From Flavobacteriales bacterium (GTDB lineage: Bacteria; Bacteroidota; Bacteroidia; Flavobacteriales_D; Sanyastnellaceae): a stretch of 45,170 bases of DNA. Shown piece after piece: positions 1 through 45,170 of the stretch. Both the position numbers and the translations under genes were made by a program. The notes under the pieces were generated by a model that worked only from the letters and a program-made list of their open reading frames with translations, made no database searches and was not told the DNA's origin. The DNA lies in the NCBI GenBank assembly GCA_015665315.1, contig JADFAK010000082.1, positions 1 through 45,170 on the forward strand. The letters run 5' to 3'. How positions within the stretch are numbered: the stretch's first letter is position 1; every line of letters starts with the position of its first letter.

Positions 1-282
1 AAGGGTGCACGAGGCACTCAGTCCGAGGAGCATGGACTTGTCATCACCTACCATGAAATCACCGAAAAACAAAAGCGCGAAGATCAGCGAGATCAAGAAT
101 ATGACGAAGAATCCAATGCCACCAATTGCTGGTTTGGCCTGCGCGCTCCAGCGAACCATCAAAGTGCCTGTTTGGTTTTTTTTGCCGGGTGAACGGAGAA
201 ATCGAAGCAGGAGATAATTAAGAACTACGGATGCGGCAGTCAATGCGAATATCTCGACCAAATATGTGGAACTCAGTGTCAA
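1..282 (-). CDS. Polyprenyl-phosphate sugar-1-phosphate transferase, MraY/WecA family (partial)
   Basis: This is the N-terminal part (94 codons) of a gene that runs off the left edge. The predicted protein opens with a hydrophobic helix (about residues 7-30), then carries the segment AKPAIGGIGFFVIF and ends near VGDDKSM. In the MraY/WecA family a K-P-x-x-GG motif follows the first helix and a DD pair follows the second; these enzymes move a sugar-1-phosphate from a UDP-sugar to undecaprenyl phosphate in the inner membrane and so start glycan synthesis. The probable start is a TTG at 282-280 that overlaps the rfbC stop codon as TTGA, because no ATG lies early in the frame. It is the last visible gene of the polysaccharide operon. 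Substrate is unknown. Confidence 0.72.
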   Translation of the reverse strand, partial: MTLSSTYLVEIFALTAASVVLNYLLLRFLRSPGKKNQTGTLMVRWSAQAKPAIGGIGFFVIFLISLIFALLFFGDFMVGDDKSMLLGLSASCTL

Positions 283-839
283 GAATTACTCAGCGTAAAG
301 GGTGAATCAAAATCTTTCCAAGCCTCACCTTGCTGGTCCTTGGCCGAGACCATGGGGTCCTTGATAGGCCAGGAAATATTCAAGTCGGAATCCTTCCAGT
401 GAAGCACGCGCTCATTCTCGGCACTATAATATTGATCGCATTTGTAGCAAAATATGGTGTCCGGTTCCAAGGTCAAGAATCCGTGAGCCATTCCTCGCGG
501 GACTAGCAGTTGTGCTTTGTTTTTGGCGCTTAATTCAACCGACAAACTTTGTCCGTAAGTACGAGAATCCTTTCGTAAATCGACAATCACGTCGAGCACA
601 GCTCCCCTAGAAACACGTACTAGTTTGGCCTGAGCCATGGGAGGAATTTGATAGTGTAATCCGCGTAAAACACCTTGTTGGGACGATGATTCGTTATCTT
701 GAACCCACTCGTGTTTCTTCCCCAGGGATTCAAACATTTGCGCAGCGTGAAAAGACTCCATAAAATAACCTCGCTCATCGCCATGAACAACGGGGTGTAT
801 GATGTGCACACCTTCTATTTTAGTAGGCTCAATCCTCAT
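279..839 (-). CDS. rfbC: dTDP-4-dehydrorhamnose 3,5-epimerase
   Basis: This 186-residue cupin enzyme epimerises C3 and C5 of dTDP-4-keto-6-deoxyglucose on the route to dTDP-L-rhamnose. Visible family signatures are GVLRGLHYQ with the catalytic His, RGAVLDVIVDLRKDS, and VPRGMAHGFLTL; the length matches the family (about 180-190). The frame is open to 866, but the ATG at 839 forms an ATGA overlap with the stop of the upstream kinase gene and gives the usual N-terminus (MRIEPTKIEGV), so I place the start there. Its neighbours are polysaccharide export genes. The other rhamnose genes (rfbA, rfbB, rfbD) are not in view. It could also act on a related dTDP-sugar. Confidence 0.93.
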   Translation of the reverse strand: MRIEPTKIEGVHIIHPVVHGDERGYFMESFHAAQMFESLGKKHEWVQDNESSSQQGVLRGLHYQIPPMAQAKLVRVSRGAVLDVIVDLRKDSRTYGQSLSVELSAKNKAQLLVPRGMAHGFLTLEPDTIFCYKCDQYYSAENERVLHWKDSDLNISWPIKDPMVSAKDQQGEAWKDFDSPFTLSNS

Positions 840-3268
840 TTTTTTCCAAACAGTTTCTTGAACCAATTCTTGCGAACCTTTTGCTCGGTGTCATAGTACC
901 CCTGACCATAGCCATATCCGTAACCATAACCATATCCGTAGCCATAGCGGTATTGGTAAGAGTATTTATTTCGATCTAGGTCGACTCCATTCAGAATGAT
1001 GCTCAGTTTGGATACTTTGTTCTCGTTAATTAAGCGATCGGCAACTTGTACAAATTGCTTCTTCGAGAAATCCGATCGGAATACATAAATCGGGAAATCG
1101 GCTTTTTTGATGATCTCCACACCGTCTGTCACAAGTCCGACAGGCGGATTGTCGACAATAATCAAATCGTATCGGGTCTTGAGCTCGTCAATGATCTCCT
1201 GCATCGTGTCGCTCAAAATGAGCTCTGAGGGATTGGGAGGTACCGGCCCAGCTGTGATAAAGTCTAGATTGTCAAGTTGGCTCTTTCGAATGGTGTCATT
1301 CAGCGACGTCTTATTGATCAACAGGGTGCTCATACCATACGAGTTGTCGGTACGCATGCCTTTGTGAATCTTCGGCTTCCGCATGTCGAGGTCGATTACG
1401 ATGACCCTTTTTCCCGAAAAAGCGATGATTCCAGCTAAATTGATAGCGATAAAAGTCTTCCCTTCTCCTGAGATGGTAGAGGTTATTGCAGCCAGCTTTG
1501 GTCCTTCACTGTTGTCGATGAATTGCAGATTCGTCCTAACCGAGCGAAAAGCCTCCGCAATCAATGATTTGGGATGCTTGTCCACGATCATCATGGAATC
1601 GGGAATAGGATTCTTGTACTTCGGAACGATGCCCAAGGTGCCCATTGACGCGTCGGATAGCTTTACAATTTCGTTGAGTGAGGTAATGTCATTGTGAATC
1701 AAATACCGAATCGAAATAATCAAGAAACCTAAAAATGCACCCGCCAACAGAAAGGCAATGGTAATCACTTTCGGCTTTGGAGAAACGGGTTGCCGTGGGA
1801 GTGAAGCTTCTTCTAGTACTTGATGCCTTGTTACAAAACCCTCTTTCGAGATGCGGTATTCAATGCGCTTTTCAAGGAGCATCGTGTAATACTTCTCGTT
1901 GATACTAAAAAGTCGCTTAAGTCGTGCAAATTCCAACTCTTTTTGCGGAAGAGCGAAGTAGAGTCCAGAAACTGATTGTAGCTCGTTTTGCAGACTTTCC
2001 TTCCTTTCGGTCGTTTTGTTTTTAAGGGCTTGAATCGTTTCTAGGGCTAGACGTTCTTGAATGCCTATTTGGTACTCGAGGTTCTCGAATTGATTGTTGT
2101 CAGGGGTAATGCTGTAGAGGGCCTCTTCCTTGGCCAGTAGGAGTCGGTATAGATTGTCCAGCAAGCCTTTCAAAGAAGACTCGAATTTACTTCCGGCGAC
2201 CAGTGGGACTAAGTTGTAAATCTCAATGTCATCTGTAGAGCCTGCGGCTAGATTGGCCACTTCGTTGAGTAGGCGCTCTTCTATTTCCAGGGAGACAATC
2301 TCATCTTCGTAATCGGTCAGTCGCTCCAAATACACCCCTGAAATACTCTCGAGGTTGGTGATTTTATTCGCTTGTTTGTACTCATTCAACAAAATCTCTG
2401 ACGCCCTTAAATTGTCAAAGACCGTGTCTATTTGATTGTCGATGAAAGAAATGATGTTTTCATCACTCCTGCTTCTCCTTTCAAGGTCAAATCGAATAAA
2501 TTCCTGTGCATGCATTTGCGCGAAGTCGCGAGCCAAATGCGTGTTATTGTTTTTATAAGAGATACCCAAAGTCTTAGCCGTACTGTTCAATATGCGCACG
2601 TTGAGGTTGCGGCTAAATTGTTTCACGAGGGCACTCATGCTGTTCACGCGGAAAAAGAGCTCATACTCCTGTGATAAAGAAACGACCGATTTCCAATTCT
2701 TAATATGGACGCGAATGTCCATCTCATCCAGGTGAACTTCTCGATCTGTGCTTAAGTCGGTTATAGAATTCCCTTTGTATTGAACGGAGAACGTTCTTTC
2801 ATCTTGGAAAATGATGTGTATCGGTATGTTCTTAATATTCTCGTTCCTCAAATGGAGGATTTCGACCTCGTATGGGCTAAGGAGGTAATGTTCATTGGTC
2901 AAGATCTCGCCTTCGGCAAAGTAACTTATCTCCAGCGGCATTTTCTGAAGCGTTTGGCGAATCATCATATTCGATCGCAACAACTCTAGTCGAGATTGAA
3001 TTGAATTATCGTCGCCAAATTGATTGAGGGTAACTATGCTTTTAGAGTACTCATCTTCCCCCAGCTGAATCACGGTATTTGCTTCGTAGATCCGTGGTGT
3101 ATAGCGCAAGTACAAGAGTGCGGCCAGACCTGCAACCAGCACGCTGGCAATTACCCAAACAAATGTTTTCTTGACGATGTACACAAATAGGCCAAGGTCA
3201 AATTCATTGGAGAAGTTTGTTAACCGCTGTTTGTAATTGGAATATTCTTGGCCCTGCTGCGAGTTCAT
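836..3268 (-). CDS. Polysaccharide chain-length determinant with C-terminal tyrosine kinase (Wzc-like BY-kinase)
   Basis: An 810-residue inner-membrane protein. A first membrane helix lies at about residues 30-50 (VWVIASVLVAGLAALLYL), followed by a long Wzz/GNVR-type periplasmic region with predicted coiled coils. A second helix at about 500-525 follows a proline-rich stretch (LPRQPVSPKPK). The cytoplasmic kinase has Walker A (TISGEGKTF, near 600), Walker A' (VIVIDLDMRKPK, near 625) and Walker B (DLIIVDNPP, near 703). In this family autophosphorylation of a C-terminal tyrosine cluster controls chain length and export. Here the cluster is extreme: 12 tyrosines between about residues 768 and 794, six of them in GY pairs. 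The gene starts directly after the export lipoprotein gene. No partner phosphatase is seen. Confidence 0.93.
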   Translation of the reverse strand: MNSQQGQEYSNYKQRLTNFSNEFDLGLFVYIVKKTFVWVIASVLVAGLAALLYLRYTPRIYEANTVIQLGEDEYSKSIVTLNQFGDDNSIQSRLELLRSNMMIRQTLQKMPLEISYFAEGEILTNEHYLLSPYEVEILHLRNENIKNIPIHIIFQDERTFSVQYKGNSITDLSTDREVHLDEMDIRVHIKNWKSVVSLSQEYELFFRVNSMSALVKQFSRNLNVRILNSTAKTLGISYKNNNTHLARDFAQMHAQEFIRFDLERRSRSDENIISFIDNQIDTVFDNLRASEILLNEYKQANKITNLESISGVYLERLTDYEDEIVSLEIEERLLNEVANLAAGSTDDIEIYNLVPLVAGSKFESSLKGLLDNLYRLLLAKEEALYSITPDNNQFENLEYQIGIQERLALETIQALKNKTTERKESLQNELQSVSGLYFALPQKELEFARLKRLFSINEKYYTMLLEKRIEYRISKEGFVTRHQVLEEASLPRQPVSPKPKVITIAFLLAGAFLGFLIISIRYLIHNDITSLNEIVKLSDASMGTLGIVPKYKNPIPDSMMIVDKHPKSLIAEAFRSVRTNLQFIDNSEGPKLAAITSTISGEGKTFIAINLAGIIAFSGKRVIVIDLDMRKPKIHKGMRTDNSYGMSTLLINKTSLNDTIRKSQLDNLDFITAGPVPPNPSELILSDTMQEIIDELKTRYDLIIVDNPPVGLVTDGVEIIKKADFPIYVFRSDFSKKQFVQVADRLINENKVSKLSIILNGVDLDRNKYSYQYRYGYGYGYGYGYGYGQGYYDTEQKVRKNWFKKLFGKK

Positions 3269-4030
3269 CTATATATTCCTAACAAAAATTGCGTAAATCA
3301 GGGCCACTCCGGAAACTATGGAGACTATGGGCGATACATCCTTTAAAACCTCTCGTGCAATTTCAGGTACTGGTTGCACATACACAATATCGTTGGCCTG
3401 AACGACCATTTGGGCGTATTGAATTCCTTCTATGGTCGAAAGATCCATCAAGTAAGTTTTCTGGACGCCATCGACATTTCTAAACAACTTGACCTTACTC
3501 GCATCCCCCCTGTCGGCCAATCCACCTGCCAAGGCCAAGGCTTCAATAACGGTTGTGTTTTGGTTGGCCAGTGTTATCACCATGGCGTCTCCTCCCGATC
3601 CTGGAAAAACGATCACCCGGTTATTCATTACTTGAACTACAGCATATGGCTCGTTGTAATAAATCTTATAACGTTCTTCTAACATGGCCTGTGTCTCAAT
3701 GACTGTCAGACCAGCGACTTGGACCAATCCAATCTCTGGAAGCTTACACCTTCCATCGGCTTGAACCTGGTAGGTTATGTCCCCAATATTGAAGAATCGC
3801 GTGTTGGCGCCATCGGTAGATGTTGTGATTTCAAGCAACTTTGCTCCGTCATTGGTAAATAGTCGAAACAAAATAATGTCGTTGGGCGAAATCCTATAAT
3901 TCGCGTTGACCGTATCGCTTGGAGGTATGTCGTACACAAAATCTGTGTCCGTCTTAAACATGATGTTCTTGTTGATAGTACAGCTTGATAAAGCCGAAAT
4001 AAAGACAAGTACGAGGAGGATATATTTCAT
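3269..4030 (-). CDS. Polysaccharide export outer-membrane lipoprotein (Wza-like, SLBB domain)
   Basis: A 253-residue Wza-family protein. It begins with a lipoprotein signal peptide (MKYILLVLVFISALSSC, lipid Cys at residue 17), followed by a polysaccharide-export domain (YRISPNDIILFRLFTNDG) and an SLBB ligand-binding region (ALALAGGLADRGDASKVKLF). A hydrophobic C-terminal segment (IVSIVSGVALIYAIFV) is common in the short Bacteroidota members of the family. The frame extends to 4063, but the ATG at 4030 gives the lipoprotein signal directly. Its stop codon abuts the kinase start with no spacer. It would form the outer-membrane channel for the polymer whose length the kinase controls. Confidence 0.9.
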   Translation of the reverse strand: MKYILLVLVFISALSSCTINKNIMFKTDTDFVYDIPPSDTVNANYRISPNDIILFRLFTNDGAKLLEITTSTDGANTRFFNIGDITYQVQADGRCKLPEIGLVQVAGLTVIETQAMLEERYKIYYNEPYAVVQVMNNRVIVFPGSGGDAMVITLANQNTTVIEALALAGGLADRGDASKVKLFRNVDGVQKTYLMDLSTIEGIQYAQMVVQANDIVYVQPVPEIAREVLKDVSPIVSIVSGVALIYAIFVRNI

Positions 4031-4051
4031 TCTAATGGATATGTGCTCACG

Positions 4052-4059
4052 CAAAAATA
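4052..4059 (-). promoter_or_regulatory. -7 promoter box upstream of the polysaccharide export operon
   Basis: Reading leftward, TATTTTTG matches the Bacteroidota -7 consensus TAnnTTTG exactly and lies 21 nt before the export lipoprotein ATG at 4030. No TTG is found at the usual 19-21 nt spacing. The divergent gene at 4132 has a near-match (CATCTTTG, 4106-4113). Confidence 0.5.
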
Positions 4060-4120
4060 GCAATTAACATGTGAGAAGCTTTGCAATTCATTTTATTGGT
4101 TTTGTCATCTTTGCAATTAT

Positions 4121-4130
4121 AAGGAGGAGA
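4121..4130 (+). promoter_or_regulatory. Strong Shine-Dalgarno sequence
   Basis: AAGGAGGAGA ends one base before the ATG at 4132, with GGAGG four nt from the start codon. Most genes in this window have no recognisable Shine-Dalgarno sequence, which is normal for Flavobacteriales, so this one stands out and fixes the start. Confidence 0.65.
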
Positions 4131-4131
4131 A

Positions 4132-4491
4132 ATGAAGAAAACTGTCGTCATAGGAGCTAGTTCCAGACCAGAACGATATGCCTACAAAGCCACGGTAGCA
4201 TTGAGGTCGAAGGGGATAGAGGTGGTGCCTGTGGGACGGCGAGTGGGAGAAATTGAGCAATTGCAGATTTTAACCGATTTTCCTCCAATTGACAATGTAC
4301 ACACCATCACTCTTTACGTCGGACCCAGTCATCAGGCGCCGTGGACTGAATATATTTGGTCGCTAAATCCCAAAAGAATCATTTTTAATCCTGGGACGGA
4401 AAGTCTGTCGTTGAGAAACGAGGCCATTGATAGAGGAATAGAAGTGATCGACGCGTGCACACTGGTTATGTTGGCCATAGACAATTACTGA
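4132..4491 (+). CDS. CoA-binding (Rossmann-fold) domain protein
   Basis: A 119-residue protein of the CoA_binding_2/YccU type. The N-terminus MKKTVVIGASSRPERYAYKA is the nucleotide-binding turn, VVPVGRR follows the second strand, and NPGTE plus IEVIDACTLVML near the C-terminus are typical of the family. These small proteins bind CoA or a related nucleotide; their cellular role is poorly defined. The stop codon overlaps the next start as TGATG, so it is very likely co-transcribed and translationally coupled with the acetyltransferase, an enzyme type that uses acyl-CoA. A functional link through CoA is only an inference. Confidence 0.85.
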   Translation: MKKTVVIGASSRPERYAYKATVALRSKGIEVVPVGRRVGEIEQLQILTDFPPIDNVHTITLYVGPSHQAPWTEYIWSLNPKRIIFNPGTESLSLRNEAIDRGIEVIDACTLVMLAIDNY

Positions 4492-5006
4492 TGCTGAAAG
4501 GAACGAACATATACCTCCGCCCAATTGAACCTGCAGATATTGATCTGCTCTACCAATGGGAAAATGATCCTGAAAACTGGGCAATAAGTCAGAGCTTAAT
4601 TCCATTTTCTCGCCATACTCTGTCGGAATACGTCTTGGCCGAGCATGATTTAGTGAAGGATGGACAGTTTCGCTATATGATTTGTGCTGCCGATATGCGG
4701 CCCATAGGTACTCTGGATTTATTCGAGTTCAATCCTATTCACAGCCGTTGTGGAATTGGGATTTTGATTGCCAGGGAAGAGGACCGACGAAAAAACTTTG
4801 CCTCCGATGCGCTGCGAACAGCCATTGAATTTGGGTGGGAAACACTTAACTTAAAACAATGGTGGTGTACGATCTTGAAAAGCAATGAAGCAAGTATTTC
4901 CCTCTTCGAAAAAATTGGATTCGTGAAGTGCGGCGAAAAAGTAGCTTGGCTAAATCACGGAGGAAAATGGATAAATTTATTGGACTATCAACTGATCAGA
5001 GAGTAG
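4491..5006 (+). CDS. GNAT-family N-acetyltransferase
   Basis: A 171-residue acetyltransferase of the RimJ/RimL/SpeG-like (Acetyltransf_3) branch. It opens with NIYLRPIEPADIDLLYQWE, a standard beginning for this branch. The acetyl-CoA loop region is GIGILIAREEDRRKNFASDA, where R-x-x-G/N-x-A replaces the classical Q/R-x-x-G-x-G/A, and the C-terminal NEASISLFEKIGFVKCGE is the conserved GNAT end motif. The ATG at 4491 overlaps the preceding stop by one base (TGATG). mltG follows four bases later, an order I associate with Flavobacteriia. The acceptor substrate cannot be inferred. Confidence 0.88.
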   Translation: MLKGTNIYLRPIEPADIDLLYQWENDPENWAISQSLIPFSRHTLSEYVLAEHDLVKDGQFRYMICAADMRPIGTLDLFEFNPIHSRCGIGILIAREEDRRKNFASDALRTAIEFGWETLNLKQWWCTILKSNEASISLFEKIGFVKCGEKVAWLNHGGKWINLLDYQLIRE

Positions 5007-5010
5007 AAGT

Positions 5011-6036
5011 ATGAAAAAGTGGGGATTGATTTTAGCGGTTGTTGTGGTCATAGGTCTGCTGATCGCTCGAGCGGTTTATCAGAAAATATTTGGGGTTGCT
5101 TATGCAAGCGACGCACCGGAAATTGAGCTATTTGTACCCACTGGAAGCGATTTCGATGATCTTGTTGGCATCTTACTACAAAGTGGCGTGTTGGCCGACA
5201 GCGAAGATTTCGAGTGGGTAGCCGACAAAAAGAGCTTCCACGATGCAGTCAAGCCTGGAAGATATCTCATCGAAAATGGAATTTCAACCAATGACTTAGT
5301 CAATAAGTTAAGAGCGGGAGACCAGGATCCCGTTAAAATGGTCGTTTCAGAGGTTAGAACAATAGCTGCCCTTGCCGGAAAAATGAGCGCGGCGGTTGAA
5401 ATTGATAGTCTGACCATGCTCAATTACCTCAATTCGGAAGAGGTAGCCCTCAAATACGGATTCAACAAAGCATCCTTCCCCTCACTCTTTATACCAAATT
5501 CTTATGAAGTGTGGTGGACGAGCAGTGCAGAAGAACTCACCGAAAGGATGGCGGCCGAGTACAGAAAATTTTGGACCGACGAACGCAAGGCGAAGGCGGC
5601 AGGGTTTGGTTTGTCACAATCCGAAATCTCAACCCTCGCCTCAATAGTCAAGGCAGAAACCAACAACATGGAGGAAGCGCCGACTGTGGCGGGAGTTTAC
5701 TTGAACCGAATCCGTATAGGCATGCCCTTGCAGGCTGATCCGACCTTGGTCTTTGCGCTGGGAGATTTCACCATTCAACGTGTCTTGGACAAACACAAAG
5801 AGATCAATTCTCCCTACAATACTTACAAGAACTTGGGCTTGCCTCCAGGCCCTATTAATATTCCCAATGCGGGCTACATCGATGCTGTACTCAATGCACC
5901 ACGACATAAATACCTTTATTTCTGCGCGAGTCCGCAAATGGATGGCACCCATATCTTTTCGAAGAGCTACAGTGAGCATCTGAATAACGCCAATAAATAC
6001 CAACGAGCTTTGAACCAACGCGGTATATATCGTTGA
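5011..6036 (+). CDS. mltG: Endolytic peptidoglycan transglycosylase MltG
   Basis: A 341-residue YceG-family enzyme that cuts nascent peptidoglycan strands in the periplasm and helps set glycan length. One membrane anchor lies at residues 5-24 (WGLILAVVVVIGLLIARAVY), followed by a LysM-like region and the catalytic domain. The active-site block ASIVKAETNN places the catalytic Glu near residue 216, close to its position in E. coli MltG (218). It is followed by VAGVYLNRIRIGMPLQADPT and the C-terminal signature SPYNTYKNLGLPPGPI. Length is normal. It starts 4 nt after the acetyltransferase stop and is probably in that operon. Confidence 0.95.
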   Translation: MKKWGLILAVVVVIGLLIARAVYQKIFGVAYASDAPEIELFVPTGSDFDDLVGILLQSGVLADSEDFEWVADKKSFHDAVKPGRYLIENGISTNDLVNKLRAGDQDPVKMVVSEVRTIAALAGKMSAAVEIDSLTMLNYLNSEEVALKYGFNKASFPSLFIPNSYEVWWTSSAEELTERMAAEYRKFWTDERKAKAAGFGLSQSEISTLASIVKAETNNMEEAPTVAGVYLNRIRIGMPLQADPTLVFALGDFTIQRVLDKHKEINSPYNTYKNLGLPPGPINIPNAGYIDAVLNAPRHKYLYFCASPQMDGTHIFSKSYSEHLNNANKYQRALNQRGIYR

Positions 6037-6066
6037 GTCGGCTTTTCTTAGCTAGTTCAGATTCCT

Positions 6067-6074
6067 TATTTTCG
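6067..6074 (+). promoter_or_regulatory. Possible -7 promoter box before the ACMSD-like gene
   Basis: TATTTTCG differs by one base from the TAnnTTTG consensus and lies 20 nt before the ATG at 6095, in the 58-bp space after mltG. No clear -33 element is visible. Confidence 0.3.
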
Positions 6075-6094
6075 CTTCGATCAAATCTTCCTAG

Positions 6095-7105
6095 ATGCTA
6101 AAAATTGACATGCACACCCATCTCATGCCTGAGAGAGTTCCAGATTGGACCAAAAAATTCGGGTATGGTCCATTTATTTATTTGGAGCACCATCGCAAGG
6201 GCTATGCCCGCATGATGCAGGGAGATAAGTTTTTTCGAGAGATTGCGGCCAATTGCTGGGATCCGGAAATTCGTATCGAAGAGTATGCCAAGTTCAATAC
6301 CCAAGTACAAGTTATATGTACCATTCCTGTTCTGTTCTCGTACGGTGCTAAGCCAGCAGATGCAAAGGACACAAGCAGGTTCTTAAACGATCACATCGCG
6401 GATATCTGCAAGAAGTGGCCAAAAAACTACATCGGCTTGGGAACTATTCCCATGCAGGATACAGAGTTGGCTATTGAAGAACTGGAGAGATGTAAAAACG
6501 TCCTTGGTTTGAAAGGAATTCAGATAGGTTCGAATATCAACAACTTGAATCTATCTGAGCCGCGTTTCTTTCCAATTTTTGAAGCGTGTGAGCGATTGGG
6601 CATGGCGGTTATGATCCACCCGTGGAACATGATGGGCAAGCAGGATATGGAGAAATACTGGTTGCCTTGGCTTGTAGGCATGCCAGCCGAAACATCGCGA
6701 GCAGCCTGTTCGCTTATTTTTGGTGGGGTACTCGAAAGATTGCCTAAGCTACGGGTGAATTTTTCGCATGCCAGCGGTTCATTCTTATCGACCATAGGAA
6801 GAGTGGAGCACGGGTTCAATTGCCGACCCGACCTTGTTGCGATCGACAATCCAGTTAATCCGAGAGAGTATCTCGGGAAGTTTTGGGTCGACAGTATCAC
6901 CCATGACCCGAGGATGCTTCAGTACGTACTCGAAATGCAAGGGTCAAAACGAATAACCCTCGGTTCCGACTACCCCTTTCCTCTGGGTGACCTAGAAATC
7001 GGAAGGTTTATTGAAGAGATGGGCTTGGATCAGAGCGTCGTCGAAGATATTTTCTGCAATGCCACCTTGGAATGGTTGGACATGTCAAAAGACGAGCTAC
7101 TCTAG
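6095..7105 (+). CDS. Amidohydrolase, probable 2-amino-3-carboxymuconate-6-semialdehyde decarboxylase (ACMSD)
   Basis: A 336-residue TIM-barrel metal enzyme. Metal ligands match the ACMSD pattern: His7 and His9 in MHTHLMP, His175 in VMIHPWNMMG and Asp292 in GSDYPFPLGD. His225 in SHASGSF corresponds to the catalytic His of the bacterial enzyme. The length and N-terminus also fit ACMSD, which decarboxylates the product of 3-hydroxyanthranilate dioxygenase in the kynurenine route and diverts it from NAD synthesis. No other kynurenine or 2-nitrobenzoate pathway gene is adjacent, so the function rests on motifs alone. A related decarboxylase of the same amidohydrolase group is the main alternative. 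Confidence 0.85.
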   Translation: MLKIDMHTHLMPERVPDWTKKFGYGPFIYLEHHRKGYARMMQGDKFFREIAANCWDPEIRIEEYAKFNTQVQVICTIPVLFSYGAKPADAKDTSRFLNDHIADICKKWPKNYIGLGTIPMQDTELAIEELERCKNVLGLKGIQIGSNINNLNLSEPRFFPIFEACERLGMAVMIHPWNMMGKQDMEKYWLPWLVGMPAETSRAACSLIFGGVLERLPKLRVNFSHASGSFLSTIGRVEHGFNCRPDLVAIDNPVNPREYLGKFWVDSITHDPRMLQYVLEMQGSKRITLGSDYPFPLGDLEIGRFIEEMGLDQSVVEDIFCNATLEWLDMSKDELL

Positions 7106-7202
7106 GTCTGCCTGCACCGCTCAAAACTTTTTTTACAGTATTTTCAAGCTGACGCAACCAAAATTTAATTGTGTACGTCTTAGTAGTAATTGCAATCCTT
7201 AA

Positions 7203-7748
7203 ATGATAGAACTGAGGGAGATAATCGAAGGCTGTAAGCGAAAAGATCGAAGGCATCAGGATGAACTGTACCGGAGATACTCTTCCATGTTATTCGGATT
7301 ATGTCTGCGATACACCAAAAGCCGAGAAGAGGCAGAGGATGTTCTACAAGAAGGGATGGTGAAGATTTTTAAAAGTGTCGGAACGTACAGCATGACAAAT
7401 TCGTTTGAAGGCTGGATGAGACGAATAGTGATAAACACGGCGATTACACATTACCGTAAGAACCTGAAGCACGCTTACCAAGAAGATATTGACGATACAC
7501 CTCAAACGAAATACAAAGAGGTGGACAATTACGATAGCGACTTCACACAAAAGGAACTCCTAGGCGCGATTAACAATTTGCCGAATGGTTACAGAATGGT
7601 TTTTAACATGTATGTGGTCGAGGGATACAAACACAAAGAAATCGCAGAAATGCTGAAGATTGACATAAACACATCGAAATCACAGCTTTCACGCGCTAAG
7701 AAATTTCTCCAACGAGAGTTGGAGCATCTGAGTAAGATTAATATGTAA
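7203..7748 (+). CDS. ECF-type RNA polymerase sigma factor
   Basis: A 181-residue sigma-70 family protein with region 2 (LYRRYSSMLFGLCLRYTKS, then EEAEDVLQEGMVKIF and GWMRRIVINTAI) and region 4 (GYRMVFNMYVVEGYKHKEIA, then INTSKSQLSRAKKFLQREL). Regions 1 and 3 are absent, as expected for ECF factors. It recruits RNA polymerase to a specific promoter set. A single-pass membrane protein follows 4 bp downstream, then an outer-membrane barrel, so the three probably form an operon in which the membrane protein may act as regulator. No classical zinc-binding anti-sigma motif is present next door. Confidence 0.93.
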   Translation: MIELREIIEGCKRKDRRHQDELYRRYSSMLFGLCLRYTKSREEAEDVLQEGMVKIFKSVGTYSMTNSFEGWMRRIVINTAITHYRKNLKHAYQEDIDDTPQTKYKEVDNYDSDFTQKELLGAINNLPNGYRMVFNMYVVEGYKHKEIAEMLKIDINTSKSQLSRAKKFLQRELEHLSKINM

Positions 7749-7752
7749 GGGA

Positions 7753-8433
7753 ATGAACAAACACGGAGATCAGTTTTTAGAGATGTTCAGAGATTCATTC
7801 GGCGATTTTGCGCCGGAGGTGCCTGCTTCGGTGTATGCTGGAGTGAAGAAGAAAATGTTTTGGTCCAACTTTATGGGCTTCAACATCGCTCAATTGAACA
7901 TATGGTATGTGCTACTTGCCACATCATCTATAGCTTTGTTGGGATGGTCCAACTTAGAGCAAAATTCTACGGGTATCCTTGCCAGTGGCAGTGAATATGA
8001 ACTCAAAGAATTTCGCGAGCCGATGATGGCTTCAGTAGTAAGTATGCCAATCGAAGAAGTAGAAAACGTAGCGATTCAATTTTCGCCTAATCGTTCAACT
8101 TCGACTAAGTCTACTATCAGTTCGGTAGCATCTTCTTCAAAAGCTAGTTGTGCTGGAGAAGAGAAAGGTGTAGATGCTGGAACGGCTGTAGCTGTTGACC
8201 AGAAAGGTTCAGCAGAAAAGGTTGATAACCAGGTTGCCGCTGTGCAGACTGCAGTGCAGGACAAAGTGATCGAAGAAAAATTGACAAGTGAAGTAGAACT
8301 TCAAACCAATCTTCCAGTAAACATGGGAGGATCGATCATCGAAAATTCAAACTTGGTTGAACAATTGAAGAAGAAAGACGGGCCAATTTATCTTCCAATG
8401 CACGTTAAGAAAACGTCTACTCAAGAGCAATAA
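7753..8433 (+). CDS. Single-pass membrane protein with a long periplasmic tail, possible anti-sigma-like regulator
   Basis: A 226-residue protein I cannot assign to a named family. Residues 1-45 form a cytoplasmic head (FRDSFGDFAPEVPASVYAGV) resembling the short N-terminal heads seen on membrane proteins encoded next to Bacteroidota ECF sigma factors. KKK precedes a membrane helix at about 52-70 (IWYVLLATSSIALLGW), which predicts N-in, C-out. The remaining roughly 150 residues are rich in Ser, Ala, Glu and Val without clear structure and end in KKKDGPIYLPMHVKK. It starts 4 bp after the sigma gene and 27 bp before the barrel gene. A role in transmitting a signal from the outer membrane to the sigma factor is inference. 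Confidence 0.7.
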   Translation: MNKHGDQFLEMFRDSFGDFAPEVPASVYAGVKKKMFWSNFMGFNIAQLNIWYVLLATSSIALLGWSNLEQNSTGILASGSEYELKEFREPMMASVVSMPIEEVENVAIQFSPNRSTSTKSTISSVASSSKASCAGEEKGVDAGTAVAVDQKGSAEKVDNQVAAVQTAVQDKVIEEKLTSEVELQTNLPVNMGGSIIENSNLVEQLKKKDGPIYLPMHVKKTSTQEQ

Positions 8434-8460
8434 GAGATTCAGTATTTGTATAATTGACAC

Positions 8461-9465
8461 ATGAACAGATTCCGATCGAAAGGAATTCAAAGATATTTTT
8501 TCAGCAGCACGCTCGGCGTGCTGCTTTTTTTATTTGCGCTCGTCGCTAACGCCAATCCAACTTGCAACGGAGATACCCTGATTGTTGATGGCCGACTCGT
8601 CATTGTCAATCGAATAGTTGAATATGATACGCTCGAAGTTCAAGAAGAACCACCACAAGAAATTAAGCGAAAAAATTACCGGCTTGGTGTAAATGTTGAA
8701 TTCAAGGGAGGTCCCAGTTTTAGTAATCCGAAGTCGAACGTAGGGAATTTGCAGACAATCAGTGATTTCCGAGGGAAGAACGCCAATGTAAGTGGCGCTG
8801 CTCAGGGAGTGTTTTCTCTTTCCTATCATCAAAAGAATAAAAGGAACAAAGAAAGTTGGTATGTCAAGTTGGGTTTAGGCCTTGGTGTGACGTCCATCTC
8901 GAATCAATTCTTTCCTGAATCGGATCTGGATACAGCACTTTGGAGATTTGAAGTGGATGGAGAGAAGAATATTCGACAAATTATAAGGATACAATACGAT
9001 ATCGGCGCCGAGTTGGATACGGCTGATATCAAGTTGAGAAGGTCCAATATCTCCATGATTTCCTTGGATGTTCCTGTGGCTTTTGGCTATGTTATTCCGA
9101 CAGAGAACAAAAAAATTCAACTCACGGCCGAGATTGGATTGGTGAGTAGGATGCAGCTTTCGAAGGCGGGCGGACCGATCGTTTTGCTCAATGCGAATGG
9201 GGAGTATGACTATGTGGCGTTGGATGATCTTCAGCTCAAGTCTTTTCTTTTTGAGCCATTTATTGGTGTCGGCACGAAAATAAGTTTGGGAAGAAATCAA
9301 AAGTCCAATACCTGGAACCCCGAGTTTTTTACTAGTCTGAACTTTTCCCCAGGTTTCATTCCTATTTCTAGTTCAGGTTCTCCTGTAGTTCTTAGTCATC
9401 ACGATGTTTTGCTGGCCGTAGGCATTCGGTTTTTCGTCAAGCAAAAATCCCCTTCGAGGAGGTAG
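8461..9465 (+). CDS. Outer-membrane beta-barrel protein of unknown function
   Basis: A 334-residue exported protein. The signal peptide covers about residues 1-32 (FFSSTLGVLLFLFALVANA). From about residue 75 onward there are alternating amphipathic strands typical of PorT/OMP_b-brl proteins (VNVEFKGGPSFS, YVKLGLGLGVTS, VPVAFGYVIP, LTAEIGLVSRM, EPFIGVGTKISLG), and the protein ends with a final strand (VLLAVGIRFFV) plus a short basic tail. It is third in the sigma factor/membrane protein operon. The ligand or partner is unknown. Confidence 0.75.
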   Translation: MNRFRSKGIQRYFFSSTLGVLLFLFALVANANPTCNGDTLIVDGRLVIVNRIVEYDTLEVQEEPPQEIKRKNYRLGVNVEFKGGPSFSNPKSNVGNLQTISDFRGKNANVSGAAQGVFSLSYHQKNKRNKESWYVKLGLGLGVTSISNQFFPESDLDTALWRFEVDGEKNIRQIIRIQYDIGAELDTADIKLRRSNISMISLDVPVAFGYVIPTENKKIQLTAEIGLVSRMQLSKAGGPIVLLNANGEYDYVALDDLQLKSFLFEPFIGVGTKISLGRNQKSNTWNPEFFTSLNFSPGFIPISSSGSPVVLSHHDVLLAVGIRFFVKQKSPSRR

Positions 9466-9638
9466 ACAAACCAAGAGAATTATCCCGTTAACTTTTTTTT
9501 TGGAATTGCTCCACAACAAATGAAGCGTAATCGCGTCTTATACATGAGAGTTTTTTCATAGTTCAATGAAAAATTCTAAGTGAAGTAAACCTGCAAGTTG
9601 CGGAACTTAGATAATACTAAAGTTGTTTTGGTTAAGGT

Positions 9639-9670
9639 AAAAAAGGGGATTCAACGGAATCCCCTTTTTT
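9639..9670 (+). terminator. Rho-independent terminator
   Basis: A perfect 13-bp stem (arms 9639-9651 and 9658-9670) with a 6-base loop contains AAGGGGATT and its complement and ends in a run of six T. It lies in the 259-bp space between the sigma operon and the gene at 9725. The rest of that space shows no gene. Confidence 0.88.
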
Positions 9671-9724
9671 AATTGGCTAAATCGGCCATTTTCCAGTGTT
9701 AAAAATTGGGAATTTTGCATAGAA

Positions 9725-10822
9725 ATGTCTACATTTACTTGTAACTCAGCGTTAAGCAGAACAGTGAAGAAAATTTCTCTCATAATAGCACCATTTTTCT
9801 TGGTGGGTCAGGCCTTTGGACAGATTAGCAATGCTAGTTTCGAAGATCATACGGGCTTGCCTTCTTCAACGGGTGAATATCAAAAATGCAACGGTTGGGG
9901 AAATGCTGGAAGCAATGTCGGAAGTCCAGATTACTACCATTATGCGGGTTCGCTAGCTGGTGATATTCCTGAAACTCCAGTAGCCATGGTCAATGCATGG
10001 GATGGAAGTGCCGTCATGGGCATGACTGTTTGCGGAAATGAACACACCAATTATCGCGAGTATATTTCAAATGAACTTTCAGCACCACTTGAAGTTGGAA
10101 GCCAATACGTGGTCACGTTTAGGATCACGAATGGTGACTTGACCAATGTGTCAATGGCCGGTTTGGCCGTGAGTGACATAGGTGTTTACTTTTCTACTCA
10201 GGCGCAACAACAAGTGGACAATGAACCACTTATCGTGTCGCCTCAGTTTACCATGGAATCTGTTTTTTACAGCAAGGAATGGAAACTTGTTCGCTTTGTT
10301 TTTGAGGCCAATCAACCGTTTGAGCATATGACGGTTGGTCTTTTTGGGGATGATGGCACCAAAACATTTGAAGTGGTTGAAGGCAACCCACAATTTGCCT
10401 ATTATTTCTTCGACGACTTTTTTATTCAGAAGATTGAAGAGCCATACGAAGGTAGCCAGGTCTTTCACATCGACGGGGAAAAAGGGAATGACCAAGATTC
10501 GGTCATCCAAGGTGGAAGTGATGATGCAGAAGGAAATGTATTCTTCATTCCCAATGCGTTTACCCCCAACAATGACGGGGATAACGATGTTTTCAAGCCA
10601 GTTTCTCCGAGCAATGAAAAGTACCACTTTGAGGTATTCAGCCGCTGGGGAGAACTTATGTTCAGTACCAAAGATCCCGACTTGGGCTGGGATGGTAAAT
10701 TCGCCAGTCAGCTTGCCGAGCCAGGTGTATATGTGTGGCGTGTTTCCTACCACGAAACAGTCGAAGAAGATCTACCTTCAAAAGAAAAGCAAATTCACGG
10801 CACTGTGAATCTCTTGCGTTAA
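9725..10822 (+). CDS. Secreted protein with gliding-motility C-terminal (T9SS type B sorting) domain
   Basis: A 365-residue exported protein. It has a basic N-terminal extension and signal peptide ending near LVGQAFGQ, then a lectin-like beta domain beginning ISNASFEDHTG (about 37-240), and a CHU_C-type C-terminal domain at about 275-365 (FIPNAFTPNNDGDNDVF, FSRWGELMFS, GWDGKF, PGVYVWRV). That domain is the type B signal read by the type IX secretion system. The N-terminal domain resembles those of Bacteroidota surface proteins that begin with N-x-S/G-F-E, but I cannot name a ligand. bshC follows 22 bp later with its own promoter-like box. Confidence 0.85.
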   Translation: MSTFTCNSALSRTVKKISLIIAPFFLVGQAFGQISNASFEDHTGLPSSTGEYQKCNGWGNAGSNVGSPDYYHYAGSLAGDIPETPVAMVNAWDGSAVMGMTVCGNEHTNYREYISNELSAPLEVGSQYVVTFRITNGDLTNVSMAGLAVSDIGVYFSTQAQQQVDNEPLIVSPQFTMESVFYSKEWKLVRFVFEANQPFEHMTVGLFGDDGTKTFEVVEGNPQFAYYFFDDFFIQKIEEPYEGSQVFHIDGEKGNDQDSVIQGGSDDAEGNVFFIPNAFTPNNDGDNDVFKPVSPSNEKYHFEVFSRWGELMFSTKDPDLGWDGKFASQLAEPGVYVWRVSYHETVEEDLPSKEKQIHGTVNLLR

Positions 10823-10831
10823 TATTCTCTG

Positions 10832-10839
10832 TAATTTCG
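10832..10839 (+). promoter_or_regulatory. -7-like box 5 nt before the bshC ATG
   Basis: TAATTTCG (one mismatch to TAnnTTTG) ends five nt before the ATG at 10845. If used, transcription would begin at or near the start codon and give a leaderless message. A TTG at 10814-10816 is too close (15 nt) for a standard -33. Confidence 0.4.
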
Positions 10840-10844
10840 CGACA

Positions 10845-12434
10845 ATGCAAAGTACTAAGCTCCCCCTGATTACATCCGGGGTGTCGCCGCTAATCCATGA
10901 TTATCTTACAGGTAATTCGAACTTGGAGAACCTCCACAACGGACTTCCGTCGACAGAAAATATTCGTCTGCTTGCGACCAATCGTGAATTTTTGGCTGAT
11001 CATCGATCAATTCTAGTTGAAACCGTTTACGCCCAATATGGCCATCTTCAGATGTCGCCCAAAGTGACCGAAAACCTGAATCTACTTCGAAATCCGACGT
11101 CTGGTACAATTACTACAGGCCATCAACTTTGTCTTGCTTTAGGCCCATTTTACATGGTTTCCAAAGTCTGTTCGGCGATTGCTCTGGCTGCAAAGATGAA
11201 CCAGCATGACGACTCGCATGACTATATTCCTGTGTTCTGGATGGCAACGGAAGATCATGATTTTGATGAAATTAATCACCTGTACCTATTCAATAGAAGG
11301 ATAGAGTGGAAGCATGCTGAAATGGGAGCTGTGGGCCGAATGAATACCGAGGGGATTCAATCAGCAATAGCTCAAATGGCTGAGGTGCTAGGTGATGAAT
11401 TTGCTGATTCTGATCTGCACAAATTGTTGGTTGAATCTTATGAGGAGGAGAACCTGGCCATGGCTACACGCCGACTATTCAACGCTCTTTTCGGTGAATA
11501 TGGACTGGTAATTATTGATGGAGATTCGCACGCACTTAAGTCGCTTTTTACGCCGATCATCCAGCGTGAATTGGAAACTGGATTCTCTGAGAAAGCTATT
11601 GAAGAGACCTCAGAGCAATTGTCAAAATGGAGCTACAAAAGGCAAATCAATCCGCGACCAATCAACCTGTTTTTCCTAGCTGATGGCTTTCGAGAGAGGA
11701 TTGTTCGCAATGGTGACGGTTATAAAACAGTAAAAGGAGATTACAAGTGGACCAAAGAGGAAATGATGGGTTTGGTCGATTCTTCGCCCGAGTCTTTCAG
11801 TCCCAATGTCGCCCTGCGCCCGGTGTACCAAGAGTTGATTCTGCCCAATGTTGCCTACATTGGCGGAGGAGGGGAAATCGCGTATTGGTTGCAGTTGAAA
11901 GGGGTGTTCGATGCACTTGATTTGGCCTTTCCTGCTTTAATTGTCCGAGAGTCAACCTTGATTCTAAATAAAAACATGGGCAAGAAGATTAATTCTTTGG
12001 GCTTGATGAAGGAGCAATTATTCAGCCCTGTTCAAGAGGTTGTGAAGTCACTCTTGTCCTCTGAAACTCCGGATTGGGAAGTCTTGGGAGAAGGTCTCAA
12101 CAGTGCCTGGTTCAATGTGGAAAAAGCGCTCGAACGAATCGATCCCACGCTAGCAAAATCTACAGCTTCGGAAAAAGCGAAGTCGGCCGGTACACTCAAA
12201 GCGCTCCAAGCAAAAGCATTGAGAGCTATCAAAGAGAAAAATGATACACAGGTCCGCCAAGTGGAAGCTGTCCACAATTGGGTGTATCCCGATGGTGTAT
12301 TGCAAGAACGTTATGTCAATATCCTTCAGTTTGGTGCAGGTCAAATTCACCAGCTAATTGATTTTTTAGTCGATGAATTTGAACCTGGTTCGGCAAACAT
12401 GCACGTGATTTCTTTTGACGAAATACCATTCTAA
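10845..12434 (+). CDS. bshC: Bacillithiol biosynthesis cysteine-adding enzyme BshC
   Basis: A 529-residue cytoplasmic protein of the BshC family, which adds cysteine to glucosaminyl-malate in the last step of bacillithiol synthesis. Visible signatures are TGHQLCLALGPFYMVSK, the IPVFWMATEDHDFDEIN block characteristic of the family, and the C-terminal coiled-coil half (EKAKSAGTLKALQAKALRAI). Length matches known BshC proteins (about 530-540). bshA and bshB are not in this window, which is usual in Bacteroidota. Bacillithiol is the main low-molecular-weight thiol in many members of the phylum. Confidence 0.95.
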   Translation: MQSTKLPLITSGVSPLIHDYLTGNSNLENLHNGLPSTENIRLLATNREFLADHRSILVETVYAQYGHLQMSPKVTENLNLLRNPTSGTITTGHQLCLALGPFYMVSKVCSAIALAAKMNQHDDSHDYIPVFWMATEDHDFDEINHLYLFNRRIEWKHAEMGAVGRMNTEGIQSAIAQMAEVLGDEFADSDLHKLLVESYEEENLAMATRRLFNALFGEYGLVIIDGDSHALKSLFTPIIQRELETGFSEKAIEETSEQLSKWSYKRQINPRPINLFFLADGFRERIVRNGDGYKTVKGDYKWTKEEMMGLVDSSPESFSPNVALRPVYQELILPNVAYIGGGGEIAYWLQLKGVFDALDLAFPALIVRESTLILNKNMGKKINSLGLMKEQLFSPVQEVVKSLLSSETPDWEVLGEGLNSAWFNVEKALERIDPTLAKSTASEKAKSAGTLKALQAKALRAIKEKNDTQVRQVEAVHNWVYPDGVLQERYVNILQFGAGQIHQLIDFLVDEFEPGSANMHVISFDEIPF

Positions 12435-12439
12435 TTCTG

Positions 12440-12447
12440 TACATTTA
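12440..12447 (+). promoter_or_regulatory. -7-like box 4 nt before the HAD gene ATG
   Basis: TACATTTA (one mismatch to TAnnTTTG) lies in the 17-bp gap after bshC, and four nt separate it from the ATG at 12452. A TTG at 12415-12417 sits 22 nt upstream and could be the -33. The 14-mer AATTCTGTACATTT (12433-12446) is also found before the SUI1-type gene at 37801-37814. Confidence 0.45.
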
Positions 12448-12451
12448 AGCT

Positions 12452-12874
12452 ATGTCCGCAAACTTAAAAGAAGCCAAAGATCAAGAGGGGAATGCTATTA
12501 GTCCTAAGCTTGAGGAATCAGTAAGGAATTTTCTGATCGATATTGATGGAACCATCACCGACGATGTGCCGAATGAGGAACCTGAAAGAATGGCGACGTG
12601 CAAGCCTTATCCCGATGCTCTGGAAATGTGCAATCAATGGTATGACGAAGGACATGTGATTACTTTTTTTACCTCACGCACAGAAGAACATAGGGAGGTT
12701 ACTGAAAAGTGGTTGAACAAACACGGTTTTAAGTACCATGCAATCTTAATGAACAAGCCGCGTGGAGGAAATTATCATTGGATCGACAATCACATCGTAC
12801 GAGCCACTCGGTTCAACGGAAAGTTCACAGATCTAATCAAAGAAACGCGAGAGATCGAAGTGTTCAAGCCTTGA
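12452..12874 (+). CDS. Small HAD-superfamily hydrolase
   Basis: A 140-residue protein with HAD motif I (FLIDIDGTITDD, nucleophile Asp in DxDGT), motif II region (VITFFTSRTEEHREVTEKWL) and a C-terminal WIDNH that likely supplies the metal-binding acidic residues. It has essentially no cap domain. In Bacteroidota genomes similar proteins have been labelled phosphoheptose isomerase, which the sequence does not support, since the catalytic core is that of a phosphatase. It lies 17 bp after bshC, has its own promoter-like box and converges with ruvX 10 bp further on. Substrate is unknown. Confidence 0.8.
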   Translation: MSANLKEAKDQEGNAISPKLEESVRNFLIDIDGTITDDVPNEEPERMATCKPYPDALEMCNQWYDEGHVITFFTSRTEEHREVTEKWLNKHGFKYHAILMNKPRGGNYHWIDNHIVRATRFNGKFTDLIKETREIEVFKP

Positions 12875-12884
12875 TTATCTCTTT

Positions 12885-13310
12885 TCAAGCAAAGCCACCG
12901 TCTTTTCGATGCATATAATCTTGGAGAATAATCGTGGCGCTGATTTGATCCACCATCGCCTTGTTGCGGCGGTCCTTTTTCTTCATCCCCCCGTGAATCA
13001 TAGCCTGCTTGGCCAATTTGCTAGTGAACATTTCATTGAGCTCGTCAACCTGAATCGCAGGGTATTTCTTTTTTAATTTGGCGACGAAATTGGCCGTTGC
13101 TTGGGTTGAGTCTGTAGCCAAACCATCAAGTCCCACAGGCTTGCCTACCACAATGCAGTCCACCACATTCTTGCTTAGATGTGTTTCTAGAAACTGCCAG
13201 ATTAAATTGTTGTCAACGGTTGTCAACCCCGTTGCAATCAGTTGCAATTCGTCAGTTTCCGCAATTCCGATTCGACGTAAGCCGTAGTCGATGGCCATGA
13301 TTTTACCCAT
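12885..13310 (-). CDS. ruvX: Putative Holliday junction resolvase / pre-16S rRNA nuclease (YqgF)
   Basis: A 141-residue RNase H-fold nuclease of the YqgF/RuvX family. Asp8 in MAIDYGLRRIG is the first catalytic acid. It is followed by IVVGKPVGLDG, the acidic DELNEMFTS block with the second acid, and KKDRRNKAMVDQISATIILQDY with the last Asp. Length is typical (about 135-150). Members process the 5' end of 16S rRNA in E. coli and were proposed as resolvases. It is transcribed divergently from dapD. A perfect -7 box lies four nt before the start, so the message may be leaderless. Confidence 0.94.
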   Translation of the reverse strand: MGKIMAIDYGLRRIGIAETDELQLIATGLTTVDNNLIWQFLETHLSKNVVDCIVVGKPVGLDGLATDSTQATANFVAKLKKKYPAIQVDELNEMFTSKLAKQAMIHGGMKKKDRRNKAMVDQISATIILQDYMHRKDGGFA

Positions 13311-13314
13311 GGAG

Positions 13315-13322
13315 CAAAGATA
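13315..13322 (-). promoter_or_regulatory. Perfect -7 box 4 nt before the ruvX ATG
   Basis: Reading leftward, TATCTTTG matches TAnnTTTG exactly, and four nt (CTCC) separate it from the ATG at 13310. Any transcript from this box would start at or inside the start codon. A TTG at 13340-13338 is only 15 nt upstream. Confidence 0.6.
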
Positions 13323-13368
13323 GGTCTATTTCGGCGCCAACCACGAGCTATACCTTAGTCTGTTCAAC

Positions 13369-13376
13369 TATATTTG
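13369..13376 (+). promoter_or_regulatory. -7 promoter box of dapD
   Basis: TATATTTG is a perfect match to the Bacteroidota -7 consensus and lies 21 nt before the ATG at 13398. It argues against the TTG start at 13374, which would sit inside the box. Confidence 0.55.
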
Positions 13377-13397
13377 CCCTTCAAAGTTGAGTTTATC

Positions 13398-14204
13398 ATG
13401 AGAGAGTTAATCGAAAAAGCGTGGGAAGATCGCAGTTTGCTTACCGACCCCACAACCAAAAAGGCCATCAACGATGTGTTGGAAGAAATCGATAAAGGTC
13501 GGCTGAGAGTTGCCGAACCGGTTGGGGATAGCTGGCAGGTGAACGAATGGGTGAAGAAGGCCGTTGTGCTGTATTTTCCAATTCGTAGAATGGAGGTAAT
13601 CGAAGTGGGGCCTTTTGAATTTCATGATAAAATGGCCTTGAAAAAGAACTATGCCGACTTAGGAGTACGTGTCGTTCCTCATGCTATTGCTCGTTACGGT
13701 GCGTATGTCGCAAAAGGCGTAATCATGATGCCTTCTTATATCAATATTGGCGCATTTGTCGATTCAGGCACCATGGTTGATACGTGGGCAACGGTGGGAT
13801 CCTGCGCGCAAATTGGCAAGAATGTTCACCTCAGCGGTGGAGTTGGAATTGGTGGTGTTCTTGAACCACTTCAAGCAGCTCCAGTAATTGTTGAAGATGA
13901 TTGTTTTATCGGTTCGCGATGTATAGTTGTAGAAGGAGTCCGCATCCGAAAAGGTGCTGTTCTAGGTGCCAATGTTACCCTTACTAAATCTACACACATT
14001 ATCGACGTTACCGGCCCTGAGCCCGTGACCCTGCATGGAGAAGTTCCTGAAAACTCAGTGGTGATTCCGGGGAGCTACGAAAAGAAATTTGCGGCAGGCA
14101 GCTACAACGTGAATTGTGCTTTGATCATAGGGAAGCGCAAGGCAAGTACCGACCTAAAAACGTCGCTCAACGATGTACTACGTGATTTTGAGGTTGCGGT
14201 ATAA
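13398..14204 (+). CDS. dapD: 2,3,4,5-tetrahydropyridine-2,6-dicarboxylate N-succinyltransferase
   Basis: A 268-residue trimeric left-handed beta-helix acyltransferase of lysine/diaminopimelate synthesis; it succinylates tetrahydrodipicolinate. The N-terminus (MRELIEKAWEDRSLL) and RVAEPVGDSWQVNEWVKKAV match the family. The hexapeptide-repeat region begins near MMPSYINIGAFVDSGTMVD, followed by GGVGIGGVLEPLQAAPVIVE and VPENSVVIPGS. The frame stays open to a TTG at 13374, but that codon falls in the promoter box and the ATG at 13398 gives the expected N-terminus. The gene stands alone, divergent from ruvX. Confidence 0.95.
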   Translation: MRELIEKAWEDRSLLTDPTTKKAINDVLEEIDKGRLRVAEPVGDSWQVNEWVKKAVVLYFPIRRMEVIEVGPFEFHDKMALKKNYADLGVRVVPHAIARYGAYVAKGVIMMPSYINIGAFVDSGTMVDTWATVGSCAQIGKNVHLSGGVGIGGVLEPLQAAPVIVEDDCFIGSRCIVVEGVRIRKGAVLGANVTLTKSTHIIDVTGPEPVTLHGEVPENSVVIPGSYEKKFAAGSYNVNCALIIGKRKASTDLKTSLNDVLRDFEVAV

Positions 14205-14221
14205 TTGCATTTGCCGATAGG

Positions 14222-14881
14222 CTAAAACCGACCGACAATTGCCATTCCGATTTCAACTCCCTTGGCTACCATGTCTTGTTTGAAGGCAGGTTCAGACTTG
14301 CCATCAATTGTTAGATCTTTGAGATTCAGATTGTAAATATTATACCCTCCGTAAACATTCAGTCCGATGTGTTTACCGAAATAGGCGCGAATTCCTGCGT
14401 CAATTTCAAAATGATATCCAGCGCTTCTTGATTCATTAGTTTGAGCCAAGGTACCAATGCTAGTGAATTCTTGATGGTTAATTTTGAGAGATGAATATCC
14501 ATTGGTTATTCTCAAATAGGGATCGAAATAGTCATTTTTGAGTGGATGAAAATCGATGGTCAGTCCATAGACCTGGGCCACGTTTGTTTGGCTTTCAAAT
14601 TCCTTGTCTTCCACGAAATAGCGACCGAATTTCACTAAGGCTCCAGCGGAGAGCATGTGGTGAAAACAGTATTCAACATGGATAGGCACAAACCAAGCGG
14701 CGGCAGTGTCTTTGAAGGTTTCAGTCGAGTCAAAGTTCGTTACAGAATAGCTTCGCGTGCCGGATGTCTTATAAATTCCCGCGTCCATACCCACACCAAA
14801 AGTTATATCCCCAGCTTCAGTTCCCTGGCTAAAGGTAAAAAGTGATGCGAACAGACAGCATGTCAAAAGTGCGTATTTCAT
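14222..14881 (-). CDS. Outer-membrane beta-barrel protein of unknown function
   Basis: A 219-residue exported protein with a clean signal peptide (MKYALLTCCLFASLFTFSQG). The mature part is a series of short amphipathic strands (ITFGVGMDAGIYK, AAWFVPIHVEYCF, VYGLTIDFHPL, YHFEIDAGIRAYFG, IGLNVYGGYNIYN) ending in VEIGMAIVGRF, a typical last strand with terminal Phe. This is the shape of a small 8-strand OmpA/OMP_b-brl barrel. It converges with dapD, 17 bp away, and its start region overlaps the upstream part of the divergent GSCFA gene frame. No specific role can be inferred. Confidence 0.72.
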   Translation of the reverse strand: MKYALLTCCLFASLFTFSQGTEAGDITFGVGMDAGIYKTSGTRSYSVTNFDSTETFKDTAAAWFVPIHVEYCFHHMLSAGALVKFGRYFVEDKEFESQTNVAQVYGLTIDFHPLKNDYFDPYLRITNGYSSLKINHQEFTSIGTLAQTNESRSAGYHFEIDAGIRAYFGKHIGLNVYGGYNIYNLNLKDLTIDGKSEPAFKQDMVAKGVEIGMAIVGRF

Positions 14882-14969
14882 GGTTTCCAGTATTTTAGGT
14901 TTTCAACTTAACGCATTTAGCTACTCAATGTTTCATCTAAGGAGGTTTCAGACTAACTTGCGCACTGAT

Positions 14970-15908
14970 ATGTGGACTACTGAAGTTAAGTTACCGGCCA
15001 ATTTACCAAAACTCGATCACCGCGACTCTCTTGTGCTCATGGGGTCGTGTTTTTCAACCGAGATTGGGGGCAAACTTGAGTCTGCACTGTTCAATGTAAA
15101 CCTCAACGAAAACGGCACCATATTTCATCCAATCCCGCTTTGTAGGTCCATTTCTCGAGCAATATCTGGCATTCCCTATCATGAGGATGACTTGATTTTC
15201 GCACAAGGCAAATGGCATTCTACCGATCATCAAGGCCATGTCTCGCACGAGGAGAAAGTCGAGACCTTGCGCCGGATGAACCAATGCGCAAGTAGGTTGG
15301 CCCAAGCCCTAAAACAAGCGAAAGTGCTGGTCATAACATGGGGTACAAGCTGGGGCTATATGCACAAGGCAAATGACTTAGTGGTCGCAAATTGTCACCG
15401 CATTCCCCAAGCGGAGTTTTCTAAAATACTTACTCAGAAAGAGGAGTTGGTAGAACTGTTTTGCGCGACATTCGCGGGCTTGCAGACTTTCAATCCGACC
15501 CTTGAAATTATGCTTACGGTGAGTCCTGTGCGTCATTGGAAGGATGGCGCTTTTGAAAATGGTAATAGTAAAAGCGAATTGATCAGCGCTGTACACGAAG
15601 TAAAGCGGCGGTGTGCGCGGGTGCATTATTTCCCAGCCTACGAAATCATGATGGATGAGCTGCGCGATTATCGTTTTTACAAGGACGATATGTTACATCC
15701 AAGTGCCTTGGCGGTAGACTTCATCTGGCAAAAGTTTCAATCGTCGGCCATGAAAAGTGAGGTGCAAGCCTTGAACGCGGAGCTATCAAAACGCGCACGG
15801 ATATTCCAGCACAAGGATGCCAGTGAAGGGCATAGGCTCCAAGTGGACAAGGTGAAAAAGGAAATGGAGAAGCAGGTGAACGAATTTTACGGCATAAAAA
15901 AAGGGTGA
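14970..15908 (+). CDS. GSCFA-domain protein (SGNH/GDSL-like hydrolase fold)
   Basis: A 312-residue protein of the GSCFA family. The defining block is VLMGSCFSTEIGGKL near residue 22, followed by NENGTIFHPIPLCRSISRA, VLVITWGTSWGYMH, MLTVSPVRHWKDG and a C-terminal DDMLHPSALAVDFIW with the probable catalytic His. These match SGNH-hydrolase block positions, so an esterase-like activity is plausible but unproven. The frame runs back to 14880, but that ATG lies inside the start of the divergent barrel gene. The ATG at 14970 (MWTTEVKLP) gives the usual family N-terminus. Its stop codon lies inside the terminator stem at 15899-15923. Confidence 0.86.
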   Translation: MWTTEVKLPANLPKLDHRDSLVLMGSCFSTEIGGKLESALFNVNLNENGTIFHPIPLCRSISRAISGIPYHEDDLIFAQGKWHSTDHQGHVSHEEKVETLRRMNQCASRLAQALKQAKVLVITWGTSWGYMHKANDLVVANCHRIPQAEFSKILTQKEELVELFCATFAGLQTFNPTLEIMLTVSPVRHWKDGAFENGNSKSELISAVHEVKRRCARVHYFPAYEIMMDELRDYRFYKDDMLHPSALAVDFIWQKFQSSAMKSEVQALNAELSKRARIFQHKDASEGHRLQVDKVKKEMEKQVNEFYGIKKG

Positions 15909-15923
15909 TCAAGTCACCCTTTT
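15899..15923. terminator. Bidirectional terminator
   Basis: A perfect 10-bp stem (AAAAGGGTGA, 15899-15908, with its complement at 15914-15923) and 5-base loop lies between two convergent genes. It has T-rich sequence on both sides, so it can serve both strands. The TGA of the GSCFA gene forms the top of the left arm. Confidence 0.82.
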
Positions 15924-15947
15924 GATATTGGATTGAACCAATAAATA

Positions 15948-16307
15948 TTATTCAGTTTCACAATTTCCGACACAGAAAGGGACTTCTGCACCTTCTTCGA
16001 AATTACGAATGATCTTCACTTGAGCACCGTCAACCAAATTTAGATTTTCGAAGTTTCCTTCAAAACCATCATTTGTGACTATCTGAACTTTAATTCCAGT
16101 TAGAACTCGATTTTGATTGAATTCCGGTTGATATTTGAAGTTGATCCCTTGTTCCTTGAGCGACTCATGCATTTCCCAAAGCTGCTCTCGGCTAGTTTCG
16201 TTTGAGATTGTAAGATCGATGTTCTCCTGACTTTGAGCGACAACGTCTTGTGAGATCATCGTAGCACCCAGTGCAAGAAAAGCTGCAAAAAATAGTTTCT
16301 TCATCAT
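15948..16307 (-). CDS. Small exported protein of unknown function
   Basis: A 119-residue protein with a signal peptide (MMKKLFFAAFLALGATMISQ, cleavage probably after VVAQ). The mature part contains a pattern (SREQLWEMHESLKEQGINFK then VLTGIKVQI) like the C-terminal repeat found in Bacteroidota M56/BlaR-type peptidases and related secreted proteins, where 'D/E-L-x-x-x-x-x-L-K-x-x-G-I-x-F' precedes a beta strand. The end is acidic with two cysteines (FCVGNCETE) that may form a disulfide. It stands alone behind a well-formed promoter. The M56-like resemblance is from memory and weak. Confidence 0.72.
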   Translation of the reverse strand: MMKKLFFAAFLALGATMISQDVVAQSQENIDLTISNETSREQLWEMHESLKEQGINFKYQPEFNQNRVLTGIKVQIVTNDGFEGNFENLNLVDGAQVKIIRNFEEGAEVPFCVGNCETE

Positions 16308-16332
16308 GGCCTTTAAGGGTTGTTTAATCTTG

Positions 16333-16362
16333 TAAATATACGTTTAGTGGTGCAATTGTCAA
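16333..16362 (-). promoter_or_regulatory. Bacteroidota-type promoter (-33 TTG, -7 TATATTTA)
   Basis: Reading leftward, TTG at 16362-16360 is separated by 19 nt from TATATTTA at 16340-16333 (one mismatch to TAnnTTTG). The box lies 25 nt before the ATG at 16307. Both elements and the spacing fit the phylum consensus. Confidence 0.65.
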
Positions 16363-16460
16363 ACTCCACTTATATATAGAGTACATTTTACTGGAAAAAG
16401 TTGCTTGGCCTGTTACTTTTTTTTGGTCCTGCATTTAAGGGGAAACCAAAAATCAATAAG

Positions 16461-18029
16461 ATGGCAGAAAGCAATTTATCACCCAGACAAAAAATGATAG
16501 GTATGATGTACCTGGTATTGACCGCCATGCTGGCACTGAATGTACAGCGCGAAATACTGGATGCATTTGTAGTCATTGAAGACGGAACCGCAGCTAGTTT
16601 GAAGTCGCTCGAAAAGAGAAATAACTCGCTGTATTCCGAGTTTAAATTTGCGCACGGACTTGATCCCGAGAAAACAGGGATTTATTGGAATGGAGCCAAT
16701 GCGTTGCAGGAGGAATCCAATTTCTTGGTCACAAGCATCGACAGTTTGAAATCGGCAATAATCGCCGCGACGGAAAGAATTGAACCCGAGCAAGCTGATA
16801 CCATTTCGCTTTGCTACCTGGAAAAAATTGACCAATACAATGACGCCACCAGGATTCTTGCTGGAGAAAAGGAAGATGCTTCCACTGGGGCTGCTCATCA
16901 CCTGAGAAATCAGATCGAATCATTTGCCAGACAGGTCAATACAACTTTGCAACAATTGAAGTTAGATACGCTTTCAATGCCTTTTGATTTCAGGGATAGA
17001 ATGGTGGAGGATAGAATGGTCAACTGGGAAATGCGGACTTTCTATGAAATCCCCATGGCTGCCTGCGTGGCCATCTTGACGAAGCTTCAGAACGACGTAC
17101 GTACGATTGAATACAATGCAGTGAGCCAAATGCTTTCTGCAGTGGATGTCGACGATATTCCCGTCGATACGGTAATTGCTCGAGTTGTTCCGAGAAGTCA
17201 GTACATCATTCTAGGCGAAACCTACGAATCAGATATTTTCTTGAGTGCATACAATAGCACAACACAGCCTGAAATAAATTTGAATGGATCCGGTGACCTT
17301 GTTGTGGAAGATGGCATGGGCAAACTTTCTTTCAAGCCCACAGGCCAAGGGCAATTTGATTATAACGGAGAAATTGTCATCCATGATAAAAAGGGGAATC
17401 CGAGAAAATTTCCTTTTGAATCTTCCTACACCGTAGTTAAACCAAGTGCATCTGTTTCTCCCACCAAGATGAATGTCCTTTACGTCGGACCTAAAAATCC
17501 ACTTTCGATCTCTGTGCCTGGAGTTCCAGATGAAAAGGTGAGCGTGACTATCACTGGCGGGAATCGAATACGCAAGATAGGACCAGGAATGTATGAGGCC
17601 GACATGGTTTTGGGGAGTCCGCGAGATATCGACGTTATCGTCAAAGCCGAAATGGATGGCGGACTCAAAGAAATGGCAAAAACGTCCTTTCGGGTCAAGA
17701 AATTGCCAACGCCCTATGTTCGATTTGGACCTATAAAAAACAGTGGTAAAATGGATGCGTTCGATTTGATCAATAATTCACTTATTGCTGAGTATGATCA
17801 AGATTTCGTGTTTCCCTTACCGCTGACGGTTGTGGAATTCAATATGGTAATAGACAAGGGAGAAGTCGTTGAAAGACATATTGTAGGGCGCAAAGCAAGA
17901 AGCGAAGACCAAGCATTGCTAAACTCACTCAGGCCAGGAGCTATTGTGTACTTGGAAGATATACTTGTTCGAGACGCCAGTGGAAGAGTGCTTCCGACCA
18001 ACAACATAAAAATTACAGTCAAGAACTAG
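16461..18029 (+). CDS. gldM: Gliding motility / type IX secretion protein GldM (orphan copy)
   Basis: A 522-residue GldM, close to the 513 of Flavobacterium johnsoniae. The N-terminus MAESNLSPRQKMIGMMYLVL contains Arg9, equivalent to the residue that faces a buried Glu of GldL in the GldLM motor; one membrane helix follows (IGMMYLVLTAMLALNV). The periplasmic part ends in the typical last domain (LPTPYVRFGPIKNSGKM ... RSEDQALLNSLRPGAIVYLE). GldM couples the inner-membrane motor to the T9SS. The frame extends to 16401, but the ATG at 16461 gives the family start. gldK, gldL and gldN, which normally flank gldM, are absent: dnaN is downstream and a small exported protein upstream. This may be a second copy or a displaced gene. 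Confidence 0.88.
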   Translation: MAESNLSPRQKMIGMMYLVLTAMLALNVQREILDAFVVIEDGTAASLKSLEKRNNSLYSEFKFAHGLDPEKTGIYWNGANALQEESNFLVTSIDSLKSAIIAATERIEPEQADTISLCYLEKIDQYNDATRILAGEKEDASTGAAHHLRNQIESFARQVNTTLQQLKLDTLSMPFDFRDRMVEDRMVNWEMRTFYEIPMAACVAILTKLQNDVRTIEYNAVSQMLSAVDVDDIPVDTVIARVVPRSQYIILGETYESDIFLSAYNSTTQPEINLNGSGDLVVEDGMGKLSFKPTGQGQFDYNGEIVIHDKKGNPRKFPFESSYTVVKPSASVSPTKMNVLYVGPKNPLSISVPGVPDEKVSVTITGGNRIRKIGPGMYEADMVLGSPRDIDVIVKAEMDGGLKEMAKTSFRVKKLPTPYVRFGPIKNSGKMDAFDLINNSLIAEYDQDFVFPLPLTVVEFNMVIDKGEVVERHIVGRKARSEDQALLNSLRPGAIVYLEDILVRDASGRVLPTNNIKITVKN

Positions 18030-18130
18030 GAAGGGCCGATGAGATAGGCTATTTGCGGGAGGGTAGGTGAGTAATCAACATAGGTTAAGAACTTCCTAGG
18101 CAGGGAGTGAAGAAAACACATCCAGTTGAG

Positions 18131-18138
18131 TATATTTG
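18131..18138 (+). promoter_or_regulatory. -7 promoter box of dnaN
   Basis: TATATTTG, a perfect match to TAnnTTTG, lies 29 nt before the dnaN ATG and about 100 nt after the gldM stop. It suggests that dnaN has its own promoter. Confidence 0.5.
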
Positions 18139-18167
18139 CCTTCCTAAATTAAACGTAATAACGCGGA

Positions 18168-19289
18168 ATGAAATTTCTCGTAAATAGTCAATCACTGCTT
18201 AAGCAGTTACAGTTGTTGAGTGGTGTTCTTAGTTCGAACAATACCTTACCAATCTTAGATAATTATCTGTTCGAAATCAACGGAAAGGAGCTGACACTGT
18301 CGGCTTCCGATCTTGAGACCACCATGACCACAAGAATCATGATTGAGGCCAAGGAAGATGGTATTATTGCCATTCCGGCCAAAATGCTTCTTGACACGGT
18401 AAAGTCTTTCCCTGAGCAACCCTTGACTTTCACTATTGATCCAAAGACATTCGGAGTTGAGATTTCTTCCGATTTTGGAAAGTACAAGTTGAGCGGTCAG
18501 AATGGAGAAGAGTTTCCAAAAGCCCCACAGTTGGATGCTTCCAGTCATGTGGAAATGGGCGGCGATGTATTGAGTACTGCTATCAATAGCACTCTTTTCG
18601 CGGCTGGAAACGATGAACTTCGGCCGGTGATGTCAGGAATCTTCTTTGAGTTGAACGAGGAGTTTATTCGCTTTGTGGCAACCGATGCCCATAGATTAGT
18701 GCGTTATACACGTGGTGATGCCAAGGCGAGCGCTGGAGCTTCCTTTATTGTACCGAAGAAGCCTTTGAATCTATTGAAGAGCATCGCTACAAGTTCAGAT
18801 TCACCCATTAAGATTGAGTTTACCTCGTCAAATGCGATGTTCTCTTTTGATAATGTGGTTCTATCTTGTCGCTTGATTGAAGGGAAGTTTCCAAATTACC
18901 AGGCTGTAATTCCTGAAGAGAATCCGAATAAGCTGACCATTGGTCGATTGGATTTATTGCAGTCGATACGCCGTGTGTCCATTTTTGCCAATAAGACAAC
19001 ACATCAAGTGCGCTTGAAGATCAACGGTTCTGAGTTGACGATTTCTGCGGAGGACCTTGATTTTGCCAATGAGGCGAACGAGCGACTTACTTGCAGCTAT
19101 GTTGGAGAAGACATGGAAATAGGATTTAATTCACGTTTCTTGGCCGACATGCTATCGAACATCAATTCAGAGAATGTTGTGCTGGAAATGAGTGCATCGA
19201 ATAGAGCGGGTATCATTGTTCCAGCTGAGCAAGTGCTTGAATCGGAAGATATTCTAATGCTCGTGATGCCAGTTATGTTGAACAACTAA
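18168..19289 (+). CDS. dnaN: DNA polymerase III subunit beta (sliding clamp)
   Basis: A 373-residue DnaN with the three clamp domains. The N-terminus MKFLVNSQSLLKQLQLLSGV and segments LPILDNYLFEI, FVATDAHRLVRY, RLIEGKFPNYQAVIPE and the C-terminal LVMPVMLNN are standard. The clamp encircles DNA and holds the replicative polymerase and repair factors through its hydrophobic groove and C-terminus. It is not next to dnaA here, as is common in Bacteroidota. A strong terminator follows 64 bp after the stop. Confidence 0.98.
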   Translation: MKFLVNSQSLLKQLQLLSGVLSSNNTLPILDNYLFEINGKELTLSASDLETTMTTRIMIEAKEDGIIAIPAKMLLDTVKSFPEQPLTFTIDPKTFGVEISSDFGKYKLSGQNGEEFPKAPQLDASSHVEMGGDVLSTAINSTLFAAGNDELRPVMSGIFFELNEEFIRFVATDAHRLVRYTRGDAKASAGASFIVPKKPLNLLKSIATSSDSPIKIEFTSSNAMFSFDNVVLSCRLIEGKFPNYQAVIPEENPNKLTIGRLDLLQSIRRVSIFANKTTHQVRLKINGSELTISAEDLDFANEANERLTCSYVGEDMEIGFNSRFLADMLSNINSENVVLEMSASNRAGIIVPAEQVLESEDILMLVMPVMLNN

Positions 19290-19352
19290 GATTTTCGACT
19301 ATCTTAGGGATCCACCTGAGAATAGTTAACCCTAACCAAAACCAATATATTG

Positions 19353-19386
19353 AAAACCTCTCCTTTCTTAGGAGGGGTTTTTTTTT
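19353..19386 (+). terminator. Rho-independent terminator of dnaN
   Basis: AAAACCTCTCCT pairs with AGGAGGGGTTTT (one G-T wobble) around a 5-base loop, followed by a run of nine or more T ending at 19386. Confidence 0.85.
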
Positions 19387-19402
19387 AGCCTTCGGCAAAT
19401 GA
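19386..19402 (-). repeat. 17-bp intergenic repeat, copy 1
   Basis: Read on the minus strand this is TCATTTGCCGAAGGCTA, identical to 24344-24360 on the plus strand. It sits between the dnaN terminator and the rhomboid gene. Looser matches occur at 14208-14224 and 37810-37826 (CATTTGCCGA-x(1-2)-GGCTAA). Confidence 0.45.
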
Positions 19403-19418
19403 ATAACCATTTGTCGAA

Positions 19419-20156
19419 CTAGGAATCTTTGGGCTCGTCCGCGTCTTGTTCGGGATTCTTTTTGGACAAGTATTCGTAGAATATTTCGGAATCCTCAGAT
19501 GTGTCGGATAGAAATGTCCAATCTCCTTCTGCAATTCGTTTTTCTAACTCAGCCTGTTTTTCCTCGTCAATTTCATACTGGTACTTGCGCCTAGGAGCGC
19601 CTTTTTCTCGGTAATGCCAAGCGAAGATTAGTCCGCCTATCGCACCCGATAAATGTCCTTCCCATGATAGATTTGGGTCGACTGGAAAAACGTACCAAAC
19701 AATGCTTCCGTAGTAGAAGGCAACAACCAATGCAATGCGCAAGAGGTTTTCGTTTTTACGGAATATTCCGCTGAAGAAGAGAAAACTGGCGAGGCCGTAT
19801 ATGAGCAGACTAGCGCCTATATGGTTTCCTTCACGTCCCCAAAACCAGAGAAGGGTTCCGCCCAAAAAGAGGATCCACAAGAACACCTTGACCGCCACTT
19901 CCCGATAGAAAAAGAAAAGAAAAGAGTTCAACACAAAAAAGGATAAGGTGTTGTGCGTGATATGTTTGAGATCACCGTGCAAAAAATGCATGCTCACAAT
20001 TCCTATCAAACCTTCCATCTTCCGAGGTTTGAGCCCCCATCGGCTAAATCGGATGTCACCGAGGGCCTCTGCGCCAAAAAGCATCCAGCACACTGCCAAA
20101 AAGGAAATCGTGATGAATAGTGTCGTATAAAGTCGTCCTCTAGAGGCTGTGTTCAT
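19419..20156 (-). CDS. Rhomboid-family intramembrane serine protease
   Basis: A 245-residue membrane protein with about six hydrophobic segments between residues 10 and 190 and a charged cytoplasmic C-terminal tail (from about 195, rich in Glu, Lys and Asp). MHFLHGDLKHITHN is the conserved segment before TM2. The catalytic Ser is in HIGASLLIYGLASF (Ser116) and the catalytic His in WEGHLSGAIGGLIF (His168). Canonical rhomboids have GxSG; here the residue after Ser is Leu. Substrates are unknown. It is divergent from the small exported protein at 20231. Confidence 0.87.
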   Translation of the reverse strand: MNTASRGRLYTTLFITISFLAVCWMLFGAEALGDIRFSRWGLKPRKMEGLIGIVSMHFLHGDLKHITHNTLSFFVLNSFLFFFYREVAVKVFLWILFLGGTLLWFWGREGNHIGASLLIYGLASFLFFSGIFRKNENLLRIALVVAFYYGSIVWYVFPVDPNLSWEGHLSGAIGGLIFAWHYREKGAPRRKYQYEIDEEKQAELEKRIAEGDWTFLSDTSEDSEIFYEYLSKKNPEQDADEPKDS

Positions 20157-20174
20157 TTGTTAAGATTTGTTAAC

Positions 20175-20208
20175 CAAATCTAGGGCGGCTTGTGTGTCCC
20201 TATATTTA
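20175..20208. promoter_or_regulatory. Divergent promoter region (rhomboid / small exported protein)
   Basis: On the minus strand TAGATTTG (20182-20175) matches the -7 consensus exactly, 18 nt before the rhomboid ATG. On the plus strand TATATTTA (20201-20208, one mismatch) precedes the small gene at 20231. No convincing TTG elements at standard spacing. Confidence 0.4.
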
Positions 20209-20230
20209 GCTTTCAGTAAACCATATGGTT

Positions 20231-20479
20231 ATGAAACAATTTGTTGTTCTATTCGCATTTTCTCTTGGCTTGAGTTTTTCAGCTCTAGCTAATAATGTTG
20301 AGCCAAATGTTGAATCAAATGGTGATCCAGAAAAAGTCGAACAGAAACAGGAATATACGTTTTCTCTGTCTCGAGCCTATTTGCAGCTGTTTAATTTGTT
20401 CTCAGTTGAGCCTGTAAAAGTGGACACAACTACACTCGAGCAGCGAAAAATGCCCTACGAATTAAGCGAAATCAAGTGA
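20231..20479 (+). CDS. Small exported protein of unknown function
   Basis: An 82-residue protein with a clear signal peptide (MKQFVVLFAFSLGLSFSALA). The mature part of about 60 residues is acidic near its start (EPNVESNGDPEKVEQKQE), then has an amphipathic stretch (YTFSLSRAYLQLFNLFSV) and a polar C-terminus. I recognise no domain. Another ATG lies two codons upstream at 20225; the one at 20231 gives a standard signal peptide. A promoter-like box is 23 nt upstream. It could be a small periplasmic or surface factor. Confidence 0.62.
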   Translation: MKQFVVLFAFSLGLSFSALANNVEPNVESNGDPEKVEQKQEYTFSLSRAYLQLFNLFSVEPVKVDTTTLEQRKMPYELSEIK

Positions 20480-20564
20480 GCTTAGTGTAGTCTTTTACAT
20501 TTATTACCATTCTTATTTCCTTCCGTCATGCAATTTAACCCCGACTATGTTGTGGGGATATTTG

Positions 20565-20572
20565 TATTTTCA
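20565..20572 (+). promoter_or_regulatory. -7-like box 5 nt before the nucleoside phosphorylase ATG
   Basis: TATTTTCA (two mismatches to TAnnTTTG) ends five nt before the ATG at 20578. An overlapping alternative, GATATTTG (20557-20564, one mismatch), would give a leader of only a few nt. Either choice implies little or no 5' leader. Confidence 0.35.
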
Positions 20573-20577
20573 CCCGC

Positions 20578-21474
20578 ATGATTGGATATCCCAGACCTGC
20601 GAACACAATTCTTTCAAATGCCGAGTTCATCACAAATGATCGAGGCGCAATTTATCACCTGGACCTGTTGCCGGGCCAATTGGCAGAGACCATTCTATTG
20701 GTTGGTGACCCTGAGCGGGTGAAAATGATAGGCGATCGTTTTGATCGAGTAGATCATGTCGCAACTCATCGCGAATTTCATACCATTACAGGACAGTTGA
20801 AGGGTACGAAGTTATCTGTTGTCTCTACGGGAATTGGAGTGGACAACATTGATATCGTATTGAATGAGATCGACGCCTTGTTCAACATCGATTTTGAGAC
20901 CAAGACCATCAAGGAAAAGCTTACATCTGTGCGCTTCATTCGCTTGGGGACAAGTGGATGCATGCAGCCTGATATTAAGGTGGGGGAGATAGTAGTTTCA
21001 AAATACGCCTTGGGATATGATGGATTGCCCTTTCACTATGAAGGTCAATTTACCCCTGAGGAAGTAGATCTAACAAAGTCACTCTTAGAATCAGTTAATT
21101 GGCCATCAGCTTTTGCCGATCCTTATATTGTGGCCGCCGGACCGAGTTTAATTGAATTATTGTCCGATCTAGGCCACGGAGGAATAACCGTAACGGCCAA
21201 CGGATTCTATGGCCCACAGAATCGGCAACTGCGCTTGCCTAGCTCTAGAATGGACTTGCTGGATGGATTCAGAGATTTTCGCCAGGGGGATTTGAGGGTG
21301 ATAAATTTCGAAATGGAAACATCTGGACTTTATGCCATGGCATCGATGTTGGGACACGAGGCAATTACCCTTTGCACCTTGCTTGCCAACAGGGCAACGT
21401 TTGAATTTGTTGAGAATCCGCTAACCCACGTCGAACGCATGGTCGATGTCGTTTTGAATCGATTAACACGCTGA
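20578..21474 (+). CDS. Nucleoside phosphorylase (uridine phosphorylase-like)
   Basis: A 298-residue member of the PNP/UDP phosphorylase family, which splits nucleosides with phosphate to base and (deoxy)ribose-1-phosphate. Signatures: ILLVGDPERVKMIGDRFD (phosphate-site region), VVSTGIGVDNIDIVLNEI, IRLGTSGCMQPDIKVGEIVV, and FEMETSGLYAMASMLGHEA, the family's E-M-E-T block that binds ribose. The overall shape is nearest to the uridine phosphorylase branch found in Bacteroidota, but base specificity cannot be read from sequence. It is a single gene with a promoter-like box very close to its ATG. Confidence 0.9.
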   Translation: MIGYPRPANTILSNAEFITNDRGAIYHLDLLPGQLAETILLVGDPERVKMIGDRFDRVDHVATHREFHTITGQLKGTKLSVVSTGIGVDNIDIVLNEIDALFNIDFETKTIKEKLTSVRFIRLGTSGCMQPDIKVGEIVVSKYALGYDGLPFHYEGQFTPEEVDLTKSLLESVNWPSAFADPYIVAAGPSLIELLSDLGHGGITVTANGFYGPQNRQLRLPSSRMDLLDGFRDFRQGDLRVINFEMETSGLYAMASMLGHEAITLCTLLANRATFEFVENPLTHVERMVDVVLNRLTR

Positions 21475-21522
21475 TTGTTAAAAATAAGAACATGTAAGTC
21501 TGTTCTCTACTCCCAAGCCGTC

Positions 21523-21530
21523 TATTTTTG
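21523..21530 (+). promoter_or_regulatory. -7 promoter box of the SirB1-like gene
   Basis: TATTTTTG matches TAnnTTTG exactly and lies 39 nt before the ATG at 21570. No exact TTG at 19-21 nt upstream. Confidence 0.45.
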
Positions 21531-21569
21531 AAATGCTGCATTTTATATGAATAGGCCAAAACCAAGAGT

Positions 21570-22439
21570 ATGTCGGAGATAAACGCACTTATTAATTTGA
21601 TTGAAGATCCAGATCCAACAATTTATGATCAGGTGAAGTCGGAAATCGTATCAATGGGTGAAAGCGTAATTCCTCAATTGGAAAAATTCTGGGAGTTTAA
21701 TGATCACGGGGTTTTGTTTCAAGAGAGACTAGAAAGCCTTATCCACTCAATTCAGTATGATTCTGTCCTGAGACGTCTCGAAGAATGGCGCGATGCAGAA
21801 AACAATGATTTGCTCGAAGGAGCTATCTTGATTAACAAATACCAATATCCTTCGTTTGACGAAAAGGAAGTGCGACGATTGATAGCGAAGATCCGTCAAG
21901 ATATTTGGCTGGAGTTGAATGATAGTCTGACAGCACTAGAAGTAGTAAATATCTTCAATCAAATATTGTTCAACGTTCACCAGTTTGAAGGTAACAAGAA
22001 CAATTACAATGCTCCTCAGAATTCGTTTATTGCAGATGTACTTCTGACCAAAAAAGGAAATCCGTTGTCTCTTGCCTTGTTGTATCAAATTTTGGCCAGC
22101 TCGTTGGATGTTCCGATTTATGGAGTCAACCTGCCGAATCACTTTATCTTGGGCTATGTCGACGAAAGTTCAATAAATCCCTTGAATGACAGCGATACAG
22201 ATCACGGAGTACTGTTCTACATCAATCCGTTCACGGGTGGAACGATGATTCACAGAAACGAGATCGATGAGTTCTTGAATTATCTAAACTTACCACAACA
22301 GGTTAAGTTTTATCGTCCTTGTGGCAACGTAGACATTATCGCCCGAATGGTTGACAATCTTATTTATTCGTACGCGCAGCTCGGAAAGAAAGACAAGGTT
22401 GAAGAGTTGAAAGCCTTGCAAATGGTCTTCAGAGGCTAG
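21570..22439 (+). CDS. SirB1/transglutaminase-like family protein
   Basis: A 289-residue cytoplasmic protein. The N-terminal third is helical (residues 1-110), with LIEDPDPTIYDQVKSEIVSMG resembling a HEAT-like repeat. The middle carries the SirB1 family block KKGNPLSLALLYQILASSLD followed by VPIYGVNLPNHFILGY, where the conserved His aligns with the transglutaminase His; the usual catalytic Cys is not evident. The C-terminal end (NLIYSYAQLGKKDKVEELKAL) is TPR-like, as in this family. Function in Bacteroidota is unknown. Its stop overlaps the convergent sugar transferase gene by 4 bp. Confidence 0.84.
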   Translation: MSEINALINLIEDPDPTIYDQVKSEIVSMGESVIPQLEKFWEFNDHGVLFQERLESLIHSIQYDSVLRRLEEWRDAENNDLLEGAILINKYQYPSFDEKEVRRLIAKIRQDIWLELNDSLTALEVVNIFNQILFNVHQFEGNKNNYNAPQNSFIADVLLTKKGNPLSLALLYQILASSLDVPIYGVNLPNHFILGYVDESSINPLNDSDTDHGVLFYINPFTGGTMIHRNEIDEFLNYLNLPQQVKFYRPCGNVDIIARMVDNLIYSYAQLGKKDKVEELKALQMVFRG

Positions 22440-23026
22440 ATTCCTACTATCCGTTTCATCGTTCGAAGTATGATCTGCATGTCCAGCATGATGGATTTTT
22501 CTTCGATGTACTTCAGGTTCAAGCTCAACTTGTGAGGCATAATGGTGTCGATATAGGTCTGCTCAGGATTATCAGACTCACCTAGAAGTCGGTTTTCATC
22601 GAAATATTCCAAGGACGCCAAGTCTGTAAGTCCCGGTCGAACTTCCAATACTTTTCTTTGCTCTTCGTTGTACAGCGCCACATATTTCGGCACCTCTGGT
22701 CTAGGGCCTACGATGCTCATTTCACCTTTGAGGATGTTGATGAGTTGAGGTGTTTCATCGAGTTTGGTCTTTCTCAGAAAATTTCCAATTCCAGTGATTC
22801 TGGGATCATCTTCGCCGACCGTCAATTGTCCGCTGGATTCTGCAAGAGGACGCATACTGCGAAATTTGAGGATGGAAAACTCCTTGCCCGACTTTCCAAC
22901 GCGTGTTTGCATAAAGAAGACTTTTCCCTTACTACTCAATTTAATGAGAAGGGAAATTACAAGTCCGGGTAATAGTAACACGATACATGCACAAAGTGAA
23001 AGCAGTATGTCCAATAGTCGCTTCAT
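22436..23026 (-). CDS. Phosphoglycosyl transferase (PglC/WcaJ-type sugar transferase)
   Basis: A 196-residue monotopic sugar-1-phosphate transferase, the size of PglC. It has an N-terminal re-entrant hydrophobic helix (LLSLCACIVLLLPGLVISLL), KFRSMRP, the signature ITGIGNFLRKTKLDETPQLI containing the catalytic Asp-Glu pair (DE in KLDETPQ), and SIVGPRPEVPKY. It attaches a sugar phosphate to undecaprenyl phosphate as the first step of a glycan or glycoprotein oligosaccharide. It overlaps the aminotransferase gene as ATGA. With that enzyme, the sugar could be an amino- or acetamido-dideoxy-hexose such as bacillosamine, which is an inference. Confidence 0.93.
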   Translation of the reverse strand: MKRLLDILLSLCACIVLLLPGLVISLLIKLSSKGKVFFMQTRVGKSGKEFSILKFRSMRPLAESSGQLTVGEDDPRITGIGNFLRKTKLDETPQLINILKGEMSIVGPRPEVPKYVALYNEEQRKVLEVRPGLTDLASLEYFDENRLLGESDNPEQTYIDTIMPHKLSLNLKYIEEKSIMLDMQIILRTMKRIVGI

Positions 23027-24219
23027 GCGAGCACTTCTTCGACAGATTGAACGACAGCATCAATCACTTGAGCTACTTGTTCATCGTTAAGGTCAAAATA
23101 AACGGGTAAGGAGATTTCATTTCGGTATAAGTTGAAGGCATTTGGGAAGTCCTCTACGTTGTATCCAAGATTTTTATAAGCTGAGAGCAATGGGAGGGGC
23201 ATAAAGTGAACGTTGACCGACACACCTTTAGAGGTAATGTGATCAATTATAGCATCCCGCTGTTCTTCGGAGGCTCCATCGATTCGCAACATGTAGAGGT
23301 GGTAAGAAGATTGTGAATCGTCATAAGCCAAATCTGGAAGGAGTGCCCATTCATATTCTTCCAAGGCTGTTTCATAAGCTTCGCAAATGACTTGTCGGCG
23401 TTCCAGCGTTTCAGCATAGCGATCCAACTCAACAAGGCCAATGGCGGCTTGTATGTCGGTCATGTTGCATTTGTACCCCGGAGCAATGATGTCGTATCTC
23501 CAACCGCCCGTAGTTTTGCTAAAGGCATCTTTCGTTTGACCGTGAAGGGACATAGCTCTAAACCATTTCAGGACTTCGTCCATTTCAAACACGTCGGGTA
23601 GTGCAAAGGATAGTCCGCCTCCTTCCGCCGTCGTAAGATTTTTAACAGCATGGAAACTGAATCCCATGATGTCGGCCTGGGATCCAAGCGGTTTATCCTC
23701 GTAAGTTGCTCCGAAAGAGTGGGCGGCATCGGCTAAGAATAGCGGTCGGTTCAGTTTCTTTTGATTCTCGTTTTGTGGGGTGAAAGGAGCGTCCTGGATC
23801 ATTTGCCGAATGGCAGCGTAATCAACAGGCATACCACCGAGGTCGACAGATATAACGGCTTTCGTTTTTTCGGTGAAGCATTCCCTGAGTGCCTCGGGAT
23901 CGATCAGACAATTGTGATGAAGGGAATCGACGAATACGGGAGTTGCTCCTGTGTGCAAAATAATATTGGCCGAAGCCGCGTATGTATAAGCCGGAACGAT
24001 TACTTCGTCACCAGGTCCAATGCCATACCAGCGCAAGGCAAGTTCGGCAGCTTCAGTCCAGGAACCTAAGGCTAGGACGGGAGCGCCTCCAATGTATTCG
24101 CTTAGACGCTGTTCGAACAGGCGGACTTTTGGGCCAGAGGTAATCCATCCTGACTGGAGGACTTCTGTAACTGCATCAATGGTTTTCTGATCAATTCGAG
24201 GGGGTGAGAAGGGTATCAT
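23023..24219 (-). CDS. DegT/DnrJ/EryC1/StrS-family sugar aminotransferase
   Basis: A 398-residue PLP enzyme of nucleotide-sugar metabolism. The N-terminus MIPFSPPRIDQKTIDAVTEV and SGWITSGPKVRLFEQRLSEY are standard. The PLP Lys is near residue 193 in FSFHAVKNLTTAEGG, GDEVIVPAYTYAASANIILH is the conserved substrate region, and DAAHSFGATY holds the Asp that contacts the PLP ring. Such enzymes aminate 4-keto or 3-keto sugars on UDP or dTDP. The frame is open to 24279, but the ATG at 24219 gives the family start. It is first in a two-gene unit with the phosphoglycosyl transferase and is preceded by a long non-coding region. Confidence 0.93.
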   Translation of the reverse strand: MIPFSPPRIDQKTIDAVTEVLQSGWITSGPKVRLFEQRLSEYIGGAPVLALGSWTEAAELALRWYGIGPGDEVIVPAYTYAASANIILHTGATPVFVDSLHHNCLIDPEALRECFTEKTKAVISVDLGGMPVDYAAIRQMIQDAPFTPQNENQKKLNRPLFLADAAHSFGATYEDKPLGSQADIMGFSFHAVKNLTTAEGGGLSFALPDVFEMDEVLKWFRAMSLHGQTKDAFSKTTGGWRYDIIAPGYKCNMTDIQAAIGLVELDRYAETLERRQVICEAYETALEEYEWALLPDLAYDDSQSSYHLYMLRIDGASEEQRDAIIDHITSKGVSVNVHFMPLPLLSAYKNLGYNVEDFPNAFNLYRNEISLPVYFDLNDEQVAQVIDAVVQSVEEVLA

Positions 24220-24343
24220 TTTTTCGAGGTTGAATCTGCTCAATAATGTGTTTGTTCTTGCTCCAAATACGCGGTGCAATCAAGTGGGCAAGGAACGAAA
24301 AAATGTCATTGGAGACCAAGAATTCAGGTTTAAATTCTGCTCG

Positions 24344-24360
24344 TCATTTGCCGAAGGCTA
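24344..24360 (+). repeat. 17-bp intergenic repeat, copy 2
   Basis: TCATTTGCCGAAGGCTA, identical to the minus strand of 19386-19402. It lies 125 bp upstream of the aminotransferase start, outside any gene. Confidence 0.45.
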
Positions 24361-24480
24361 AGCTATAGAAAACAATATTATGTAGGGCTTTATTTGAAAT
24401 GACTATCCGTAAAGTAACACCAATGTTCCCCGTTCATGCATGATAGCGCACGTGTTTCGCAAAAGCTAGTCGAAGGAATT

Positions 24481-24546
24481 CCGTACCTACGGCACGGGAT
24501 GTCATGTTGTGGGTTGACAGCTACCGATATATAGTCCCTACGGGAC
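24481..24546. repeat. Pair of short palindromic elements
   Basis: CCGTACCTACGGCACGG (24481-24497) and GTCCCTACGGGAC (24534-24546) each fold into a small hairpin (CCGT/ACGG and GTCCC/GGGAC) and share the core C-TAC-GG. They frame a 36-bp spacer. I associate palindromes of this kind with repeated intergenic elements of Bacteroidota, but have not verified this. Confidence 0.5.
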
Positions 24547-24574
24547 ATGCTTTGGTTGTGAACAGAAATCTCTT

Positions 24575-24625
24575 TCTCTTCCTCTTTAAATTCAAGAGAT
24601 AAGAGGAAGTGTTTAGAGGAAGAGA
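24575..24625. repeat. Imperfect inverted repeat
   Basis: TCTCTTCCTCT (24575-24585) is repeated inverted as AGAGGAAGAGA (24615-24625). The A/G-rich spacer holds a further partial copy (AAGAGATAAGAGGAAG). Confidence 0.5.
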
Positions 24626-24689
24626 TAAATCCGGGGATCCCTTGATGGAACTGATATCCTCTTTTTGGTATGGACAGTGGTAAATATGA

Positions 24690-24841
24690 CTTGAAGGCCA
24701 GAGTGAGTGCCCCCCCCTAAAACGCCTAAACCTAACCCCATGAAAAATCAATACTTATTTCGTCCTATTTATCTCTCCCTATTTATCTCTCTCTATTTAT
24801 CTCTATTTAAAGTTGGAGAGCTTGAAGGCCAGAGCGAGTGC
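24690..24841 (+). repeat. 21-bp direct repeats flanking a tandem array
   Basis: CTTGAAGGCCAGAGTGAGTGC (24690-24710) recurs at 24821-24841 with one mismatch. The enclosed 110 bp include three tandem copies of a 14-bp unit. Confidence 0.6.
24765..24804 (+). repeat. Tandem 14-bp repeat, three copies
   Basis: Units CTATTTATCTCTCC, CTATTTATCTCTCT and CTATTTATCTCT lie at 24765, 24779 and 24793, the last shortened. Such an array is prone to slippage and copy-number change. Confidence 0.7.
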
Positions 24842-25169
24842 GAGAGCGAGTCTTGAGAAATTCGGTTGTTCACGTGGTTTTTTCTTGCTCATGCAGTTTC
24901 TCGGCAAGGATATTCACAAATAGCTAGCTTCTCAGTGCATGAAGCGTTCAACCTACTTCTAAACTAGGCCAACTGGATTTGTTGTCCAAGGATCTTATTG
25001 TCAGGAATTAGTCCTGTGGATCTTAGGAAGACACAGGAATATAAATTGAGAGGACGTACCGACTTTTCACCAAGTTGGTTTTAGGTGACATGTTGTGGAT
25101 AGTCATGTTATTTGAAGGTGGAAGAGTGATTGAGCTCGGACTTTTCGTGAAAGTATGATGAGACTGCTT

Positions 25170-25937
25170 TTATTTAACAAGGTAAACTTCAGCTTTTCCA
25201 ACTACTAGTTCTGTTTCGATGTAAAGGGGAGTTTTTTCAGGGGTGTCGCTCACGTAAACGGTCATGTTTTCTCCTTCGCTGAATACCGTTCCATCGATGA
25301 GCCAAGGTTTGAAAACGATGCACTTATGAATTTCATCGGTACGTGGATCCTGCCAATCGGCATAGCCAACGAAGCGTACATAGGACTCGTGAGTCTCGCC
25401 ATCTAGAAATAGGTTGAGAGGGAGTATGGTATTGATTTCGAGTTTAGAGAAATCGATGGACCGGCAATAATAGATCGCTGAGATTACGTCAAAAGAACAG
25501 TCTGCCAAAAGCAAAAGTTGCTCGGTTCTATTTCCATCTTCATCTACCTGAGTCAGGAACGCTTGATTGCCAATTACGCGGTATTCTCGGTCGTATGTTT
25601 CGGGTCCTTCTTGTCCTTTCCGGGAGAAAAAGACGGGATACAAATCCTGATCGGTAAACGACAAATACGAACTGTTGACGTGATAAAACCAATCCCAATT
25701 AGGCATGGAAGAACCGTGACCTTTGAAGCAAGTATAGGTTTTGCCATCGACGAGAGTGTCTCCGATTGAAAAAGTGACCTGGCCTGCCCGTGCTTTGATA
25801 AATCCCCAGTGATAGACCAACTCATATTGCAGCACTTCACCGCGCAAATAATTGGACTGACAATCATCCGTACAGCCTTGTCCGCTCGAAAAGATCGAAA
25901 GACATAGCAGGGTCGATATATTGAATAGACGGAGCAT
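25170..25937 (-). CDS. DUF3108 domain protein (exported)
   Basis: A 255-residue protein with a signal peptide (MLRLFNISTLLCLSIFSSGQ). The mature part matches the DUF3108 pattern: RGEVLQYELVYHWGFIKARA at the start, FSIGDTLVDGKTYTCFKGHG, YHVNSSYLSFTDQDLYPVFF, and a tail with INTILPLNLFLDGE. The fold is beta-rich and presumably periplasmic; function is unknown. Its ATG directly follows the T run of a terminator, so it must depend on read-through or on a promoter inside the upstream gene. Confidence 0.82.
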   Translation of the reverse strand: MLRLFNISTLLCLSIFSSGQGCTDDCQSNYLRGEVLQYELVYHWGFIKARAGQVTFSIGDTLVDGKTYTCFKGHGSSMPNWDWFYHVNSSYLSFTDQDLYPVFFSRKGQEGPETYDREYRVIGNQAFLTQVDEDGNRTEQLLLLADCSFDVISAIYYCRSIDFSKLEINTILPLNLFLDGETHESYVRFVGYADWQDPRTDEIHKCIVFKPWLIDGTVFSEGENMTVYVSDTPEKTPLYIETELVVGKAEVYLVK

Positions 25938-25973
25938 AAAAAAAGGTTGTCCTGAATGAACAAGACAACCTTT
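25938..25973 (-). terminator. Terminator immediately before the DUF3108 start codon
   Basis: Reading leftward, AAAGGTTGTC (25973-25964) pairs with GACAACCTTT (25951-25942) over a 12-base loop, followed by seven T (25944-25938) and then, without a gap, the ATG of the DUF3108 gene. It would end transcripts of the DUF1573 gene. Confidence 0.75.
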
Positions 25974-25994
25974 GAATTTTTTAAAGCGTAAAGA

Positions 25995-26564
25995 TTAGCC
26001 TTCTTTTTCAACTTCATCTTCAGGAGTAACCTGAGCATGAATTTTCAATATTGGCTGCTCTTCTGTGTTGCATGTAATTGTCACACGTTTTGTTTGTTGG
26101 TTCTTTTTGCCTTTTGAGTTAAAAACCACACCAATCTCACCTGTTCCACCTGGAGGAATAGGCTCTTTCGGACATGTAGGCACTGTGCAACCGCACGAAC
26201 CTTTGCACTTGTCTAAAACGAGAGGATTGGTTCCTGTGTTGGTAAATTTGAAAGTGTGTTCAACTTTGTCGCCTTCATTAATTGTACCAAAATCCCACTC
26301 GTATTCAGAAAAAGTAGCAGTCGTTAAAGGAAGATCCGACTTCACTTCGTCTTTTGCTTTTTGAGCGTTAAGTGGATCAAATTTCTCTGGCTTCGCCGCA
26401 CTAGTTGGGGCTGGTTGAATTTTGTTTTCTGCTGGGTTAGAAACTTCCCCTTCTACAGGGTGAGACATTGGCTTGTCTTCATTGCAAGACATTAAGGTTG
26501 CCGAAACAACTCCCAGTAAAAGAGCAAATCCTGTGATGTACCCGAATTTAATTCCGTTTGACAT
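25995..26564 (-). CDS. DUF1573 domain lipoprotein
   Basis: A 189-residue protein with a lipoprotein-like signal (GFALLLGVVSATLMSC, Cys at about residue 27), a Pro/Lys/Ala-rich linker of about 50 residues, and a DUF1573 immunoglobulin-like domain. The domain shows YEWDFGTINEGDKVEHTFKF, LDKCKGSCGCTVPTCP with four Cys, IPPGGTGEIGVVFNSKGKK and QTKRVTITCNTEEQPILKI. Such domains are very common in exported Bacteroidota proteins and usually serve as binding or scaffold units. The ATG at 26564 is chosen over that at 26594 because it gives the lipoprotein signal directly and leaves the promoter box upstream. Confidence 0.87.
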   Translation of the reverse strand: MSNGIKFGYITGFALLLGVVSATLMSCNEDKPMSHPVEGEVSNPAENKIQPAPTSAAKPEKFDPLNAQKAKDEVKSDLPLTTATFSEYEWDFGTINEGDKVEHTFKFTNTGTNPLVLDKCKGSCGCTVPTCPKEPIPPGGTGEIGVVFNSKGKKNQQTKRVTITCNTEEQPILKIHAQVTPEDEVEKEG

Positions 26565-26591
26565 TGTTGTATTATTTTGATTTTCGATATG

Positions 26592-26599
26592 CAAAGTTA
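26592..26599 (-). promoter_or_regulatory. -7 promoter box of the DUF1573 gene
   Basis: Reading leftward, TAACTTTG is an exact match to TAnnTTTG, 27 nt before the ATG at 26564, between the S41 peptidase stop and the DUF1573 start. Confidence 0.5.
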
Positions 26600-26609
26600 A
26601 GATTGTCTG

Positions 26610-28208
26610 CTAAAATTGCGAGTGTGCAAGGTCCATTTTCTCAAAAGTACCATCATTTAACACTTCTATAGCTTTCATGTAAGCTGGATTTAGCACGTTA
26701 ACAACTTGAAAGAAAGCGGAGTAGTCCCACATGTTTCTTGCTATCAGTGCTTTTATTCTCGTCTCAATCGCGAATTTAGATACGTTGAAACCTTCTTCGT
26801 CCATTGGTACGCCTTCTGAATCGGCAAAGGCGAGGAATTCATTCATAAGAGCTTCATCTACTTCAAATCCGGGGATGAATTCGTCGACAGACTTGTATTT
26901 GGATTTCAGCGCTTTGCGATTGGCATCGACATGGGTGAGAGCAAAGGTGTTCGTTAGACCTTTTCTCAACAAGTCAGAGAAATACTCACTGCTATTGGTC
27001 GTATCCAAGGGAACAAAAATGTCGGGCATAATTCCACCCCCTCCGAAAACGGCTCTTTGTTTCACATTTGTATAGAATTTAAGACTGTCAGGAAATTCCA
27101 GACTGTCTGCCGTGAGCAGTTCGCCGTTCGAATAGCGTTCATATTTTTCAGAACGATAGGCATCAATTCCATCCTCGTACGACTTCTGGATACATCTTCC
27201 GGCAGGTGTGTAGTATTTCTGAACAGTTAGTCGGACAGCTGATCCATCGGGCAAAGGCACAGGTCGTTGAACCAATCCTTTACCAAAAGATCGACGACCA
27301 ATGATGAGTCCGCGATCCCAATCTTGAATAGCTCCAGAAACGATTTCACTAGCCGAAGCCGAACCTTCGTCGATGAGTACAATAAGTTTTCCTTTTTCGA
27401 ATTTTCCTTTTACACGAGCGTGGGTGTCGTCACGTGGGAATGCACGTCCTTCGGTGTACACAATGAGTTTGTCTTCGGACAGGAACTCATCGGCCATCTC
27501 GATGGCTGTTCTCAAGAGACCACCTCCGTTTCCTTGTAAGTCAAGGATCAGATCACTCATGCCTTGTCCGTTCAATTCGATCAGGGCCGTTTGAAGTTCT
27601 TGCATGGTGGTTTTAGCAAATCGACTGATCTTGATATAACCTACATCTTTGTTGACCATGTATGCGGCGTCGAGGCTGAAAATTGGAATTTTGTCGCGTT
27701 CAATGTCGAACGTGATTAATTTCTTTTCTCCTGTTCTTGCCACTCCTACATTGACAAATGTACCTTTTGGCCCTTTGAGTTTTTTACCGACGTCGCTGTT
27801 CTTAATGCCAACACCGGCCACGGTTTCTCCTTCGATCTGGACGATTTTATCTCCAGCGCGGATACCCAATTTTTCAGATGGGCCACCAGAGATAGGTGTT
27901 ACCACATAAATAGTGTCTTTGAGAATATTGAATTGGATTCCGATTCCTTCGAAACTTCCGTTCAAGGGTTCGTTGGCATCGGCAAGTTCTTCGCTGCTGA
28001 TGTATACACTGTGTGGGTCAAGCTCTTCCAGCATACTGACCATGGCATGTTCAACAAGCGACTCAATGTCGACTGAATCAACATACATGTTCTCAATATA
28101 ATACAAGAGCGTGTTAAATTTTTCCGACGTTGCTTTTGGATTGCTTGTCTGCGCGCTAGAGGCAATTGCGGCCATGGCTAGCACAGTAAATATTGCGATC
28201 TTCTTCAT
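26610..28208 (-). CDS. S41-family C-terminal processing peptidase
   Basis: A 532-residue exported protease with a signal peptide (MKKIAIFTVLAMAAIASSAQ). An N-terminal helical part (LVEHAMVSMLEELDPHSVYI) leads to a PDZ domain (GSFEGIGIQFNIL, GLRAGDKIVQIEGE-like block) and the S41 core (VGYIKISRF, LILDLQGNGGGLL). The catalytic Ser is in GSASASEIVSG and the Lys 25 residues later in RRSFGKGLVQ, the Ser-Lys dyad of CtpA/Prc enzymes. It also has the C-terminal extension usual in Bacteroidota members. It probably processes or degrades periplasmic proteins. The next gene downstream (DUF1573) has its own promoter box. Confidence 0.95.
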   Translation of the reverse strand: MKKIAIFTVLAMAAIASSAQTSNPKATSEKFNTLLYYIENMYVDSVDIESLVEHAMVSMLEELDPHSVYISSEELADANEPLNGSFEGIGIQFNILKDTIYVVTPISGGPSEKLGIRAGDKIVQIEGETVAGVGIKNSDVGKKLKGPKGTFVNVGVARTGEKKLITFDIERDKIPIFSLDAAYMVNKDVGYIKISRFAKTTMQELQTALIELNGQGMSDLILDLQGNGGGLLRTAIEMADEFLSEDKLIVYTEGRAFPRDDTHARVKGKFEKGKLIVLIDEGSASASEIVSGAIQDWDRGLIIGRRSFGKGLVQRPVPLPDGSAVRLTVQKYYTPAGRCIQKSYEDGIDAYRSEKYERYSNGELLTADSLEFPDSLKFYTNVKQRAVFGGGGIMPDIFVPLDTTNSSEYFSDLLRKGLTNTFALTHVDANRKALKSKYKSVDEFIPGFEVDEALMNEFLAFADSEGVPMDEEGFNVSKFAIETRIKALIARNMWDYSAFFQVVNVLNPAYMKAIEVLNDGTFEKMDLAHSQF

Positions 28209-28536
28209 GAGGTCCTTTGATGTGTTCTTTTCCTTTGCAATCTGTAAAGTTGTCGATTCTACTTATACTCTTCAGGTTAAAAAAGGTTAAGCCCAAATTT
28301 AGTTTTTATTGATGCCTAATCTACGGGCAAATATTGTTCCATCAAAAATCGATTGGTGGAGGTTAGGATAGAGAATTCTGAAAGACACGTGATTCCGATG
28401 GGGGTAATCGGAGGATTATTGGTAGAAGCAGGTAGCGGGTGTTGGTAAAATTCCCATATACTAGAGAAACGTGTTCGAGTACTTTCGTTGAATCGGTTAC
28501 TTTTGCGAGAACGCATAATTTGAATAAATCTAAAGC
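28209..28536. other. 328-bp divergent intergenic region with one promoter box
   Basis: Between the S41 peptidase and the secreted protease I see no gene. TACTTTTG at 28498-28505 is an exact -7 match, 31 nt before the ATG at 28537, with TTC (28474-28476) 21 nt upstream as a weak -33. No -7 match is evident for the S41 gene. Confidence 0.5.
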
Positions 28537-30186
28537 ATGAATAAATTATACTTTTTAGCAACAGCCCTTGTCGCTCTGACATTGGGAATGAACGGACAAG
28601 AAATCAATCTTCCTCCTAGTTGGGGTGTCCATAGTAGTCTGATCACCGTTCCCGATGCCGTGGAATTGGAAACTTTCGATCACGATGAATTATACGCAAC
28701 GGATTTGTTGGTAGAAGAAGAGACTGGAAAAACGATCAACGGTCGTTTGGCATTTCAGGAAATCGACATGGACACCCATGGTGTTTGGAATGAGCTAGCT
28801 GATGGGTCGAAGATTTGGCTGTTCAAATACAAGACATCGGGAGCACTTGCTACAAACGTTTATTTTTCGAACTATAACCTGCCTGTAGGAGGGGAGCTTT
28901 ATATCTGGAGCGCCGACAAGTCTTACGCAGAAGGTCCCTATGATTGGAAGGAGAACAACGATCACGGTAAGATGGGAACAGCAGAAGTTTTTTCTGATGA
29001 AGCTGTACTTGAGTATTACCAACCTGCTGATGTAGTGGGTGAAGCGCAATTGACGACTCATGGATTTGGGCATTACTATCGTTACGTGTATGATTTTACT
29101 GCCGATTGGAATCGCGGTGGGTCAGATCCGTGTGAAGTTGATGTTAACTGCCCTGAAGGAGCAGGTTGGGAAGGTCCACGAGATGGAGTTGTGAGATTGA
29201 GGATTGTCGACGGAGGAAACATTGGACTATGTTCAGGATCCATGGTAAACACTACGGCGAGAGATTGTCGGCAATACATGCTTACTGCACTTCACTGTGC
29301 CGATGGGGTTAGCACTTCTGACTTTGGCTTGCTTCAGGTAAGATTCAATTATGAGAGAGCCAACTGCGGAACTGGCGGAGGATCAAGCACGCACCAGCGT
29401 ACTGGAGTTATCTTCTTAGCCGATAGTAATGATGGCGGTGGAAATTCAGGTTCTGATTTCCTTTTGGTTGAGATTGAGGATGAGATTTCTGCTTCTTGGG
29501 ATCCATTTTATTCAGGATGGGATGCCAGTGGAACAGGTAGCAATGAAGGCGTGAGCATTCATCATCCTGCCGGTGACTTGAAGAAGATATCCACTTATGA
29601 TAGCAACTTGTCTTCGGAATGGTGGGGAGCTCCTGGCTCGCACTGGGGAGTAAATTGGGTTGAAACAGAGACCAATCACGGTGTAACTGAAGGTGGATCG
29701 TCTGGAAGTCCGATTTTCAATAAGGACAAGCAAATCATTGGAACACTCACAGGAGGTTCGTCTTTCTGCAATTCGCCAAATGCTCCAGATTTTTACGGAA
29801 AAATGAGCTATCACTGGGATGGCAACTCTAATCCAACAGATGACTTGAGTGTGTTCTTGGATCCGGATAATACAGGTGAAGAAGAGATTTTTGGTAACTA
29901 CTCTCCTGATTGCGACCAGGCTTGGGTTTCCTTGGCTGAAGTTGAATTTAGCGATGTGGGAGTGTATCCAAATCCAGCCTCAGATCTTGTTCAAATTGAA
30001 TTGAAGAAGTCATTCGAACTCGATTTTGTAACGATTTACGATGCATTGGGACACTTAGTGGTTCGAAAGGACCTAAGCAAAGGACAAAAGCAGATCTCGA
30101 TGGGCGGACTTACCGAAGGAATTTACTTCTTGACGTTTAATTTTGCCAACGGTCAACAGGTTACCAAGAAGGTAACGAAGTTGTAA
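28537..30186 (+). CDS. Secreted trypsin-like serine protease (lysyl endopeptidase-like) with T9SS type A domain
   Basis: A 549-residue exported protease. A signal peptide (KLYFLATALVALTLGMNG) is followed by a beta-rich N-terminal domain (about 30-200). The trypsin-like domain holds His253 in LTALHCAD, Asp307 in NSGSDFLLVEIED and Ser389 in GGSSGSP, with disulfide-forming Cys residues placed as in Achromobacter-type lysyl endopeptidases. Residues from about 475 form a type A sorting domain (VGVYPNPASDLVQIEL, FVTIYDALGHLVVRKDL, GIYFLTFNFANGQQVTKK). It is therefore likely exported through T9SS to the surface or medium. Cleavage specificity for Lys is not proven by sequence. Confidence 0.92.
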   Translation: MNKLYFLATALVALTLGMNGQEINLPPSWGVHSSLITVPDAVELETFDHDELYATDLLVEEETGKTINGRLAFQEIDMDTHGVWNELADGSKIWLFKYKTSGALATNVYFSNYNLPVGGELYIWSADKSYAEGPYDWKENNDHGKMGTAEVFSDEAVLEYYQPADVVGEAQLTTHGFGHYYRYVYDFTADWNRGGSDPCEVDVNCPEGAGWEGPRDGVVRLRIVDGGNIGLCSGSMVNTTARDCRQYMLTALHCADGVSTSDFGLLQVRFNYERANCGTGGGSSTHQRTGVIFLADSNDGGGNSGSDFLLVEIEDEISASWDPFYSGWDASGTGSNEGVSIHHPAGDLKKISTYDSNLSSEWWGAPGSHWGVNWVETETNHGVTEGGSSGSPIFNKDKQIIGTLTGGSSFCNSPNAPDFYGKMSYHWDGNSNPTDDLSVFLDPDNTGEEEIFGNYSPDCDQAWVSLAEVEFSDVGVYPNPASDLVQIELKKSFELDFVTIYDALGHLVVRKDLSKGQKQISMGGLTEGIYFLTFNFANGQQVTKKVTKL

Positions 30187-30244
30187 AGGAGATACCTACC
30201 GGATTGCAGATAATTTTGGCAATTTGGAAGAAGAGATTAAATTG

Positions 30245-30278
30245 AAAAAGAGCATCCACCAGTTTGGATGCTCTTTTT
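30245..30278 (+). terminator. Rho-independent terminator of the secreted protease
   Basis: A perfect 14-bp stem (AAAAAGAGCATCCA with its complement, arms 30245-30258 and 30265-30278), 6-base loop and T run, 59 bp after the stop codon. Confidence 0.9.
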
Positions 30279-30391
30279 ATTTGCACCATATCGGGCAATG
30301 ATTTGTCTGCAAGAACCAGCAAGATTCTCAGTAGAAATATGTTGGTGGCGAGTCTCTGGAAAGGATGAATTTTGGATTGATTGAACATTCC

Positions 30392-30422
30392 TTGTCTGTG
30401 CCCATAGTTTCACTTACTTTTG
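30392..30422 (+). promoter_or_regulatory. Complete Bacteroidota-type promoter of sucC
   Basis: TTG (30392-30394), a 20-nt spacer and TACTTTTG (30415-30422, exact TAnnTTTG) lie 17 nt before the ATG at 30440. They also exclude the upstream in-frame ATG at 30365 as a start. Confidence 0.75.
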
Positions 30423-30439
30423 CCCCAAATTTTGAGGAT

Positions 30440-31651
30440 ATGAACATTCACGAGTACCAAGGAAAATCGATTCTTTCAAGCTTTGGAGTTGCAGTGCAAC
30501 GCGGAGTAGTAGTTGACAGTGTTAGCGAAGCGCATGAGGCAGGTAAGAAATTACAAGCCGAAACTGGTTCTGATTGGCTAGTAGTGAAAGCTCAGATTCA
30601 CGCTGGTGGTCGAGGCAAGGGTGTCGTTACGGAGACAGGTTCACATGGTGTAGTATTGGCCAAGGGACTTGAGTTTGTGAAGGAGAAAGTAGAAGGAATC
30701 CTTGGCGGGCATTTGGTGACTGCTCAAACCTCAGAAAAGGGGAAGATGGTCAATAAAGTATTGTTGGCTGAAGACGTGTATTATCCCGGAGATTCAGAGC
30801 CATCTGAAATTTATATGTCGGTTCTATTGGATCGATCAACGGGTCGCAATATTATCATGTATTCTACTGAAGGTGGAATGAACATTGAGGAAGTTGCTGA
30901 AAATACACCTCACCTAATCTTCAAAGAAGAAATTGATCCTAAAGTGGGGATTCAAGCATTTCAATGTCGCAAGGTTGCCTTCAACCTCGGGTTGAGCGGC
31001 AAAGCGATGAAGGAAATGTCAAAGTTTGTCAAAGCTCTTTATTCGGCCTATGTTGGTTGCGATGCGAGTATGTTTGAGATCAATCCTGTATTGAAAACTT
31101 CAGATGATCGCATCATCGCCGTCGATGCCAAAGTAACACTTGACGACAACGCACTTTATCGCCATCCAGATTACAGCGTTATGCGCGATACTACAGAAGA
31201 GGATGCGATCGAAGTAGAAGCTGATGCAGCGGGATTGAATTACGTGAAACTGGAAGGTAATGTTGGTTGTATGGTGAATGGCGCAGGACTTGCGATGGCC
31301 ACGATGGATATTATCAAGCTCTCAGGCGGTGAGCCAGCCAACTTCTTGGACGTTGGCGGTACAGCGGATGCTGAACGAGTAGAAAAGGCATTCCGTATCA
31401 TTTTGAAAGATCCTTCAGTCAAGGCTATTCTAGTCAATATTTTTGGCGGAATCGTACGTTGTGACCGCGTGGCTCAAGGTATTGTTGATGCGTACAAGAA
31501 CATTGGTGAGATGCCAGTCCCATTGATCGTTCGTCTCCAAGGCACCAACGCTGTTGAAGCGAAAGAACTCATTGACAATAGCGGATTAAGCGTTCATTCG
31601 GTTGTGCTATTGCAAGAGGCTGCGGATAAGGTTAGCGAGCTTTTGGGCTAA
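30440..31651 (+). CDS. sucC: Succinate-CoA ligase (ADP-forming) subunit beta
   Basis: A 403-residue SucC of the TCA cycle. It has [17 protein letters not shown], an ATP-grasp domain ([17 protein letters not shown]), [20 protein letters not shown], and the C-terminal CoA-ligase domain with [20 protein letters not shown] and [16 protein letters not shown]. The enzyme makes succinate and ATP from succinyl-CoA with the alpha subunit SucD, whose gene is not adjacent, as is frequent in Bacteroidota. The start at 30440 gives the universal family N-terminus and follows a full promoter. Confidence 0.97.
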
Positions 31652-31747
31652 GGCACAGTATCAGAATTTTCTTACACACTTCGGGGCTTTGCCTACGGAA
31701 CTAAAATGTGATGATGTGAGTTGAATTGGAGATAAATTCAATTCTCG

Positions 31748-34700
31748 ATGAACATGAAATCACGTTTACTAATTTCTTTTGTACTGGCTTTTGCGGCCAC
31801 AAATCTCTTTGCACAATATTCATATCTAGGCTCATGGAATTCCAGTGGCGTTCCCAATTATTTGGAGCTTACGGATGACGATATAGACCTCCAATTGTTG
31901 GAGGACATCAACTTGTCTTTGCCTGAACGTAAACCTGTTCCTACTTATCATCCCGAATATCTCACGGATGTCAATGATTTGGATATTCTGTTGTCGGAAG
32001 ATGCAGATGTCTTCGTCACCTTTGTCCACGAAGGGGCTGGATGGAAAAATTCCCTGGCCTTTTATACTTACGATCAAAACGATCCACCGGAGACTGTTGG
32101 CGAAATAGGAACGCTGACATTGGTGTTTCCAAACTTCTCCTACCAAGGTGGTGGGGGCGGAATGCACTCTGGAAATAAAGTGCTTCTTGGAAGTTTTACC
32201 GCAGGAACGGGGATTGGATTTGCGCTGATTACACGAGGGTGGAACGGCGGTTCGCAAACAGTACAGAATAACTACTACACGGTATATTCCAATCCTGATT
32301 TTAATCCAGAAAGTTCACCTTCTTTGCGACAACATGCCGTGACTTTGAGCGATGCTTCAAGAGAACAAATCCTAATTGGATTTGAAGATATCAATCGAGA
32401 ATGGGGTGGCTGCGACAATGATTTTAACGATGCCATTTTTTACGTGTCTTCAACCCCTTTTTCAGCCATTGACATTGAAAATATGCCAGTGGTGGCCAAC
32501 GCACAAGTGAGTTGTAATTCGGTGCCGGAGAATTTGCAGACGGTCGATGTGAAACTGTATAAGTCGACCTTGACTTGGGATTCTTTGGATGATGCCGACC
32601 AGTATAGAATTCGATTCAGGGAATGGGGAACCGACGACCCTTGGCAGTACAGAAATGCTGCGGCGGACACCTTCTTAGTATTGGGTTCGATTACAGGCGA
32701 TGAATTGGATCCAGCGACTTATTACGAGTGGCAAGTAGCGAGTACTTGTACAGGTGTGCAAACTTCGAATAGCGTGAAGCACGTTTTTCAAACCCTGCCT
32801 TATTGCGAAATGCCGACTGGGTATAGCGCGAGTAATATTACCTCCACCGGGGCGCGTGTGTCTTGGTCTAGTGTGGTTCAGGCCGACACCTATTTGCTGC
32901 GTTATTTCAAGGATGGAGATTCTTCATTTGAGTGGCGAAATTCGCAGGGATATACCTATTATGACATCGTAGGTCTTCAACCAAACACACAGTATTATTG
33001 GTCAGTAGGCTCAAGATGCGACGAGTTTGACTCATGCATGGCTCCCTATAGCGCTCATTATACCTTCACAACTGATGAAGAGGGAAGGGCCAAGGAAATT
33101 GATGAGCCAATTTGCGTTCCGCGTGGGAATTACCTGTCTTTTGACATGACGGAATCCTTGATCGCCACTGCTGGGGAGAAGAGCATTGTTCTTTCGGAGG
33201 ATCTGAATGGTGACAGATCTCCCGATTTATTGGTAGGGACGCCTTATTCCAGCACAAAGGTGAGCGTGTATTACAACAATGAACCACAGGGGACCGGATT
33301 CTCAGGGCCTTACGATTTTGATCTGGGTACCAGTTATACAGCTCTCAGTTTGGGAGAGATAAATGGCGATGGGAAGCAAGATTTAATTGCTACGATAGGT
33401 ACCTCGAATGAAGTGAGAATTTTTAAGAATTCAGGCACAACATTCGGGTTGTGGAAGACTTTAGAGACCGATCTATTTCCATCTTCATGTGTCGCAACCG
33501 ACCTGGATGAAGATGGAGAAGCTGAGCTTGTGATCACCAATTCGGCGACCGATAAAACTCACCTCTACTCACGAAAGGAAAGTTCGTTGGATGAGGAAAA
33601 GGAAGAGCAGGGCAGCGATTGGAAGGAGTTCATGACTTTTTATACTGGCGAGGGTCCCAATCATATTGTAACGAAAGACCTAGATGGCAATCAGAAAAAT
33701 GACCTGTGCATCGTCAATGACTTGGCTGAAAGTGTAGTGTTGGTTTTCAACGGAAACGAGGCAGATAGCACCTCTTATATCAAATCAATTTACGAACCCG
33801 GACATCCACCTGTTGGTGTTGCTTTCCACGACTTTAATGCCGACGGACTGGTAGATATGGCGGTAATCACGAAAGAGAATCCAACACTCACGATTTATCA
33901 AAACATTGGAGGGGAGGACAATCTCATGTTTGAAGAAGTCCTTGAGATCACGCTTGAAAGCGAACCTATAGCTATTCAAGTGGGGCACTTTTCTGAGGAG
34001 GGCTTGGCCGATATTGTTATAGCCTCTAAGGACAATGCTAGTTTGACTCTTTTTCAGGCACAAGGCCAAATGGAGATAGCCATGAGTGAGGGGGTGGGCT
34101 ATTCAGGCAATGGAAGCGTCAAAGGAATAGTATGCGCCGATTTTAATTTGGACGGCAAAGATGATATTGCTGCCACTTTAGTCGGAGGTGGAGTCGATAT
34201 CCACTACAGCGGCACGGAAGGAGATGGAATGAACGTCAAGATTCTTGATCAACAAAGTGATGATATAGTCTTCTACCGCGCTCAACCTACTTTTGTGCCA
34301 GAGACGATTCAATGGCAAATTGGCGACGGAATTTCTTTCGTTGATTTAGCCGACGGTGAGGGTGTCACTGGATGTCAAAGCGAGAACATTCGAATTAGTA
34401 AAGACGAGTTTGCTTTTCAAGGCACGCATTTGAGATGTGTAGTAAAAGATTCGGATTGTGGTAATTCACATGTTTCTGAAGCCCTCAAATTGTTCGAAGC
34501 TGTCGAAGATCACGTCTTTGAGATTTTCCCCAATCCAGCTCACAATGTTATTCAAGTGCGGTACAATGATCATGACATCACCACTGCAGATGTGATTCTG
34601 GCGAGCGCCAAAGGGGCCATTGTATGGCAACAAACATTTGACGATTTGAAGGGCGAGTTGAACTGTTCAATTCCCCTGAATGAAATTAGCCAAGGAGTTT

Positions 34701-34759
34701 ATATTCTTCAAATTCAATCGAATGAAACAACCGTTTCCGAGCGGGTCATAAAATACTAG
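31748..34759 (+). CDS. Large secreted protein: DUF4114, fibronectin III-like and FG-GAP repeats, T9SS type A
   Basis: A 1003-residue exported protein with a signal peptide (LLISFVLAFAATNLFAQ). A DUF4114-type domain occupies about residues 85-240 (FVTFVHEGAGWKNSLAFYTY, FEDINREWGGCDNDFNDAIF). Two fibronectin III-like modules follow at about 265-440 (LTWDSLDDADQYRIRF and ARVSWSSVVQADTYLLRY). About seven FG-GAP/VCBS-type repeats with calcium-loop motifs lie at about 475-830 (DLNGDRSPDLLVG, INGDGKQDLIAT, DLDEDGEAELVIT, DFNADGLVDMAVI, DFNLDGKDDIAAT). A type A sorting domain ends the protein (FEIFPNPAHNVIQVRYN). Together they suggest a calcium-stabilised adhesin or sugar-binding surface protein. Binding partner unknown. 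Confidence 0.88.
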   Translation: MNMKSRLLISFVLAFAATNLFAQYSYLGSWNSSGVPNYLELTDDDIDLQLLEDINLSLPERKPVPTYHPEYLTDVNDLDILLSEDADVFVTFVHEGAGWKNSLAFYTYDQNDPPETVGEIGTLTLVFPNFSYQGGGGGMHSGNKVLLGSFTAGTGIGFALITRGWNGGSQTVQNNYYTVYSNPDFNPESSPSLRQHAVTLSDASREQILIGFEDINREWGGCDNDFNDAIFYVSSTPFSAIDIENMPVVANAQVSCNSVPENLQTVDVKLYKSTLTWDSLDDADQYRIRFREWGTDDPWQYRNAAADTFLVLGSITGDELDPATYYEWQVASTCTGVQTSNSVKHVFQTLPYCEMPTGYSASNITSTGARVSWSSVVQADTYLLRYFKDGDSSFEWRNSQGYTYYDIVGLQPNTQYYWSVGSRCDEFDSCMAPYSAHYTFTTDEEGRAKEIDEPICVPRGNYLSFDMTESLIATAGEKSIVLSEDLNGDRSPDLLVGTPYSSTKVSVYYNNEPQGTGFSGPYDFDLGTSYTALSLGEINGDGKQDLIATIGTSNEVRIFKNSGTTFGLWKTLETDLFPSSCVATDLDEDGEAELVITNSATDKTHLYSRKESSLDEEKEEQGSDWKEFMTFYTGEGPNHIVTKDLDGNQKNDLCIVNDLAESVVLVFNGNEADSTSYIKSIYEPGHPPVGVAFHDFNADGLVDMAVITKENPTLTIYQNIGGEDNLMFEEVLEITLESEPIAIQVGHFSEEGLADIVIASKDNASLTLFQAQGQMEIAMSEGVGYSGNGSVKGIVCADFNLDGKDDIAATLVGGGVDIHYSGTEGDGMNVKILDQQSDDIVFYRAQPTFVPETIQWQIGDGISFVDLADGEGVTGCQSENIRISKDEFAFQGTHLRCVVKDSDCGNSHVSEALKLFEAVEDHVFEIFPNPAHNVIQVRYNDHDITTADVILASAKGAIVWQQTFDDLKGELNCSIPLNEISQGVYILQIQSNETTVSERVIKY

Positions 34760-34821
34760 CGTAAAAAATACAAGGTCGGCAAGAGAATTGTGAGGAAGAG
34801 ACCTGGTGCAAATGAGGAGAG

Positions 34822-34850
34822 AACCCGGACCTAACGAGGCCCGGGTTTTC
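34822..34850 (+). terminator. Rho-independent terminator
   Basis: AACCCGG (34822-34828) pairs with CCGGGTT (34841-34847), extended by CCT/AGG around an AACG loop, followed by TTTT. It lies 62 bp after the stop of the large surface protein. Confidence 0.68.
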
Positions 34851-34887
34851 TATTTGAGAAATTTCATTTGCCTTGTGCTAAATCTTT

Positions 34888-35529
34888 TTAAAGAACACGC
34901 ACCAAGGTCAATCCATCGCGCACGGGGAGAAGGATGTTTTGAACGCGCTTATCGTCTTGAATCAATTGGTTTAGCTCCACGAGAGTTTGTGTTTCGAGGT
35001 CGTTTTTCGCAACTTTCTCCGTCACTTTGCCACTCCAAAGAACATTGTCGATCAAGATATGTGCCCCTGGTTTCAAGGTTTTCATCACCAAATTATAGTA
35101 GGCAAGGTAATTCTCCTTGTCGGCATCGATAAACACCAAATCCCAATCCTGATTTAAAGTCGGAATAACCTCCAATGCTTGGCCGACGTGCAATTCGATC
35201 GCTTGCTGCATCCCCGCACGTTCAATGTATTTCAGCTGTAATGGTTGCAGTTCCTCATTGATATCGATGGAGTGTAACTTGCCATTTTCCTGCAATCCTT
35301 CGGCCAAACAAAGCGCTGAGTAGCCTGTGTATGTTCCTATTTCGAGAACATATTTCGGTTTCAGCATATGACTGATCATGCTGAGGAGTCGGCCTTGAAA
35401 CGGACCGGAAAGCATTCTCGGAATCAGGACTTTTTGCCACGTTTCTCGCTGCAGATCTTTTAAGTAATCTGGCTCATCAGAAGTGTGGGCACTGGTATAA
35501 CGATCAATTTCTTCAGGAAGAAACTCCAT
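34888..35529 (-). CDS. SAM-dependent O-methyltransferase (family 3, caffeoyl-CoA/catechol type)
   Basis: A 213-residue class I methyltransferase. Motif I is VLEIGTYTGYSALCLAEGL, the acidic ribose-binding residue is in LHSIDINEE, and the metal-site block WDLVFIDADKENYLAYYNLV and ILIDNVLWSGKV are characteristic of the cation-dependent O-methyltransferase group. The length is typical. It starts 3 nt after the MopE-like gene, so the two are probably co-transcribed, although no functional link is obvious. The methylated substrate is unknown. Confidence 0.93.
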   Translation of the reverse strand: MEFLPEEIDRYTSAHTSDEPDYLKDLQRETWQKVLIPRMLSGPFQGRLLSMISHMLKPKYVLEIGTYTGYSALCLAEGLQENGKLHSIDINEELQPLQLKYIERAGMQQAIELHVGQALEVIPTLNQDWDLVFIDADKENYLAYYNLVMKTLKPGAHILIDNVLWSGKVTEKVAKNDLETQTLVELNQLIQDDKRVQNILLPVRDGLTLVRVL

Positions 35530-35532
35530 GTT

Positions 35533-36480
35533 TTATATTCCGCAGAAGTTTCCGAAAAACGATAGGAATGAAAGTAGATCACTGGTATTAACCATGTCAT
35601 CACCGTTCAGATCTGTCACACAATCCACTTCACATCCGAAGCTACCCAAGAGCAATAATAGGTCTGACGTGTTGACAATCAAGTCGCCGTTGTAGTCTCC
35701 CATGCACATTTCATCTCCTTCAATTACACCATTGCAGTTGTTGTCGATACCGCTTGAAGTTCCTGGTGCACCTGGATACATATCTCCATTCGAATCATCA
35801 CAATCCTGATCATTGGCGACCATGTTCGGTGGTTGAGCGCATGACAAGGTGCTGTTAAAAGCATCTCCGAATCCATCCATGTCGGCATCCATATACCAAA
35901 CTTGAGCACCATCAATGATCGTGTCGTCCAAGTCGTTGCAATCTAGTCCGCCATATTCAAAAGCCATCTCGCCATCCATGTCTTGATCGTAGTCGTTCAA
36001 GCCATCGCAGTTTTGATCGATTCCGTCGTACCAGATTTCGGTCGCATCAGGGTTGATTGAAGCGTCGTTGTCGTCACAATCTGAAAGCGTAGTCCAAGTA
36101 TCGCCGTCGATATCCGTAATTCCAGCACAATCGAAGAAAGGTTGTTGGCAGTTTTCAAGTACACAAGCAGCGCAGGCAGCTTCGCTACCAAACAGACATT
36201 CTAGGAAACAACTGTTAGACGCACATGCAGCTTGACCTGAAAAACATAGTATACAATCTGGCGTATAAGGAGTAAGTGGAGTCATGCAATCGATCATGCA
36301 TTGCTCTGGATCGCCAGCGAAAATACAGCTTGTACCACAGTCGGTAGCTACTTGTGCTGTTGAATCACCATAAGCGGCCATCCATTGTAAATCTGCTTCG
36401 GTACAACTGCCTTGAGCTAGTGCGGCGGTTGACAAACAAAGAATAAAAACAGTATTCAGTAAAAGGTAAAGGTTTTTCAT
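35533..36480 (-). CDS. Cys-rich exported protein with MopE-type metal-binding and dockerin-like repeats
   Basis: A 315-residue exported protein (signal MKNLYLLLNTVFILCLSTAA). Residues 25-120 are unusually Cys-rich (for example DCGTSCIF, CFSGQAACASNSCFLECLF, CAACVLENC). Three MopE-type 'putative metal-binding' repeats follow at about 120-255, with the hallmark D-G-D-x-W..D-C-D-D and I-D-Q-N-C-D-G (GIDQNCDGLND, GIDNNCNGV). The C-terminus has two EF-hand/dockerin-like units (DYNGDLIVNTSDLLLLLGSF, DLNGDDMVNTSDLLSFLSFF). No type A or B sorting domain is seen, so the route past the periplasm is unclear. Calcium binding is likely; the rest is open. Confidence 0.82.
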   Translation of the reverse strand: MKNLYLLLNTVFILCLSTAALAQGSCTEADLQWMAAYGDSTAQVATDCGTSCIFAGDPEQCMIDCMTPLTPYTPDCILCFSGQAACASNSCFLECLFGSEAACAACVLENCQQPFFDCAGITDIDGDTWTTLSDCDDNDASINPDATEIWYDGIDQNCDGLNDYDQDMDGEMAFEYGGLDCNDLDDTIIDGAQVWYMDADMDGFGDAFNSTLSCAQPPNMVANDQDCDDSNGDMYPGAPGTSSGIDNNCNGVIEGDEMCMGDYNGDLIVNTSDLLLLLGSFGCEVDCVTDLNGDDMVNTSDLLSFLSFFGNFCGI

Positions 36481-36653
36481 ACAATTTGGTTTGGTGTGCT
36501 AAAAATAATCAATTTATGCGGTACAATACCACGATAGAGTAAATTCGCAGGCAGACTATAAGGATTGAATACAAGTGTGTGCGTTCAGTTTTGTCAGACA
36601 AGTTATTTTAGAGTGTTGACAATGAACTAGGTAGCGATAAAAATAATCGATAA

Positions 36654-37217
36654 TTGGAAGAAGAAGAGGACAAACAGAGGAGTTTAATTTTATTGCTGGC
36701 TGGCGCGACAATCATCGTCATGCCCTTAATCGCAATGCTCGTCGATTGGTTTTCTGATTCGGTCGATATGTCGGAACGCTTACTCCGAGGAGCACCTTTA
36801 TATGCTCAAGTGGGCTTAGGATTGGTGATGGGAGTGGGTTTTGGTGCGCTTGCTCAGTTCATTGTTGAGCGCAAATTCATGCAGGCGGTGAATTTGAAGT
36901 ATACCAATATGATTGCCGATTTAAGACTGAATACGCCGGAAATCATCTTCATCTCATTGTGTGCTGGGGTGGGAGAGGAAGTCTTGTTTAGAGGTGCCAT
37001 CCAACCACTGTTGGGCATCGTGATTACGGCGGTGATTTTTGTGGCCATTCACGGTTATCTGAATCCAAGGGACTGGAGGATATCATTGTATGGTGTGTTC
37101 ATGACCGGGGTCATTTGTGTGATTGGGTATGCCACAGAAACAGTAGGAATTTGGTCGGCCATTGTTGCGCATACCGTGATCGATATTTACTTGCTCAAAC
37201 GCATGAAGTTTTCCTGA
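36654..37217 (+). CDS. CPBP-family intramembrane glutamic protease
   Basis: A 187-residue membrane protein of the CAAX-protease and bacteriocin-processing (Abi/CPBP) family. Motif 1 is GVGEEVLFRGAIQP with the Glu-Glu and Arg, motif 2 FVAIHGYLNP with His, and motif 3 IVAHTVIDIYLL with His; together they form the glutamate/His active site. About five hydrophobic segments are seen. The start is a TTG at 36654, directly preceded by an in-frame TAA, so no longer form exists; the next ATG (36720) would cut the first helix. Bacterial members have varied roles, including immunity to bacteriocins and membrane protein cleavage; the specific role here is unknown. Confidence 0.85.
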   Translation: MEEEEDKQRSLILLLAGATIIVMPLIAMLVDWFSDSVDMSERLLRGAPLYAQVGLGLVMGVGFGALAQFIVERKFMQAVNLKYTNMIADLRLNTPEIIFISLCAGVGEEVLFRGAIQPLLGIVITAVIFVAIHGYLNPRDWRISLYGVFMTGVICVIGYATETVGIWSAIVAHTVIDIYLLKRMKFS

Positions 37218-37221
37218 ACAA

Positions 37222-37701
37222 TCAGAACTTCCCCAATTCAATCAAATCTTCTTTGTAATCGTATTGCAGGTCCTCTTCGAGTTTGCCCACCGCATTTTCG
37301 ATGAGTATTCGCTGACGGGCATATAAGTCACACATGGCTTTGTTGCGTTTGATGGATGGAGTGAATCGAGCCAGCCCCTTGCAGAAGTGAATCAGCAGCT
37401 CAACTTCTGTCGTTTTAATCTGCGAATACCGAATATGCTTCTTCGTGCCAGCGAGTATTTTACGGATTCCTTTTTTTATCCAATAAGTTGACTTGCGGTT
37501 AATAAGCGTGAATTGCTCGTCTATTTCAGATTTTACCGTTTCGATAAATTCAGCTTCGTTGGAAGCGTCAAAGAGCAAGTAGGAGAGGAGTTCTTTGTTG
37601 TCTTTCTTGTATTTGGCAAGGCGCAGACAAACAACTTGAAGTTCCTCGGGGGTGAGGTAGCTCAGTTCTTTCTTGAGGTCTTTGAGTGGGGCTACTTTCA
37701 T
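37222..37701 (-). CDS. Conserved hypothetical protein, helical
   Basis: A 159-residue cytoplasmic protein with no named domain that I recognise. It is highly charged and predicted to be mostly helical: MKVAPLKDLKKELSYLTPEE, then LVVCLRLAKYKKDNKELLSY-like and IRKILAGTKKHIRYSQIKTT segments and a C-terminal LEEDLQYDYKEDLIELG. The pattern (short basic helical protein with 'K-D-N-K-E-L-L-x-Y-L-L-F') is one I associate with small proteins of unknown function in Bacteroidota. Convergent with the CPBP gene 4 bp away and divergent from the SUI1 gene. A nucleic-acid or RNA-related role is conceivable from its charge only. Confidence 0.7.
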   Translation of the reverse strand: MKVAPLKDLKKELSYLTPEELQVVCLRLAKYKKDNKELLSYLLFDASNEAEFIETVKSEIDEQFTLINRKSTYWIKKGIRKILAGTKKHIRYSQIKTTEVELLIHFCKGLARFTPSIKRNKAMCDLYARQRILIENAVGKLEEDLQYDYKEDLIELGKF

Positions 37702-37807
37702 TGTTTGGATTGGGGCGTGTATTTGCTATGCGCAAATTATAGATTTTCCTACTAGTTTGCCAAGCTGTTCCAACGAATGGAATCAGAACAGGCGCTGCAA
37801 AATTCTG

Positions 37808-37815
37808 TACATTTG
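37808..37815 (+). promoter_or_regulatory. Perfect -7 box 4 nt before the SUI1-type ATG
   Basis: TACATTTG matches TAnnTTTG exactly and is separated by four nt (CCGA) from the ATG at 37820, implying a leaderless transcript. The 14 bases at 37801-37814 are identical to those before the HAD gene (12433-12446). No TTG at 19-21 nt upstream. Confidence 0.6.
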
Positions 37816-37819
37816 CCGA

Positions 37820-38164
37820 ATGGCTAAGAATCGCAAACGTCAGGATGGCGTCGTGTTTTCGACGAACGCTAATTACGATTATTCTTCCCAGGATGAGCCG
37901 GAAGAAGTAACACTGGAAGCTGGGAAGCAGGATCTTCGTGTGTTTTTAGATAGGAAACAACGGAAGGGCAAGGTCGTAACACTCATCACAGGGTTTGTAG
38001 GCTCGGCCGATGATTTGTCGGATTTGGGAAAAACGCTCAAGTCAAAGTGTGGCGCAGGAGGAAGTGCAAAAGATGGTGAAATAATTATTCAAGGGGATTT
38101 CAGAGACAAAGTGATGGTCATGCTGGCAGATCTTGGGTACAAAGCAAAGAAAGCAGGTGGCTGA
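37820..38164 (+). CDS. SUI1/eIF1-like translation factor (YciH family)
   Basis: A 114-residue protein. The N-terminal 50 residues are a charged leader (MAKNRKRQDGVVFSTNANYD), and the SUI1 domain covers about 50-110 (KQDLRVFLDRKQRKGKVVTL, ITGFVGSADDLSDLGKTLKS, KCGAGGSAKDGEIIIQGDFR). In bacteria YciH-like proteins resemble eukaryotic eIF1 and may affect initiation fidelity on unusual messages. The frame extends to 37673, but the first ATG after the promoter box is 37820 and gives the full family protein. It overlaps the RNA methyltransferase gene by 8 bp, so the two are probably co-expressed. Confidence 0.93.
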   Translation: MAKNRKRQDGVVFSTNANYDYSSQDEPEEVTLEAGKQDLRVFLDRKQRKGKVVTLITGFVGSADDLSDLGKTLKSKCGAGGSAKDGEIIIQGDFRDKVMVMLADLGYKAKKAGG

Positions 38165-39344
38165 TCAATATTTAAGTATCCCCGGAGAGAATACCCATTC
38201 GGAGTATCTCGTAAAAACTTTATCTGGACTCGAAGACATTTTGTACGCCGAAATGGAAGCTCTTGGGCTGACTGATTTGCGCAAGACAACACGTGGAGTA
38301 TGGTTTGCTGGAAGCATGACCGATATGATGCGCGCCAGTTATTCATTGCGGACTGCTCTTCGGGTAATCATGCCGATCGCCAAGTTTTCGGCTTATGATG
38401 AGCGCCGATTGTATAAAAAATCGAAGGAGATTGCTTGGGAGGATTTCATGTTGTTGGATCAAACGTTCTCGATTGATGCCAATGTGCGTTCGGAGATTTT
38501 TACGCACTCTCACTATGCTGCCTTGCTGGTCAAGGACTCAATAGTCGATCGATTTAGAGAGAAGTTTGATCAGCGACCAAACGTTGAAATAAGTGTTCCA
38601 GATTGGCGGATTGACTTGCATATTGACGATCAAGAAGTAACGATATCGATTGATGCTACGGGAAATTCGCTGCATAAGAGAGGTTACCGCTTGGTGGCTC
38701 CCGGAGCACCTGTGAACGAAGTGTTGGCAGCTGGCATGGTCGCTTTGTCGGGGTGGACGGCTGATAAACCTTTGGTAGATCCTATGTGTGGTTCGGGAAC
38801 GATTCTGGCCGAAGCCTATATGCATGCGAGGAATATCGCACCACAAAAATACCGTCGACACTTCGGATTCTTTTGCTGGCCTAACTACAAAGAAGAAGCT
38901 TTTAGCCAAATAAAAGCCGAACGAGACGCCTTGGAAAATGATGTTGAACCACAACTTTTTGGCAGCGATATCCAAGAAGAGCGAATTGGGTCGACGAGAA
39001 CGACTTTGATGCATTTGGGGTGCAAAGAGCCTAATTTGAAATATGCCGACTTTTTCAAAAGCTCTCCTCCAGTTGAAGAAGGAGTTATGATTACCAATCC
39101 GCCGTACAACATTCGCGTGCAGGTAGATGATATCGTGGAATTCTATCGGAACTTGGGCACAGCTCTTAAGCATGAGTGGCCAGGGTGGAATGCCTGGATT
39201 TTAGCTCCGGAGGACGGACCGTTCAAGCAAATTGGTTTGAAGCCAGACAAGAAATACCCTATTCACAACGGTCAGCTCGCTTGTAAATTCCAGGGATATA
39301 CCTTGTTCAAAGGCAAGCGGAAGGAGAATTTGGCTTCACGTTAA
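38157..39344 (+). CDS. THUMP-domain class I RNA methyltransferase (RlmL/TrmN-like)
   Basis: A 395-residue enzyme. A THUMP-type RNA-binding region covers about residues 15-170 (EYLVKTLSGLEDILYAEMEA, LRTALRVIMPIAKF, WRIDLHIDDQEVTISIDATG), and the methyltransferase domain follows, with DPMCGSGTILAEAYMHARN as motif I and GVMITNPPYNIRV as the N-P-P-Y motif of N-methyltransferases. It probably modifies 23S rRNA or tRNA guanosine. The start is uncertain: GTG at 38157 gives MADQYLSIPG, overlaps the SUI1 stop by 8 bp and is preferred over a TTG further upstream at 38133. Linkage to a SUI1 gene suggests a translation-related operon. Confidence 0.92.
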   Translation: MADQYLSIPGENTHSEYLVKTLSGLEDILYAEMEALGLTDLRKTTRGVWFAGSMTDMMRASYSLRTALRVIMPIAKFSAYDERRLYKKSKEIAWEDFMLLDQTFSIDANVRSEIFTHSHYAALLVKDSIVDRFREKFDQRPNVEISVPDWRIDLHIDDQEVTISIDATGNSLHKRGYRLVAPGAPVNEVLAAGMVALSGWTADKPLVDPMCGSGTILAEAYMHARNIAPQKYRRHFGFFCWPNYKEEAFSQIKAERDALENDVEPQLFGSDIQEERIGSTRTTLMHLGCKEPNLKYADFFKSSPPVEEGVMITNPPYNIRVQVDDIVEFYRNLGTALKHEWPGWNAWILAPEDGPFKQIGLKPDKKYPIHNGQLACKFQGYTLFKGKRKENLASR

Positions 39345-39642
39345 TTATCACTTTCGACACAATAAATATTTTTCTTGGACCCACTTGACCGCTAAGCTGC
39401 TGTTCTGCATTGAGCAAATGTGAAAGGTGGTTTGATTATTTCCCTTTTGGGAATCCAATCTGATATTGTTGATATCCAAGGGCTTATCCACGTGAGAATC
39501 TTAGGAAGTCAAGAATGTTCTGCGTCAACGTAACGCTTGTTCGTATATATTCGTTGAGAGGCATGGTATCACTCGATTTTAAGGAATGAGTAATTTTTTC
39601 GTCACAAAAGACGTTAATAGGGTGAAACCGAACCAAAGCACT
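39345..39642. other. About 300 bp before the DUF1800 gene, no gene seen
   Basis: The stretch holds a short hairpin (TCCCTTTTGGGA near 39440) and TATATTCG (39547-39554), one mismatch from the -7 consensus, about 90 nt before the DUF1800 ATG at 39643. An ATG at 39586 opens the same frame but would put a polar stretch ahead of the signal peptide. Confidence 0.4.
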
Positions 39643-41499
39643 ATGGAAAAACTAAAAAGAACTGGATTAGTCGTGCTGTTACTCAGTATGGCTCATTTTT
39701 CCCATTCCCAAGTTTACGACGACTACATTGGGGCGGGGCACGACGGAGGAATTTCCGTGAGCTCCAGCAGCGAATCAAATGGGACCGACGACGCAAACAC
39801 CATCAACGGATTTGGACTAGATCAACACCTAGTCGATGCATCAAGATTCTTGGGGCAATCGACCTTGGGTTACAATTACGAGGACATTGAGTATTGCGCT
39901 CAGCTCGGAATTGAAAATTGGATCGACGAGCAAATGTTAATGCCAAGTGCATCGTACTTGGATACGACCAATATGATTTGGGGGCACTTCCTTCAGGCCT
40001 ACGATGATATGTGGGGAATTCCTGCCTTGGAGGAGAATGGAGTTTTTCCTTATTCCAATTATTTCAGAATGGCTTGGTGGAACAATGCCCAAAAAGGAGA
40101 AGATCAACTGCGCCAGCGCGTAGCCTTGGCTTTGAGTGAAATTTTGGTGATTTCCGAGCAGTCGGATCTCAACTTGAACTCCATGGGACTCGCACACTAC
40201 TATGACGTATTGTACGAAAACGCCTTTGGGAGCTATGAGGATATCCTCATGGAGATTACCTATCACCCGGCGATGGGATTTTACCTTAGTCATTTGAATA
40301 ATGAAAAGACCGACCTGGAAAATAACGTGCACCCGGATGAGAATTTTGCCCGCGAGATTATGCAGTTGTTTACGATCGGTTTATTTGAGTTGGGTCCTGA
40401 TGGAACAGTCTTGTTAGACGAGAACGATGTGCCTATTCCGACCTATGACAATGATGATATCAAGGAATTGGCGAAGATCTTTACAGGTTTTGGACCAGCT
40501 CAATATTGGCTTCCGTTTCAGGATCTTTCTGGAGTTGAGGTTATATGGGGAAGTAGTTCGAATTCAGTTCCTGTGATCAACCTTGAACTTCCAATGGTGA
40601 TGTTCAACGAATGGCACGAGCCAGGAGAGAAGTACTTGTTGAACGATTTGGTTGTTCCAAGCGGGCAGACCGGCGATCAGGATGTAGCGATGGCCGTTTC
40701 GAACTTGTTCAACCACCAAAATACAGGGCCTTTTGTATGCACGAGATTGATCCAGCGATTGGTGAAATCAAATCCCACACCTGAATACGTGGAACGAGTT
40801 GCCGAAGTGTTTGCCAACAACGGTGACGGCGAACGAGGTGATCTTGGAGCAGTCGTAAAGGCCATCCTTATGGACGATGAGGCACGAGATTGCGCTTGGA
40901 TCGATTTCGAAGATAGCGGCAAAATGCGCGAACCACTGCTGAGATACAGTCAGATGTTGGCCGCCTTTGATGCCTCAAATGAATCAGGAAGGTTTTGGAA
41001 TGTTGGTGCCACGTGGGAGCAAACGACTGGTCAAAGTGTTCTAGCTTCACCAACCGTATTCAATTTCTTTATGCCTGATTACGCCCCTCCTGGGCCGATT
41101 ACCGACGCCGAGTTGGTCGCTCCTGAATTTCAAATTATGACTTCGAGTACCACGATCAACTATGTGAATACGACCTACTATATGCTGTTGGCCGATTACT
41201 ACACCGAGGTGTCTTCAGTGTCTAGCACAGCTTTCGCGGGAATCCCGGGATACGATACCGATGAGTTGGATCCGACGGATTATGTGACCTTGGACTTCAC
41301 CAATGAGTTTGGAATGGTCAGTGACTTGGAAGGTTTGATGAACCGACTGGATATTCTCCTGTGTGGAGGAACCATGTCGGATGAATCAAAGTCGACCATC
41401 ATTGATGTCATCGATCAGTTCTTTGGAGAGCCGAATTTGACGATCAAAACAGCACTATTCTTAACACTTGTCTCACCGGATTACGTAATCCAGAAATAG
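39643..41499 (+). CDS. DUF1800 domain protein (exported)
   Basis: A 618-residue exported protein; signal peptide MEKLKRTGLVVLLLSMAHFS. DUF1800 begins near residue 65 with ASRFLGQSTLGYNYEDIEYC, followed by WIDEQM, LRQRVALALSEILVIS, the conserved HPDENFAREIMQLFTIGLFE and HEPGEKYLL, and near the end FVCTRLIQRLVKSNPTPEYV and GAVVKAILMDDEAR. The full length of the family is present. Function is unknown; members almost always pair with a DUF1501 protein, as here, 6 bp downstream. I chose the ATG at 39643 because the signal peptide begins there. Confidence 0.92.
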   Translation: MEKLKRTGLVVLLLSMAHFSHSQVYDDYIGAGHDGGISVSSSSESNGTDDANTINGFGLDQHLVDASRFLGQSTLGYNYEDIEYCAQLGIENWIDEQMLMPSASYLDTTNMIWGHFLQAYDDMWGIPALEENGVFPYSNYFRMAWWNNAQKGEDQLRQRVALALSEILVISEQSDLNLNSMGLAHYYDVLYENAFGSYEDILMEITYHPAMGFYLSHLNNEKTDLENNVHPDENFAREIMQLFTIGLFELGPDGTVLLDENDVPIPTYDNDDIKELAKIFTGFGPAQYWLPFQDLSGVEVIWGSSSNSVPVINLELPMVMFNEWHEPGEKYLLNDLVVPSGQTGDQDVAMAVSNLFNHQNTGPFVCTRLIQRLVKSNPTPEYVERVAEVFANNGDGERGDLGAVVKAILMDDEARDCAWIDFEDSGKMREPLLRYSQMLAAFDASNESGRFWNVGATWEQTTGQSVLASPTVFNFFMPDYAPPGPITDAELVAPEFQIMTSSTTINYVNTTYYMLLADYYTEVSSVSSTAFAGIPGYDTDELDPTDYVTLDFTNEFGMVSDLEGLMNRLDILLCGGTMSDESKSTIIDVIDQFFGEPNLTIKTALFLTLVSPDYVIQK

Positions 41500-41505
41500 A
41501 AGATC

Positions 41506-42921
41506 ATGGGAAAGCACAAAGTATCACGAAGAAAATTTCTAGGTCAGGCAAGCTGTGCAGCAATAGGCACCACTACAGCCCTGAACTCTATGCTCAATCT
41601 GGATATGATGGGAGCATTGACCGCACCTACATTGAAGCCACTTCGTCGAAGAAGCGAAGATTATAAGGCCATGGTGTGCATCTTATTAGCAGGAGGAAAT
41701 GACAGTTTCAATATGGTTGTTCCAACGTCAACGGAACAGTACAATACCTATCAAACATCACGGTCAAATTTGGCCCTGCCCTCAGGTGACCTACTTCCAC
41801 TTAATTATACGGATGGGAATGGGGTAAATTATGGACTCCATCCTGCCATGCCTGAAGTACAACAAATGTTCAATGATGGGAAAATAGCGATGCTCGCAAA
41901 TGTCGGCACGCTCGTTGAACCAACCACCAAGGCGCAAGTATTAAGTCAGTCAGTTCCTCTACCATTGGGACTGCTTTCACATTCCGATCAAGCGAAACAT
42001 TGGCAAACATCCATACCTCAGTCGCGTAATGCCAATGGTTGGGGAGGGAGAATTGCCGATATCGTGAATTCAATGAATTCCAACCAGAACGTGAGCATGA
42101 ATATCAGTCTGGCCGGAACAAATGTCTTTCAACTTGGAGCCAACAATACCGAGTATTCCGTTCAGAATTTTGGATCGGGTAGTGTAGGCATTCAGGTGTT
42201 GGACAGCGAACAGTTGTTCGAACAAGTGATTGGAGGCGGCGTCGAAAGTCTGCTCAACCAACAATACCAGGATATCTTTAAGCAGACCTACAGAGAGAAG
42301 ATTCTTTCATCTCAAGGTCAACACACAGAATTCAGTCAAGCCATCGACGGAGTGAATCCGTTTGCTACGATGTTTTCAGACAACAGTTTGTCTCAAGACT
42401 TGAGCATGGTGGCGAAGACGATTGCTGCGCATGAGACCTTGGATATGCAACGTCAAACATTCTTTGTCACTTTGGGAGGCTGGGATCATCACGACGATGT
42501 ATTGGACAACCAAATGGCCATGTTGTCGATGGTAAGTCAGGCCATGAACGAGTTTAACTCGGCGCTAGAGGAAATTGGAATGGCCGACTGTGTTACGACT
42601 TTTACAGTAAGTGATTTCGCTCGGACTTTATCGTCGAATGGAAACGGAACCGATCATGCTTGGGGTGGAAACTGCCTGGTGATGGGAGGAGCTGTGGCTG
42701 GAGGAAGTATCTACGGTCAATTTCCTGATTTGGCGATTGGCAGCGATGTTGAAGTCGGTGGCGGCGGTGTCATTATCCCGGGACTTTCGACCGATGAGTA
42801 TTTTGCCGAGCTGGCCATGTGGTTTGGAGTACAGGATTCTGATATGGAATACCTTCTTCCCAACCTTGAGAATTTCTTTAACATTGGCAGCGGACAGCCA
42901 ATCGGATTTATGAATCTTTAA
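41506..42921 (+). CDS. DUF1501 domain protein with Tat-type signal
   Basis: A 471-residue exported protein. It starts with a twin-arginine signal (SRRKFLGQASCAAIGTTTAL) and has the DUF1501 blocks MVCILLAGGNDSFNMVVPTS, YGLHPAMPEVQQMFNDGKIA, FFVTLGGWDHHDDVLDNQMA and TTFTVSDFARTLSSNGNGTD followed by HAWGGNCLVMGG. DUF1501 lies in the alkaline phosphatase-like superfamily, and the Asp/His residues in these blocks match its metal site, so a phosphatase- or sulfatase-like activity is possible. It is 6 bp after the DUF1800 gene and 9 bp before the T9SS cargo gene. Confidence 0.93.
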   Translation: MGKHKVSRRKFLGQASCAAIGTTTALNSMLNLDMMGALTAPTLKPLRRRSEDYKAMVCILLAGGNDSFNMVVPTSTEQYNTYQTSRSNLALPSGDLLPLNYTDGNGVNYGLHPAMPEVQQMFNDGKIAMLANVGTLVEPTTKAQVLSQSVPLPLGLLSHSDQAKHWQTSIPQSRNANGWGGRIADIVNSMNSNQNVSMNISLAGTNVFQLGANNTEYSVQNFGSGSVGIQVLDSEQLFEQVIGGGVESLLNQQYQDIFKQTYREKILSSQGQHTEFSQAIDGVNPFATMFSDNSLSQDLSMVAKTIAAHETLDMQRQTFFVTLGGWDHHDDVLDNQMAMLSMVSQAMNEFNSALEEIGMADCVTTFTVSDFARTLSSNGNGTDHAWGGNCLVMGGAVAGGSIYGQFPDLAIGSDVEVGGGGVIIPGLSTDEYFAELAMWFGVQDSDMEYLLPNLENFFNIGSGQPIGFMNL

Positions 42922-42930
42922 TTGACGATC

Positions 42931-43680
42931 ATGACACGATATATAAAACACACTTTATACACGACGGCAGTGATTGCCATGAGTCTAATGTCCAACAACG
43001 CCTTTGCCCAATGCAATGGCGGACATAGCACTGATCCAACCGATATGTGGCTTAGTTGCAGCGGACAAGCCAACCCAAATCCTGCCCGAGCGCAAGAACA
43101 TTGGATACTCTATGACTTGGCCAATTTGTACGCTATCAATGAGTCGGTCATTTGGAATTACAACGTACCTGGCGAAACCGATAGAGGGATTAAATCCATC
43201 GTGATTGATACATCGACCAATGGAAGTACTTGGAATGCCTGGGGATCGTATACAGTAGGAGAAGCTGCTGGTAACGAAACCTATGAAGGCGAAGTGGGTC
43301 CTGATTTCAATGGAATTGCGATTCGCTATATCCTGATTTCTGTAGTTGAAAACTGGGGCGATGCCGAGTGCAGTGGATATGCCGAGATAAAATTCAACGT
43401 AGGCCCAGGAGCAACAGCGGTCGAGGAACAAGTGGATCCTTCGATAGGTTTTTCAGCTTATCCAAGTCCGGCTAGTTCACTTCTAACCATAAACATGGAT
43501 GAATACCGAGGTGGCTACATCGACGTACTCAATGCTTCCGGGGAGATAGTTCTTTCACAGTCGGTTACAAGTGATCGCACCACAATCGGAATTAGCGACT
43601 TGGCCGAAGGAATGTACTTCGTTCGCGTGACCGATAGCGACGGATTAAGCGCCGTACAGCGGTTCACCGTGATGCGTTGA
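42931..43680 (+). CDS. Secreted discoidin-like protein with T9SS type A domain
   Basis: A 249-residue exported protein. A signal peptide (IKHTLYTTAVIAMSLMSNNA, cleavage after AFAQ) leads to a beta-sandwich of about 140 residues with F5/8-type (discoidin-like) features: YDLANLYAINESVIWNYNVP, GIKSIVIDTSTNGSTWNAWG and AIRYILISVVENWGDAECSG. The C-terminus is a type A sorting domain (FSAYPSPASSLLTINMDEYR, GMYFVRVTDSDGLSAVQRF). A TTG at 42922 opens the frame, but the ATG at 42931 is preferred. It is third in the DUF1800-DUF1501 unit and probably exported to the cell surface by T9SS. The ligand is unknown. Confidence 0.88.
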   Translation: MTRYIKHTLYTTAVIAMSLMSNNAFAQCNGGHSTDPTDMWLSCSGQANPNPARAQEHWILYDLANLYAINESVIWNYNVPGETDRGIKSIVIDTSTNGSTWNAWGSYTVGEAAGNETYEGEVGPDFNGIAIRYILISVVENWGDAECSGYAEIKFNVGPGATAVEEQVDPSIGFSAYPSPASSLLTINMDEYRGGYIDVLNASGEIVLSQSVTSDRTTIGISDLAEGMYFVRVTDSDGLSAVQRFTVMR

Positions 43681-43699
43681 CAACCGTATGAATCTTATT

Positions 43700-43730
43700 C
43701 AAGGGGCCAGCTTTAACGTTGGCCCTTTTT
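43700..43730 (+). terminator. Rho-independent terminator
   Basis: AAGGGGCCAGC pairs with GTTGGCCCTT (one bulge), with a short loop and five T. It ends the DUF1800/DUF1501/cargo unit. Confidence 0.75.
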
Positions 43731-43866
43731 GTGTCCATCTGTTTTGACAAGAATATCAATGCGTTGGAGAAGATAACAATCAGCGACAAGCGCAAATGAA
43801 TAAACTCTTCACCAAGTTCAGAAGTCAGCTGTGGCAATCCGCTTTTTGTGACTTATGCTTGGGCGA

Positions 43867-44934
43867 TCAACGAAGCAGGAGTCGATGAATTTGTGTGTCC
43901 AAGTCGGTGCGAACCTTAACCAGATAAGTGCCAGCTGCCAGCGCGTCCAACTGAATGGGCACACTTCCGATATTTCGTGACCAATTGTGCTTCATAAGAA
44001 GTTGGCCTAGGTAATCAAATAGCTCGACCGAAACAATCTGGGCATTGGAACGAGCAAAAAGGATTCTGTCGTCGTTGGGATTTGGGTAGATCGAACTAGA
44101 CATTTGGCCTTGTGCCTTATAAATCAAAGAATAGAGACGAGATTCTGGCTCGGTTTCGACATCTTCCGTGAGGAGAAATTGATTTTCATCGAAAAAGCAG
44201 ATGCCTTCCAGTTTTTGTGCGTCGATGGCAAAATCTTCTCCTTGCATTTTGGTGACTGGATTGTAGGAAGATATGGAGCTGTCGGACACAAAGTAAATCA
44301 TGTTGTTGACGTGATCCAGTGCTGCTCCAGTGATTCGATTTTGGCGGGGCAAACTGTCAATTAGAGTTGCAACATGTGAACCCGAAGTGATAGGGAGGGT
44401 GTAATGTTTTGAGTGATTTGTGTTTCCGTGGTCTTTCGAAAAGAAGTGGATGTGCTGATTAAAAACGACCATGGCCTCGCAGTCGAAATTCGAGCTATTG
44501 TCGGGAAGCGGGTCAGGCTCCTGATCAGAATAAGAGTAATGAATCGTTTCAAAATTGAAAATCGTGTCCTGATTCATCTTGGATTCGAAGTCATCAATTC
44601 GATAAATGGTCAGGTCTGTCCGATAACTCAAGTTATTCCCAATGTCGCCAATAAAGAGTGTCCCGTATTCATCGAGTTGGAGTTCCTCCCAATCGACATT
44701 GGCAGCCCCAGAAATTTCGATCCGGTGAATGATGTCGCCCGACTCGCTTAGTTCGTACAAGGTGGCAGAATTGCCGCTATCACCAATCACAAATACGCGG
44801 GCATCGGTCGTTCGAATAATCCCCGATACTTCGAAAACCGTGGGGTCGATAAGACCCAGAAAATGCACATCGACCGATTGGGCCTTTCCAAAACAGAAGG
44901 AGCACAAAGACAGTATGAATAATAGTCCTTTCAA
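43867..44934 (-). CDS. Secreted beta-propeller-like protein with T9SS type A domain
   Basis: A 355-residue exported protein (signal MKGLLFILSLCSFCFGKAQS). The central part, about 25-275, has repeated strand units (VFEVSGIIRTTDARVFVIGD, GTLFIGDIGNNLSYRT, MIYFVSDSSISSYNP, LEGICFFDENQFLLTED) resembling SdiA-regulated/esterase-like propeller domains. A type A sorting domain forms the C-terminus (SIYPNPNDDRILFARSNAQI, AGTYLVKVRTDLDTQ). The start is TTG at 44934-44932, overlapping the stop of the upstream gene as TTGA, because no ATG gives a signal peptide. The pair is thus coupled. Function is not known. Confidence 0.84.
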   Translation of the reverse strand: MKGLLFILSLCSFCFGKAQSVDVHFLGLIDPTVFEVSGIIRTTDARVFVIGDSGNSATLYELSESGDIIHRIEISGAANVDWEELQLDEYGTLFIGDIGNNLSYRTDLTIYRIDDFESKMNQDTIFNFETIHYSYSDQEPDPLPDNSSNFDCEAMVVFNQHIHFFSKDHGNTNHSKHYTLPITSGSHVATLIDSLPRQNRITGAALDHVNNMIYFVSDSSISSYNPVTKMQGEDFAIDAQKLEGICFFDENQFLLTEDVETEPESRLYSLIYKAQGQMSSSIYPNPNDDRILFARSNAQIVSVELFDYLGQLLMKHNWSRNIGSVPIQLDALAAGTYLVKVRTDLDTQIHRLLLR

Positions 44935-45170
44935 GGAAGGGATAAGGTTAATACTTCTTGGTTGTTATCGCTAATGACTTGAACGATATAAATTCCAGCG
45001 CTCATTTCCGACAGGTCTAGGGTGAAGAAATTTTTACCCTCTTCCATGTATTTGAACCGCTCCAGAACCACTTTTCCCGAGTTGTTGGTCACGAGAATGC
45101 GGCTTTGGGTTCGCTCTTCGCTTTGGTATACAAGTTGAAATGAACTGTCTTCTCCTGAATTGTCTATCGT
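44931..45170 (-). CDS. C-terminal end of a T9SS type A cargo protein (partial)
   Basis: The last 79 codons of a gene that continues past the right edge. The visible part is a type A sorting domain: SRILVTNNSGKVVLERF, NFFTLDLSEMSAGIYIVQVI and a final basic/hydrophobic strand ending LTLSLP. The rest, including the catalytic or binding domain, is outside the window. Its TGA overlaps the TTG start of the next gene. Confidence 0.8.
   Translation of the reverse strand, partial: TIDNSGEDSSFQLVYQSEERTQSRILVTNNSGKVVLERFKYMEEGKNFFTLDLSEMSAGIYIVQVISDNNQEVLTLSLP

Follow-up and report, generated by a model that had tools for sequence, protein, structure and literature searches.

The window analysed here is the whole stretch of 45,170 nucleotides from a Flavobacteriales bacterium (contig JADFAK010000082.1). 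At 16461–18029 on the + strand, gldM2 encodes a second, orphan GldM of 522 amino acids with no internal stop codon. Its start was set at the ATG at 16461, which agrees with the start in relatives; the listed open reading frame opens earlier, at TTG 16401. The GldM/PorM model TIGR03517 scored 331 bits (curated cut-off 180) and covered residues 1–509. The membrane helix and its edges (residues 7–36; 16479–16568, +) contain Arg9, Tyr17, and Glu31 and are near-invariant in the seven members found in the window's family, with the modeled helix spanning residues 8–25. Four domains follow on the same strand: the helical D1 (residues 31–226; 16551–17138; PF12081, 104.4 bits), D2 (residues 229–327; 17145–17441; PF21601, 81.2 bits), D3 (residues 329–413; 17445–17699; PF21602, 72.5 bits), and the fast-changing tip D4 (residues 416–520; 17706–18020). 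D1–D3 are in canonical order and each exceeds its Pfam cut-off. D4 reached 23.1 bits with PF12080, slightly below the cut-off of 24.6, and a fold search nevertheless aligned it with the D3–D4 structure 6ey6 (TMt 0.71), which indicates that the fold of D4 is kept and its sequence is not. The AlphaFold2 model of GldM2, built from a 13-row alignment, has a mean pLDDT of 81.3 and a pTM of 0.45. With this model, the solved periplasmic structures of PorM and GldM ranked first (7cmg_A, E 4.3e-30; 6ey4, E 2.5e-23), and several GldLM/PorLM motor structures were among the top 50; the remaining rows beyond rank 12 were mostly unrelated Ig-like proteins. GldM2 is a complete GldM. A recent foreign origin of the gene was rejected on composition, as its G+C content is 0.441 and that of the window 0.443.

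gldM2 sits between F17, a gene on the − strand (15948–16307) for a small exported protein with a C-terminal twin-cysteine tail, and dnaN (18168–19289, +; TIGR00663, 280.9 bits). A gap of 153 bases (16308–16460) separates the divergent genes F17 and gldM2. The earlier note had described a full-length GldM of 522 amino acids with the conserved Arg9 between a small exported protein and dnaN, and the translation, the TIGR03517 score, the Pfam matches to D1–D3, and the neighbours all confirm this description. F17 adjoins gldM2 in 7/7 loci of the family, dnaN lies downstream of gldM2 in all seven bearers, and 72 of the 114 family genomes hold an F17 match. dnaN lies beside F17 in 11 of 13 loci lacking gldM2, is one gene off in another, and is absent from the stretch in the last. 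F17 was rejected as a specific partner of GldM2 because it usually stands beside dnaN also where gldM2 is absent; F17 is retained by position. The window F17 matches no Pfam family, and 20 of 22 distinct proteins among its relatives have two cysteines near the C-terminus. This tail recalls the twin-cysteine tails of SprF and PorG, which are reported to form disulfides with GldK (PMC12635249). A Rhomboid-family membrane protein (19419–20156, −) beside dnaN is conserved in 13/13 compared dnaN regions.

The genome is 99.27% complete, consists of 219 contigs, and has a listed contamination of 0.54%. Two GldM matches were found in the whole genome, namely the window gene and a copy on contig C8, GldM1, which is 35% identical. 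The gene order on C8 is porP-like, gldK, gldL, gldM, gldN, and the run is intact. The sole GldL and GldN matches of the genome both lie on C8 beside GldM1; no gldK, gldL, or gldN adjoins gldM2, and gldM2 does not sit between gldL and gldN. The intact run on C8 indicates that gldM2 is not operon debris, and the position of the single GldL match means that gldM2 has no model-detectable gldL of its own. A search of this genome for a second, divergent GldL found none at E 0.001. The GldL of the genome, read by eye, keeps two glutamates matching E49 and E59; published work reports a requirement for E49 in secretion and for E59 solely in movement (PMC8986121). Searched for GldJ, the same genome gave a single match of 369.5 bits, below the cut-off of 458.2.

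The placement of this gldM outside any gldKLMN operon, as claimed in the earlier note, was thus borne out. That note had left two alternatives: the second, specialised GldM gained support, and the only copy after operon break-up fell, since the C8 operon has its own GldM. A gldKLN set lacking gldM was also looked for by genome search, and the set that was found, on C8, includes gldM. The same note had counted six T9SS cargo proteins in the window and taken the system to be active. NCBIfam sorting-domain models scored five open reading frames above the cut-off (9725–10822, 28537–30186, 31748–34759, 42922–43680, and 43867–44934) in a scan covering 30 of the 43 non-overlapping open reading frames, and a sixth cargo protein may exist among the other 13. 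These cargo genes show the presence of the system and do not show its activity.

A profile of the seven GldM2 proteins gave matches above 870 bits in 7 of 114 family genomes, with the next best at 386 bits. Across 245 genomes of the order, eight exceeded 500 bits, these being the same seven and G308 (536 bits), and the next scored 422. In a phylum sample of 392 genomes, no match other than the window gene exceeded 428 bits, and only the window's genome had two matches at 1e-60, a count that covers orphan-clade candidates only because many ordinary GldMs miss this threshold. The F17–gldM2–dnaN position is kept in the seven family genomes, which span four genera. Among the best 80 of 571 relatives in a named genome collection, the fetched DNA lacked gldK, gldL, and gldN in eight, contained gldL only in one (L064), and included at least gldN in the other 71. 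Two of the eight belong to the window's family, and the six outside it are L052, L053, L054, L057, L058, and L060. L064, with gldL behind gldM, groups among operon GldMs and was excluded from the orphan count. Four family genomes that are at least 90% complete (G015, G085, G091, and G092) gave no GldM match at 1e-10, through loss or assembly gaps.

A quick tree of 76 GldMs placed 14 orphans, seven family GldM2 proteins and seven from other Bacteroidota, in one group (SH-aLRT 86). A careful tree of 49 rows, which left out 27 rows including G031, the second copies of other families, and the long-branch G280, recovered 13 orphans as monophyletic (100/100). In the careful tree, the orphan clade joins Bacteroidales-like operon GldMs (98/97) and not the operon GldMs of its own order. 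A GldM tree had been suggested in the earlier note, and the orphans form a clade apart from the operon GldMs in it. A recent duplication of GldM1 as the source of GldM2 was rejected by both trees. All 14 orphan-bearing genomes also hold a full GldM beside gldL. GldL loci above the cut-off number one per genome in the seven orphan-bearing genomes outside the family, and within the family the genome-wide GldL count covers the window's genome. The sub-cut-off GldL matches in G701, G702, and G704 belong to another type of protein. L255 (1051–2325) and the similar L257 (1228–2364), together with matches in G702 and G705, encode two GldL-like membrane hairpins with an FKxMHWPGA motif; in the L255 protein, the hairpins are followed by a stretch matching the GldM D1 model, and a PadR-type regulator adjoins it, which may represent a family of GldL–GldM-D1 fusions. 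A tree of dnaN and two neighbours contains a ten-genome clade of seven genomes with and three without gldM2, with one unresolved fork. This fits one gain of gldM2 followed by loss, without proving it.

Residues 7–36 correspond to the segment that inserts into GldL in the known GldLM structures, and we take Arg9 to be the residue that meets the GldL glutamate. Arg9 and Tyr17 are invariant in 13/13 orphans. The membrane segment has 24 columns with a conservation of at least 80% in 61 other GldMs. In the orphans, 19 of these also reach 80% and there are no losses; the same test gave 14/14 kept columns in D3 and 5/8 in D4. Upstream of D4, the GldM2 genes of G012 and G031 have a dN of 0.015 and a dS of 0.296, and this indicates purifying selection on gldM2 outside D4. 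At the level of sequence comparison, these results show that GldM2 is an old paralog kept under selection. The near-invariant helix and the single genomic GldL fit a swapping of GldM2 into the GldL motor.

The conservation of the tip is reversed between the two proteins. The mean identities of D1–D4 among the seven family GldM2 proteins are 0.43, 0.51, 0.53, and 0.38, whereas those of GldM1 from the same seven genomes are 0.50, 0.63, 0.66, and 0.71. D4 identity is lower than that of D1–D3 in 21/21 GldM2 pairs and higher in 21/21 GldM1 pairs, the 21 pairs being drawn from seven genomes and not independent. The Pfam scores, which are independent of our own alignment, agree with this pattern. D4 scored 23–48 bits in six GldM2 proteins versus 63–69 in five family GldM1 proteins, while D1 scored 90–111 versus 86–96, D2 61–83 versus 48–60, and D3 70–76, slightly below 78–89. 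With profiles built from operon rows, which include GldM1, GldM2 scored lower in all domains and most so in D4 (50–80 versus 144–157). In the G016/G033 pair, the dN of GldM2 is 0.184 in D4 (dS 2.14) versus 0.105 before D4, and that of GldM1 is 0.063 in D4 versus 0.094 before it. A raised D4 is not general among operon GldMs: the Bacteroidales-like ones have the same identity of 0.35 in D4 and D1, and the canonical operon pair G310/G045 has 0.40 in D4 versus 0.70 in D1–D3, showing that D4 varies in operon GldMs too. As judged from conservation, these data show that the GldM2 tip has been freed from the constraint that holds the GldM1 tip. Short exported or lipoprotein-like proteins with D3–D4 only and no membrane helix were also seen (L045 8519–9205, −; L046 8538–9323, −; L047 8606–9253, +; G701:C7:1732–2298).

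A replacement of D4 was found between G012 and G031, two species of the same genus. In the gldM2–dnaN stretch of this pair, mismatches occupy 132 of 337 positions (39%) inside one tract and 148 of 2483 (6%) outside it (Fisher p 1.5e-56, for one event with boundaries chosen by fit). The best-fit tract opens at codon 420 and stops 6 bases short of the gldM2 end, so that it covers hardly more than D4, and the 120 bases that follow contain 1 mismatch. Fourfold sites differ at 23/34 in the tract versus 48/198 before it, which indicates that the tract was replaced and is not merely fast-changing. In the same pair, the D4 of GldM1 is identical in protein sequence, GldN is 99% identical, and GldL is 98% identical. 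The mismatch pattern in the alignment shows that D4 alone was replaced as a unit by recombination, once, in this pair. Read with the D4 identities above, the nearly unchanged GldN indirectly suggests that it does not hold the GldM2 D4. No such tract was found in G016/G033, where fourfold sites differ at 15/32 in D4 versus 88/148 before it. Silent D4 cassettes were rejected as a source, as a search of G012, G031, and G081 with the G012 D4 DNA hit nothing beyond that copy itself, its G031 counterpart, and short chance matches. The gap upstream of gldM2 is likewise divergent between G012 and G031 (L035 9441–9614 versus L036), and both contain repeat-like open frames.

Outside the family, the neighbours of the orphan vary. 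PorP/SprF and CHU_C (type B cargo) genes stand beside it in 3/7 loci (L052, L054, and L206), and in L052 a type B gene, PorP/SprF, an OmpA-type gene, and gldM are consecutive on a single strand. The type B gene closest to gldM2 in the window is 5.6 kb away. An ECF sigma factor and a small membrane protein also adjoin the orphan in 3/7 outside loci (L054, L058, and L206), in the order gldM–sigma–membrane protein in two and sigma–membrane protein–gldM in one. These sigma factors are 45–57% identical to each other versus 27–29% to another sigma factor of L206. An amidase gene lies immediately upstream of the orphan in L057 and L058 (41% identical). These recurrent neighbours, counted in the seven outside loci, are a lead.

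Given that GldM2 keeps its GldL end intact while its tip is freed, its best reading is a second shaft for another load. We put the chance at about even that GldM2 is a working second shaft of the proton-driven GldL–GldM motor, sharing GldL and having its tip tuned to another, changing partner. The sharing of GldL and the identity of the tip partner are what we infer. GldM2 would enter the same GldL pentamer, either as a homodimer or mixed with GldM1, and its tip would engage another load, or the GldK–GldN ring in another way, with the partner changing between species. PorM D4 alone is reported to be sufficient for PorN binding in a two-hybrid assay (PMC5790014), and in a recent model of weak confidence the tip of PorM sits in a cleft formed by PorN copies, where the contact surface is weakly conserved, a point against the present reading (PMC12635249). 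Candidate partners, at the weakest step of the scheme, may be PorP/SprF-type outer-membrane carriers or another track element, a choice prompted by the PorP/SprF and type B genes next to the orphan in three of the outside loci. The carriers would come first, since an interaction of PorP/SprF with GldM/PorM has been reported (PMC9127263) and cognate PorP/SprF shuttles are described for type B cargo proteins (PMC12618676).

GldM2 may instead be a spare or tuning subunit that forms the same GldL5–GldM2 complexes and meets the same GldK–GldN ring, with D4 varying under the weaker constraint of a second copy. We regard this as somewhat unlikely, although several observations agree with it: the whole fold is kept, D4 included; purifying selection still acts on D4 in G016/G033 (dN 0.184, dS 2.14); F. 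johnsoniae GldN and its paralog GldO are described as partly redundant (PMC9127263); and in other families, too, fetched stretches with an additional GldM hold one gldL. However, D1, D2, and the membrane segment are not weakened, so that relaxation would be confined to the ring-facing tip. In addition, the exchange of D4 came with a GldN that remained 99% identical, and long retention across several Bacteroidota lineages is not obvious for a spare. The sigma factor and the small membrane protein, perhaps an anti-sigma factor, would suit a GldM2 that replaces GldM1 under envelope stress and acts on the ordinary ring under their control. The pair is found in three of the seven outside loci but beside 0/7 family copies (tblastn), the sigma-like open reading frame of the window (7203–7748) is 9 kb off and 21–23% identical, and the D4 pattern would be left unexplained, which makes such a switch decidedly unlikely. 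An intact membrane helix with a divergent tip would also act as a brake or decoy that draws GldL from the working motor and drives nothing; a full set of D1–D4 and a selected D4 would then be needless, and we consider this very improbable. Operon break-up with GldM2 as the only GldM can practically be dismissed, as no supporting point was found for it and an intact operon with its own GldM lies in the same genome. C8 hardly looks like a foreign contig either, with similar G+C contents (window 0.443, C8 stretch 0.434) and a genome contamination of 0.54%.

The reading of GldM2 as a second shaft bears on how one GldL–GldM motor can power secretion as well as gliding. A genome that pairs a single GldL with two GldMs of different tips offers a natural experiment on tip coupling. 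As a tentative extension, GldM in general might be an exchangeable shaft: a single GldL ring would drive a number of shafts, and D4 would act as an interchangeable coupling, exchanged between lineages to suit different outer-membrane partners, such as PorP/SprF carriers or other elements of the track. In that case, GldM2 would be the dedicated shaft of a type B subset or of a second track. NCBIfam names both copies PorM/GldM; tallies of T9SS core genes therefore do not tell them apart.

GldM2 is like operon GldM/PorM in length, membrane helix, four periplasmic domains, and fold. In contrast, GldM2 has no adjoining gldL or gldN, belongs to a separate clade, has a D4 far from the family norm, and is extra to the normal copy in all 14 genomes. 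Second GldMs also occur in G168 (L208), G310 (L213), G038 (L211), G045 (L210), and G170 (L215); the fetched stretches, to which the GldL count is limited, hold at most one gldL each. They resemble GldM2 as second GldMs with no second gldL there, whereas some lie directly behind gldN, others alone, and all are outside the orphan clade. They branch within the GldMs of their own families in the 76-row tree, which indicates separate origins. In the G168/G170 pair, the second copy has an identity of 0.42 in D4 versus 0.60 in D1–D3, and the operon copy 0.77 versus 0.73. Between the two copies within a genome, D4 differs more than D1–D3 in 4/4 genomes. Extra shafts with altered tips thus seem to have arisen on more than one occasion, and the orphan clade is the oldest among the extra GldMs and apart from the operon. 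No paper on an orphan or second GldM was found in the open-access literature searched.

Among known systems, GldN and GldO of F. johnsoniae are likewise paralogs of one T9SS core part and are described as partly redundant (PMC9127263). Unlike GldM2, they are parts of the ring and not of the shaft, and they are adjacent in the operon. MotAB resembles the proposed sharing of GldL, in that one ion-driven ring serves several inner parts, as GldL may do for GldM2. Similarly, several TonB proteins are served by one ExbBD. Both systems belong to other families, and the added parts are well known there, in contrast to GldM2. In an annotation survey, annotated MotB proteins outnumber MotA, and such a surplus is said to be absent or slightly reversed for GldLM (PMC9389320). 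If GldM2 is a second shaft, the T9SS motor would have a layout of one ring and several shafts, which that survey reports as absent for GldLM.
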